Positions 1-64,000 of a DNA stretch of 64,000 nt are shown in pieces. The notes beneath the pieces were generated by a model. It made no database searches and was not told where the DNA came from. It was given only the letters and a program-made list of their open reading frames with translations. The stretch comes from Sclerotinia nivalis (taxonomy: Eukaryota; Ascomycota; Leotiomycetes; Helotiales; Sclerotiniaceae), in NCBI GenBank assembly GCA_029531795.1, contig JAPEIS010000003.1:2728001-2792000 (forward strand). The letters are read 5' to 3'. Positions within the stretch are counted from its first letter, which is position 1. Each line of letters begins with the position of its first letter. A program made the position numbers and the translations under genes.

Positions 1-1872
1 ACTAGTACTGGGCCCTGTTTCGCCATCAAGCCGAATACGAATTGATCGATTTGTAGAGAACGATTGAATCCATCGAACTAGATTATCAGGCCATCCTTGT
101 TCTCTGAGTCGACGAACTAAGCGTCCTGGGAGAACAGCATCAAAAGCACCTTTGATATCCATAGTTAATAAAGTAGCTTTAGAACCTGAATTCAAAGCCA
201 TTTCCACATCATGTGTAAGGCAAGTTGTGAGATCGACTGATGAACGCAGGGGAAGTGCTCCGAATTGTTGCTTGGCTAGTACTTTGAGGGTTATAGCAAT
301 CCAGGACATCTTCTTTGCAATCAAACGTTCGAGACCTTTTCCTAATACTGAGAGCAGGGCTATTGGTCTATAAGATCTAGGACTTGTGCGATCTGATTTG
401 TTCGGTTTCGGAACGATGGCTACAATCGCTGATCGGAAGCATTTAGGATGGTGACCTATTTCGAGGCATTTTTGAAAGAGTTGTAAGATATATGGTTCGA
501 TCAGTGGCCATGCTAACTGTAGGATCTTGGTAGGGATCTCGTCTATTCCTGGAGCTGTATTACCCGTACGAAGGATAGCAGTTTGAATATCCTGAATTGT
601 GATAGCAGGAAAGGCAATTGAACGAATGGAAGTTGAAGGCGAATCAAATGGGATATCGTTAACTTCAGCTGTATTGGTTAGCAGATTATTGATGAGTAGA
701 TCTCTTTTAGTTTGAATTGTTGTAGCAAGAGAATGATCTAAAGGATCTACTAAAGGAGGAGTTCGATATGTTCCAGCTGATTGATGCCATTTTGTCATTT
801 TAAAGACATCTTTTATTTCCTTGACTGAATCAAGCTTAGAGAGCCAGAATTCCTTTTTCGCTTTTTTGACAACCTTTCGAAGATTTTGTTTTGATTCTGA
901 AGAGTTGTTCGTTCGGTTTTCTTGAACAGCTGTCCGGCAGGTCTCGTTCCACCATGGTTGACCTGTATTTCGGCCGAGTGATCTTTGAGCTGATCCTGTG
1001 TATGCTGATTGTAGAGCTTGAGTGATATCTAAAGCTAATTTATCAAGATCTGTGGTCGTGTTCAGAGCTAATAGATTTAGATTCAATAGATTCTCTGTTA
1101 ATAAAATAGAGAAGAGTTTTTCGTCTAATGTATTGATTCGGAGTCTTTGAATCGGGTCCTGAAACCTTGTATTCCAATTCAAAGTTGTCAATAAGGATCG
1201 ATGATCGGAAGTTGTATCCAAATGCGGTGCAGAAGTTGTATTGGCTGTATATGATCCTGAAAGAAAAACTAAATCGAGAACGTTGCCCAAATTGTGGGTA
1301 GGTTCACCGATTGTAGAAAGAAAATTGAAAGAATTTGTATCTAGCCAGATTGTAAAAGATTCTGCAGAATTTGAATATGAAGAACAAAAGGGATTCCATC
1401 TCGAATGATGAAGGTTTAGATCCCCTGCAAGAAGTGTAGAATTTAAAATATTCGAAGGTAAATCAAAGAGAGTTTGTATTGCTTGGTTTTCATTTGTACA
1501 ACCTCTAGGAGCATTATAAATATTAATGATTGTAAGAATAGAACCAGTTAAAGATTGAATTTGTAAAAATAATAAATCCCGGGAGGATACAGGCCGGAGC
1601 TGACTAGCTCGAATGCCTGCATTTTTCCGGGTATAAGACATCACACGAGGCCGGGTTTCCCAGTTGTCGAGTGGTGTGAAAGTTTCATAAGCAGGATGGG
1701 ATTTAGTGATTCGGTGTGAGATATCTGAGAATGTATAAGGTTCTTGAATCAGAATTATATCAATACAAGAATCATTGGCTAAGGAAAGTGCTAATTCGTG
1801 TAAAGTAGCGTTTTTAGCTACATTAGCTTGTAAAATGGTCAATGGTTTAGAAGATAATCTAGGATTATACAT
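1..1872 (-). CDS. LINE-B ORF2, partial, uninterrupted: endonuclease + reverse transcriptase N-half
   Basis: All 624 codons from the ATG at 1872 to the window edge read open; I checked nearly the whole stretch by reverse complement. The start overlaps the ORF1 stop in the octamer ATGTATAA. The N-terminus is an APE-type endonuclease with LQAN near residue 16, QEP near 43, AGDLNLHHSRWNPF near 150-163 and TSDH near 220. Reverse transcriptase follows, with PRSYRPIALLSVLGKGLERL at about residues 499-518 and the catalytic MDIKGAFDAVL at about 571-581. The missing part would hold the YADD box, RNase H and the C-terminal zinc knuckle seen in sister copies. The protein would nick target DNA and copy the element RNA. 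Homologous positions in other copies carry stops where this one has Trp, Gln or Arg. Whether it is functional cannot be judged without the 3' half. Confidence 0.9.
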   Translation of the reverse strand, partial: MYNPRLSSKPLTILQANVAKNATLHELALSLANDSCIDIILIQEPYTFSDISHRITKSHPAYETFTPLDNWETRPRVMSYTRKNAGIRASQLRPVSSRDLLFLQIQSLTGSILTIINIYNAPRGCTNENQAIQTLFDLPSNILNSTLLAGDLNLHHSRWNPFCSSYSNSAESFTIWLDTNSFNFLSTIGEPTHNLGNVLDLVFLSGSYTANTTSAPHLDTTSDHRSLLTTLNWNTRFQDPIQRLRINTLDEKLFSILLTENLLNLNLLALNTTTDLDKLALDITQALQSAYTGSAQRSLGRNTGQPWWNETCRTAVQENRTNNSSESKQNLRKVVKKAKKEFWLSKLDSVKEIKDVFKMTKWHQSAGTYRTPPLVDPLDHSLATTIQTKRDLLINNLLTNTAEVNDIPFDSPSTSIRSIAFPAITIQDIQTAILRTGNTAPGIDEIPTKILQLAWPLIEPYILQLFQKCLEIGHHPKCFRSAIVAIVPKPNKSDRTSPRSYRPIALLSVLGKGLERLIAKKMSWIAITLKVLAKQQFGALPLRSSVDLTTCLTHDVEMALNSGSKATLLTMDIKGAFDAVLPGRLVRRLREQGWPDNLVRWIQSFSTNRSIRIRLDGETGPSTS

Positions 1873-2338
1873 TAAAAGGAATTGGAAGAGGAGGAGCTTC
1901 TAATGTTATGAAACGATTAGAAAGATTAGAAGGGGGTGGTATCAATGAAGATAATATCGAAGGAGTTCGGATTGGAGTTGAAGGAGCAATAGGTTCTTCC
2001 ATAAAGGAATCGGCTTTTGGGGTTCGAGAGCATTTTGCATTAGCACAAGCTCTAACCCTAGCTTCTTTTGAGGTTTTCTGAATAGCTTGTTTTTCCGATT
2101 TGCTTTTGGGGCCTTTGTGAGTAAGACGAAGGGGGCAATGTAGATCGTCTGCAGGATGGGGGCCTCCACAATGTAGGCACCTCGCTGGGCAAGCATGGGT
2201 TGTATTGCATCGGGTTGAATGATTCTTTTCTGTATGTTCGGTTGTGCTACAGATTCGGCATCTTTCTGGACGAGAGCAAGCTCGAGTATTGTGCCATTGA
2301 AAGCATCGAGTACATTGGATTATCTTGGGTTTGACAGA
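1865..2338 (-). CDS. LINE-B ORF1 C-terminal fragment with three zinc knuckles (no start codon)
   Basis: An open stretch of about 157 codons ends at TAA 1867-1865. It encodes the nucleic-acid-binding end of the Gag-like ORF1 protein: three Cys/His knuckles (CTRCFQWHNTRAC, CRICSTTEHTEKNHSTRC, CLHCGGPHPADDLHC), then a basic tail. No in-frame ATG precedes the knuckles, because the N-terminal two thirds were replaced by the ribozyme-led module; a TAG stands in this frame just upstream of the join. ORF1 is therefore non-functional by truncation, although ORF2 behind it is intact. Full ORF1 in sister copies is 497 aa. The last 8 nt overlap ORF2, suggesting reinitiation or coupled translation. Confidence 0.85.
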   Translation of the reverse strand, partial: SVKPKIIQCTRCFQWHNTRACSRPERCRICSTTEHTEKNHSTRCNTTHACPARCLHCGGPHPADDLHCPLRLTHKGPKSKSEKQAIQKTSKEARVRACANAKCSRTPKADSFMEEPIAPSTPIRTPSILSSLIPPPSNLSNRFITLEAPPLPIPFNV

Positions 2339-2342
2339 GATA

Positions 2343-3464
2343 ATATTATATTTGCAAATCTATGAGTCTTTTACAGTATATCCAGTGAGACTACAAATAT
2401 AAGTAAGAGTAACCAATTCTTACCATGCTTTCCCAGATACTAGATGTCAGTCTCAGTATCCTTTGAGAAGGTTGCCCCCAAGCAAAAACAACCTTTCTAC
2501 ACCCATTATCCTGTTTGCTCCCTAAGCCTATCCGGTATCTCCATTGCCAACTGTTTTATACCCTATTATAGACCGATACGCGCATCCGTCCTCTCGAGCC
2601 GTATAGACAGTGTCACTGTCGCTGCCATTATACGCTACGCCCCGCGGCTTGTGCACCGTTTCGCGTTACCTTGCCAGATCTCTCCTACACAACAAGGCCG
2701 ACCGTATCTTGCAAGCTTTGCTGTATCTTAACCCCTAGCCAGGCAGCATAAAACACAGCGTTTCCAGCTCACTAACCAAAGCGCAATCTGCAAAATCCAT
2801 TCCCCCAATATATAATTTATAATCGACGATGCCGAGGGTTGAGAATGCATCATACATAAGCATCATAAGGTAGCCTCTGCCAAAGCTCATCCGCTGCCGT
2901 GATATCTGTCGAATGCTTCGCACAAGAGTGAAACTTGCTAAAAACGTCCCCCTCGTTCGAGAGTTCCTCCGCCGCTATGATACCGCTCTTGCACATTCGG
3001 TAGAGTAAAGTGCCAAAAGCGTCCCTCCATCCCTAATCCGCCTATATAAGATTCCATCCCAACCTTCGTACATCCTCAATTACTCCCCTTAACCATCTGT
3101 AAACTTCCAATCCAGTATACCCGCAGATTGTACGCATTGTTGGGTCGTGAAAACTCTGCACATCAGCGCCCCAGAGGTGCCCTGTCAATCGCTAGCACAA
3201 CGCTTTCCTTCTCAGGCTCTGCTCCCACACAGATTCGTAAAGGCAGTCCGCTTTGAAATGCTCCTTAAAGCATTTCTCAGGCTCTGCATCCCACTGCAGA
3301 TTCGTAAAGGTGGTTCCGCTTCGAATTCCGTCATTGTTTCGTTGATTGTCGGGTAGTTTTTATCTCCGTTCGACTGATAAATCCTCTGTTCCGGGCCCAA
3401 TTCACGATACCTTCACACCCAGTACCGCTCCTTTTTAAAGCACGACCTTTGCCCAGCTCCAGTC
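2343..3464 (-). repeat. Ribozyme-led 5' module, copy 1 (non-coding body)
   Basis: This stretch matches 45299-46390 in opposite orientation over nearly its whole length. Shared words include the TATCCAGT/CTCACTGG block at the inner end and ATAGATTTGCAAATATAATA at the fusion edge. Short reading frames on both strands do not align between copies and look accidental. Part of it is a tandem duplication of about 63 bp (3210-3263 and 3274-3323). It is GC-richer than the surrounding repeats. I do not recognise a protein or RNA family apart from the ribozyme at its 5' end. Confidence 0.75.
3210..3323. repeat. Tandem duplication of ~63 bp inside the 5' module
   Basis: Two adjacent units share TTCTCAGGCTCTGC, CAGATTCGTAAAGG and CCGCTT in the same order. 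The same pair is present, more mutated, near 45440-45560 in the second module copy, so the duplication predates the spread of the module. Confidence 0.7.
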
Positions 3465-3541
3465 TGATTCAATCTTGGCTCTGTAAATAAATTACAGGTT
3501 CGTAGGATGCACCACGTACAGGTGTTGAATCATCGCATCCC
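3465..3541 (-). ncRNA. HDV-like self-cleaving ribozyme, copy 1
   Basis: The minus strand folds into the nested double pseudoknot of HDV-like ribozymes. P1 is GGGATGC (3541-3535) with GCATCCT (3510-3504), 7 bp including the G1.U wobble. P2 is TGATTCAA (3532-3525) with TTGAATCA (3472-3465). P3 is ACC (3523-3521) with GGT (3513-3511), and L3 is TGTACGT. P4 is CTGTAA (3497-3492) with TTACAG (3486-3481). J4/2 contains GCCAAG, placing the candidate catalytic C at 3478. Predicted cleavage is immediately 5' of G3541, the edge of the repeat. Such ribozymes are known at the 5' ends of several LINEs, where they free the 5' end of the transcript. The fold is inferred by eye; activity is untested. Confidence 0.88.
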
Positions 3542-3627
3542 GAGCCAGTTTTCAGCGCAGCCGTGCTTGTTGTTTTACGCCACCTGATCACGTGTCACTG
3601 AGCCACTCTAGCCACTGCACAAACGCT
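3542..3627. other. Probable host (non-repeat) sequence, left part
   Basis: A short stretch between the ribozyme-led element and the target-site duplication of LINE-B. It has no match elsewhere in the window. Before the LINE-B insertion it would have been contiguous with 9520 onward. No gene is recognised. Confidence 0.55.
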
Positions 3628-3641
3628 CAAGACCTTAAACT
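3628..3641. repeat. Target-site duplication, left copy (LINE-B 3642-9505)
   Basis: CAAGACCTTAAACT occurs here and again at 9506-9519, exactly bracketing the LINE-B copy. A 14-bp duplication fits target-primed reverse transcription. Confidence 0.9.
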
Positions 3642-3803
3642 CAACATCATCCCGACCTTCAACATTTTCGAAGAATTGAATTTTTTGAAAAACGCGTTTA
3701 TTATCGCATTTTATTGATCAATCGATCGTTCTTATCATCTATAGGATTTAAAAACGAAACTTTTCAGCCTCGGCAGGCGCTGTACGGACGCATTTCCGCC
3801 ACT

Positions 3804-5297
3804 ATGCCTCCCGCCCCCTCGACCCTCTCCCTTTCCCAAGCCTTTATTAATACAGTTAATACTGCTACTAATAAAGCAAATAAAGGTCAACAGATTTTTA
3901 GCCCCATCGCTTCGCTATAGGACGACTATCTCAATACCGAAACAGTTCGGGCTCTCCCTGCTCGACTTCGAAAACCCTTGATTGCACTATGTACCGATAT
4001 CTTTCTTACAGCAAACAAGCACTTCGATGCATTTATCAATAGATCTCATCCTCTTCGATCTATCAAACCTTCTACCAAAATTTCTGTCAATCCCTTTAGC
4101 CCTGATGTACAAACCTCTCAATCAATACTCGCACCTAAAACCGCTAAACCTATAAAAGCCCCTACTACAGTTCAATATCTCAAGGATTCCACCTATATTC
4201 AAAAGACTGCGACTCCTTTACCACCAATTATACAATCTACAAACCCAAAAACTGGGAACCGAATCGGATCTCAACTCAAAACTCAATTTCAAATCTCACA
4301 TAAAACTGATACTTGCTTTTTTGTTCGAATTGGATTCGACCATCCAGCTCGAAAAGCTAGTTCCTTCGCTGTACTTAGTGTATTGAAAGGACAATTAGGA
4401 AACGATACTAAACTTTTAAAAGAAATCCAAACAATAAATACTGGGTTTGTATTATATACAAACTCTTTAGCGAACTTAACAGTTTTAGAAAACCTTTCAA
4501 ATATAATCGAAAAAGTATTCGAAACCTGCAAAATCGAACGACAACAATTATGGATTACTTATCGATTGAATTACATTCTACGAACCATTACAACTCTGGG
4601 AGACTTATAATAATTGATCATTATCCCAATCGAATCGGAAACTATACTCGATGCTATCATCGATAATACAGGACAACAAACGATCCAAACAATTGAATCT
4701 ATATAAAGCAAAGAATCCGGATTGTATAATTCTACTTGGTTCTTGAGTTTTCCAGTTTTGCAATATACAGCCCTTCCCAAGAACCTTCGGATTCTAGGAA
4801 CTACAATTAACACTTCCCAAATCGTTTTCAAACCCAAGATAATCCAATATACTCGATGCTTTCAATAGTACAATACTTGAACTTGCTCTCATCCAGAAAG
4901 ATACTGAATCTATAGTACAATTGAATATACAGAAAAGAATCATTCAACCCGATACAATACAATCCATGTTTGCTCAACGAGGTGCCTACATTGTGGAAAC
5001 TCTCATTCTATAAACGATCTATATTGCTCTTTTCGTTTTATTAACAAAAACCCCAAAAACAAATCGGAAAAACAAGCTATCTAGAAAACCTCAAAAGAAG
5101 CTAGGGTTAGAACTTATACTAATACAAAATGCTCTCGAACTCCAAAAGCCGATTCTCTTATAAAGGAACCTATTGTTTCTTCAACTCCAATCCGAACTCC
5201 TTCGATATTATCTTCATTGATACTATTTTTTTCTAATCTTTTTAATCGTTTCATTATATTAGAAACTCCTCCTTTTTCGATTCCTTTTAATATATAA
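3804..5297 (+). pseudogene. LINE-B ORF1 (Gag-like, zinc knuckles), RIP-inactivated
   Basis: A 497-codon frame runs from ATG 3804 to TAA 5295-5297, matching exactly the ORF1 length of the copies at 52562 and 23864. The N-terminal third is Pro/Ser/Thr-rich, the middle is a conserved globular block (about residues 140-260) and the C-terminus is the zinc-knuckle region, here mutated. In-frame stops include TAG near 3918 (from CAG) and consecutive stops near 4609. The protein would coat element RNA in the ribonucleoprotein. The start was chosen because ATGCCTCCC is shared with the 52562 copy. Confidence 0.85.
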
Positions 5298-8200
5298 TTC
5301 TAGATTATCTTCTAAATCATTGACCATTTTACAAACTAATATAACCAAAAACGCTACTTTATACGAATTAGCACTTTCCTTAACCAATGATTCTTGTATT
5401 GATATAATTCTGATTCAAGAACTTTATATATTCTCAAATATCTTACACTGAATCACTAAATCCCATCCTGCTTATGAAACTTTCATACCACTCGACAACT
5501 AGGAAACCCGACCTTGTGTGATGTCTTATATCCGGAAAAATGCAGGCATTCGAGCTAATCAGTTCCGGCCTGTATCCTCTCGGGATTTATTATTTTTATA
5601 AATTCAATCTTTAACTAGTTCTATTTTTATAATCATTAATATTTATAATGCTTCTAGAGGTTATACAAATGAAAATCAAACAATACAAACTCTCTTTGAT
5701 TTACCTTTGAATATTTTAAATTCTACATTTCTTGCAAGGGATCTAAACCTTTATCATTCGAGATGGAATCCCTTTTGTTCTTTACATTCAAATTCTGCAG
5801 AATCTTTTACAATCTAGTTAGATACAAATTCTTTCAATTTTCTTTCTACAATCGATGAACCTATCCACAATTTGGGCAACGTTCTCGATTTAGCTTTTCT
5901 TTCAGGATCATATACAGCTAATACAATTTCTGCATTGCATTTGGATACAACTTCCGATCATCGATCCTTATTGACAACTTTGAATTGGAATACAAGGTTT
6001 CAGGACCCGATTCAAAGATTCCGAATCAATACATTAGACAAAAAACTCTTCTTTATTTTATTAACAGAGAATCTATTGAATCTAGATCTACTAGCTCTGA
6101 ACACAATCACAGATCTTGATAAATTAGCTTTAGATATCACTCAAGCTCTACAATCAGCATACACAGAATCAGCTCAAAGATCACTCGGCCGAAATACAGA
6201 TCAATCATAGTGGAACGAGACCTGCCGGACAGCTGTTCAAGAAAACCGAACGAACAATTCTTTAGAATCAAAACAAAATCTTCGAAAGGTTATCAAAAAA
6301 GCGAAAAAGGAATTCTGGTTCTCTAAACTTGATTCAATCAAGGAAATAAAAGATGTCTTTAAAATAACAAAATGATATCAATCAGTTGGAATATATCGAA
6401 CTCCTCTTTTAGTAGATCCTTTAGATCATTCTTTTGCTACAATAATTCAAACTAAAAAAGATCTACTCATCAATAATCTACTAACCAATACAGCTGAAGT
6501 TAACGATATCCTATTTGATTCGTCTTCAACTTTTATTCATTCAATTATCTTTCCTGTTATTACAATTCAGGATATTCAAATTGTTATCCTTCGTATAGAT
6601 AATATAGCTCCAAGAATAAACGAGATCCCTACCAAGATCCTACAGTTAGCATAACTATTGATCGAATTATATATCTTATAACTCTTTCAAAAATGCCTCG
6701 AAATAGATCACCATTCTAAATGCTTCCGATCAGCGATTGTAGCCATCGTTCCGAAACCGAACAAATCAAATCGTACAAATCCTAGATCTTATAGACCAAT
6801 AGCCCTGCTCTCAATATTAGGAAAAGGTTTCGAATGTTTGATTGCAAAGAAGATATCCTGGATTGCTATAACCCTCAAAATACTAGCCAAATAACAATTC
6901 GGAGCACTTCCCCTGTATTCATCAATCGATCTTACAACTTGCCTTACATATGATTTGGAAATGGCTTTGAATTCAGGTTCTAAAGCTACCTTATTAACTA
7001 TAAATATCAAAGATATTTTTGATGCTGTTCTTCCAAAATGTTTGGTTCGTCGACTCAAAGAACAAGGATAGCCTGATAACCTAGTTCGATGGATACAATC
7101 GTTCTCTACAAATCGAACAATTTGCATTCGGCTTGACGGCGAAACAGGGCCCAACATTAGTATTGGATGTGGTTTGCTACAAGGCTCCCCAATTTCGTCT
7201 ATCCTTTTCATACTTTATATAGCCCCTTTGTTTTGATTAGGCAATCCTATTCGAAGATTTGGATATACAAATGATATTGTATTAGTAGCTTTTTCTTCAA
7301 ACTTACAATCTAATTGTGATCAACTACAATCCGAAATGCTGGAGGCTTTGGATTGGGGCAAATCTGAAGGGATCACTTTCGATCCTATAAAGTCTAAACT
7401 GATTCATTTCTTCAGAGGTTCCAGGAAAGGTATCGAAAGTCCTATTATCTATACAGAAAATCTTTCAATAATGGAGAAACCAAATCCATTAAAATGATTG
7501 GGGGTTTACTTCGATAGGGAATTGAATTTCAAATCTCATATCCAGATCCTTTCAATTAAGGCTTTTACAATTGCGAATGCATTGTGTTCGCTTGGAAGGA
7601 CAACCCGAAGTATTCTATCAATTTTGCTTCAAAGAGCGATTACAGTCTGTATTTTAAAGAAATGCTACTTTGCAGCCGAAACCTGGTGGTCTGGCCGAAC
7701 TAGGAAACGAGGTCTAAACTTCACAATCTCGAATCAAGTGGATGGACATTTGAAGCTTTTGAATAAAATTGTATTAACTAGCGCTCGAGTAATCCTCTCT
7801 GTATTCTGTACAACTAATACTGTTGCTTTATATAAGGAATCAAATCTGATGCCTCCTGAGATTGAGCTAAATTTGATATCCCAAAGCTTCACTGCCCGAA
7901 CGGCTCGGCTAGATCCTAAACATCCCCTTCGAATTCGAATCAAAAATATCCTAGCTAAAGCTGGGGCTAGAATTGCTGAATCAAGATTCTCAAGAATTAT
8001 CCTAGCTCTTCCAAAAGCTGAATATATCAATCCAATTGTTTTTTCCTCTTGGAGAAACAAAAAACCGCGTATTATTACAGAAACCCGGATCGGTGGCCCT
8101 CTCGATCATTCGAAGGAATGAGCAGTTAAGGATTTCGAAAGGTTTATATCTACAATTCCAAAAAGTGATTTGCAAGTCTTCTTCGATGGTTCGAAAAGCG

Positions 8201-9075
8201 AAGCTTTGGATAATGCTACAGGAGGTGGATCAGTGATTTATCAATACAATCTGCAAGTGGATCGACAGACTTTTTCACTAGGCTGTAATGCTGAAGTCTT
8301 CGATGCCGAAGCAGCTGCAGTTTTGAAAGATGCTCAAGCAGCAATACAGCTACCCTCAACTAGGTTCGCTACAGACCTCTAGGTTTTCTTGGATAATCTA
8401 GAGGTTGCTATGCGATTAGGCTCTCATTCCACTAGATCCTCTCAATCTGTATTTGAAGAATTCTGCGAACTAGCTACAGCTTGGCCTTTCAGGCCCTGCT
8501 TGCCATATATTCGCCCTAGCTCAATTCGAATTCGATGGGTTCCTGGGCACCTAGATATCCCCGGAAACGAAGCAGCGGACAAAGCAGCTAAAGAGGGAGC
8601 AGCACTCCCATCCCCATCTGATCTTATCTGCACTCTCGCTTCCTTGAAAAGAATCGCTAAAACGAATACCAAATCAGCAAGAGCTAAATTATGGATAATT
8701 ACAGCACCACAAAGCTACAATGATCTTTTTATAACTTATAACAACAAATCGATTATGCTTTCTTTTGATCGAGCGATACTAGGATATATCCTAGCAGCCA
8801 GATCTCAACATAGCGATTTCGCAGCGTATCACGATCGATTCAATCACGAAGATGCTTATATACTATACTCATATGGGAAAAGAAAATCCCCTCTTCATTT
8901 TTACTTTTGTAAAATTGGAAATGCTTAAAAAACCCTTTCAAAGTTATTACCATCTGAAGCCATCCCCTATCTTTTGGGAAGCATAAAAGGAGCAGCGAAA
9001 CTAGTAGTTTGGCTCAAATCTATAAGGTTCTATTAGGATATATATCCTCGATTCCCTATACAATTTATTGATTGA
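5290..9075 (+). pseudogene. LINE-B ORF2 (EN-RT-RNase H-zinc knuckle), RIP-inactivated
   Basis: A 1261-codon frame, the same length to the base as the nested copy at 22378/12696 (3786 nt). Its start is ATA where the intact copy has ATG. Endonuclease: ARDLNLYHSRWNPF near residue 150 (GD changed to RD) and TSDH near 220. RT: INIKDIFDAVL near 570 and the active-site box as YTND near 658 (ancestral YADD). RNase H: FFDGSKSE near 964, FDAEAAAVL, LDNLEVA and WVPGHLDIPGNEAADKAAKE near 1082. C-terminal Cys/His segment near 1187-1205. Stops at 8926 and 9034 are CAA and CAG in relatives, so the true end is TGA 9073-9075. Catalytic losses plus stops make it inactive. Confidence 0.88.
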
Positions 9076-9403
9076 AGGATTGCTTTGATTTTTATTTTTA
9101 TTTTTATTTTATGTTATTTTTGGATTTTCTTTGTATAAGGCGTTGGGTTTTGGTTCGGAAAGATTGAGTTTGTATAAACTTAAAAAAAAAAAAAAATCTT
9201 TATAATAACAAAATCACATTAAAAAGCTCGATTGCGATAACGAAGGAGAGGAGATCAGGAATCGAGGGATCTAACTGTATTGTGGAGGACAGCTGAAATA
9301 TCTACCCAAGGGATTAACTCAATACGCAACGGTAATCATATAAACCCTGCTGAAGCATTTAGCATATATAATACTAGTAAATTTAGATTAGCTAGTTAGA
9401 AAC

Positions 9404-9480
9404 CCAGGGGCCTTCCTCCCCTGGCGTCCTTTGTCCCAATTGGGAATTTGAGGCCTGTGCTTCGCACAGAGCCTTGGACG
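9404..9480 (+). ncRNA. Structured 3'-UTR element of LINE-B
   Basis: Within 77 nt there are a hairpin CCAGGGG (9404-9410) with CCCCTGG (9418-9424), a palindrome CCCAATTGGG (9435-9444), and a hairpin CTGTGC (9455-9460) with GCACAG (9464-9469). A closing helix pairs CGTCC (9425-9429) with GGACG (9476-9480). The same plan with changed bases recurs at 49930-50022. Position next to the 3' end suggests RT recognition, as known for stringent LINEs; this is inference. Confidence 0.65.
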
Positions 9481-9505
9481 AAAAATATATCACACACATC
9501 ACACA

Positions 9506-9519
9506 CAAGACCTTAAACT
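9506..9519. repeat. Target-site duplication, right copy (LINE-B 3642-9505)
   Basis: CAAGACCTTAAACT, identical to 3628-3641. Confidence 0.9.
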
Positions 9520-9742
9520 TCACAAAAGATGCTCAGAACTCCATTTGACTCTTGATATTTACTGATAAGTCCTAGAATATATAGGCCTTGTTTGAACAGT
9601 CTTCCGATGTCGATATAAATAACCCTCTCATTGTTTCGACAGTACTCTACATATTTCAATGAAAATATAGCATTGAATTTGCAGTCGTAAAGGGTAACAT
9701 ATGGCTGTGGTTCATGCCCAGCAGGTATTCCGGATTCGATGT

Positions 9743-10243
9743 CTACAAAACATCATAGCATTGTGGTTCCCAAGTATGGCATTCTACAAGTTCAACAACG
9801 CCGTACGCTCGGATAAGCCTCACGAGGTCTTCATCGCCAGAAAAAGTTCCCAGAAAGGATCCTTTATCCGCGATGTGTTTAATCTCATCCGAGCCCATCC
9901 ACCAAATTTGTAACGAATGGTTTGATATCAAATTCGATATCACGAATGACTGTTCACAGCGCATTTGGTCTTTGGAGTCCATTTTATACCTGTTCGGAAT
10001 GACGAGGTCAAGCGGATGCGGGTAGGAATAAGGACATTCGTACGATCGTGGGCCGCATAAAACTGTGGTATCGATGCAGGCTTGACGTGTCGTGAATACA
10101 TCAATGAGAGCGCATACGCGTTGAGTGGAACTTATCATTGACAATAAAAGCGTGAGCTTTCTAGACCGCATTGCCACCAAATCCAAATGGTGTTGATTAT
10201 CAAAGTTGAAGTCAGGTGTTTGGGAAATTCTGTCTTGGTGCAT
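9743..10243 (-). CDS. Hypothetical protein fragment, 166 aa
   Basis: An uninterrupted minus-strand frame of 166 codons in the probable host segment. I do not recognise the family. The protein is soluble-looking, without a signal peptide or membrane segment, with several Cys and His residues and an IWWMGSDE patch near residue 113. A GTAAGT donor-like site lies just upstream of the first ATG (near 10248), so it may be the last exon of a longer gene. Its stop falls inside the region where the opposite strand is also open (9701-9913), which weakens the case. It may be real, a gene remnant, or chance. Confidence 0.35.
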   Translation of the reverse strand: MHQDRISQTPDFNFDNQHHLDLVAMRSRKLTLLLSMISSTQRVCALIDVFTTRQACIDTTVLCGPRSYECPYSYPHPLDLVIPNRYKMDSKDQMRCEQSFVISNLISNHSLQIWWMGSDEIKHIADKGSFLGTFSGDEDLVRLIRAYGVVELVECHTWEPQCYDVL

Positions 10244-10948
10244 CTGTACTTACTTTTTTGGACTTCCGCTACAAGTTGGAGTAGTTTACTACGCTAACGT
10301 TATCCAGTGATTTACCTTCAGTTCAATTCCAATTACAGCTGCGCTGTTGTTTTATGAAAGAATGAGCTAATTTTATGATCGTTTCGCGATTGCTAAAAGT
10401 CTCTGCTAAATCCAATTTCTTTTGTTTTCATGCCTCTGCAACTATGAAAACGTTCGCTTCGCCAACACCAACTTCGATGGTACATCAAAAATGGTGTTGC
10501 AGCTATGATTTCTTTACCACAGTTGGTTTTAATCGTTAACTTCAACTCTGCACCATACTCATACAATAATTATTGATATGTATTTCGTGCATAACATTCG
10601 TAGCTCATGTTCCCTCCTTTGAATACTCATACAATTCTCGGGCAATGCAGTCACTGGGAGTCACATATGAATGTCCCACAATACTTGGTGAATACTGAAT
10701 GTCTATTTTCTAGGCGCTGGCGAATGGCTTCGTCGAACTGGTTCTACACTGAACGGCCCGTCTCCATGTTTTAAATGTGCCAGAAAAAAACACATGACTA
10801 CATCTCATCTTGTTCTAAAAACCATGCATAGTCTGGTGTTCTATTTACTCGTATATCTTTCCATCAAGCAGTTCTGGACATCAAAATTCAGAGAGCATTC
10901 CATCCCTGCGACCGCCTCACTATCCTTTCCCGCAGCCTATTCAACCGC

Positions 10949-11206
10949 TTAAAACCGGGCATCCCAAGATGGTTTATGATTTCCCATAAGTTCCCTCGTA
11001 CCTTCCTGAAATGTTCTATCCTTCTCCGCATCTCTTCTCTCATCTGCGCCTGCTCGAGTGAGTTGATATTCTATATCTTGAGCGCATTTATCAATGATGC
11101 TTTGTATAGCTCGGGCGCGAGTGGAGCTGATGGCTAATTGGGGCGATCTGAACAAAGGGTGGCCGTTAAGCTGAACAGAAACGTTTAAATCGATACGCGA
11201 TGCCAT
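10949..11206 (-). CDS. Hypothetical N-terminal exon, 85 aa
   Basis: An 85-codon frame begins MASRIDLNVSVQLNGHP and has balanced codon use, a helical Glu/Arg-rich middle (about residues 45-70) and a stop after WDARF. A GGTACGAG donor-like site near the end could splice to further exons toward lower coordinates. No family is recognised. Together with 9743-10243 it could be parts of one minus-strand gene, but no splice path was confirmed. Its lack of repeat similarity and of RIP-type stops favours host DNA. Confidence 0.35.
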   Translation of the reverse strand: MASRIDLNVSVQLNGHPLFRSPQLAISSTRARAIQSIIDKCAQDIEYQLTRAGADERRDAEKDRTFQEGTRELMGNHKPSWDARF

Positions 11207-11345
11207 TTTGTGAGTTGTAGCTGGAGTTGGAGGTATGGGTATGGATGTTGGTCTGCGTAAGGTAATTTGTGATTTCTTGAAGGTTCCTTTCGTAATAATA
11301 GTGGTAGTTGTTGAGTTTGGAAAAGGAAAAATCTCTGGGCGGAAA

Positions 11346-12182
11346 TATTGATTGATTGATTAAATTAATGTCTACACTGAGTCTAAGACTATTTAAGACG
11401 GTTAGGAGCTTTATAGGCTTCTAACAAGTAACAAATGGAGAATTGCTGGTTATATTTGGCTGTAGCTAATACAATTTGGGAAGATTGAAATGGCTTCAAT
11501 CTATTAATTTTTGAATGGGGGAAGTGAAAACTAATCCTGGGAAACAAAGTCCGTTTTACAAATACTTTTGTATATAATAAGGAAAATAACAAATGAAATA
11601 TAATATAATTCGAAATTGGAACGATTTACTTTATATAGAAGGGTAAATTGATCAAATTGACTAAATTGATCAAATTGATCTAATTAATTATTTTCTTTTA
11701 GTTCATTTTCTTCACCTTTGTCTTCTTATTTTGTATTCTTTTGTATTCTAGTTAGATGCTATGATTTGATGGTTATTTTTGTTTCTTCGATAAATTCGAG
11801 GGTTTTAATGATTTCTGTTTTGGTGTGAAGTAGATATTTCATAATGAGTCGGGAGGTAGGGTTGTTTTTCTTGAATATTCTTTTTGTTGATTTGTATAAT
11901 AGGTAATTAAGTAGAAGATGATTAGGAGATTCTTTCTTTTTATATTTACATTTATCATTTGTTGAGATTCCGAATCGTTGTAAGTAGGATTTGAAATATC
12001 CATGATCGATTTTAAGCTGAAATAAAGTACTAATAGAGTTTCTTTTGATATTTTCTGGAATTCCGATTTTTGAGTTAATCTTCCAGGGGTATATTTTCGA
12101 ATAGGCCGAATTAGATGAATAGAGAAGAGTATTCCATTCTTCGGATTTCGTCCTTTTGATATCCATTCCTAAAGAGGCAAAG
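11346..12182 (-). mobile_element. LINE-A 3' part (outer copy), split by the R/LINE-B nest
   Basis: Minus-strand 3' end of a LINE-A. The (ATTG)n tail at 11348-11361 is followed by the 3' UTR shared with 14709-15110 and 44465-44876, then the ORF2 C-terminus (11759-12166, about 135 aa) including the CKYKKKESPNHLLLNYLLY zinc-knuckle remnant, whose last Cys is now Tyr. It stops at CAAAG (12178-12182), next to the TGTTACG end of the R repeat. The 5' part of a LINE-A resumes at 24367. The central portion of LINE-A is absent, so the outer copy carried a deletion or two copies recombined. Confidence 0.75.
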
Positions 12183-12269
12183 TGTTACGATCACGGATCT
12201 TACAGTAACCGATCGTGTGAATACACGTTATGATTTGATCGGATTAGTATGAGATTAAGGTGGTCGTAA
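12183..12269 (-). mobile_element. R repeat (solo-LTR-like), 3' piece
   Basis: Begins TGTTACG on the plus strand (element end ...CGTAACA) beside CAAAG (12178-12182). It ends with AAGGTGGTCGTAA (12257-12269), which matches 24017-24029 (AAAATGATCGTAA) after C-to-T type changes; this 13-bp pair is the target duplication of the LINE-B copy lodged between them. The piece also holds an ACGATCACGG...CCGATCGTG imperfect inverted repeat. With 24017-24366 it reconstructs a unit of about 424 bp with TGTTA...TAACA ends. Confidence 0.6.
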
Positions 12270-12287
12270 TGTGTGTATGATATTTTT

Positions 12288-12364
12288 CGTCCGAGGCTCT
12301 GTGCGAAGCACAGGCCTCAAATTCCCAATTGGGACAAAGGACGCCAGAGGAGGAAGGCCCCTGG
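12288..12364 (-). ncRNA. Structured 3'-UTR element of LINE-B (nested copy)
   Basis: Counterpart of 9404-9480. The closing helix CGTCC/GGACG (12288-12292 with 12339-12343), the GTGC-GAA-GCAC hairpin and the CCCAATTGGG palindrome are preserved. The outer hairpin has one A.C mismatch (CCAGAGG against CCCCTGG) explained by a G-to-A change. Confidence 0.6.
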
Positions 12365-12695
12365 GTTTCTAATTAATTAATCTAAATTTACTAGTATTAT
12401 ATATACTAAATGCTTCAGTAGGGTTTATATGATTGCTGTTGCGTATTGAGTTAATCCCTTGAATAGATATTTCAGCTGTCCTTCACAATACAGTTAGATC
12501 CCTCGATTCCTGATCTCCTTTTCTTCGTTATCGCAATCGAGCTTTTTAATATAATTTTGTTAATATAAAGATATTTTTTTTTTTTTTTAAAGTTTATACA
12601 AACTTAATCTTTCCGAACCAAAACCCAATGCCTTATACAAAGAAAATCCAAAAATAACATAAAATAAAAATAAAAATAAAAATCAAAGCAATCTT

Positions 12696-14693
12696 TCAAT
12701 CAATAAATTGTATAGGGAATCGAGGATATATATTCTGATAGAACCTTGTAGATTTGAGCTAAATTGTTAATTTCGCTGTTCCTTCTATATTTCCCAAAAG
12801 ATAAAGGATGGTTTCAGATAATGATAATTTTGAAAGGGTTTTTTGAGTATTTCCAATTTTACAAAAGTAAAAATGAAGAGGGGATTTTCTTTTTCTATAT
12901 GAGTATAATATATAAGTATCTTCGTGATTAAAACGGTCGTGATATGCTGCGAAATCGCTGTGTTGAGATCTGGTTGTTAGAATATATCTTAGTATTGTTC
13001 GATCAAAAGAGAGTATGATCGATTTGTTGTTATAAGTTATAAAAAGATCATTGTAGTTTTGTGGTGCTATAGTTGTTTATAATTTAGTTCTTGCTGATTT
13101 GGTATTCGTTTTAGCGATTCTTTTTAAAAAGACAAAAGTATAGATAGGATTAGGTGGGAATGGGAGAGCTGTTTCCTTTTTAGTTGTTTTATTCGTTGCT
13201 TCGTTTCCGGGGATATCCAAGTGTTCAGGAATCTATCGAATTCGAATTGAGTTAAAGCAAGTATATAGTAAATGGGGTCTGAAAAGCCAAGTTGTAGTTA
13301 GTTTATAGAATTCTTTGAATATAGATTAAGAAGATTCAATAGAATGAGAATCTAATTGTATAGCAATCTTTAGGTTATCTAAGAAAACCTAAAGGTTTGT
13401 AACGAATCTAGTTGAGGATAGTTGTATTGCTGTTTGAGCATCTTTCAAAGCTGTAATTGCTTCGGTATTGAAGACTTTAGCATTACAGTTTAATAAGAAA
13501 GTCTATCGATCTACTTGCAGATTGTATTGATAAATCATTGATCTATCTTTTGTAGTACTATTCAGAGCTTTGCTTTTCGAATCATCGAAGAAGATTTGCA
13601 AATCATTTCTTGGAATCGTAGATATAAACCTTTCGAAATCCTTAGTTGTTTGTTCTTTCGAATGATCGAGAGGGTTATCGATCTGGGTTTCTATGATAAT
13701 ATGTGGTTTTTTGTTCTTTTAAGGGAGAAGAGTAATTGGATTGATATATTCAGCTTTTGGAAAAGCTAGGATAATTCTTGAGAACCTTGATTTAGTAATT
13801 CTAGTTTCAGCTTTAACTAGGATATTTTTGGTTCGAATTCGAAGGGGATGTTTAGGATCTAGTCGAGCTGTTCGGGCAGCGAAGTTCTGGGATATCAAAT
13901 TTAGTTTAATCTTAGGAGGCATCAGATTTGATTCCTTGTATAGAATAGTAGTATTAGTTGTACGGAATACAGGGAAGATTGTTTGAGCGCTAGCTAGTAC
14001 AATTTTATTCAAAAGCTTCAAATGTTCATCTACTTGATTCGAGATTGTGAAGTTTAGGTTTCGTTTCCTAGTTCGACTAGGTTATCAGGTTTCGGTTACA
14101 AAGTAGTATTTCTTTAGAATACAGATTGTAATCGTTCTTTGAAGCAAAATTGATGGAATGTTTTGGGTTGTCTTTCCAAGCGAATGTAATACATTTGCAA
14201 TTGTGAAAGCTTTAGCTGAAAGGATTTGGATATGAGGTTTGAAATTCAATTCCTTATTGAAGAAAATCCCCAATTATTTTAATGGGTCTGGTTTCTCCAT
14301 TATTGAAAGATTTTCTGTATGGATAATGGGGCTTTCGATATCTTTCTTGGAGTCTCTGAAGAAGTGAACCAGTTCAGACTTTATAAGATCGAAAGTGATT
14401 CCTTCAGATTTGCTTTAATCCAAAACCTTCAGTATTTCGGATTGTAGTTGATCATAATTAGATTGTAAGCTTGAAGAAAAAGCTACTAGTGTAATATCGT
14501 TTGTATATCCAAATCTTCGAGTAGGATTGTTTAACCAAAACAAAGGAGCTATATAAAGTATAAAAAGGATAGACGAAATTGGAGAGTTTTATAGCAAACT
14601 ACATTCAATACTAATGTTGGGTCTTGTTTTGCTATCAAGCCGAATACAAATTGTTCGATTTGTAGAAAACGATTGTATCTATCGAATTAAATT
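12696..14693 (-). pseudogene. LINE-B ORF2, 3' part (RT C-half, RNase H), split by LINE-A
   Basis: Continues the frame that starts at 22378 and is interrupted at 20591. The two parts sum to 3786 nt (1788 + 1998), exactly the ORF2 length of the copy at 5290. The segment covers the end of RT, the linker with the conserved TTNTTILYKESNLMPP block near 13930-13970, RNase H and the C-terminal Cys/His region, ending at TGA (12698-12696). Many in-frame stops make it a pseudogene. The exact length match independently fixes the 15-bp duplication. Confidence 0.85.
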
Positions 14694-14708
14694 ATTAGGC
14701 TATTCTTG
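14694..14708. repeat. Target-site duplication, left copy (LINE-A 14709-20590)
   Basis: ATTAGGCTATTCTTG here and at 20591-20605. The LINE-B coding sequence reads on across the pair once the inserted LINE-A and one copy are removed. Confidence 0.92.
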
Positions 14709-15123
14709 ATTGATTGATTGATTGATTAAATTAACGTCTACACTGAGTCTAAGACTATCTAAGACGGCTAGAAGCTTTGTAGGCTCCTAACAAATAACAA
14801 CTGGTGAAATGCTGGCCGTATTAGGCTGTAGCTAGTACAATTTGGAGAGATTGAGATAGTCTCAATCTACTAATTTTGAATAGAGGAAGTGAAAACTAAT
14901 TTTGGGGAATAAAGCCCGCTTTACAAATACTCTTGTATATAATAAAGAAAATAACAAATGAAATATGATATAAATCGAAATTGGAACGATTTATCCCGTA
15001 TAGAGGGGTAAATTGATCAAAATAACCAAATTGATCAAATTGATCCAATTAACCATTTTCTCCTGGTTCATCTTTTTCTCCTTCGTCTTCTTGTTCTATA
15101 TCCTCTTGCATTCTAGCAAGATG

Positions 15124-18100
15124 CTATGGTCTGGTGGCTATTTTTGTTGTTTCGATAAATTCGAGGGTTTTGATGATTTCTATTTTGGTGTGAAGTAGAT
15201 ATTTCATAGAAAGTCGAGAGGTAGGATTGTTTGTTTTGAGTATTCTTCTAGTTGATTTGTATAAAGAGCAATTGAGAAGAAGATGATCTGGGGATTCTTT
15301 CTTTTTATATCTACAATTATCATTTGATGAGATTCCGAATCGTTGTAAGTAGGATTTGAAGTATCCGTGATCGATTTTAAGCTGAAACAAAGCGTTAATA
15401 GAACTTCTCTTGGTGTTTTCTGGAATTCCGATCTTTGAGCTAGTTTTCCAGGAGTATATTTTCGAATAGGCTGATTTGGATGAATTAAGAAGGGATTTCC
15501 ATTCCTCGGATTTCGTCCTTTTGATATCCATTCCCAATGAAGCAAAGCTGGTTTCGTTTGATGATGATCTTTGTTTTGTAGCTTCTTTTGCTAAAGCATC
15601 AGCCAATTCGTTTCCTTCAACAGAGGTATGCCCTGGAACCCAATTAAGGGAGATTTCAGTTCCTTTTCTAAGGAGAGTTTCTGTGGCTTTGATTGCTCTA
15701 ATTTGGCATATCTGGTCAGGAGCATCAGAGGGTGTTTTCAATCGGTATAATCCGGCTTGATTGTCTGAGTAGATTTTGAATTTTTCGCCTAGTTGAGCAA
15801 TGGAGCTAGCATATTCGATTGCTTTAGTGACTTCAAGAAGTTCACCATTATAGACAAGCTGATTCATCCCAATATTGATGGTTTCCTGATGTGAAACCTG
15901 ACCATTCGACAGAATAACTGCAATCCCGATTCCAATTCCGATTCTATCCAAAGTGGATGAGGCATTAGTATATATTGTAATGGTATTCTTGCATCTGTAT
16001 TTGAATGCAAGGTTATAGGCAATTGCAGCATCCTCCTTTGCTAGCTTGCTGATATTGACTTTGTATGGAGTATCCCTTTTCCAAGGAGGGAAGTGAAAAT
16101 GATCGATTTTCTCTAGAGTCAAAGGATCGACATCTTCGATTGAATTTGTGATCTTCTCAAGCTGAGTAGATTTAGGTAGTTTTCTTCGAGGGGTTATTAT
16201 CGAGCTCTGATCTCCTTTTTCGGTAATCAATCTTTTGGAAATTAGATTAACAGAATGGGAAGGTGAGATTTTCAATAATCTGAAAGCATATTGTCTGATT
16301 CCAGTATTTAATCTGACTTTCGGAGAGCACAAAGCAGCTTCCACTTCCATTGGTTTTATTGGAGAAGTTTTGAATATTCCCAGTATCTTTCGAAGAGCGA
16401 GATTCTGAAGTAATTGAAGAATCTTTTTGAATTGGACTTGATCTTTCCACCAAATGATTGATCTGTAATCAGCTATACTGGTAATACATGCTATATAAAG
16501 TTGCCTTAAAGCTTTGGGATTAAGTCCTTTCTCAGTATTGGCTAATCTGGCCATTCAATAGAAAGAAGCTTTAGCTTGAGTAACTCGGATTGTAACATGT
16601 TGTTTGAAATTGAGGCCGGGGTCGAACCAAATACCTAACCATCTAATTAGTAATGAGGGTTGTATAATCTCAGAATTTGGAAACTTGATTAAAGCATCTT
16701 TTGTGTATTTGGAGGTGGAGAAGTGCATTAGCTTCGTTTTTGCTAAATCGAATTGAATGGTGTTTTTCTTATCAAGAGTATAGATCTGTTTCGTTGTTTT
16801 TTCGAGGGAAATGATATTCTTTTTCCAGTTTGAGGAATGAGTGATCAAGGCTATATCATTAATGTACAAAAGATATTCAACCGAATTCGATTGGAAGAGA
16901 TCTCGAATATAGATTAGGAAGAGGATTGATGAGATTGGATTTCCTTGAGGGATTCCGGTGTTGATTGGTTTAAAGGCTTCGGTTTGACCATCAAACGAAA
17001 GTTTGAGTAATCTTTCTTCCAAAAATGACGAGATTCATGTAATAAGACTAATTGGGAGATTGAGGTTCTTGCAGATATCTAAAAGTCGATTTTTGGATAT
17101 ATAATCGAAGGCCTCTTTAACATTTAGGAAAAGGGTTGAGGTTTTCTTTTTGATTCTTGTATTTCTTTCGATTTCGGTGGTAAGCAGGATTGTTGTATCG
17201 ATGGCTGATTTCTTTTGTCTTCTGTTTATTTGGGAATGATGCAATAGATTCGTAGTTTCGGCTAGAAAGCTAAGCTTTTGAGCTAGAATTCTTTCACTAA
17301 TTTTGTCTAAACAATTGAGAAGGGCAATAACCCTATAAGCTTTTGGAATAGTATAATCTGGTTTCGAAGGCTTCTTGAGTATTGCTTTTGTAGCTTGTTT
17401 CCAATAAGAAGGATGGTAACCAAGATTAATCAGATTGCTGAAAAGGGTAAAGAAAGCTTTTGGGATTGTTTTATAAGCTCGAATAATGATCTCCTGGGTG
17501 ATTCCATTTGGATCTGGATTCTTTCTTTTGATTTTAGTTGAACAAGTATTAAAGAGTTCATTTTCCGTGAGTTTAGGTTAATCCTACTTTTTCGATTGTT
17601 TGTATCCTTCCCATTTGGGTGTTGTAGTATTTGGAGGGGGAGGGAATAGAACAGATCTGAAAGTTGAGCATTTCCTTTCGAAAGAGTTTTCGAGTTGAGA
17701 GGAATTGGATCGGATATTCGGAATCCTTTTGGTTTGAAGATTTTTCGTATATGATATTGCTTTAAAGATCGTTTGGGTATTCTCTTTTTCTAGGAATTCG
17801 TTCTAATGATTCTTTTTCGCTGTTTTGATAGCTTGAAAGTAATGATTTCTTGTTGATTGGTATATTTTCTTGAATATATCGTCTTCAGGGTATCGTTTAG
17901 TATTTTCATATTTATTTGCGAGTCGTTTCCGAAGAGTTTTCAGCTTTGGAGACTACCAGGGCTTTGTCCTTTTGGTTGACTTGATTTTCGGTATACTGAT
18001 TTCAGCCGAATTGGTGATTATTCGGGTGAATTCTATTGCAGCTTTATCCAGTATTTGCATTTGCTGGTTTTTGTCGAGAAGAGAATCAAGTGAATTGGAT

Positions 18101-18957
18101 TCTAAAGTAGTGATATTGAGGTAATCATTAGAATTCAGGATAGTTGAAGACGATAGCTTTGATTCGAGGATGTTTGTGAATTTGTTCCAATCCGCTTGTT
18201 TTGTATTGAATCTTGCTAACGGAGCGATATTTGTTGAACGAATTCTGGTGCCTTTAATTTCAAATAAGATCCCTAAATGATCTGATCCAAGATCAGGAAG
18301 AACTTGCCAATCAATAATATTGGAGGATATCGCTTCAGTAGCTAAAGTAAGATCAAGAATGCTTGGATTTGTTATATTTGTTCGATAGAAGGTACTAGTC
18401 CCTGCTTCATTAAGAAGGGTGAGGTTGTGATCTTCAAACCATTCGGTTAATTAGTTGGCATTGGGGCTTTTATTAGAAAAGGGATCCCACCAAGGGTGGT
18501 GAGAATTAAAATCTTTTGTGAGAATGGTATGATGAATGAGAGGGATATTGAAGAGGCATCTTTCGATAGTGTAGCCTTTCTCTTGAGCTTGATCGGCTTC
18601 GTTGTATATGTTGAATAATTGGGTTGTATGATTTCCCTGAGTGATATCAATGATTTGGATATCTGGGTCTTTTGGAGAATTGGATGCTAGGGTTACTAGC
18701 GGTTTGTAACCTTTCGAAATGTAGATCATTGTACGAGGGCGAAGGTTCGAAGGATTATTGGGAAGGAGTTGAGAGTAGCTGGAGTGAGCGATCGATCTAG
18801 TTGAAGAGTAGTCTTTTTTGGGATTCGAGAGGATCCAGGGTTCTTGAATGATTATAAGATCGATATTGAGTTCTAAAGCAAGTTGAAGAGTGCTTTCGGT
18901 AGTTTGAGAGTTCTTGTTTAAATTGATTTGAAGAATGCGTGTATTGTTGTATAGCAT
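15124..18957 (-). pseudogene. LINE-A ORF2 (EN-RT-RNase H-zinc knuckle), inactivated
   Basis: One 1278-codon frame begins directly after the ORF1 stop (TAA then ATG). Endonuclease: LQINLNKN near residue 9, QEPW near 38, DFNSHHPWWDP near 149-159 and SDHLGI further on. RT: FLNVKEAFDYISK near 610 and YINDIAL at the active site (ancestral YxDD, first Asp now Asn). RNase H: TIYTNASSTL near 995 (first catalytic Asp now Asn), YNGELLEVTKAIEY, IYSDNQAGL, WVPGHTSVEGNELADALAKE. The C-terminus carries CRYKKKESPDHLLLNC, a Cys/His motif typical of Tad/I-type elements. The 476-codon stretch 15124-16554 is uninterrupted; stops occur at 16555, 17035 and 18451 and between 17245 and 18450. Confidence 0.9.
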
Positions 18958-20391
18958 TTAGGAGGATTTCTTTATAGTTGTTTGGTATATTTCGTATGCT
19001 TTGGAATTAGCTTTGTGCTCTCCTTTGCAATTAGTGCATTTAATCACTAAATGCTGACAGGGTTTGCCTTTAGCTTGACAAATTAAGCAAAAGTGACCGG
19101 CTGTAGCATGATTGTTGCTACAAAGACTACAGGCTGGAGGTTTTTTGCAAAATGATTCGTTGTAGCCGAATCCTTGATATTTATTGCATTGGGAGGAAAG
19201 GGTGGAAGGATAGAATTGTTCGACTCTGATGCTAATACCAGCAATATATAGCCTTTTTCGAATAGCTATCTCTACTTCCTTTTGTGTAGCGAATACAATG
19301 ACTATTGCTCCTTCTTGTTGATTAACTCTTTTAGAGGTATTGGTGAACCAATAGGGAGTACCCATAAGAACAAAACCTGAATTAAAGATTTTAATTTCCT
19401 CTTTAATTAGATCTATACTTTTCGGGTCTGAGAATTCCTTAATTGGAATTTTATGAATAATAACTTTATACCATAATTTATCGATTTGTATTCTTTTTGA
19501 TCGGATAATTTGATTCCAGATTTCTTTCTTTTCGATTAGGAATTGTACATTGAAAGGACTATTAGTGGTTAAAATAATGTTGTTGCTTTTAGTTGTAGTA
19601 ATGGCTGAAATAACAGGTTTATTGATACCAGCCTTTCTGAAGGCTTCATTGATTTTGTTTCTTGTATGTAATGGTATAAAGGAAATAGGTTGATGAAAAG
19701 ATGGATTGATAAAAATCAATTGTTTACTAGAAGTATCTTCCTTTTGTTCTGTAGGCTTTTGTTTTGTAGAGTTTCCCTTTGTAACTACTTTCCATTCCCC
19801 TATTATTTTGGTAACTGAAGCATAGCTTTCTTTGTTTGTTGTTGAAGGATTTGTTGAAGGAGTAGTTGAATGATTGGGAAGATTGGAAAGGTGATTAGCC
19901 TGTTTTTCAATTCTTTTGGTTGCGTTTTCGAAATGGGAGATCTGTAAAATGATAATATTTGAAGCTTTAATAAGTTTCCCTTTTTCAAAATATTCGCGGA
20001 ATATTTCGATTAGGTCTAGGATCTTCGATTGTTCTTCGATATCCTTTTCCATAGAGACAGCTAGAATGAGAAAATCTCTCGCTTTTTGGATAACTTCCTT
20101 TGGTTTTGTAGAACTAGGTTCTGAATGGCTGAATTATCTTCTTCGCTTATTATTGAATTGGAATATAGAAGAGATAGTAGATGATTTGAAAGGATCATCA
20201 GAGCTAAGAATGTTGTATTGAGCTTGGGAGTTGAAGGATTGGAAGGGGATTAGGCTAGAAAGGATAAATAAAGGATTATTGAAGCTCTCCTCATAAAGGA
20301 ATAATGCAACCTCCTCTTGAGTTGAAGTACCTAAAATGACTCTTGGAAAGCTGGATAGGATAGTATCGACCATAATGGTCTCTTCGTCCAT
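18958..20391 (-). pseudogene. LINE-A ORF1 (Gag-like) with one visible in-frame stop
   Basis: A 477-codon frame from ATG 20391 (MDEETIM) to TAA 18960-18958, broken by TAA near 20134. The LINE-A scrap at 44877 has CAA at this codon, so the stop is a C-to-T change. The N-terminal 90 residues differ strongly from the copy at 39111; the rest aligns well. The C-terminal zinc-knuckle region is partly damaged: CNKYQGFGYNESFC and CTNCKGEHKANSKAY have Tyr in place of Cys, while CSLCSNNHATAGHFC is kept. Downstream of the stop 364 codons from ATG 20052 are open. Confidence 0.85.
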
Positions 20392-20543
20392 AATGGGAAA
20401 GTTTTTACACGAATTTTCGTATAAGTTTCGTATTTTGAACGGCGATGACAGTATCACAACAACTACTGGGCCGATTCACTTGGGAACAATTGGAATGGAT
20501 TTTGGGAGTATTTCTTTATTAAATAAAGGGAAGAACTGGTCGT

Positions 20544-20571
20544 ATTTCGAAGAAATTTTGTTCTTCGAAAT
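20544..20571 (-). promoter_or_regulatory. 5'-leader hairpin of LINE-A
   Basis: ATTTCGAAGAA (20544-20554) and TTCTTCGAAAT (20561-20571) form an 11-bp perfect stem about 20 nt from the element's 5' end. The same stem is at 38904-38931 in the other long copy. Role unknown; it could act at the RNA 5' end or as a palindromic DNA site. Confidence 0.55.
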
Positions 20572-20590
20572 TTGTTGTATGCCGACGATG

Positions 20591-20605
20591 ATTAGGCTAT
20601 TCTTG
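20591..20605. repeat. Target-site duplication, right copy (LINE-A 14709-20590)
   Basis: ATTAGGCTATTCTTG, identical to 14694-14708. Confidence 0.92.
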
Positions 20606-22378
20606 TTCTCTAAGTCAACGGACCAAATATTCTGGGAGAACAGTATCAAAAGCACTTTTGATATTTATAGTTAATAAGGTAGCTTTAGAATCTGAATTCA
20701 AAGTCATTTCCAAATCATGTGTAAGGCAAGTTGTGAGATCGATTGATGAATACAGGGGAAGCACTTCGAATTATTGTTTGGTTAGTATTTTGAGGGTTAT
20801 AGCAATCCAGGATATCTTCTTTGTAATCAAATATTCGAGATCTTTTTTTAATATTGAAAGCAGGGTTATTGGTCTATAGGATCTAGGGTTTGTACAATCT
20901 GATTTGTTTGGTTTCGGAATGATGGTTATAATCGTTGATTGGAAGTATTTAGGGTAGTAATCTATTTCGAGGTATTTTTGAAAGAGTTGTAAGATATATG
21001 GTTCGATCAGTGGTTATGCTAATTGTAGGATCTTGGTAAGGATCTTGTTTATTTCTGGAGCTGTATTATCTGTACGAAGGATAGCAGTTTGAATATTCTG
21101 AATTGTGATAGTAGGAAAGGCAATTGAACAAATGGAAGTTGAAGACGAATCAAATAGGATATCGTTAATTTCAGTTGTATTAATCAGTAGATTATTGATG
21201 AGTAGATCTTTTTTAGTTTGAATTGTTGTAGTAAGAGAATGATTTAAAGGATTTACTAGAGGAGGAATTCGATATGTTCTAACTGATTGATGCTATTTTG
21301 TTATTTTAAAGATATCTTTTATTTCTTTGATTAAATCAAGTTTAGAAAGCCAGAATTCCTTTTTCGCTTTTTTGATAATCTTTTGAAGATTTTGTTTTGA
21401 TTCTGAAGAGTTGTTCGTTCGGTTTTCTTGAACAGTTGTCCGGTAGGCTTTGTTCTATTATGGTTGATCTGTATTTCGGCTGAATGATCTTTGAGCTGAT
21501 CCTGTGTATGCTGATTGTAGAGCTTGGGTGATATCTAAAGCTAATTTATTAAGATCTATGATTGTATTCAAAGCTAGTAGATCTAGATTCAATAAATTCT
21601 TTATTAATAAAATAGAGAAAAATTTTTTGTCTAATGTATTGATTTGGAGTCTTTGGATCGAATCCTGAAACCTTGTATTCCAATTCAAAGTTGTCAATAA
21701 GAATCGATGATCGGAAGTTGTATCCAAATGCGATACAGAAACTGTATTGGTTGTATATGGTTCTGAAAGAAAAACTAAATCGAGAACGTTGCCCAAATTA
21801 TAAATAGATTCATTGATTATAGAAAGAAAATTGAAAAAATTTGTATTTAGCTAGATTGTAAAAGATTCTGCAGAATTTGAATGTGAAAAGCAAAAGGGAT
21901 TCCATTTCGAATAATGAAAATTTAGATCCCCTATAAGAAATATAGAATTTAAAATATTCGAAGGTAAATCAAAAAGGGTTTGTATTGTTTGGTTCTCATT
22001 TGTACAATCTTTAGGAGTATTATAAATATTAATGATTGTAAGAATAGAATCAGTTAAAGATTGAATTTGTAAAAATAATAAATCCCGAGAGGATACAGAT
22101 CAGAATTGAGTAGTTCGAATGTCTATATTTTTATGGGTGTAAGATATTATACGAGGTTGGGTTTTTCAGTTGTCGAGTAATATGAAAGTTTTATAAATAG
22201 GATAGGATTTAGTAATTCGATATGAGATATCTGAGAATGTATAAAATTCTTGAATCAGAATTATATTAATACAAGAATCATTGGTTAAAGAAAGTACTAA
22301 TTTATATAAAGTAGCGTTTTTAGCTATATTAGCTTGTAAAATAGTTAATGATTTAGAAGATAATCTGGGATTATATAT
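20591..22378 (-). pseudogene. LINE-B ORF2, 5' part (endonuclease, RT N-half), split by LINE-A
   Basis: The first 596 codons of ORF2 of the nested LINE-B. ATG has become ATA at the start, overlapping the ORF1 stop. Endonuclease TSDH is recognisable near 21710 and an open piece of 112 codons lies at 21458-21796. The RT block reads NIKSTFDTVLP near 20650, just before the LINE-A insertion. Dense C-to-T and G-to-A change gives numerous stops without frame shifts. Confidence 0.82.
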
Positions 22379-23864
22379 TAAAAGGAATTGGGAGAGGAGG
22401 AGTTTTTAATATAATAAAACGATTAGAAAGATTAGAAGGGGGTAATATCAATAAAGATAATATCGAAGGAGTTTGGGTTGGAGTTGAAGGAGTAATAGGT
22501 TTTTCTATAGGGGAATCGGCTTTTGAAATTCGAAAGTATTTTGTATTAGCACAAGTTCTAACCCTAACTTCTTTTGAGATTTTTTGGATAGTTTGTTTTT
22601 CCGATTTGCTTTTGGGGCCTTTATTAGTAAAACGAAAAAGACAATATAGATCATCTACAAAATAGGGACCTCCACAATATAAATACCTCGCTGGGCAAGC
22701 ATAAATTGTATTGCATCGAATTGAATAATTCTTTTCTGTATGTTTGGTTGTGCTATAGATTCGGTATCTTTCTGGATGAAAGCAAGTTCGAGTATTGTGT
22801 TATTGAAAATATCGAGTGTATTAGATTATCTTAGATTTGAAAACGATTTGGAAAATATTAATTGTAGTTCCTAAAATCCGAAAATTCTTGGAAAGGGCTG
22901 TATGTTGCAAAGTTGGGAAATTTAAGAACCAAGTAGAATTATACAATCCGGATTCTTTGCTTTATATAGATTCAATTGCTTGGATCACTTGTTGTCCTGT
23001 ATTATCGTGGATAACATCAAATATAATTTCCGATTCGACTAAAACGATAATCAATTGTTATAAATCACCCAAAATTGTAACGGTTCGTGGAATATAATTC
23101 AATCGATAGATAATCCATAATTGTTATCATTCGATTTTGTAGGTTTCGAATACTTTTTCGATTATATTTGAAAAATTTTCTAAAGTTGTTAAATTCGCTA
23201 AAAAGTTTGTATATAATACGAACCCAGTATTTATTGTTTGAACTTTTTTCAGAAGTTTAGCATCGTTTCCTAATTGTCCTTTCAATGTATTAAGTACAAC
23301 AAAAAAACCGGCTTTTCGAACTGGATAATCGAATCCAATTCGAATAAAAAGGCAAGTATCAGTTTTATATAAGATTTGAAATTGAATTTTGAATTGAGAT
23401 CCGGTTCGGTTCCCAGTTTTTGGATTTGTAGATTATATAATTGGTAATAAAAGAGTTGCAGTTTTTTGAGTATAAATAGAATCCTTGAAATATTGAATTG
23501 TAGAAGAGGCTCTTATAAATTTAACGATTTCAAGCGCAAATACTGGTTGAGAGGTTTGTATATCAAGGCCAAGAAGATTGGTAGAAGTTTTAATAAAAGG
23601 TTTCGTAGATCGAGGAGGATGAGATCTATTGATAAACACATCGAAGTGTTTGTTTGCTGTAAAAAAGATATCGGTATATAACACAATCAAGGGTTTTCGA
23701 AATCGAACAGGGAGAGCCCGAATTGCTTTGGTATTGAGATAATCGTCCCATAGCGAAGCAATGAAACTAAAAATCTATTAACCTTCATTTACTCTATTAG
23801 TAGTAGTATTAACTATATTAATAAAAGCTTAAAAAAGGAAAGGGATCGAAGAAACGAAAGGCAT
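22371..23864 (-). pseudogene. LINE-B ORF1 of the nested copy, RIP-inactivated
   Basis: ATG 23864 to TAA 22373-22371 is 1494 nt, the same 497-codon frame as the copies at 3804 and 52562. Stops occur throughout and the zinc-knuckle Cys codons are mostly lost, for example TTACCTCGCTGGGCA-type remnants near 22690. It sits upstream of ORF2 with the usual 8-nt overlap. Confidence 0.8.
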
Positions 23865-24016
23865 AATAGCGGAAACACGTCTGTACAGCGCCTGCCGGGG
23901 CTGAAAAGTTTCGTTTTTAAATCCTATAAATGATAAAAACGATCGATTGATCAATAAAACGCAATAATAAATGCGTTTTTCGAAAAATTCAATTCTTCTC
24001 TAGATAATTGTTTTTC

Positions 24017-24366
24017 AAAATGATCGTAAAAACAAACGAACACAGACTATGTTAATATTAGATTATGTGATGGAGCATAAAGCATTGGAGTTTCGAAGGC
24101 TCCCAACGCTCCCGGAGCATTGGAGCTTCGAGGGCTCCTAGGGCTCCCAAGTACGAAGGTCTATATAAACAGGATGGATTCCTTTATTTGTAGAGCTTCG
24201 TACTCAAGAACAATTATTAGTTTAAACATTATAGTTACTATACAATACAATCGTTATATCTTTCATTCTCACCAAACCCCTGTTTGATCTTTAATAGAAA
24301 TCATTACGGCCTTTCTATAAGTCCTTTGATCACTTCTTAGTGATAAAGGATTGTAGCGGCGTAACA
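24017..24366 (-). mobile_element. R repeat (solo-LTR-like), 5' piece
   Basis: On the minus strand it begins TGTTACGCCGCTACAATCC (24366 downward) and runs 350 bp to the LINE-B junction. It is strongly similar to 52070-52411. It contains imperfect direct repeats of a GCATTGGAGCTTCGAGGGCTCC-like unit near 24080-24150. Outside it lies TAAAG (24367-24371), matching CAAAG at 12178-12182 with one CpA-to-TpA change. TGTTA...TAACA ends and a 5-bp duplication fit an LTR; no internal retrotransposon is attached. Confidence 0.6.
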
Positions 24367-25683
24367 TAAAGTCCACAAGCTGAAGGTTTTTTGTAATATG
24401 ATTTGTTATAATCGAATCCTTGACATTTATTATATTAAAAGGAAGAAATGGAAAAATAGAATCTTTCAATTTTGATACTAATACCAGCAATATATAGTCT
24501 TTTTCGAATAACTAATTCTGTTTCCTTTTGTATAGCAAATGTAATTACAATTACTCCTTCTTATTGATTAGCTCTTTTAGAAGTATTAATAAACCAATAA
24601 AAGATATCCATTATAATGAGCTTTGAATTGAAAATTTTAATTTCGTTTTTAATCAAGTTTATTCCTTTTGGATCAAAGAATTCCTTGATTGGGATCTTGT
24701 ATATAATCACTTTGTGCTATGGTTTATCGATTTGAAATCTTTCTGATTCGAGGATACGATTCCAGACTTCTTTTTTTTCTATAAAAAATTGTGTATTGAA
24801 GGGGCTATTAATGGTTAGGATAATATTGTTGCTTCTAATTATAATAATAGTCGAGATAACTGATCCATTGATGCCAGCCTTTTTGAAGGTTTCATTGATT
24901 TTGTTTCTTATATATAATAGTATAAAAAAATTGGATTGATGAAGAAATGAATTGATAAGGATTAATCGTTTGTTAGAAACATCATTCTTTTGTTTTACAG
25001 ATTTTTGTTTTGTAGAATTCCCTTTGGAAACTACTTTCCATTCCCCTACTGATTTGATAATAGTAATATAGTTTGCTTTGCCAATTGGTGAAGCGTTTGT
25101 TGAAGGAGTAATTGATTGATTAGAAAGATTAGAAAGATGATTAACTTGATTTTCAATCCTTTTGGTAACCTTTTCGAGATAGAAGATTTGTAATATAATA
25201 ATATTCGAAGTTTTTGTTAATTTTCCTTTTTCGAAATATTCATAGAATATTTCGATTAGATTTAGGATCTTCGATTGTTCTTCGATTTCCTTTTCCAAAG
25301 AAACAGCTAAAATAAAAAAATCTTTAGTTTTTTGAATAGCTTCTTTTGGTTTTGTAGAATTAGATCCTAATTGACTAAATTGCCGTCTTCGTTTGTTATT
25401 GATTTGGAATAATAAAAGATTAGTAAATAATTTGAAAGGATTATCAGAACTAAGAATATTATATTGAACTTAAGAATTGAAGGATTGAAAAGAAATTGAA
25501 TTAGAAAAAATAAATGGAGAATTGTTGAGGTTTTCCTTATATAGAAATAATACAATCTCCTCTTAAATTGGAATACCTAAGATGACTTTTGGAAAACTGA
25601 ATGGGATAATATCGATCATAATGGTCTTTTCGTTCATAATGGGAGGATAGAGAATCTTCGATTTTCATACGATTTTTTATATA
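24367..25683 (-). mobile_element. LINE-A 5' part (outer copy)
   Basis: Carries the leader and ORF1 of a minus LINE-A. The longest open piece is 24717-25298 (193 codons, beginning MEKEIEEQSKILNLIEIF), aligned to 39534-40115 in the copy at 38891. The zinc-knuckle part (24380-24480) is degraded. It is cut at GTGGACTTT (24367-24385 on the minus strand), where the R repeat starts, and at its 5' end meets a Gypsy-1 LTR at 25684. It is inactive and may be the other half of 11346-12182. Confidence 0.75.
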
Positions 25684-25846
25684 TATCACGGTGAGGGAAA
25701 AGGTATGTGTAGGTTTGATCTATTGTTGTACTACAAGGAGGAGAAGAAGGTCAAGGAGGTGATTTGATTATATAGAAGTGAGTGTATGTATGTATGTTTA
25801 AGGTATACATGATTATGTGCAAATGAAGAGAGATGAATCTGTAACA
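25684..25846 (-). repeat. Gypsy-1 LTR (3' LTR of outer copy)
   Basis: 163 bp, TATCAC...GTAACA on the plus strand (TGTTAC...GTGATA in element sense), the same length as the LTRs at 27186, 33771 and 50684. Confidence 0.88.
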
Positions 25847-27180
25847 ATATCCCCTTTTCAAGAAAACCATTTGATTTCAAATGGATATTAAAAAATAAAG
25901 AAAAATGAAGAAAAAATATAGATCTCTTTCCTTAATTAAATCCCTGAATAAAAAATGTATGATATTTTTCAATAATGTTATATTCCTTATTGTTATAATA
26001 TGTAATATATTTTTAGGCGAAGCGAACAATCTTGGTGCGAATAGATCTTCGTAGAGTAGGTGTAACAATTGCGTTGTGTAACTTCGATTGCAAATTCTGT
26101 AGTTTCGGTTGCAATATAGTAGCATCGGGGTGTTTTAGAACCCAAGCTGGCAATTCTGCTTTCTCTGGATGAAAGCGATGATATTTGATAAGAATCTTCT
26201 CGTTACTCTTTAAGTCATTAGCTAATTATCAAGTTGATATGTAATGTCTTTATTTGATCAAATAATGATAGCTATTTTCATTGTGATTATCTAGAACTCC
26301 TTCAAATATCCATTTCTGAATAGGTTCATCTTCATCGTTGTTCCATTCCAAAATTCTGTTCTATGTAGTTAGGGATTCTGATTTGTTAATTGTTGTTTGA
26401 GTCGGGAAATGAGGATTAGTATAAACTGAAAATAAAAAAGAATGATGGAAAACAGGGAAGATTTTAATATTCTCAAATAATTGAACAAAACAAATACGAG
26501 GATAAACTTTGATAATCTTGTAAAAACCGATCCATTTATCATCTAGCTTTTTTGCTTTGTACGAAGTCTTCATATTTTTGGTATTGATAAAGACTTTCTG
26601 GCTAACCGTGTAACAAAATAAATCAAAGCGGTGGTGGTTAGTATAGTCCTCATAAGTAGCAATTGCTTGTTGTACAAAAGCACAAAGTTGTTTTAAGATA
26701 CATTTCATACGATCTGCAATTCTATTATCTTTAAAGAATTCTTGTTTTTGTATTAGAGTTATATCCGGTGGACAAGGTTTACTAGGTTCAATGCCTAGGT
26801 ATAGATTAAAACTGTAATTGGCGAAGAAAGACGAACAATTAGTTGTTTCAGAGACCAAATTATTGGATGCAAATTCGACTAAGAGTAGCCAATCCAATCA
26901 ATCGTCTTGATAATAGTTAACAAAAGCTCGTAAATACTGTTCCAGAACTGAGTTAATATGCTTAATCTGATTATCTGTTTGAAAATGCAAAGCTGAAGAA
27001 TGTTTTAAGGTAACTCCCAATTGCTCCGAGAGTTGTAATCAGAATTCTGATACGAATTGTGTTCTCCGATCGAAAATGATATTGTTCGGAAATTTATAAA
27101 GTGTATAGATATAACTAATAAAAGCATCGATTAATTTCTCTATTGTTAGTGTGTGTGTACTGATGAAATGTCTCATTTTG
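25847..27180 (-). mobile_element. Gypsy-1 outer copy, 3' part (integrase C-half, chromodomain region)
   Basis: Minus-strand internal Gypsy-1 sequence ending in the polypurine tract beside the LTR. The longest piece, 26361-26897 (178 codons), covers the integrase core end and C-terminal domain (FASNNLVSETTNCSSFFANY, later KKLDDKWIGFYKIIKVYP and FPVFHHSFLFSVY). It is followed by the chromodomain-like segment EPIQKWIFEGVLDNHNENSYH. It is interrupted at GTTAG by the complete copy 27186-33933 and resumes at 33939. Stops from C-to-T changes are present throughout. Confidence 0.82.
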
Positions 27181-27185
27181 GTTAG
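27181..27185. repeat. 5-bp target-site duplication, left (Gypsy-1 inner copy)
   Basis: GTTAG, repeated at 33934-33938; the outer element's integrase region reads on across it. Confidence 0.88.
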
Positions 27186-27348
27186 TATCACGGTGAGGGA
27201 AAAGGTATATATAGGTTTGATCTATTGTTGTACTATGAGGAGGAGAAGAAGGTCAAGAAGGTGACCTGACTATATAGAAGTGAGTGTATGCATGTGTGCT
27301 TAAGGTATATATGATTATGTGCAGGTGAAGAGAGATGAATTTGTAACA
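27186..27348 (-). repeat. Gypsy-1 3' LTR (inner copy)
   Basis: 163 bp with TGTTAC...GTGATA ends in element sense; nearly identical to 33771-33933 apart from transitions. Confidence 0.9.
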
Positions 27349-27513
27349 ATACCCCTTCCTCAAGAAACCTATTTGATCTCAAATGGATATTAAAAAATAA
27401 AGAAAAATAAAGAAAAAATACAGATCTCTTTTCTCAATTAAATCCCTGAACAAAAATGTATGATATTTTTCAATAATGTTATATCCTTTATTATTATAAC
27501 ATGTAATATACCT

Positions 27514-30500
27514 TTAAACGAAACGAACAATCTTAATGCAAATGGATCTTCGTAGAGTAAATGTAACAATTGCATTGTATAACTCCGATTGCAAATTCTG
27601 TAGTTCCGGTTGCAATATAGTAGCGTCGGGGTGCTTTAGGACCCAAACTAGCGATCCTGGTTTCTTTGGATGAAGACAATAATATTCGATAAAAACCTTT
27701 TCGTTATCCTTTAAATCATTAACTGATTATCAAGTTGATATATAGTATCTCTATTTGATCAAATAATGATAGCTATCCTTATTGTGATTATCTAGAACTT
27801 CTTCAAATATCCATTTCTGAACAGGCTCATCCTCATTGTTGTCCCGCTCCAAAATTCTGTTCTGTGTAGTTAAGGATTCTGATTCGTTAATCATTGCTTG
27901 AGCCGGAAAGTGAGGATTAGTATGAGCTGGAAGTAAAAAAGAATAATAGAAAACAGGGAAGATTTTAACGTTCTCAGGCAATTGAACAAGATAAATACGA
28001 GAATAAACTTTGATAATCTTGTAAAGACCGATTCATTTATCATCCAGCTTTTTTGCTTTGCACGAAATCTTCATATTCTTGGTATTGACAAAGACTTTCT
28101 GGTTAACTGTGTAACAAAGTAAATCAAAACGATGGCAATTAGTATAATCCTTATAAGTAGCAACTGTTTGCTATGCAAAAGTACAAAATTGCTTCAAGAT
28201 ATATTCCATACAATCTGTGGTTTTATTACTTTTAAAGAATTCCCGTTTTTGTGCTAGAATCATATCCGGTGGGCAAGGTTTATTAAGCTCAATGCCTAGG
28301 TATAGATTAAAACTATAATTGGCAAAGAAAGACAAACAATCAATTGTTTCAGAGATCAAATTATTGGATACAAATTCGGCTAAAAGTAACTAATCCAATT
28401 AATCGTTTTGATGATAATTAACAAAAGCTTGTAAATATTGCTCCAGAACCGAATTAATATGTTTAATCTGATCATCTGTTTGAGAATGAAAAGTTGAAGA
28501 ATGTTTTAAAGTAACTTTTAACCGCTTCGAGAGTTGTAATTAGAAATTTGATACAAACTGTATTCCCCAATTGAAAATGATATTATTCGGAAATCCATAA
28601 AGTATATAAACACAACTAATAAAAGCATCGATTAGCTCCTCTGTTGTTAACATACATATACCAATGAAATGTCTCATTTTGATTAACCTACAAACTACCA
28701 CCAAGATATATTTATAGATAGAATTATAACGAATACAATCCGAGAATAATATAATATAATCGATTGAGATATCAAACCACACACGAAAAGGGATAGGTAG
28801 CGGTTTCAAAAATCCGGGAGGCGCTGATTTGGACGATTTGATACAAATACAAAATTCGCAAGCCTTCATATAGAACACGATCTCCAAATGCATATTAGGC
28901 CATCAATATGTACAAAAAACAAGATCGATCGTTTTAATTCGATCAGGATAACCGGCAAAACCAAAAGAATAAATTCGATAGATAATTTAGAATTTGAACT
29001 CATCGTCTAATGGAACCCAAATCTTATCCCGATAATAAATTCTATTATTTTGGACCGAACAATCTTGTATAACGATCCGGAAGGTTTTATGATACTCTTT
29101 TGGTTATTTAGTCACCGATAAATCGTTAAAAACAAAGATAAGTTGATCTACGATATCGGATCTAATATACACTATATCGATTAAAGCATCAATTGGTTAA
29201 TCGTAGAATAGCATTATTGTCTTTACTGATACCAAATTGATATGTCCAATCAAATCCTTATAAAGGTTGTCGTCAAAACGATCTTGAAGAAGAACAACGC
29301 ATTTTCGATTCTTTAAACGTTCATCGTTTGGATCAAAGCGATATAACTGATCTTCGTATTTTCTATTTAGTACATTTAGTCGAATAACTTTGTTTTTTGA
29401 TCGATAAATTATACGGAAATTATATTGAACCAGAAATTCAGATTATTGCATTTGCCATTGATTGAGAGCTTTTGTAGTTATAAAATATTCAAGGTTTTTG
29501 TGATCAATGAGAATCTCGAATTTTTTTTATGAACCTTGAAACTCTAAACATTATTCTTCTATTGTCTTGATAATAGCGAGTAGTTCTTTGTTATAGATTT
29601 TATAATTACATTCCACTATTATATACTTAAATGAAAAGTAAACGATTAAATACAAAACGTTATTATTATTGTATTGCAAGAGAACTCCTCCTGAAGCCCA
29701 ATCGAAAACATCGGTTTCCAAAACAGTTTTCCGTTTATAATCAAAGTATACCAAAACCGGTGTCATTGTAAAAGCTCTTTTTAAAACATCAAAAACCTTT
29801 GTATAATCTACAGTCCAATCCCATATAATATTCTTTTGTAAGAGGTCATTGAGAGAACAACAAATCTTTAAAAAATCTTTTATAAAACGTTAATAGAAAT
29901 TGGCGAAACCGAGAAATCGTTATAAATCTTTTACATATAAAGGCAATTCCCAAGATATAATAGCTGTAATCTTTTCTTGATCCATTTCGATGCCTTCAAT
30001 TGTAATAATAAAACCTAAATACTTTGTCTTCGTAGTTTCGAATTCGCATTTGTTAATATCAATCTGTAATCTAATATCCATTAACTTTTGAACTATTTGG
30101 CGGATATGCTCTTTATGCTCTACAGGATTATCGGAGTAGATTAGAATATCATCGAGATATACAATACAATACTTGTCCAACTCGTCGAAAAACGTATAAT
30201 TGATATAATGTTGAAACGATGCAAATACATTGCAGAGACCGAAAGGTATAACCAGAGATTCAAAAAAACCAAAACGAATAATGAATACAGTTTTCCATTC
30301 ATCCCCTTCAGCGATTCGCAATTTGTTGAACACTGCAATGATATCAAGTTTAGTATAAATTTTTGTATTGCAAAAAGCATCCAACGTTTTATAAACGATG
30401 GGTAATAGATAACAATTCTTTATAATAACATTATTTAATCCTCGATAATCTTGACAAATATAGACCCCCCCTCTCGATTTGACAGTCAATAACAAAGGAA

Positions 30501-32223
30501 AAATGTATTGCAATCTCGATTCTCGAATGAACCCCTTAGAAAGATTATCATTAAACTATTTATATACCATTATTAACTCTATTGACAATAAAGAGCAGTT
30601 TTTGAAATAAAATAACTCTTTATTAAACATCAATTCAATTTTGTAATCTCAGATTCAACAAGACGGCAATTTATCTGTATAACGTGGAAGGAAGACAGGA
30701 AGTTTGTCTTGTAACTATATAAGAAGCCTTTGTTGTATTTGATTATCACTAAAAAAAGGTTTGCCAATTAAAAATTTGTCGATATCAGTTTTAGAGATCT
30801 TTTACAAATGAAACAGTTTGTAACAATTGTATATAAAATCATAAAATTGAAATAGGGTTTTAGAGAGCATCTTTGTTATATTGCTTTGCCCTTGTAAAAT
30901 CGATCGAAAATCCCTTTCTATAAGTATCGAGGATAATATAGCTTATCGTAAATAATTTTGCTCAATAGTTTTCTGTATAACATTCAATTCATCCTATATC
31001 AATCGAATAACCCGAATATTATCTTATTGACAAAACGAAACAAAGTTAAAAGCTTACAACCAACGAATATTATTTATATTTGGACTTGTATTTTTGTAAA
31101 TAGATATAAAGAGTTCTTCAATAGAAAACAGGGGCAAATGGTTTTTTGGATTGTGAATAGGCCGATACCGATCTGCAATCTTTAAGATCGATTTTGGATG
31201 CGAACAATTGGGAATCATCTGTACTTGATTATTTAATTCTCCGCAGCGCTTTGTTCGATAATGATTTATATCAAATATCAAACCTTGCTGAAATTCAAGA
31301 TCAATAGAAGAATCGTTAGATTATGATATATAACCTTCGTTTGGTATCTCTTCAATAGAAAGTTTTTTATAAAAAATTCTTTTAAAAATAGAAAACGTTT
31401 GAATAGGTGAATAATCGATATCATCCTTTGGACAATCCTCGATATATAGAAAGCGGTATTTATAAATTATACATTTAGCTTTTATATTAGAATCGGTAAG
31501 GAATTTATTTAAAGGTTCGATAGCATCAACGATTTGTTGTGGAATAACTTTTGCTAGATCCTTTTGTTCCTTAATCGGAGATGGAATCGTTGGTGCAATA
31601 ACTGGTTCTGAATCATAACATACCAAACAATTGGAAGTATAGTAATTTGAAGAGAATATTAAACTCATCTCCGTCCAATTGATAATAGGATTGTAGCATT
31701 GTAACCATAGTAAGCCAAAGATTAATAGCATCTCTAATGAAAACTAGATGATATAAAAGGATCAATATTCATAATAATCCCCTATAGCGATTTCCATCAC
31801 AAAATATTCTATAATTCTATCGGCGACCTTTCCATCGGTAAATCGGAGTTTGCGAGAATGAAATAAGAGTTGTATTTCAATATTATATTTGGAAACAAAA
31901 GAACGATCAACAAAAACTTCTCCAGAGCATCCACTATCAATAAGATTTGTAACAATAAAGGGATTTTCATACATAAAGAATATAATAGTTTTAACAAATA
32001 GGGATTTGCTATTCATAGAGTTGAATTGCAATGATTTATATTTATCTATTCCTCGATTTACCATTTTGCTCTTAGTATTCTTCCACAAACGATTTTTCGT
32101 AGAGATTAATCTTTTCCCTGTTCGGGATTTTCCTTGATTGAACTGGGTATAAAGATAACCTCCTCTGGTTCGATATAGCCTTGCTATTATGTTTGATTCA
32201 AATATTGTTGACTTTGTACCCAA
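27514..32223 (-). pseudogene. Gypsy-1 pol (protease-RT-RNase H-integrase-chromodomain), inactivated
   Basis: One 1570-codon frame holds the whole pol region, interrupted only by stops. Protease: NLIDSGCSGEVFVD near residue 95. RT: KLDIIAVFNKLRI and the active box IVYLDDILIY intact (near 30145-30170). RNase H: VLETDVFDWASGGVLLQY near 29700. Integrase: FDISIDYIILFSD keeps the first Asp, but the second motif reads FNWGIQFVSNF, where SDRGTQFVS is expected, so an Asp was lost by G-to-A. Integrase C-terminus near 28000-28300, then chromodomain-like EPVQKWIFEEVLDNHNKDSYHY (27785-27850). Gag lies in a different frame upstream. Confidence 0.85.
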
Positions 32224-32239
32224 TTATCAGTATATTTTC

Positions 32240-33510
32240 CTCGAAATCTATTGCGATTATTATTAAACTTATTAATACTTCGAAAAGTCAGAACGGCAGT
32301 GTATTGATCGGGGGCTGGATTAATTGAGGCAACAGTATTATAATTGGAAAAGGTATTAATAGAAGCTTATTTGCTAGAAAGAAGATTATTATTGATATCA
32401 TAAATAGTATAACAATCAATCTGAAGATGGCCGATCCTATTACAACAATTACAAAAAACTACAGGATTAAACTTCTTTTTCTTATTTTGCAAACCCTTTT
32501 TCTATTATCCTTTTTGTTTCATTATATCAAGATCTATAGGATTATCGTTAGCAATAAATGCTTTATTAGAATTTTTGTTATAATATTTAACATCACGAAG
32601 ATTCTAACTCCAAGTAGAGAATTTCTTTTACCAATCATCAACATCGTCGACCACACAAGAGTTCGAGTTATTAATGACCAAAGTTCGAAAAGGGACCATA
32701 ATCTTTTGCTTTATTACATTAACAATCTCGCGATTAGACTTGTAATAAAAGTTAACAAGATGAGACAACATAGAGAAGAAAACCGAAAAGGATTTCTTTG
32801 GATTTATAGAAAGTTTGTCGAATTTGAACGAGGCTTCCCTTTCGATATCCACAGAGATATATAATTTGTCCAATTTGGCCAAAAACGAAACAGCAAAATC
32901 GAAGCAAATAGGATCGTCAACGAATCTAGTGATATCTGTAATATACTCTTGTCACGCTTGATCATTGAGAAAACTAATAGTATGGTTAATCTTTTTTTGT
33001 TTGGAAGCAAAAAATTGTAAATCGATTATCCAACAGAGTTGCAAATCTAATTTCTAGGATTGATAGTTTTTTTATCGGACGAGAATATTAGATCTTTCGT
33101 TTTTAAAAACAAACGGGTCCTTTTGAGTTTGATAAAAAGTGATTGGTTTCTGGTTAGTGGCAGTACCACCGGTATTCAACTAAGTTTATTTGCTGATTAG
33201 AGTATGAAGAAGTTCGATGTTTTCTGCTTTGAATTCTTTGATTTTATTTGTTTGAATAACGATATGGGTAGTTTGAATAGTAAAACGATCTTCGATGATA
33301 AAGAAAATATAATTCAAATAAATAGTTTGTTTGTTAAAACCAACAACAAAGTTTAGCATCACTGGAATATCCAATTCTGTTAGGATTTGTGTAATAATAG
33401 ACTATTGGTTGAAAACTCGTTGGATTTCGGTACAAATTCCTTCGATAGAAGTAGGAGTTGCATTATTAGTAGATGTAGAATCAAAAGTTATTATAAAAAG
33501 AATTATGATT
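32240..33510 (-). pseudogene. Gypsy-1 gag, inactivated
   Basis: Element-sense frame upstream of pol, offset by -1 relative to it. Visible blocks are LDIPVMLNFVVGFNKQT near 33330-33380, a capsid-like block LSINPKKSFSVFFSMLSHLV near 32730-32830, and a CCHC knuckle FCNCCNRIGHLQIDC near 32415-32460. Start and end are approximate because stops and AT drift hide them. It matches 50042-50683. The protein would form the virus-like particle and bind RNA. Confidence 0.65.
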
Positions 33511-33770
33511 GTATAAAATAATCGATAAGGAATTTGTAATTACACAAAGCAATCAAAAACAGATATAAAAGTCTACAAATAAATACAATTGTATAAAAGC
33601 AATCAGGGATCAAAAACTACACAAAAGCAAATAAGAAATGCGATTATACAAAAGCAAACGAATTACGATGATGCGAAAGCAATCGAAAACAGATATAGAA
33701 GTCTGCAAATGATTTGGCAAGGCCAGATCACTTCGTAAAGTGACGGAACCTTTGAAAGAGTAATACAAAT

Positions 33771-33933
33771 TATCACAGTGAGGGAAAAGGTATATATAGA
33801 TTTGATCTATTATTATACTACAAAAAGGAGAAAAAGGTCAAGGAGGTAACCTGACTATATAGAAGTGAATGTATGCATATGTGCCTAAGGCACACATGAT
33901 CACGTGCAGGTGAAGAAAGATGAACCCGTAACA
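33771..33933 (-). repeat. Gypsy-1 5' LTR (inner copy)
   Basis: 163 bp, plus-strand ends TATCACAGTG and CCCGTAACA; followed by GTTAG. Confidence 0.9.
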
Positions 33934-33938
33934 GTTAG
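33934..33938. repeat. 5-bp target-site duplication, right (Gypsy-1 inner copy)
   Basis: GTTAG, same as 27181-27185. Confidence 0.88.
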
Positions 33939-34408
33939 CTTGTAGATTACCATTAAGATATGTTTATAGGTAGAATTATAACGAATACAATCCGGGAGCA
34001 ATGTAATATAATCGATTGAGATATCAGATTATATACGAAAAGGAATAGGTAGCGGTTTCAAAAATCCGGGAGGTGCCGATTTGGACGATTTGGTACGAGT
34101 ACAAAGTTCGCAGGCCTTTATATAGGATACGATCTCCAAATGTATATTAGATTATTAGTATGTACAAGAGACAAGATCGATCGTTTTAGTTCGATCAGGA
34201 TGGCTGGTAGGATTAGAAGAATAAGTTCGATAGATAATTTGGAGTTTGAGTTTATCGTTTGATGGAATCCAAATTTTATTCCGGTAGTAAATTCTATTAT
34301 TTTGGATTGAACAATCTTGTATAACGATTTGAAGGGTTTTACGATACTCTTTTGGCTATTTAGTTATTAATAAATCGTTAAAAATAGAGATAAGTTGATC
34401 TGCGATGT
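33939..34408 (-). mobile_element. Gypsy-1 outer copy, remaining integrase part
   Basis: Continues the integrase sequence broken at 27180 and aligns to 28686-29150 of the inner copy. It ends abruptly in GATCTGCGATG at the first base of the Gypsy-2 LTR, so the rest of pol and gag of this outer copy is missing from here. No open frame of useful length remains. Confidence 0.75.
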
Positions 34409-34645
34409 TGTCACGGGGTCAGGGCCGGGCCACTGGACCGGCCCCTTTAGTAGGCTCCACCTGTCCGATCCAGCATCGAGCAGGGCATGCTCGGTGATCG
34501 TACCCTGTAAGAGCACTAGGGCTCGAAGTTTTAGTATATACAAATATATTTAAAGGAAATGTTCCTTTTATAGAAATGTAATTTTTCGAGTTATATCTTA
34601 TCAATAAAAGTGATTTCTGTTATCCTATCTATTACCTCCATGATA
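34409..34645 (+). repeat. Gypsy-2 5' LTR (plus copy)
   Basis: 237 bp, TGTCAC...CATGATA. It shares the TTCCTTTTATAGAAATGTAA and AATAAAAGTGATT blocks with 55650-55862. The first 100 bp are GC-rich with strong inverted repeats (GGGCCGG with CCGGCCC; CGAGCA with TGCTCG), a contrast with the AT-rich remainder. Confidence 0.82.
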
Positions 34646-34806
34646 CTATATAGTTTTCTTCTATCTGTACCGACATTTCTATAATGTCGTTCTGTTCACA
34701 CCCGCCTAGCTAACCCGGTTCCTCTAAAGAATTCGCTACCATTATAACCAATGATATCGCAATCTGGTATCGTTACCTCACCTCCCTTTACGAATTCAGT
34801 ATAAGA

Positions 34807-35970
34807 ATGGAAACAGAAATGATCGATTTGCAATCCGCAGTTCAAAAGCTTACTCTCGATTTGCAAATCGAGAAAACTGTATTTATACAATAAAAAAAGA
34901 ACGATAAATTGATTACCCATCTAACTCAACTCCATCCCATCCCCATTGCCCCGCCTGTTTCAACCCCTACCGATTTGATCGATCTCTCACCTCTAACTCC
35001 TATTACAACCCCAACTGTCGCTCCTGTTCTATCGAAACCTCAATTGAATGAGAAGGTACCTGATCCTGCACCATTTGATAGAACGAAAATCGATCTTGAT
35101 CGATTTGTCGATCAAATACAGAATAAAATGTATACCAATTCCGATCGTTTCACTTCCCCGTATTCTTATCTGATTTACATAACTAAAAAATTAACTAAAC
35201 CCGCTACTACACAAATTCGACCATATAATATCAAAGGACAATTTGTTAAACTTACAGATTATAAAGATCTATTGCAAATACTAGAAAGAGCTTATGGAAA
35301 TCAAAACAAACAAACCGAAACCCGGAAACTCCTGATCAATCTGAAACAGAGAAATCAACTATTCCATATCTTCTATACTGAGTTCCAAAGATTAGCATTG
35401 GAAACCGGAATAACCAACAACAATAATACCCTAATTATCCTATTAGAACAAGCCCTATCGAATGAACTGAAAAACCAGATTGTTACTATTGAGTTTCCTA
35501 CAGATAATACCAACACATTCACTACTTTCATACAAATATTAAAGAATCGCTATCTGTACCTAATAAAACCGACCAACTCCAATCGTAGCCCAATCGTCCC
35601 GCCACCCTACACTACTACTCAAAACCTGAATCCTATTAATTATACCCCTGCTCCGTTTTCGAATCCTATTGTCCGATCTGTTACTCTCATTACAACTATA
35701 CCTGCTGGAGATCCAATAGATCTCAGTTTCCAAAAACGTACTAATAAACACGAACAAGGGAAATGCTTTCATTGTAGGTCTACCGATTACCATATAAAAG
35801 ACTACCCATTCCTAAATAATCGTCCTATACAAACTAGAACTAGCTTTACCAATCTTGCCTCACTGTTCTTTATTCCATCCTCCACCCAGATTCAACCATA
35901 TACTATATCACCATACAATCTGTCCCCTCCCGGCTCCCCGAGTTCGGGAAACGGAACCCGTCTGGTATAA
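34807..35970 (+). pseudogene. Gypsy-2 gag, one nonsense change near the start
   Basis: The frame begins at ATG 34807 (METEMIDLQ) and has TAA at 34891-34893 where the minus copy has TGG. From 34894 to the stop at 35970 it is open for about 358 codons. A Pro/Thr-rich N-terminal segment leads into a capsid-like domain (about residues 80-230; KLLINLKQRNQLFHIFYTEF). The zinc knuckle CFHCRSTDYHIKDYPF has its last Cys changed to Tyr; the minus copy retains CFRCGSIDHHMKDC. Pol follows in another frame. Confidence 0.82.
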
Positions 35971-36059
35971 ATCGTTGTCAAACGAAAACCCTATATACAC
36001 TACGTTTATCCGTTGCTACAATTTGAGGTTTATCTTTCATTGAAAAAACAAACAATCGA

Positions 36060-37946
36060 ACAAACCTGATAATATTGTCTATTACTGTCCTGCCGACATC
36101 TAATCGATTCTATCCTACTTACACTATAGTGGATAACGGATGCGAAGGATATACTTTCGCAAATCGAAGTTGGATTGAAGTTATCAAGCTTCCAATATAC
36201 AAATTATCTATCCCATTCGAAGTTATTGAATTCGACAGGAAAATACTGCCTGAAAACCAAATGAATCATTACATTCTCGCCGATCTGCAAATCAACGATT
36301 ACTACAAAAAAAGATCAAAAATTTACATCACTGAACTAACCCATTATCCAATTATCCTAGGATTAGTATAGCTAAAGAAACACAATCTCCATATCGAATT
36401 TACATTTAATACATTCTGATTCGATAGCGAATTCTGTCGAAAATTCTGTAATACATTGTTGCAACCATCCTGTATAAAAGCATTACAGGACGTCCCGGAG
36501 AAAGCCCGCTCGGTATACCTGCCTTTCCGCCCGGATGCCCTTCAAAGCAAGGACATCGCATTTGTATCAATAAGAGCCTACACAGCATACACTCGCCGCG
36601 ATTATAAGATATTCCAGGTTACTATAGATCTGATTGACGATATCCTATCCCAAAGAAAAGACTTTATCCTATTTGATCTATCTAAGGAATTCCGATCCTG
36701 GATCGATATATTCTTTCCACGAAACGCCAACAAACTGTTCTTGTATTGATCGTACAATTACGATATTCGTCTAAAGAAGGAAATCAAATTACTATTTGAA
36801 GCTCTCTATTCCATATCCCGAAACAAACTTACTACTCTGAAAGACTAGCTATCCGAGAACCTTCAAAAAGGATTCATTTGTTCGAATTCGTCCGTTTCGG
36901 CTTCGTTTGTTCTGTTTATCAAAAAACCCGATAAAGGGTTACAATTCTATATCGATTATCAAACTCTGAATAATCTATCAACGAAAGATCGCTACCCATT
37001 ACCGTTTACCAAAGAATCCTTGAACAACCTAAAAGGGATGAAGTTCTTTACGAAAATCGATATCATTTCTATATTCAACAATATAAGAATTAAGAAAGAA
37101 CAAGAATATCTAACTGTTTTCCATATCCGTTTCAATCTATTTGAAACCCTGATCATACTCTTTGAATTGATCAACGTATTCATTACGTTTTAACATTTTA
37201 TCAACGATACTCTGCAAGAATACCTAGATATATTCTGTACTGCTTACCTAGATGATATTCTGATCTATAATAGAACCTGCTCCAAGTATATCGCTCATAT
37301 TCAAAAAGTCCTGGAAGTCTTAAGAAAGGCTAATCTATATACAAATCTAAAGAAATACAACTTCTTAAAATCTAAAATCAAATTCCTGGACTTTATTGTA
37401 GACCGAAAAGATATCCGAATAAACCCTACAAAGATCAAAACGATCATCAAATAGAAGATCCCAACCTATCTAACAAATATACAAGTATTTATCGGGTTTG
37501 ACAATTTCTATCGACGATTTATTCGTGGTTTCTTATCTATCATACATCTACTGATTAATCTAACCCAAAAGAACATCCCGTTTATTTGGAATTCTGTTTA
37601 TACGAAAGCTTTTTCTGTTTTGAAAACAACGTTTACTAAAACACCAATTCTAACCACTTTTGATTAGAAAAAAGATATGATTATAAAGACCGATATATCC
37701 GATTTCGTATCTGCTGGAATACTGTCCCAATACAACAATATAGAAATCCTGAAACTTATTACGTATTTCTCGAAAAAGCATTCGATCGTTAAATATAATT
37801 ACAAGATTTACAATAAAAAACTACTGACCATTATTCGATACTTCAAGAAATAATACCCAGAACTAAAAAAAACACCATCTCCGATCCAGATAATCACAGA
37901 TCACAAGAATTTGGAGTATTTTACAATTACCAAATTATTGAATCGT
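36060..37946 (+). pseudogene. Gypsy-2 pol N-terminal part (protease, RT, RNase H)
   Basis: The protease block YTIVDNGCEGYTFANRS (near 36120) has DNG where DSG is expected. [46 protein letters not shown] and the active site AYLDDILIYN intact near 37240-37270. RNase [20 protein letters not shown] near 37690. It reads in one frame with stops such as TAG near 36370 and 37190. It ends where Fot1 is inserted, before integrase. Confidence 0.82.
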
Positions 37947-37948
37947 TA

Positions 37949-38890
37949 ACGTGGTTTATCAGTGTGCGGGTCATATCAGTGTGTGGGTCACTTTCACCTC
38001 AATTCATTCTTTCAAACCTATATTATTCAACAACAATTAAATCAATTGATTAAAACTATAAAGATTCTAATAATCTAGGATCTATTACATTATTTTGACA
38101 AGTCCTTGTATTATGCCCAGTCTTTCTATACTTACTACAGTATCGACTAGAAGATGCTTCCCTATTAGAATTCCCTCCTTTTTGACGCTCGTCGTGTTGA
38201 ATCTGAATATCAACCTCTTGTTGAGATAATATATCGGTAGCCTTTTGTCCAGTAAGCACTCCTCCTTGACGTAATTGAGTTTTTTTTGCGCGTCGACGTT
38301 TGCTTAATGCCTTATTTGCTGCTCGAAGTATACGAATCTCTGCATTTAAAAGTGTATTTTCATATGCTAATCTCTTTGTACTTTTAGCTAAAGCTAATAC
38401 AGTCTCGAATATAGGTGTAGGAGAGCTTGATTGATGACGAGCCATTCGAGATCTTACTAAAGTCGATTGTGAAAGAGCTTCAATTGGGTTGTGAGGGATT
38501 TGAGAAATCCATAAATCTTGATCGAAAGAGGGGGGAGTAGGTGTGCGAATTCGAATATCTAGTTTCGAAAGTACAGCTTCAGGATCAAATGGTATTAAAC
38601 CTGTTCCTCGAAACCCTGATTTCATATTCTGAATCGTAATTGATTCTTGGTATGCAGTTTTGAAAGCTATAAAGAATTCAACTTTCGAAATATGATTGAT
38701 ATATGCCTTGATAAACCCATCAATTTGAGTACTATATGAACGTTTCAGGCTGCTAAAACAGTCAACATCAAGTGATTGAGTTAAATGACTTGAATGTGGT
38801 GGTAATTTTAAACAGATAATATTATTCTCTTTGCAATACGACTGAAAAGGTACTGATTCATGGCTTTCATGCCCATCTAGTACCAACATT
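37949..38890 (-). mobile_element. Fot1/pogo-type element, partial (copy a)
   Basis: It begins with ACGTGGTTTATC after a TA target and carries a 17-bp subterminal tandem repeat (TATCAGTGTGCGGGTCA then TATCAGTGTGTGGGTCA, 37957-37990). The transposase 3' half follows. The N-terminal half and the other terminus are missing; at about 38890 the sequence switches to the 5' end of LINE-A. It sits in Gypsy-2 RNase H sequence. Confidence 0.85.
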
Positions 38891-38898
38891 CCACACAC
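38056..38898 (-). pseudogene. Fot1/pogo transposase, C-terminal 277 codons
   Basis: Open frame homologous to the C-terminal half of the transposase at 60606-62258. It contains the second catalytic Asp (LVLDGHESH), the third Asp region (LTQSLDVDCFSSLKRSYS), a long Ser/Thr/Arg-rich tail and a C-terminal knuckle YCSKYRKTGHNTRTC with one Cys changed to Tyr. The first few codons come from adjoining LINE-A sequence. The DNA-binding HTH and first Asp are absent, so it cannot be active. The internal frame has no stop, so RIP pressure here was light. Confidence 0.85.
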
Positions 38899-38903
38899 AA
38901 CAA

Positions 38904-38931
38904 ATTTCGAAGAACAAAATTTCTTCGAAAT
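38904..38931 (+). promoter_or_regulatory. 5'-leader hairpin of LINE-A (plus copy)
   Basis: ATTTCGAAGAA (38904-38914), 6-nt loop, TTCTTCGAAAT (38921-38931); identical arms to the 20544-20571 copy. Confidence 0.55.
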
Positions 38932-39110
38932 ACAACCAGTTCTTCCCTTTATTTAATAAAGAAATACTCCCAAAATTCATTCCAATTGTTCCCAAGTGAA
39001 TCGGCTCAGTAGTTGTTGTGATACTGTCGTCGTCGCTCAAAACACGAAACTTACACGAAAATTCGCGTAAAAACTCTTTCCAACTTCCCTCAACTTTTCT
39101 CCTTATTTGA

Positions 39111-40628
39111 ATGTATAAGGCTCTGATAGGTTTATCAAGTCCAATAATGGACTCTCCGATGGAAGGATCCCTTGGATCATCTTTTGAATCTATTCTCTTA
39201 CGAGTAATAGTGATACTAGGCTCTTCAATATCCAGCCTTTCTATTATTGATCTAATTCTTTTATCTAGAAATCCCTTCACAATACAAAGATCATTCAATC
39301 TCTTGAGTCCTATCTCAGCCCAATCTTTCAATTTGCAAAACCAATTGGATATTCTCAGTTCAGATGATCTATTTCGATCCTTTGATAGATCGATTTCTTT
39401 TAAAATCAATAACAAATGTCGTCGATAATCAATCAACTCCGAAATCAGGTAATTTAGTCAATCAGGATCTAACTCCACAAAACCAAAAGAAGCTATCCAA
39501 AAAGCTAGAGATCTTCTTATTCTAGTTGTTTCTTTGGAAAAGGAAACCGAAGAACAATCGAAGATCCTAGATCTAATCGAAATATTCCGTGAATACCTCG
39601 AAAAAGGAAAATTGACAAGAGCTTCGAATATTATCACATCACAAATCTCCCATCTCGAAAAGGCTATCAAAAGGATTGAAAATCAAGCTAATCATCTTTC
39701 CAACCTTCCTAATCAATCAATTACTCCTTCAACAAACGCTTCACCAATTAATAAAGCAAGCTATGCTATTGTTACCAAATCAGTAGGGGAATGGAAAGTA
39801 GTTTCCAAAGGGAACTCTACAAAACAAAAGCCTGTAGAGCAAAAGAATGATGTTCTTAGCAAACGATTAATCCTTATCAATCCATTTTTTCATCAACTCA
39901 ATTCCTTTATATTATTATATACAAGAAACAAGATCAATGAAGCTTTCAAAAAGGCTGGCATCAACGGATTAGTTATTTCGGTTATTATTATAACCAGAAG
40001 CAACAATATCATTCTAACTATTAATAGTCCTTTCAATGTACAATTCCTTATAGAAAAAAAAGAAGTCTGGAATTGTATCCTCGAATCAGAAAGACTTCAA
40101 ATCGACAAACTATGGTACAAAGTGATTATATACAAAATCCCAATCAAGGAATTCTCTGGTCCAAAAGGAATGGATTTGATTAAAGATGAAATTAAAACCT
40201 TCAATTCAGGGCTTATTATAATGGGTATTTCTTATTGGCTTACTAATGTTTCTAAAAGAGTTATTCAATAAGAAGGAGCAATTGTGATTGTGTTTGCTAC
40301 ACAAAAGGAAGCAGAATTAGCTATTCGAAAAAGACTATATATTGTTGGTATTAGTATTAGAGTTGAAAGATTCTATCCTTCCATTTCTTCCTTTCAATGC
40401 AATAAATGTCAAGGATTCGGCTATAACGAATTATATTGCAAAAAACCTTCAGCTTGTGGACTTTGTAGCAATAATCATGCTACAGTTAATCATTTTTGTC
40501 TAATTTGTTAAGCTAAAGGCAAACCTTATCAGCATTTAGTAATCAAATGTGCTAATTGCAAAGGAGAGTATAAAGCTAACTCTAAAGTATGCGAAATATA
40601 CCAAACAATTGTTCGGAAATCCAATTAA
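39111..40628 (+). pseudogene. LINE-A ORF1 (Gag-like), inactivated
   Basis: A 505-codon frame from ATG 39111 to TAA 40626-40628, whose last A begins the ORF2 ATG (TAATG). Stops include TAA near 39427 (CAA in the scrap at 44877), TAA near 40270 and TAA at 40509. A coiled-coil-like Glu/Lys segment (KETEEQSKILDLIEIFREYL) is followed by a conserved central domain. Three C-terminal Cys/His knuckles follow: CNKCQGFGYNELYC, CGLCSNNHATVNHFC and CANCKGEYKANSKVC. The N-terminal 100 residues differ from the 20391 copy and match the scrap at 44877, defining a subfamily. Confidence 0.85.
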
Positions 40629-43600
40629 TGTTATACAACAATATTCGTATTCTTCAAATCAACCTAAACAAGAGCCTTCAAGCTACCGAAAGTGCTCTTC
40701 AATTTGCTTTAGAATTCGATATCGATTTTATAATCATTCAAGAACCTTGGGTTCTTTCAAATCCTAAAAAAGATTACTTTTCAATTAGGTCGATTGCTTA
40801 TTCTAGCTTTTCCCAATTCCTTTCAAATTATCCTTCGAACCTTCGTCCCCATACAATGATCTACATCTCGAAAGAATTCAAACCGTTAGTAGTCCTAGCC
40901 TCCAACTCTCCTAAAGATACAGATATTCAAATTATCGATATCACTCAGGGAAATCATACGATTCAATTATTCAATATATACAATGAAGCTGATCAAGCTA
41001 AAAAGAAAAAGTATACCATTGAAAGATGCCTTTTCAATACTCCTCTCTCTCATCATACTATTCTTACAGGGGACTTCAACTCTCACCATCCTTGATGGAA
41101 CCCTTTTTCAAACAAAAGCTCGAATGCTGATCAATTAGCCGAATGATTCGAAAACCAAAACCTTACCCTTCTCAATGAACCAGGGACTAGTACTTTCTAT
41201 CGAACTAATATGACAAATCCAAGTATTTTAGATCTTACATTAGCTACTGAAACAATATCCTCCAATATTATTGATTGGCAAGTTCTTCCTGATCTTGATT
41301 CAGATCATTTAGGGATCCTGTTTGAAGTGAAAGGTATTTCATCTCATACTACGAATATTGCTCCATTAGCAAAGTTCAATACAAAACTAGCGGATTGGAA
41401 CAAATTTGCATTAACCCTCGAAATTGAGATAGCTACATCAACAATCCTCAACTCGAGCGAATACCTCAATCTCCTCACTCTAAAATCCGATTCTCTCGAT
41501 TCTCTTCTTAACAAAAACCTGCACACACAAATACTAGATAAAGCCGCAATAGAATTCACTCGAATTATCACCAATTCAGCAAACGCTAGTATACCTAGAT
41601 CCAAATCGACCAAAAAAGCAAAGCCTTGATGGTCTCCAGAATTGAAAGCCCTTCGTAAACAACTCTCATCAGCATATAAGAATACTAAACGATACTCTGA
41701 AGACGATATGTTCAAGAAAATCTACCAATCAGCAAAGAATCATTACTTTCAAACTATTAAAACAGCAAAAAAGAATCACTGGAACGAATTCCTTGAAAAA
41801 GAGGACACTCAAACGATCTTCAAAGCAATATCATATACGAAAGATCTTCGAACCAAAAGGATCCCGAATATTCAATCTAGCCCCTCTCAGCTTGAAAGCT
41901 CATTCAAAGGAAAATGTTCGGCCTTCAGATCTACCCTTTTCCCTTCCCCTTTATATACAACTACACCTGAATGGAAAAGATATAAACAATCAAAAAAATA
42001 GGAATAACCTGATCTCACTGAAAATGAACTTCTCAATGCCTGCTCGGCCAAAATCAAAGGAAAGACCCCTAGCCCAAACGGAATTACTCAGGAGATCATT
42101 ATTCGAGCTTACAAAGCAATCCCAAAAGCTTTCTTTACTCTTTTCAACAATTTGATTAATCTCGATTATCATCCTTCTTGCTGGAAACAAGCTACTGAAG
42201 CTATACTCAAAAAACCTTCGAAACCAGATTATTCTATTCCAAAAGCATATAGAGTTATCGCTCTTTTGAATTGTTTAGGCAAGATAAATGAAAGGATACT
42301 AGCTCAAAGACTTAACTACCTTACTGAAACAACAAAACTACTTCATCATTCCCAAATAAATGGAAGACAAAAGAAATCAGCCATCGATACAGCAATCCTG
42401 CTTACCACCGAAATCGAAAGGAATTCAAGAAACAAAAAGAAAACCTCAGCTCTTTTCCTAAATATCAAAGGGGCCTTCGATTATATATCCAAAAATCGAC
42501 TCTTAGATATCTACAAGAACCTCAATCTTCCAATTAATCTTATTACATAGATCTCGTCATTTTTGGAAGAAAGATTACTCAAACTTTCGTTCGATAGTCA
42601 AACCGAAGCTTTTAAACCAATCAACACCGGAATCCCTCAAGGAAGTCCAATCTCACCAATCCTTTTCCTAATCTATATTCGAGATCTCTTTCAATCGAAT
42701 TCGATTGAATATCTTTCGTATATTGATGATATAGCCATAATCATTCATTCTTCAAACTGAAAAAAGAACATCCTTTCCCTCGAAAGAGCAACCAAACAAA
42801 TTTATACTCTCGGTGAGAAAAACGCTATCCAATTCGATTTAGCAAAGACGGAATTAATGCATTTCTCCACATCCAAATACACTAAAGATGCTTCAATCAA
42901 GCTTCCAAATTCTGAGATTGTACAACCTTCATCATTGGTCAGATGGTTAGGAATATAGTTCGATCCCGACCTCAACTTCAAACAGCATGTTGCTATTCGA
43001 GCAACTCAAGCTAAGGCTTCATTCTATCGAATAGCCAGGTTAGCCAATACTGAGAAAGGACTAAGCCCTAAAGCATTAAGACAGCTCTATATAGCATGTG
43101 TCACTAGCATAGCTGATTACGGATCAATCATCTGATAGAAAGATCAAGCCTCGTTCAAAAAGACTCTTCAATTACTCCAGAATCTTGCTCTACATAAGAT
43201 TCTAGGAGTCTTCAAAACCTCACCAATAAAGCCAATGGAAGTGGAAACCGCTTTATGCCCTCCAAAGATCAAATTAAACGCTGGAATCAGACAATATGCT
43301 TTCAGATTGTTGAAAATCTCGTCTTCCCATCCCATCAATACAATTATGAATAAGCTAGCTACCGAAAGGGAAGCTCTAAATACAATAGCAACCCCTCAAA
43401 GGAAACTATCGAAACTTACTCAGCTTGAAAAGATCATGAATTCAATCGAAGAAGATTTCGATCCTTTAACCCTAGAAAAGATCGATTACTTTCATTTCCC
43501 TCCTTGGAAAAGGAATACTCCATACAAAATCAATATCAGCAAGCTAGCAAAAGAGGATACCGCAATTGTCCATAACCTTGCATTCAAATACAGATACAAA

Positions 43601-44464
43601 AACACTATTACAATATATACTAATGCTTCATCCACTTTAAACGGAATCGGAATTGGTATCGGGATTGCAGTTATTCTATCGAATGATCAAGTTTCACACC
43701 AGGAAACCATAAATATTGGAGTGAATCAGTTTGTCTACAATGGTGAACTTCTTGGAGTCACTAGAGCAATCGAATATGCTAGTTCCATTGCTCAACCAGA
43801 CGAGAAATTCAAAATCTACTCAGATAATCAAGCCGGATTATACCGATTGAAAATACCCTTTGATGTTTCTGGCCAAATATACCAAATTAGAGCAATCAAG
43901 ACCACAGAAACTCTCCTTAGAAAAGAAGCGGAAATCTCCCTTAATTGGATTCCAGAGCATACCTCCATTGAAGAAAACGAATTGGCCAATGCTTTAGCAA
44001 AAGAAACTACAAAACAAAGATCATCATCAAACGAAACCAGCTTTGCCTCCTTAGAAATGGATATCAAAAGAACAAAATCCGAAGAATGAAATACTCTTCT
44101 CTATTCATCTAATTCGGCCTATTCGAAAATATACCCCTAAAAGACTAACTCAAAGATCGGAATTCCAGAAAACACCAAGAGAAGCTCTATTAGTGCTTTG
44201 TTTCAGCTTAAAATCGATCATGGATATTTCAAATCTTACCTACAACGATTCGGAATCTCAGCAAATGATAATTGTAGATATAGAAAGAGAGAATCTCCTA
44301 ATCATCTCCTACTCAGTTGCCCATTATACAAATCAACAAGAAGAATATTCAAGAAAAACAACCCTACCTCCCGACTTACTATGAAATACCTACTTCACAC
44401 CAAAGCAGGAATCATTAAGACCCTTGAATTTATCGAGGAAACAAAAATAGCCACCAGATCATAG
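40628..44464 (+). pseudogene. LINE-A ORF2 (EN-RT-RNase H-zinc knuckle), inactivated
   Basis: A 1278-codon frame plus stop, equal in length to the minus copy within one codon. Endonuclease: LQINLNKS, QEPW, GDFNSHHP (TGA follows where the other copy has Trp) and SDHLGI. RT: LNIKGAFDYISK near residue 611 and SYIDDIAI near 697, active site intact. RNase H: TIYTNASSTL near 995, YNGELLGVTRAIEY, YSDNQAGL, HTSIEENELANALAKE. C-terminal CRYRKRESPNHLLLSC near 1212. At least eight in-frame stops are visible, e.g. 41093, 41629, 41999, 42548, 42758 and 44087, most at former Trp codons. Reading frame shifts are not seen. Confidence 0.88.
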
Positions 44465-44876
44465 CATCTAACTAGGATGCAAGAGAATGTAGAACAAGAA
44501 GGCAAAGGTGAAGAAGGTGAACTGAAAGAAAATGGTTAATTGGGTCAATTTGGTCAATTTGGTCAATTTACCCCTCTATGTGGGATAAATCGTTCCAATT
44601 TCGAATTATATCACATTTCATTTGTTATTTTCCTTATTATATACGAAAGTATTTGTAAGGTGGGCTTTGTTCCCCAAGATTAGTTTTCACTTCCCCCATT
44701 CAAAAATTAGTAGATTGAGGCCACTTCAATCTTCCCAAATTGTATTAGCTACAGCCGAATATGGCCAGCAATTCTCCATTTGTTACTTGTTAGAAGCCTA
44801 TAAAGCTCCTAGCCGTCTTAGATAGTCTTAGACTCAGTGTAGACGTTAATTTAATCAATCAATCAATCAATCAATC

Positions 44877-45174
44877 TGAAGATTTCGATTAGATCTAGGA
44901 CCTTAGATTGTTCTTCGAAGGATTTCTCTAATGATGCTACTAGAACTAGAAGATCTCTAACTCCTTCAATCGCTTGTTTAGCGGATGATGGCTTGATTCC
45001 GGAATTGATTGATTGTCGGCGTCGTTTGTTATTAATTTTGAAGGGGATAGATTTGTCAGGGGATCGAAAGGGATCATCTGAACTGAGAATATCTAGCTGC
45101 CTTTGCGAATTGAAGGATTGGGCTGGGGTGGGACTCAAGAGATTGGGTGATTTTTGTATTGTGAAGGGGTTTTG
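44877..45174 (-). mobile_element. LINE-A ORF1 scrap, barely mutated
   Basis: About 298 bp of minus-strand ORF1 N-terminal sequence, 44863-45138 being open. It contains NNKRRRQSINSG where both long LINE-A copies read NNKxRR-stop, so it preserves the ancestral Gln codon. It ends at the AATC tail of the preceding LINE-A on one side and at a Gypsy-1 LTR edge on the other. GC-rich codons suggest it escaped RIP, perhaps because it is short. Confidence 0.75.
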
Positions 45175-45221
45175 GGTGAAGGGAGATGAACCCGTAACAT
45201 GTTGGCTTTATACCTAATTAC
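45175..45221 (-). mobile_element. Gypsy-1 LTR edge and gag scrap
   Basis: GAAGGGAGATGAACCCGTAACA is the 5' boundary of a Gypsy-1 LTR, directly followed by gag sequence TGTTGGCTTTATACCTAATTAC (32205-32230 in the complete copy). The last 15 bases (45207-45221) are the left target duplication of the chimeric LINE, and gag resumes at 50042. Confidence 0.65.
45207..45221. repeat. Target-site duplication, left (chimeric LINE 2)
   Basis: TTTATACCTAATTAC; partner TTTATACCCAATTAC at 50042-50056 differs by one C/T transition. Confidence 0.88.
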
Positions 45222-45298
45222 GGGATGCGATGATTCAACACCTGTACGTAGTGCATCCTACGAACCTGTAATTTATTTACAGAGCCAAGATTGAATCA
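45222..45298 (+). ncRNA. HDV-like self-cleaving ribozyme, copy 2
   Basis: Same fold as copy 1: P1 GGGATGC (45222-45228) with GCATCCT (45253-45259), including the terminal G.U; P2 TGATTCAA (45231-45238) with TTGAATCA (45291-45298); P4 CTGTAA with TTACAG (45266-45282); GCCAAG in J4/2 with candidate catalytic C45285. P3 has one mismatch (ACC with AGT) caused by G-to-A at 45250, so this copy may be impaired. The preceding base is the last base of the target duplication. Confidence 0.86.
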
Positions 45299-46390
45299 GA
45301 TTGGAGCTGGGCAAAGGTCGTGCTTTAAAAAGGAGCGATACTGGGAGTGAAGGTATCGTGAATTAGATCCGGAACAGAGGATTTATCAATCGAATGGAAA
45401 TGAAAACTACTCGACAATTACGAAACAACGATGGAATTCGAAGTGGAATTATCTTTACGAATCTGTAGTGGGATGTAAAGTCTGAGATTTGCTTTAAGAA
45501 GCATTTTAAAGCGGACTGTCTTTACGAATTTGTGTGGGAGTAGAGTTTGAAAAGGAAAACGTTGTGTTGGTGATTGATAGGGCACCTTTGGGGTGATAGT
45601 GTGTAGAGTTTTCATGATCCAATAATGTGTACAATCTGTAGGTATACTGGATTGGAAGTTTATAGGTGGTTGAGGGGAGTAATCGAGAATTGAGGACGGC
45701 GGCGATATAGTAGATTAGGGATGAAGGGACGCTTTTAGCACTTTGCTTTACGAATATACAAGAGTGTTATTATGGCAACGAAGGAATTCACAAATGAAAG
45801 GGACGTTTTTAGCAAGTTTCACTCTTGTGCGAAGCATTCGGCAAACATTATAGCAACGGATGAGCTTTAGTAGAGATCATTTTATGATATATATATATGA
45901 CCCTTTGTATTATCGATTACAATCTATATACTGGGGGAATGGATTTTGTAAGCTGTACTTTGGTTAGTGAGCTAAAAACGCTGTATTTTAAGTTGTCTGG
46001 CTAGGGATTAAGATATAGCAAAACTTGCAAGATACGGTCGGCCTTGTTGTGTAGGAGAGATCTGGCAAGGTAATGCGAAACGGTGTACAAGTTGTAGGGC
46101 GTAGTGTATAATGGCAACGATAATGATATTGTCTATACGGCTCAAGAGGACGGATATGTGTATTAGTTTACAATAGGGTATTATAGGATAGAAGGTATGA
46201 TAGAGATACTAGGTAGGCTTAGAGAGCAAATAGGATAATGGGTATAGAAAGGTTGTTTTTGGCCTGGGGGCAACCTTCTCGAAGGATATTAAGACTGATA
46301 TCTGGTATCTGGGAAAGCATAGTAAGAATTCGGTACTTTTACTTATAGTTGTAGTCTCACTGGTTTTGTTAAAAATATATAGATTTGCAA
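45299..46390 (+). repeat. Ribozyme-led 5' module, copy 2 (non-coding body)
   Basis: Matches 2343-3464 inverted, including the 63-bp tandem pair near 45440-45560 and the ATAGATTTGCAAATATAATATTAT edge. It carries more transitions than copy 1. No conserved reading frame is shared between the copies, so it is taken as non-coding. Confidence 0.72.
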
Positions 46391-49300
46391 ATATAATATT
46401 ATACCTGCCTATCGGCATCCCGACCCAATCAAGAGGCAATGTACTCGATCTAACTTTCATTTCCGAACCCTATACAGCAGTCACCTCCATAACAGATCAC
46501 TTGGACTGCACTTCGGATCACAAAATCTTAAAAACCCTTCTGTACTGGAACTGCTGTAGTATGAAACCTACTCGGAAACTAATGCTGAATACACTGGACG
46601 AAAAGCTTTTCACAGAACTCCTTTCAATGAAGTTGACTAATATCGAACCTTTAATAACTCTTCCTACCTTTATCGATCTAGACAAATTTGCTTTAGATAT
46701 TATACAATCCCTCAAAGAAGCATATACAGGTTCAGCAAAACGATCCTTGAACAGCCCCTTACAACAATCCTGGTGGAACGAAGATTGCATTCAAGCTTGC
46801 CGAAACTACAGAGCAGAAAACACAATCGAATCTAAACGATTATTTCGGAAAACGATTCGAAAAGCAAAACACTCCTTTTATATCTCAAAGATTGACAAAG
46901 TGGAGAAGATAAACGATATCTTCCGAATGGCCAAATGGCATCAGACTACAGGCGTATACCGGTCCCCCCCCTTAAAAGATCCTTCAACCCTCGAAATCGC
47001 AAACAACATTGAAGAGAAAAGACAAATACTTATCAAGAATCTTCTAACAAACACAACCGAAGTTGACGATATCCCTTTTGATATTCCGACAAACCCAACC
47101 AGAAACATCCCCTTCCCAGAAATCGATTTACAAAACCTGGAACAGACTATTCTTCAAACAGGCAACACAGCCCCAGGCACAGACGAGATCCCAACCAGGA
47201 TCCTACAAGTTGCTTGATTGTTAATCAAGGACCTTGTCCTTTTCCTTTATAAAAAATACCTAGAATTAGAACATCATTTTGAATGCTTTCGCCTCACCAC
47301 TACTGCGATCATCCCGAAACCTAGCAAAGCCGACTATACCAATCCAAGATCTTACTGTCCTATCGCTTTGCTTTCGGTTCTAGGGAAAGACCTCGAGAGA
47401 CTTATAGCTAAGAAGATATCATGGCTAATTATAAATTACAAGATATTAGCAAACCAGCAATTCGAGGCTTTACCATTACATTCTTCGATCGATCTTACAA
47501 TCTATATAATATATGATATCGAATCAGCCCTAAACAAAGGATTGAGAACCATTTTGCTTATTATGAATATAAAAAGCGCTTTTGATATAGTCCTATTAGA
47601 TCGGCTAATCAACAAACTCCGGGAACAAGACTGGCCAGACAATCTAATCAAATGGATTCAATCTTTCGCCACAAATCGCTTCATCAAAATCAGATTGGAT
47701 GGCGAAACAGGCCCAAAGATAGTATTGAATTGCGGTTTCTTTCAAAGCTCCCCAATTTCATTAATCCTGTTTATACTATATATAGCCCCTATCTTTTGGT
47801 TGGGTAATCCCTTCAAGAGATTCGGATATGCTGATGATATCGCTTTGATAGTTTTTTTCAAAAGCCTACAAGAAAACTGCGATGTGCTTCAAATCAATAT
47901 ACAGGAAACCCTTGATTAAGGAAAGTCCGAAGGTATCACCTTTGATCCTAAGAAATCCGAATTGATTTATTTCTATAGAGATCATATCGAATATACAAAT
48001 GTTTCAGCTATTCAAACAAATAGCTTGAAGATCGAAACTAAACCAGGCCCTTTTCGCTGGCTAGGAGTTTACTTCGATAGAAAACTGTGCTTCAAATTAT
48101 ATATCCAAATCCTTTCTACAAAAGCTCTCAAAGTTGCTAATGTATTATATTCATTCAATAATATCTTTTACGGAATCCCCCCTTATCTTACTAGACGAGT
48201 TGCTATTGTTTACACTTTAAAGAAATGCTATTTCGCATCAGAAACATGATGGCCGGAACGCTTCAAACATAAGAGCCACACTTCTGATCTCAAAGTCTCG
48301 AACTGAATCGATAATCATCTGAATCTATTAAACAAAGTGATCCTGACTTACACAAAAACTATCTTACCGATTTACAAGACCACCAATCTGGCAGTATTGT
48401 ACGAAGAATCCAAACTCAGACCAGCAGAGATTGAACTAAACTTATCATCCCAACTCTTCGCTATCTGCACTATCAAACTTGACCTATACTATCCCCTCCA
48501 GTTAAAAGCCAACACGGCGAAACCCTATATTAGACAGCTCTCAAGCTCAAGATTTGCAAGATTCATTACAGCTATACCTCTAACGAAACAAATAAATCCT
48601 TTAGCCTTCCCTCTATAAAACTACAGGGAATTCAGAACTGAAACCAAAACACATATTATCGGCCCAAAGGGAAGATCAAAAGTTCAAATAACTAAAGACT
48701 TCAAAACCTTCTATACTTCGATTTCAAAAAATGATCTACAAATCTTCTTAGATGGTTCAAAAAGCGAAAGCAAAAATGAAACTATAAGAGATAGCTACAT
48801 TATCATTTAATACAATATACAGATAACCCATCACTCGTTCTCACTAAATCTCAATACCGAAATATTCGATGCTGAAGTTACAACAACAACTAAAAGAGCA
48901 GCAACAACTATAGTTCAACCCTCGGCCAGATTTGCCAAAGATCTCTGGATATTTCTAGACAACTATGAAGTGATCTTGCGATTAGATTCTCACTTCAACG
49001 ACTCATCCCAATCGGTCTTTGACGAATTCTTAGACCTCTTTCGAGCCTGGGCACAAAGACCTAGACTCCCACATCTACCCCCCAACGAAATTCACATCCG
49101 CTAGATCCCAAATCATCTCAATATCCCTAGAAACGAAACAGCAAATAAAATTGCAAAAGAAAAAATAACACTTCCTCTCCCCTCTAACCCGATTTGCACT
49201 CTAGCATCATTCAAAAGATTAGCCAAAACCAACGCCCGTAAAGCTAACATTCAACTATAGAACACTATAAACCCTCAATATTACAAGAATCTATTATATA

Positions 49301-49636
49301 CACATACAAACAATACAACATTACTCTCCCTCAAAAGAACAACCTTGAATTACATCCTTACAATCAAATCCCAACATAAAGACTTTGCAAAATACCACAA
49401 ACGTTTCAATCATACCTCAACACATCTCCTCTATTCATACAGGAAAAGGAAGACCCTACTACATCTATTCTTTTGCAAAAAAGGAAAAACGTATTCGACG
49501 CTAACAAAAAGCCCTCTATCCGAAGCCATCCTATAGCTTCTAAGCTCCCCCCCCCGATGCAATCAAACTTGCTGAATGGCTAGAATCCACCAAATTCTAT
49601 CAGGAAATTTGCTTACGGTATATAGCTGCCTTTTAA
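46391..49636 (+). pseudogene. LINE-C ORF2, N-truncated (EN end, RT, RNase H, zinc knuckle)
   Basis: One frame from the fusion point, open 46366-47217 and again 47218-47919. It begins in the endonuclease (GNVLDLTFISEPY, then CTSDHKILKTL). RT: PRSYCPIALLSVLGKDLERL, MNIKSAFDIVLLDRL and the active site YADDIALI intact near 47827. RNase H: IFLDGSKSES near 48750, FDAEVTTTT, FLDNYEVILRL and a mutated WVPGH equivalent near 49105. C-terminal knuckle near 49430-49480. Stops at 47215 (Trp to TGA), 47917 and 48247. A frame change near the nine-C run at 49547-49555 separates the last segment (IKLAEWLESTKFYQE), which ends at TAA 49634-49636. Confidence 0.82.
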
Positions 49637-49929
49637 AAAAAAAAAAAAATATATCTCTTTTGTTATTATTTTAATAGGTACAATTAAGGCGTTTAAATTA
49701 TTAAGGAAAAGCAGGATATTTATAAAAAAAAAAAAAACACAGAAAGAGTTCAATTAACAAAATACGAAAGAGGAGATAGAGAGGGAGATCAAGAGTTAGT
49801 GATCTAGTAGACGAAGCTGATCACAAAGACCTCTTCAAGCCCGACAGCTTTAAATCCCTTACAAAGGCAATCATGTAAACCATACTTTAGTACCTATAAA
49901 ATAAACCCCCCTAGCCAACTAGTACACCA

Positions 49930-50022
49930 CCCAGAGGCTCACTCTGGGCGTCATTTGTCCAACTCTGGAATAGATGGCTAAGGTTTGCACGTGCAAGCAT
50001 GTGCGGCCTACGGCCTATGACG
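49930..50022 (+). ncRNA. Structured 3'-UTR element of LINE-C
   Basis: Hairpin CCCAGAG (49930-49936) with CTCTGGG (49942-49948); closing helix CGTCAT (49949-49954) with ATGACG (50017-50022); internal TTGCACGTGCAA palindrome and a GGCC-tac-GGCC hairpin. The architecture equals that at 9404-9480 but with different paired bases, which is evidence for selection on the fold. Confidence 0.65.
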
Positions 50023-50041
50023 ATAAATACATCAAATCAAA

Positions 50042-50683
50042 TTTATACCCAATTACCAATATATCCTTCTCGAAATCCATTGCAATTATTATTAAATCTA
50101 TTGATACCTCGAAAAGCCGGAACAGCAGTGTATTGATTAGGGATCGAATTAGTTGAAATAGTAGTATTACAATTGGAAAAAGTATTAACAAAAACTTATT
50201 TGTCAAAAAGAAGATTACTATTGATATTATAAATAGTATAACAATCAATCTGAAAATGACCGATTCTATTACAATAATTACAAGAAACTACAAAATTAAA
50301 CTTCTTTTTCTTATTTTGTAAACCCTTTTTCTGTTGTTCCTTTTGTTTCATTGTATCAAAGTCCATAGGGTCATCATCAGCAATAGATGCTTTACTAGAA
50401 TTTTTGTTATAATACTCAACGTTACAAAGATTTTAACTCCAAGTAGAGAATTTCTTTTGCCAATTATCAATATCGTCGGTTGCACAAGGGTTTGAATCAT
50501 TAATAACCAAAGTTCGAAGAAGAACTATAACCTTTTGTTTCATTATATTAACAATCTCGTAATTAGATTTGTAATAAAAGTTAACAAAATAAGATAATAT
50601 AAAAAAGAAAGCCGAAAAGGATTTCTTTGGATCTATAAAAAGCTTATCGAATTTGAACAAAGCTTTCCTTTCGATATCTACAG
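50042..50683 (-). mobile_element. Gypsy-1 gag fragment
   Basis: Minus-strand gag homologous to 32225-32840, beginning with the right target duplication (50042-50056) of the chimeric LINE. It includes the zinc-knuckle region and the capsid-like block at 50433-50660 (FKFDKLFIDPKKSFSAFF). It is cut at 50683 by another Gypsy-1 LTR. Stops and AT drift make it non-coding. Confidence 0.75.
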
Positions 50684-50846
50684 TATCACGGTGAGGGAAA
50701 AGGTATGTGTAGGTTTGATCTATTGTTGTACTACGAGGAGGAGAAGAAGGTCAAGGAGGTGATCTGACTATATAGAAATGAGTATATATATATGTGCCTA
50801 AGGTATATATGATTATGTGCAGGTGAAGGGAGATGAACCTATAACA
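50684..50846 (-). repeat. Gypsy-1 3' LTR (fourth copy)
   Basis: 163 bp, TATCAC...ATAACA (the G of GTAACA mutated to A). It starts inside gag of the neighbouring Gypsy-1 fragment. Confidence 0.86.
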
Positions 50847-52069
50847 ATACCCCCTCTTCAAGAAACCCATTTAACCCCAAATGGGTATTAAAAAAAAAAA
50901 AAAAATAAAAAAAAAATATAGATCTCTTTCCTTAATTAAATCCCTAAACAAAAAACGTATAATATCCTCTAATAATATTATATTCCTTATTATTATAATA
51001 TGTAATATACCTTTAAACAAAACAAACAATCTTGGTGCAAGTGGATCTTCGTAGAATAAATATAACAATTGTATTATATGATTTCGATTACAAATTTTGT
51101 AGTTCCGGTTGCAATATAGTAGTATCGGGGTGCTTTAGGACCCAAGCTGGCGGCTTTGGTTTTTCTGGATGAAGGCGATAATATTCGATAAAAACTTTCT
51201 CGTTACTCTTTAAATCATTAACTGATTGCCAAATTGGTGTATAATATCTCCATTTGACTAAATAATAATGGTTATCCTTATTGTGATTATCTAGAACTTT
51301 TTCAAATATTTATTTCTGAATAGGTTTATTTTCATTATCGTCCCGCTCCAAAATTCTGTTTTGTGTAGTTAGGGATTCTGACTCGTTAATCGTTGCTTGA
51401 ACCGAAAAGTGAGGATTAGTATAAACTGGAAGTAAAAAAGAATGATGGAAAACAGGGAAGATTTTAATATTCTTAGGTAATTAAACAAGACAAATACAAG
51501 GATAAATTTTGATAATCTTGTAAAGGCCGATTCATTTATTATCTAACTTTTTTGTTTTGTATGAAGTCTTTATATTCTTGATATTGACAAAGACTTTCTA
51601 GTTAACTGTGTAGCGAGGTGAGTTAGAGTGGTGGTGGTTAGTATAATCCTTATAAGTAGCAATTGTTTACTATACAAGAGTACAAAGTTGCTTTAAGATA
51701 TATTTTATATGATTTGTAGTTCTATTATCTTTAAAAAATTCCTGTTTTTGTATTAGAATCATATCCGATAGATAAGGTTTACTAGACTCAATGTTTAGGT
51801 ATAGATTAAAGCTGTAATTGACGAAGAAAGGTAAGCAATCAATTGTTTCAGAGATTAAATTATTGGATGCAAATTCGGTTAAGGGTAGCTAATTCAATTA
51901 ATCGTTTTGATGATAGTTAACAAAAGCTTGTAAATACTATTCCAGAATCGAGTTAATATACTTAATCTGATTATTTGTTTGAGGATGAAAAACTGAAGAA
52001 TGTTTTAAGGTAATTCCCAATTGCTTCGAAAGTTGTAACCAGAATCCTGATACAAACTGCGTTCCCCGA
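50847..52069 (-). mobile_element. Gypsy-1 3' internal part (integrase end, chromodomain), fourth copy
   Basis: Aligns to 27349-28570 of the complete copy. It holds the polypurine tract, chromodomain-like and integrase C-terminal regions, but only short open pieces (50871-51068). It stops at CCCCGA, next to the R repeat's TGTTACG. Strong AT drift; no function. Confidence 0.75.
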
Positions 52070-52411
52070 TGTTACGCCGCTACAATCCTTTATCACTAAG
52101 AAGTGATCAAGGGACTTATAGAAAGGCCGTGGTGATTTCTACTAAAGATCAAACAGGGGCTTGGTGAGAATGAAGATATAACGATTGTATTGTATAGTAA
52201 CTATAGTGTTTAAACTAATAATTGTTCTTGAGTACGAAGCTCTACAAATAAAGGAATCCATCCTGCTTATATAGACCTTCGTACTTGGGAGCCCTAGGAA
52301 CCCTCGAAGCTCCAATGCTCCAGGAGCGTCGGGAGCCTTCGAAGCTCCAATGCTCCATTACATGATCTGATACTAACATGGTCTGTGCTCGTTTGTTCCT
52401 ACGACCACCCT
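52070..52411 (+). mobile_element. R repeat (solo-LTR-like), second copy, 5' piece
   Basis: Begins TGTTACGCCGCTAC and matches 24017-24366 inverted. It includes two near-repeats of a CTCGAAGCTCCAATGCTCC word (52313-52353). It runs into the LINE-B leader at the same position as in the nested copy (CTACGACCACCCT here, TTACGACCACCTT there). The flanks differ (Gypsy-1 here, LINE-A there), so the R plus LINE-B composite is present at two independent places. Confidence 0.6.
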
Positions 52412-52561
52412 AACACCTTTCATTTTCGAAGAATTGAATTTTTCGAAAAACGCGTTTATTATCGTGTTTTATTGATCAATCGATCGTTCTTATCATCTAT
52501 AGGATTTAAAAACGAAACTTTTCAGCCCCGGCAGGCGCTGTACGGACGCGTTTCCGCCATT

Positions 52562-54055
52562 ATGCCTCCCACCCCCTCGACCCCTTCCCTTTCCCAAGCC
52601 CTCATTAATACAGTTAATACTGCTACTAATAGAGCAAATGAAAATCAATAGATTTTTAGTTTTATTGTTTTGCTATAGAACAACTATCTCAATACTGAAG
52701 CAATTCGGGCTTTCCCTGCCCGATTTCGAAAACCCTTGATTGTATTATATACCGATATCTCTCTTATAACAAACAAGCACTTCGATATATTTATCAATGG
52801 ATCTCATTCTCCTCGATCTATCAAACCTTCTACCAAAACTTCTGCCAATCTTCCTGGCTCTGATATACAAACCTTTCAACCAACATTTGTATTTGAAATC
52901 GCTAAACCTATAAAAGGCCCTTCTACAATCTAATATCTTAAAAATTCTATCTATATTCAAAAAGCTACAACTCCTTTACCACTAATTATACAACCTACAA
53001 ATCCAAAAACTAAGAACCGAACTGGATCTCAACCCAAAACTCAATCTCAAATCTCATACAAAACTGATACTTGCTTTTTTGTTCGAATTGGATTCGATCA
53101 TTCAGCTCGAAAAGCTGATTCCTTCACTGTACTTAGTACATTGAAAGAACAATTAGAAAACGATACTAAACTTCTGAAAAAAGTCCAAACAATAAATACT
53201 GGGTTCGCACTATATACAAACTCTCTAGCAAACTTAACAACTTTAGAAAACCTTTCAAATATAATCGAAAAAGTATTCGAAACCTACAAAATCGAACAAT
53301 AACAATCATAAATTACATATCGATTGAATTACATTCCACAAACCATCACAACTCTGGAAGATTCACAACAATTGATCATCGTTCCAATCGAATCGGAAAC
53401 TATACTCGACGTTATCAACAATAATACAGAACAACAAACAATCCAAGTAATTAAATCTACATAAAGCAAAGAATCCGGATTATATAATTTTACTTAATTC
53501 TTGAGTTTTCCAGCTTTGCAATATACAGCCCTTCCCAAGAACCTTCGGATTCTAGGAACTACAATTAACACTTCCCAAATCGTTTTCAAACCCAAGATAA
53601 TCCAATATATTCGATACTTTCAATAGCATAATACTTAAGCTTACTTTTATTTAGAAAAATACCGAATCTGTAATACAATTGAACATATAGAAAAGAATCA
53701 TTCAATTCGATACAATACAATCCATACTTATCCAACGAGATACCTATATTGTAAAAACCCCTATTCTGCAGACGATCTACATTGCCTCCTTCGTTTGACT
53801 AACAAAAACCCCAAAAGCAAATCGGAAAAACAAGCTATTCAGAAAACCTCAAAAGAAACTAGAGCTAAAGTTTATACTAATGCAAAATGCTTTCGAACCC
53901 CAAAAGCCGATTCCCCTATAGAAGAATTTATTGCTCCTCCAACTCCAATCCGAACTCCTTCGATACTATCTTCATTGATATCACCCCCTTCTAATCTTTC
54001 TAATCGTTTCATTACATTAGAAACTCCTTCTCTTCCGATTCCTTTTAATATATAA
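52562..54055 (+). pseudogene. LINE-B ORF1, third copy, inactivated
   Basis: ATG 52562 to TAA 54053-54055, 497 codons, frame equal to the other two copies. The C-terminal 86 codons (53795-54055) are open and read SKSEKQAIQKTSKETRAKVYTNAKCFRTPKADS. That is close to the intact fragment at 1865-2338, except that Cys codons are replaced (AYTN for ACAN type changes). The zinc knuckles just upstream are damaged. Stops occur near 52649 and 52932 and onward. Confidence 0.82.
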
Positions 54056-55649
54056 TCCTAGATTATCTTCTAAACCATTAACCATTTTACAAACTAATAT
54101 AACCAAAAACACTACTTCACACGAATTAGCACTTTCCTTAACCAATAATTCTTGTATTAATATAATTCTAATTCAAAAACCTTATACATTCTCAAATATC
54201 TCATACCGAATCATTAAATCCCATCCTACTTATAAAACTTTCATACCATTTGACAATTAAGAAACCCAATCTTGTATAATATCTTATACCCGAAAAAATA
54301 CAGACATTCGAACTAATCAACTCCGATCTATATCCTTCCGGGATTTATTATTTTTACAAATTCAATCTTTAACTAATTCTATTTTTATAATCATTAATAT
54401 TTATAATACTTCTAAAGATTGTACAAATGAAAACCAAACAATACAAACTTTCTTTGATTTACCTTCGAATATTTTAAATTCTATACTTCTTATAGAAAAT
54501 CTAAACCTTCATCATTCGAGATAGAATCCCTTTTGCTTTTCATATTCAAATTCTGTAGAATCTTTTACAATCTAATTAAATACAAATTCTTTTAATTTTC
54601 TTTCTATAATCGATAAACCTACCTACAATTTGAACAACATTCTTGATCTAGCTTTTCTTTCAGGACCATATACAGCCAATACAATTTCTGCATTGTATTT
54701 GGATACAATTTCTGATCATCGATTCTTATTGACAACTTTGAATTGGAATACAAGGTTTCAAACCCCAATCCAAAGACTCCAAATCAATATATTAGACAAA
54801 AAACTCTTCTCTATTTTATTAATAAAGAATCTATTGAATCTAGATCTACTAGCTTTGAATACAACTATAGATCTTGATAAATTAGCTTTAGATATCACCC
54901 AAGCTCTACAATCAGCATACACAGGATCAGCTCAAAGATCATTCAGCCGAAATACAGATCAACCATAATAGAACAAAGCCTACCGGACAACTGTTCAAGA
55001 AAACCGAACGAACAACTCTTCAGAATCAAAACAAAATCTTCGAAAAGTTATCAAAAAAGCGAAAAAGGAATTCTGACTCTTTAAGTTTGATTCAGTTAAA
55101 GAAATAAAAGATATCTTTAAAATAACAAAATGACATCAATCAGCTAGAATATATCGAATTCCTCCTTTAGTAGATCCTTTAGATCATTCTTTTGCTACAA
55201 TAATTCAAACTAAAAGAGATCTATTCATCAATAATTTGTTGATCAATACAGCTGAAGTTAACGATATCCTATTTGATTTGTTTTCAATTTTCATTCGTTT
55301 AATTGCCTTTCCTGCTATCACAATTCAGGATATTCAAATTGCTATCCTTCGTACAGATAATACAGCTTCAGGAATAGACGAAATCCCTACCAAGATCCTA
55401 CAATTAGCATAACCACTGATCGAACCATATATCTTACAACTCTTTCAAAAATACCTCGAAATAGATCACCACCCTAAATACTTCCGATCAACAATTGTAA
55501 CCATCGTTCCGAAACCGAACAAATCAGATCGCATAAACCCTAGATCCTATAAACCAATAGCCCTACTCTCAATATTAGAAAAAGATCTCAAACATTTGAT
55601 TGCAAAAAAGATATCCTGAATTGCTATAACCCTCAAAGTACTAGCTAAA
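54048..55649 (+). pseudogene. LINE-B ORF2, N-terminal part, third copy
   Basis: Starts at ATA (ATG in the intact copy), overlapping the ORF1 stop. Endonuclease region with an open piece 54630-54968 containing TISDHRFLLTTLNWNTRF. The RT N-terminal blocks KPNKSDRINPRSYKPIALLS near 55520 are readable. It ends after residue 534 at the Gypsy-2 LTR. Numerous stops, no frame shift detected. Confidence 0.8.
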
Positions 55650-55862
55650 TATCACAGAGGCAACAGACAGAACAACAGGAATCACTTTTATTAATAAAAC
55701 GTAGTTCGAAGAATTACATTTCTATAAAAGGAACAATTCTTTAAATACATTTATATATAACGCTAGCCCCGACCGGGGCTAGCCTACACTTATCCGAGGT
55801 CCGACTCCTATGGGTCGGAATCCGAGCAGTCTTTGTATATTATATATGGAAACCTTGTAACA
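55650..55862 (-). repeat. Gypsy-2 3' LTR (minus copy)
   Basis: 213 bp, TGTTACAAGG...GTGATA in element sense. It contains a 10-bp perfect hairpin GCTAGCCCCG/CGGGGCTAGC (55785-55806) and CCGAC/GTCGG nearby. These stems occupy the place of different GC-rich stems in the LTR at 34409. Confidence 0.85.
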
Positions 55863-55874
55863 GTATTTCTCTTC

Positions 55875-58800
55875 TTAGGATCGAGTTCCGTTGAGACGAT
55901 TAGAGGGATTAGGTTTATCTGGATAACAACAATGATAATTACGGATCAGTTCTTGAACATTCTCCAAATACTCTGTAGGCTCTTCGGTAAGCATATCATA
56001 GCCTACCCATCGGATAGTATACTTCAGGCGAGGGCTACCACAGCCTCGACGTTCCCATCGGGAATCCAAGACTTCCTTTACATCGAATTGCTCAATGCTT
56101 TCAACTTCGATAGAAGGGGGAGATGAGTTATGTTGATCGGGGATAGGGTTATCATTAGCGGGATACAATAGATTAACATAAAAGATCGGATGATTCCTTA
56201 TAGAGATAGAAAGCTTTAATTTGTAAGCGTACAAGTTTATACTTTTCAGAATTCGAAAGGGATCTAAGTTCTTCTAATCTAGTTTCTTCTGGGAACGAAG
56301 AGTTCGGATATTTTTAGTATTAAATCAAACTAGATCTCCAGATTGATATCGATGGGTAGGCGAACAATGGGAATCGGCATTCTTCGAATAGCAGGTTTGA
56401 TTAACGATTAGTTCGGTCTTTAGGTAATCGATGATCGATTTTATCTTTTTAATGAATTCCTCAGTGTTTAGGACTCTAGGGCGATTGAAAAGTGCGGCGA
56501 GTTTGAAACTCATTCGGAGATGGAAATTGTAATTGGCAAAGAACAGCAATAGACGAAAGCTTTCGAATCAAATAGAGTTAATCGAGAATTCGGCGATCGG
56601 TAGTTATTCGGATCAGTCGTTCTGCAGGTAGGATATATATAAGTGAAGGTATTGTTCGAGTATTATATTTGCTTTTTCTGTTTGTTTATCGATTTCAGGA
56701 TGATAAGTTATCGATAGCTTCGAAATAGTATTTAATCGTTTATAGATATATTTTCAGAAATCAAAGATAAATTGAGTTCTATGATTGGATATAATGATTT
56801 ATAGCAAACCGTAAAGCTTTTATATATGCTTCAGGAATAAACGGAAGACTTCTTCGGAGTTACAAGTTCCTCGGCAAAGCAGAAAATGCTTCATTTTGGT
56901 TAATCGATCGATTACAACAAATATCGTATCGTACCCAGAGCTTTTCGGAAGATAGATGATGAAATCGATTGAGATATCTCTTTAGGTTTGTTGTGGGATC
57001 GGAAAAAGACGTAAGACTTTTTTTTGTCCTTTATAGTTCGGGGCGGTTCGATAGCAATTATAACAATTGTATATCTAACAGAAAACATAGTTGTAATATC
57101 CAAACTAATAATAATTTCGGGAAAGCAGTTCGAAGGTACAGATACAGTGCAGATGTCCGGCAACAAAGGAATCGTGGATCATTCGGAGGAACTTTGTTTT
57201 CAAAGGATTGTAATTAGGAATATAAAGCTTTTTACAATAATATAATAGATCATTGTTCATAATACATTCAGATAATGTGATATGTAGATATCTAGTAGCA
57301 TTCTTTTTTAAAGCCTTTAAGATCGATAGCGGAAGTGGATCGAACAGATAAGCTTCAACGAATAGGGGTTTCAGTTCTTCAAGGGGTTCCAATTGTATAG
57401 ATTCAGACAATTGGATAGGGATTGAGTTATCGGGTATTGCAAATGATTCAAATTTACAAATAGGTAATCCAGATTCGCAAACAGATGGTTCGGAATTGTA
57501 GATAGACGACAAAATATCGGTACAAATTTGGTTACAGATTGTAATTGCGAAACGGACTTTCTTTTTTGGTTTAACAATAAGAAACAAATCTGTATCTAGA
57601 TTTTCGATTTTCAGAATAATCTGATTTTGATAAAGGAAGTATTTATCTTCCTTTTTAAACAAATCCTCTAATCTTTTGATTAAAGTATTAGATTTCGCTT
57701 TTTGTTTTCCGGGATAGTATGTAATCTTGAAATTGAAACGGAATAGAAATTCAGATCAGCGGATTTGATAACGATTTAATAACTTTGTTGTTGTAAAATA
57801 CTCTAGATTTTTATAATCTGTAATGACTTTGATCGAGGAAGAAGTGCTTTCTAATTCGGATTGCTACTCTTCGAAACAATGGATAATTGCTAGTAATTCT
57901 TTATCATAAATCTTGTAATTACATTTTGTAATCGAATACTTCTTTAAAAAATATACAACAGGTTTCAGAATCCTATTGTTATCATATTGGGAAAGGACTC
58001 TAGTAGATATATAATCCGATACATTCGTTTCTAGAATTATATTCTTCTTTTAATCGAAAGAGGCTAATACAGATATTGTTATAAATACAGCTTTCAGATT
58101 CGAGAACGATTTTTTACAATTAGGATCCCATTGGAAGGCTATATCCTTCTTGATCAGGTTTACTATCGAACGAATAATCGAAGAGAAGTTGCAAATAAAG
58201 TATTGATAGAAATTGCTAAACTTTATAAATATTTGTATATCCGTTAGGTTCTTCAGTGTTTTTCAATCAATTATCGTTTTAATCTTAGTTGAATCTATTC
58301 GGATCTCTTCTTGGTTTACAATTAGATCCAGAAATTTCGTTTCAGGTTTCAGGAATTCGTATTTCGATAGATTGGTATATAATCCGGTTTTCTGTAAGGC
58401 GTTTAGTACCTTTTGTATATGCTTTATATATTCAGAACGGATTTTGTTATAAATCAGAATATCATTTAGATAAACAGTACAGAATACATCTAAGTATTCT
58501 TTTAGAATATTGTTGATAAATCGTTGGAATATTGTTAGGGCTTTGATTAGCTCGAACGATATGACCAAGGTTTCGAATAGGCTGAATCGGGTACGGAATG
58601 TAATTAGGTATTCTTGTTCTTTCTTGATTCGGATATTATTGAAGGTCGAGATGATATTTATTTTTGTAAAATACTTTATCCCTTTCAGATTATTCAAGGA
58701 CTTTTTGGTTAAAGGTAATGGGTATCGGTTTTTCACAGATAGGTTATTCAATATACGATAGTCTATACAGAATCGAAGACCATCATTGGGTTTTTTAACA

Positions 58801-59625
58801 AATAAGATAGGCGAAGTGGAAACGGAGGAACTCGGTCGAATGAATCCTTTTGCTAGGTTTTCCTTTAACTATTTTTGCAAAGCTTTCAATTCGTCCTGAG
58901 ATATTGAATACAGGGCTTCAAACGGTAGCTTAGCTCCATTTTGTAGTCGGATATCATAATCGTATAGGCGGTACGGAGGTAGTTTGTCAGCATTATATGG
59001 AGAAAATATATCGATTCACAAATGGAATTCAGCAAGCAGGTCTTTAAAAGTAGAGTCTTCTTTTTCCTTGAGGATTTGATTTATTAAATCGATACTAACT
59101 TGAAACATCTTGTAGTTTCAACAGGTATATATCGAGCAAGTTTGGATTAAAACATTTGTTATATTTTTTTTCTTTAGCACTTCAAAACGAAACGGTAAAT
59201 AAACAGAATAGATTTTGACAGGAATATCGGATAAAGCTTGGACACTCGATAATTGCGTAAACGTATTACAGGACTTCTAGTAGAATTTGTTATCGAAGCG
59301 AAAGGTATTGGATACGAATCCGATATAGAGATCGTACTTCTTTAATTAGGCCAATTCTAAGATAATCGGATAATAAATTAGTTCAGTAATATAGATTTTC
59401 GATCTTTTCTTATAGTGATCGTTGATTTGCAAATCGATTAGAATATAACGATCCATTCGGTTTTCGGGCAATATTTTTCTATCGAATCCAATAACTTCGA
59501 ACGAGACAAATAATTTGTATATTGAGAGCTTGATAGCTTTCATTCAACTTCGATCTGCGAAAGTATATTCTTCGTATTCGCTATCTACTATAGTATAAAT
59601 GGAACAGAATCGATTAGACATCGAT
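55875..59625 (-). pseudogene. Gypsy-2 pol with C-terminal chromodomain, inactivated
   Basis: One frame throughout. Protease TIVDSEYEEYTFADRS near 59590 has lost its [37 protein letters not shown] and [10 protein letters not shown] (YLDD mutated) near 58450. The integrase zinc-binding part IHDSFVAGHLHCICTFELL lies near 57120-57180, and core fragments [15 protein letters not shown] and NHRTQFI near 56800-56930. C-terminal chromodomain 55890-56070: FDVKEVLDSRWERRG, LKYTIRWVGY, TEEPTEYLENVQELI, which would read histone marks and steer integration to heterochromatin. That fits the landscape here. Start approximate. Confidence 0.85.
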
Positions 59626-59746
59626 AAGATAGTAACAGATAATATCATCAGATTTGCTCGATTGTTTGTTTCTTCAGCGAAAGATAAGCCTTGAGTTGCA
59701 GTGGCGGATAGGTATAGTGTGTATAGAGTTTTCGTTTGATAAGGAT

Positions 59747-60493
59747 TTATACCAAGCGGGTTCCGTTTCCTGAACTCGGGGAGCTGGGAGGGGACAGATT
59801 GTATAGTGATATAGTATACAGTTGAATCTGGGCGGAAAACGGAACAGAGGATAACGGGGTAGGATTGGTAAGGCTAATTCTAATTTGCATGGAACGATTA
59901 TTTAAGAACGGGCAATCTTTCATATGGTGATCGATCGATCCACAACGGAAGCATTCCTCTCGTTCGCGTTTATTAGTATATCTTTGGGAACTGAGATCTA
60001 TTAGATCTCCAGCAGGTATAATCGTAATAGGAGCAACAGGTCGGGTAATAGCATTCGGGGATGGAGTAGGGGTACAGTTAACAGGATTCAGGTTTTGAGT
60101 TGTAGTACAGGGTGACGGGACGATTGGGTTGCGATCGGAATCGGTCGGTTCTATCAGGTATAGATGGCGATTCTCCAATGTCTGTATGAAAGCGGCGAAT
60201 GCGTCGGCGCTATTTGTAGGTGGCTCAGTAGTAACAATCTGGTTCTTTAGTTTGTTCGATAGAACTTGTTCTAATAGGATAATCAGGGTACTATTATCGT
60301 CGGTCATTCTGGTTTCCAATGCTAGTCTCTGGAACTCAACATAGAAGATATGAAACAATTGATTTCTCTGTTTCAGATTGATCAAGAGTTTTCGAACCTC
60401 GGTTTGCTTGTTTTGGTTTCTATAAGTTCTTTCTAGTATTTGTAATAGATCTTTATAATCAATAAGTTTAACAAATTGTTTTTTGATATTATA
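59747..60493 (-). pseudogene. Gypsy-2 gag, C-terminal part
   Basis: Continues from the Fot1 insertion to TAA near 59747. 212 codons are open from 60385. Capsid-like region (NLKQRNQLFHIFYVEFQRLA), Pro/Thr linker and an intact CCHC knuckle CFRCGSIDHHMKDC (near 59915-59960), then a Ser/Pro tail ending SSGNGTRLV shared with the plus copy. Pol is in another frame. Confidence 0.83.
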
Positions 60494-60495
60494 TA

Positions 60496-62356
60496 ACGTG
60501 GTTTATCAGCAGTCCGCCCATATCACTAGTCCGCCCACTTTTTGACCATTTAACCACTTCAAATTCTAATTAATCAATCATAACTTATTCAATTGATTCA
60601 AACTATTAAGAATCTAATAATCTAGGATCTATTATATCATTTTGACAAGTTCTTGAATTATGACCAGTCTTTCCGCACTTACTACAGCATCGACTAGTAG
60701 ATGATTCCCTATTAGAATTTCCCCCATTTTGACGCTCGTCGCGTTGAATCTGATTATCAACCTCTTGTTGTGATAATATATCTTCAGCTTCTTGTCCAGT
60801 AAGTACTCCTCCATTACGTAGTTGAATTTTTTTAGCGCGTCGATGTTTACTTAATACCTTATTTGCTCTTCGAAGTATACGATTCTTAGTATTCAAAAGT
60901 ATAACTTCATATACCAATCTCTTTGTATTTTTAGTTAAAGTTTGTACAATCTCAAATATAGGTGTAGGAGAGCTTGATTGATGACGAGCCATTCGAGCTT
61001 TTACTAGAGTTGATTGTAAGAGAGCCTCAGTTGGATTGTGAGGGGTTTGAGAGATCCAGGAATTGGTAAGTTCCAAGGAGGTAGATGGAGGGGTAGAAGT
61101 ACGAATCCTAATATCTAGCTTTGAGAGTATAGATTGAGGATCGAATGGTATTAGACCTGCTTCTCGAAAACCAGCTTTCATATTCTGAATAGTAAATGAT
61201 TGTAAATATACAGCTTTGAAGGCTATAAAGAATTCAACCTTGGTGATATAATTGATATGAGCTTTGATAAATCCTTCAATTTGACAACTATATGAACGTT
61301 TAAGTATGCTAAAACACCCAATATCGAGTGGTTGAGTTAAATGACTTGAATGTAGTGGTAATCTAAGGTATATAATATCATTTGATTTGCAATATGATTG
61401 AAAAGATATTGATTCGTGGCTTTCGTACCCATCCAATACTAGCATTCGATATTTGCCCTTTCTTTGACAAATAGTATGTTTATCGAAATGCTTTAATCAT
61501 TCTAGGTCTGTCTCATTATTCGTCCATCCATTGGAAGTAGGTTTAAGAGCCCAATCTGCAGGAAAACCGCTTTCGGTGTACCAATTAGAAAGGTGATATT
61601 GTCCTTGCACCATCAAGAATGGAGGTATAGTCCAACCCTCTCCATTACCATATATAATCGCTGTAGCCCATTCTCGATTGCCTGGTTGTATTGCCTTGCT
61701 TCTATTACATCGTTCAATACTAGTTACGACCATTCCAGGACATATTATACCCATCATAAAGCCGGTTTCATCGAAGTTGTAGAAATCGAAATCGACAATA
61801 CCATATTTCGCCCGCATATTCGATACCAATCCAAACTACTCTTCAATAAGCTTAGGATCTTCGCAGAGAACTCTTTGAAAGTCATAAACGCAATTAAAAT
61901 GCGTCTTTAATTCTGGGCATCGTTTAACAAAGCGATGAACCCAGAGCTTTCCAACCTTCTTCGCACCCCGCGATTCGAGAATATAATTCGCCATATCTTC
62001 TACACCACTTAATTTAGGTACAAACCCTCTCTCATCTATATCGATTATATACTGGATAAGCACCTCCTCTTCTAATTTGGTCAAATTATGACCTTTTGGT
62101 CGATAATCAACCATATTAGTACAACCTTTAATTCTATCCCTCAAAGTAGATCGAGATATATTATAAAGGTTTGCCACTTTCCGAATTGAGAATTGTGGAT
62201 TAAGTTTAATAGCTTCAATAGCTAAGATAATTCGTACTTCTTTAGAATGAGTTTCCATAAGTAATTATTGATAAAACGCGTATTGAAGTGGAAGAGTTGG
62301 AAATGGCCAAAAAGTGGGCGGACTAGTGATATGGGCGGACTGCTGATAAACCACGT
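60496..62356 (-). mobile_element. Complete Fot1/pogo-type DNA transposon (1861 bp)
   Basis: 52-bp terminal inverted repeats (60496-60547 and 62305-62356) with one mismatch, TA duplication on both sides (60494-60495, 62357-62358), and one transposase gene. Each terminus carries two 17-bp tandem units (TATCAGCAGTCCGCCCA, TATCACTAGTCCGCCCA). Length, TIR style and TA target match fungal Fot1-type Tc1/mariner elements. It splits the Gypsy-2 gag, which reads on across it. Confidence 0.95.
60606..62258 (-). pseudogene. Fot1/pogo transposase, two Trp-to-stop changes
   Basis: A 551-codon frame from ATG 62258. N-terminal Psq/CENP-B-type HTH DNA-binding region (IRKVANLYNISRSTLRDRI near residue 25, second HTH to about 140). 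DDE core: first Asp in YNFDETGFMMG, second in MLVLDGYESH, third in LTQPLDIGCFSILKRS. Long basic C-terminal tail with a CCHC knuckle CCSKCGKTGHNSRTC near residue 530. Only two stops interrupt it: TAG 61838-61836 and TGA 61499-61497. Both sit where Trp is expected (EEW-FGLV; DLEW-LKHF). Everything else is open, so inactivation is recent and RIP-like. Confidence 0.92.
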
Positions 62357-62358
62357 TA

Positions 62359-62439
62359 GTCGAATTTGTGTAGCAGCGGGTCCAGTTAATCTTCCAGTTA
62401 CATAAATCAGGCGGGAATGTGGGGAAGTAAAGCAATCGG
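62359..62439 (-). pseudogene. Gypsy-2 gag, middle part between insertions
   Basis: About 80 bp of gag (SDCFTSPHSRLIYVTGRLTGPAATQIR) between the TA of Fot1 and the target duplication of the chimeric element. It aligns to 35130-35222 of the plus copy. Confidence 0.8.
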
Positions 62440-62452
62440 AATTGGTATGTAT
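62440..62452. repeat. Target-site duplication, left (chimeric element 3)
   Basis: AATTGGTATGTAT, identical to 63552-63564; both copies are Gypsy-2 gag sequence. Confidence 0.9.
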
Positions 62453-63551
62453 GATTGATTGATTGATGATTGATTGATTGATTGATTTAACGTCCACACT
62501 GAGTCTAAGACTATCTAGGACGGCTAGGGGCTCTATGAGCTCCTAGTTGATGCTATGGGGAGTTGTATGCTAGCTAACATACAGTTTGTATAGTTTGGGT
62601 TTCTTTTCAACCCTTGAAATGTTGATTGAGGGCAAGTGAAAACTAATACTGGGGAACAAAGCCCGATATCTTCATCCTCTAAGACCTTTCCTTCCTCGCT
62701 CTCCCCCTACCCCTTGCTAATTAAAGCATCCCACTGATATAATCTTCTTCTTCGACCCAATCTGCTATTCCGACACCACTTCCCACAAAGGTCAAGAGTC
62801 ATCTCCGTCAAGATTACCTCCAGCACAGCAAAAGGGTCCTCATACTAATGAAAAGCAACTGGAAGGCACCACTCTCCTCAGCTCGAACTCATTCATTAGC
62901 TCCTTTGCATGCCTTCCTAGGTGTGATGATCTCCAGCTTTGTTTGAATGTAAATAATCGAAACCGCCGAATGGAATATCGGTCATTTGAATGTAATGATA
63001 GTGGGGCGTGGCCCTAACCCTACCCACACACGCACAAAAAATATTTTCGTAAAATCGAGGAAAAGGCGTAATATCGTATCGATGCCCAGAGCATAGCATT
63101 AGTTGATAGATGATGGTATTCTCTGTTTCGTGATAATCGTAGTGTTAAAATGAATGTGTTTTCGATAATCGATTGTCGAAAAAAGGTATAAAATGCGAAT
63201 AAAACAGTAGCAAATTCCGTATCGAAAAGACCCTTCTGGAATAGAAGGGACTTACTAGGCGTATCATACCTCGTATTGAGGTAATAGTCGATGGCAGATG
63301 TTGAATCTAACCAGGGCTTCTGTAGCCATCGTCCGTATTTTGGGTTGATGTTCGTTCATCCTTTCGAAGATATTGATGCTGTAAAATCGTAATAACCCCT
63401 CCATCGTGAATATCGTAATCGGGAAACCCTCTCTCTCTCTTCCAATGTATCCGATTCCATCAAATGACTCAATCTTAGCTCTGCAGACTCTCAATAGAGA
63501 GCTGGAGGTTCGTAGAGGGCACCACGTACAGGTGTTGAGTCTTCGCCCTCC
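62453..63551 (-). mobile_element. Chimeric element 3: ribozyme + unknown body + LINE-A 3' end (1099 bp, non-autonomous)
   Basis: A 13-bp perfect duplication flanks it. In element sense: HDV-like ribozyme (63551-63466), a body of about 800 bp (63465-62666) with no match elsewhere in the window and no convincing reading frame, then 213 bp of LINE-A 3' UTR (62665-62453) ending in the ATTG/AATC repeat. The LINE-A tail implies mobilisation in trans by LINE-A proteins. The body has normal GC and no RIP look. It may derive from a host transcript or another repeat. Confidence 0.88.
63466..63551 (-). ncRNA. HDV-like self-cleaving ribozyme, copy 3
   Basis: P1 GGAGGGC (63551-63545) with GCCCTCT (63520-63514): 7 bp ending in G1.U, with different bases from copies 1 and 2. 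P2 GACTCAA (63541-63535) with TTGAGTC (63472-63466). P3 ACC with GGT (63533-63531, 63523-63521). L3 TGTACGT is unchanged. P4 is longer, CTC.CAG.CTCTC-tatt-GAGAG.CTG..GAG (63507-63479). J4/2 GCTAAG has candidate catalytic C63478. G63551 abuts the target duplication. Covariation in P1, P2 and P4 with an unchanged core supports the fold strongly. Confidence 0.9.
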
Positions 63552-63564
63552 AATTGGTATGTAT
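63552..63564. repeat. Target-site duplication, right (chimeric element 3)
   Basis: AATTGGTATGTAT, identical to 62440-62452. Confidence 0.9.
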
Positions 63565-63880
63565 TTTATTCTGTATTTGATCGACAAATCGATCAAGATC
63601 GATTTTCGTTTTATCAAACGGTGTGGGGTTAGATATTTTTTCATTCAATTGAGATTTCGATAGAACAGGAGCGGCGGCCGGGGTTGTAATGGGTGTTAGG
63701 GGTGAGGAATCGGTTGAAATAGGCAGGGTGATGGGGATGGGATGAAGTTGAATCAGATGGGTAATCAATTCATCGTTCTTCTTCTTCCATCGTATGAATA
63801 CGGTTTTCTCGATTTGTAGATCGAGAGTAAGCTTTTGAATTGCAGATTGCAGATCGGTTATCTCTATTTTTACTCTTATA
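63565..63880 (-). pseudogene. Gypsy-2 gag N-terminal part
   Basis: Reads KNDELITHLIQLHPIPITLP and then FDKTKIDLDRFVDQIQNKI, matching 34895-35115 of the plus copy. It keeps TGG where that copy has a stop (34891), but its ATG equivalent near 63880 is ATA. The next 120 bp to the edge (63881-64000) is the Gypsy-2 leader, matching 34700-34806; the 5' LTR is outside. Confidence 0.78.
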
Positions 63881-64000
63881 CTATAATTGTAAAGAGAGAT
63901 AAGATAATAATACCAGATTGCGATATCGCTGGCTACAATAGTAGCGAATTCTTCAGGGGAGCCGGGCTAGTTAGGCGAATGCGGACGGGACGATATCGTA

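Follow-up and report, generated by a model that had tools for sequence, protein, structure and literature searches.

Non-autonomous retroelements of Sclerotinia nivalis headed by a probable self-cleaving HDV-like ribozyme

Features of the locus

The window, a stretch of 64,000 nucleotides from Sclerotinia nivalis (contig JAPEIS010000003.1, positions 2,728,001 to 2,792,000 of the forward strand), contains two copies of a ribozyme-headed non-coding module that runs into LINE sequence (copy 1 and copy 2) and a SINE-like element headed by a related ribozyme of a second type. The features are listed below; G1 is the first base of each ribozyme, TSD stands for target-site duplication, and individual loci compared in the genome are cited by L numbers.

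1..2334, minus strand: 5'-truncated LINE part of copy 1, recognised by its junction, open frame and Pfam matches; the remainder lies to the left of the window.
2335..3541, minus strand: non-coding module of about 1.2 kb, copy 1, in the extent common to 24 of 31 copies, which starts at G1 and closes with ...ATATTAT and a CTG-like end.
3466..3541, minus strand: HDV-like ribozyme of copy 1, recognised by its anatomy, a match to RF02682 (22.2 bits, below the cut-off), the strict descriptor and covariation.
3541-3535 with 3510-3504, minus strand: P1, GGGATGC with GCATCCT, 7 bp, first pair G1·U.
3531-3525 with 3472-3466, minus strand: P2, GATTCAA with TTGAATC, 7 bp.
3523-3521 with 3513-3511, minus strand: P3, ACC with GGT, 3 bp.
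3520-3514, minus strand: L3, TGTACGT.
3473..3480, minus strand: J4/2, AGCCAAGA, which includes GCCAAG, with the candidate catalytic C at 3478.
3542..3554, minus strand: 5' TSD of copy 1, a 13-base exact repeat, TGAAAACTGGCTC, that abuts G1; none of 200 shuffled flanks gave a match as long.
45222..45297, plus strand: ribozyme of copy 2, at the head of the same module; 102.1 bits with model R1.
45222..46407, plus strand: second copy of the module; the LINE sequence behind it has an ORF2 57% identical to the copy 1 ORF2.
62453..63551, minus strand: SINE-like element of 1099 bp with a second-type ribozyme head, a LINE-like 3' end and an (AATC)n tail.
63466..63551, minus strand: second-type ribozyme, P1 GGAGGGC/GCCCTCT, G1 at 63551; matched by the strict descriptor and, at 90.1 bits, by model R1, in whose alignment this sequence is itself a row.

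Fold and scores of the copy 1 ribozyme

Read from 3541 to 3466 on the minus strand, the sequence can form the double pseudoknot of HDV in the order P1-P2-P3-P1'-P4-P2', with CTGTAA/TTACAG as P4. The GU of L3 can in addition pair with the AC of J1/4, a pairing that presumably occupies the place of P1.1 in HDV, and we take the C at 3478 in J4/2 to be the equivalent of HDV C75/C76. Cleavage is predicted between 3542 and 3541, that is, 5' of G1. An earlier sequence-only reading of this DNA had described the helix order, the 7-bp P1 with its G1·U pair, the 3-bp P3, L3 TGTACGT and GCCAAG before P2', all of which were found again on the minus strand. It had placed the ribozyme at 3465..3541; the G1 end at 3541 stands, and 3465 lies one base past the end of P2' at 3466. 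By its fold, copy 1 is confirmed as an HDV-like ribozyme, and it is predicted to cleave itself.

The searches proposed in the same reading had mixed outcomes. With Rfam, RF02682 (HDV-F-prausnitzii) matched over its full length and at the same ends, 3541-3465, with 22.2 bits and an E value of 0.026 (201 bases scanned at E up to 10), a score below the gathering score of 44 bits. The only other Rfam match at E up to 10 around copy 1 was a snoRNA, taken as chance, and at the gathering cut-off there were no Rfam matches across the whole 64-kb window. Among 11 further loci scanned, three (L054, L064, L065) matched RF02682 at 23.5 to 24.6 bits, all below the cut-off, and the GGAGGAC type described below, L052 and L053 gave no match; the curated cut-off is reached by none of the ribozyme types scanned (22.2 to 24.6 bits versus 44, where there was a match). 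Since RF02682 at E up to 10 also matches in 8 of 14 control genomes, its score alone is weak evidence. Across the genome of S. nivalis, where 61 of 1868 candidates were scored, it matched one place outside the ribozyme copies, at chance level; the higher-scoring copies do not appear in this result because they evidently lie outside the 61 scored candidates. The score below the cut-off restricts the database label and leaves the fold untouched.

As regards structure-based motif searches, 681 shuffles of the window gave an average of 0.86 matches each to a relaxed descriptor, so helix order by itself proves nothing. Its only other match in the window, at 25391 on the plus strand, was dropped, the descriptor being no better than chance. 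The strict descriptor (7-bp P1, L3 of 7, P2 of 6-7 bp, GCNAAG) matches the window twice, at 3541 and 63551, versus 10 matches in 1086 shuffles. It is passed by 27 of 45 copies, always at their own G1, and failed by 18; beyond these copies its single match in 229 kb is a further genuine site, within L034, and no matches were given by the reversed control. The frequency of the relaxed helix order and the low Rfam score are what a chance resemblance of a single sequence to the HDV fold would lead one to expect, but diverged families carry the fold at the same place with compensatory changes, and such a coincidence is extremely improbable. The decisive support is comparative and is provided by the sequences of the copies, their compensatory changes and the boundaries of the elements.

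Copies, covariation and conservation

The copy 1 stretch has 37 matches in the genome (50.3 Mb, 31 contigs), and the ribozyme core occurs 201 times at up to two mismatches, versus twice for the reversed pattern. Among the first 100 core places listed, P1' is GCATCCT, GCCCTCT or GTCCTCT, plus one GTCCTTT, and at the 45 loci for which the 5' side was compared P1 changes with it (GGGATGC, GGAGGGC, GGAGGAC). P2 is found as GATTCAA/TTGAATC, as GACTCAA/TTGAGTC and, in L053, as GACTCT/AGAGTC, with mismatches in some copies. A viral contigs database gave no matches to the core; the single bacterial match in a genome contigs database (L067) was rejected, with neither P1 nor P2 seen in its surroundings.

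Covariation was assessed in an alignment, A2, of 33 distinct rows, comprising 32 loci (one of them as the window copy) and the window sequence at 63551. Thirteen loci stand outside A2: 11 are identical in letters to some row, and two were dropped, L039 for its altered first bases and L051 for an internal deletion. In A2, 97.8% of cells are paired, versus 32-44% when the partner is slid. Two-sided change is found in 47 cells, versus 18.3 +/- 3.4 after shuffling, and the covariation score is 0.291 versus 0.182 +/- 0.011, with none of 500 shuffles as high in either case. Two of the five covariation measures do not exceed the shuffles, namely how many pairs show two-sided change (6 versus 5.4; 200 of 500 as high) and how many further pair types occur (17 versus 17.5; 482 of 500 as high). 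By helix, P1 is paired in 99.1% of cells with two-sided change at four of seven pairs, P2 in 97.8% with two-sided change at two of seven, P3 in 96.0% with none, and P1.1 in 95.5% with one-sided changes only. G1·U is present in all 33 rows, and column 18, the extra nucleotide between P2 and P3, is C or T. J4/2 reads GCCAAG in the copy 1 type and GCTAAG in the other ribozyme types, and one or the other is present in most rows, giving the C followed by As expected in J4/2 of an HDV-like ribozyme; in L040, L046, L049 and L063 the candidate catalytic C is replaced by T.

Within the module, divergence is lowest over bases 1-77: 0.7% versus 5% or more elsewhere in 11 copies with little decay, and 4.7% versus 12.5% or more elsewhere in 22 copies. 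However, because C/G-site decay climbs gradually from the 5' end of the module and 42 other 77-base windows are also free of subfamily differences, this low divergence is weaker evidence than it appears and is partly positional. As a separate observation, C-to-T and G-to-A decay, the pattern expected of repeat-induced mutation, is seen in many copies, and in the ribozyme of copy 2 P3 is broken by a G-to-A change at 45250 (plus strand).

The 5' boundary and target-site duplications

When 31 module copies are aligned at G1, the commonest base accounts for 39% of copies at -1, 42% at -10 and 97% at +1. The copies share nothing upstream of G1 and agree from G1 on, and the predicted cleavage site is therefore the 5' end of the element. 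Of 20 long copies, 9 have a TSD; eight of these TSDs, of 11-15 bases, abut G1 exactly, and that of L023 is longer, contains a CA run and ends one base short of G1. Shuffled flanks matched the TSD length in 0 to 3 of 200 cases. The other 11 long copies have no convincing TSD, with either none or 8-base matches no better than shuffles, and a weak AT-rich match in L046 was left uncounted. The partner of the copy 1 repeat lies at element position 5887, to the left of the window. L038 and L043 are a single insertion, duplicated together with its flank. Further TSDs, within 0-2 bases of G1, are present at L054, L055 and L057. The aligned copies and the TSDs bear out the earlier proposal that the ribozyme heads the element, and they place the predicted cut 5' of G3541 at the element boundary.

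Elsewhere in the flanks, the 5' flanks of L023, L042 and L048 share about 230 bases among themselves, stopping short of G1, and the 5' flank of L023 resembles a LINE 3' tail.

The module and its LINE joints

The 3' end of the module is reached by 24 of the 31 copies, about 1.19-1.23 kb from G1 (further in L041, whose module is longer), and reads ...ATATTAT followed by CTG or CTGCC. Behind it, 22 of the 24 copies match LINE nucleotide sequence in the local sequence set and L041 matches LINE protein, so that 23 of 24 run into 5'-truncated LINEs; L046 gave no match behind the module 3' end. The joints differ in all 24; that of L042 lies at the very start of ORF1. The remaining seven copies stop short of the module 3' end within the sequence examined: the module of L028 is interrupted by a LINE in opposite orientation, L037 passes into LINE sequence at module base 160, L050 has a module 3' end 5.3 kb further on, and L038/L043, L045 and L051 run into sequence matching nothing. 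GCC or CC is frequent at the joints; by eye it is often present in the LINE as well, so this preference may partly be microhomology. Also by eye, at the junctions of L021-L049 most LINE relatives have a T immediately ahead of the joint. No solo copy was seen among the examined members of 27 genome matches to the module 3' end. A viroid- or retrozyme-like source was considered and rejected, as a tandem module-module joint had no matches at up to three mismatches.

The LINE part of copy 1 has an open frame from 1899, with the first ATG at 1872, which extends over 1270 codons in L021. Its ORF2 contains EN, RT and RNase H domains (Pfam; RNase H just under the cut-off), and the best named relatives are in Sclerotinia sclerotiorum (62%) and Blumeria hordei (48%). 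In a translated search, this ORF2 was matched in sense by 17 of 28 stretches, with identities from 100 down to 22%. In copy 1 and L030 the LINE is entered upstream of ORF2, in the others at points up to about residue 1088 of ORF2, and the last 400 bases of the nine TSD-bearing LINE parts sort them into at least three groups. On this sequence evidence, the module is without sign of LINE origin and is fused at varying points to at least three LINE groups.

LINE 5' ends were examined for two LINE groups, both from the window. In the copy 1 group, the LINE starts at a 5' end of its own near 3655 (plus strand), and neither by reading nor with model R1 was a module or ribozyme found before it; the starts of 39 of 42 matches of this group are scattered over query 96-116. 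A second LINE, which by eye resembles L032/L033 at its 3' end, reaches about 20590 (minus strand), upstream of ORF1, and model R1 found no ribozyme at this 5' end. The LINE at about 3655 is decayed, extends to about 9500 (plus strand), begins about 100 bp beyond the copy 1 TSD and points away from copy 1.

These 5' ends bear on a different origin, in which a single LINE would have the module as its native 5' end, with the copies as internal-deletion derivatives, like short non-autonomous R2 elements. Ribozymes are a usual 5' feature of some LINEs (PMC3774820), internally deleted derivatives are described for R2 (PMC3414825), and the joints of L042 at the very start of ORF1 and of L037 at module base 160 would fit. 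We nonetheless regard such an origin as unlikely, given at least three LINE groups by 3' end with ORF2 identities falling to 22%, a copy 1 LINE group with its own module-free 5' end and a second window LINE that begins without a ribozyme. The distinct module is thus preferred here. The sequence-only reading had placed the ribozyme at the 5' end of a retroelement with fused LINE sequence in a fungal host, which the copies and joints support; its term "LINE-derived" does not fit the ribozyme-headed part, a non-coding module of about 1.2 kb joined to several LINE groups.

SINE-like sister elements

The SINE-like element of the window is flanked by a 13-base TSD, ATACATACCAATT, at 63552-63564 and 62440-62452, and 65-67 bases near its 3' end are 89-90% identical to one LINE group. 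Its family has at least 45 matches in the genome, 42 of which begin at G1 and three of which are 3' pieces; 40 of 467 candidates were scored, so the count is a lower bound. Two related elements are nested in L034, a second-type copy of 1095 bp and a third-type element of 868 bp with P1 GGAGGAC, the only whole copy of its type examined; the two G1 positions are 4194 and 5697 (both minus strand), and each has a TSD of 13-14 bases at G1. Neither of the two nested ribozymes is a row of A2, and the GGAGGAC-type one has the letters of a row. L057 represents a further type, of 936 bp, with a TSD. A tRNA-derived head was rejected, as the 64-kb window contains no tRNA. Adjoining the SINE-like element is a DNA-transposon-like stretch, from about 62350 to about 60510 (minus strand), with a long reading frame between inverted repeats starting ACGTGGTTTATCAGCAGTCCGCCC.

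Conservation of the head of such elements could also reflect a ribozyme-like fold that does not cut and serves as a 5' promoter or protein-binding site of SINE-like elements. The trypanosomatid Pr77 is a 5' promoter (PMC8190864) that contains an HDV-like ribozyme (PMC4035085), so 5' conservation alone need not imply cleavage, and the failure of 18 of 45 copies to pass the strict descriptor points the same way. Against this, pairing is kept across three P1 and at least two P2 versions, G1·U is invariant in the 33 rows, the element boundary coincides with the predicted cleavage site and tRNAs are absent from the window; a non-cutting fold is therefore very unlikely. A ribozyme that cuts is the reading followed below.

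Comparison with known systems

The closest architecture is that of MINE of Magnaporthe grisea, in which WEIRD, a 1113-nt RNA of unknown function, is joined to a 5'-truncated MGL LINE (PMC2104539); deposited MINE transcripts carry the accessions EF585235-EF585237. Both systems combine a non-coding 5' part of about 1.1-1.2 kb with a variably truncated LINE 3' part and TSDs, no solo copies have been seen in either, and GCC is common at the joint in both; MINE joints favour GCC, and the authors saw no microhomology (PMC2104539). In contrast to MINE, for which PMC2104539 nowhere mentions an HDV ribozyme, the 5' part in S. nivalis starts with an HDV-like ribozyme, joins LINEs of three or more groups and is accompanied by SINE-like sisters. 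Also, the 5' part of MINE is reported as full length (PMC2104539), whereas 7 of 31 copies here miss the 3' end in the sequence examined. A search for a published primer at the 5' end of WEIRD found only one named for position 125 (PMC3978060).

HDV-like ribozymes are described at the 5' ends of R2, R4, RTE, L1 and the trypanosomatid L1Tc, NARTc and SIDER elements, and several of them cleave at the element boundary, the position predicted here (PMC3774820, PMC4035085). The trypanosomatid ribozymes are likewise present on short non-autonomous elements (PMC4035085). NARTc and its like are truncated versions of a ribozyme-bearing LINE (PMC4035085), whereas in S. nivalis two LINE 5' ends lack a ribozyme and the module is without signs of LINE origin.

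In fungi, Li and Breaker reported 230 HDV variants in 26 species (PMC5640933). These share with the present ribozymes the fungal host and an extra nucleotide, mostly C, between P2 and P3, and differ in having C-G at the cleavage site (PMC5640933), where all 33 rows here have G·U. The reported variants carry an E loop in P4, their gene associations are widely variable and the word "retrotransposon" is absent from the main text (PMC5640933). RF02682 shares the full-length match, UACGU in L3 and GCYAAGA; it differs in that the match is below the gathering score and the family is named after a bacterium. Among the literature results listed, which cover only a minority of subscription journals, no paper reports an HDV-like ribozyme on a composite or SINE-like retroelement of a fungus.

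Proposed mechanism and implications

Compensation that keeps the fold, a 5' boundary exactly at the predicted cut, TSDs and variable LINE joints are read directly from the sequences of the copies. Together they make it highly probable that the stretch is a self-cleaving HDV-like ribozyme whose G1 is the 5'-terminal base of a family of non-autonomous retroelements. HDV-like ribozymes on LINEs and in fungal genomes were known already, as were template-switched composites in Magnaporthe.

By analogy with the 5' processing of R2, R4, RTE, L1Tc and the short trypanosomatid elements (PMC3774820, PMC4035085), a read-through transcript would fold the ribozyme and be cut 5' of G1, with loss of the upstream sequence, and the element would thereby restore its own 5' end in each round. 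A LINE reverse transcriptase engaged in copying LINE RNA would then switch template near the module 3' end (...CTG or CTGCC), copying would stop at G1, and the joint cDNA would be inserted with a TSD abutting G1; the order of these events is deduced from the insertions. The SINE-like sisters, with their LINE-like 3' end, would, in the manner of SINEs, serve the LINE directly as template.

More speculatively, the module may exist as a discrete RNA in free form, its 5' end made by the ribozyme and its 3' end defined but lacking poly(A), which parasitises several LINE families by presenting that 3' end to reverse transcriptases while they are copying; WEIRD would be of the same kind, with an exact 5' end likewise produced by a ribozyme. 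We put this forward tentatively, as a possibility that falls short of being the favoured one.

If the ribozyme cuts, it would account mechanistically for the precise 5' ends of such composites, and the puzzle of WEIRD would become directly testable. It would then also be shown that a 5' ribozyme can act for hitchhiking RNAs independently of the LINE copying them.
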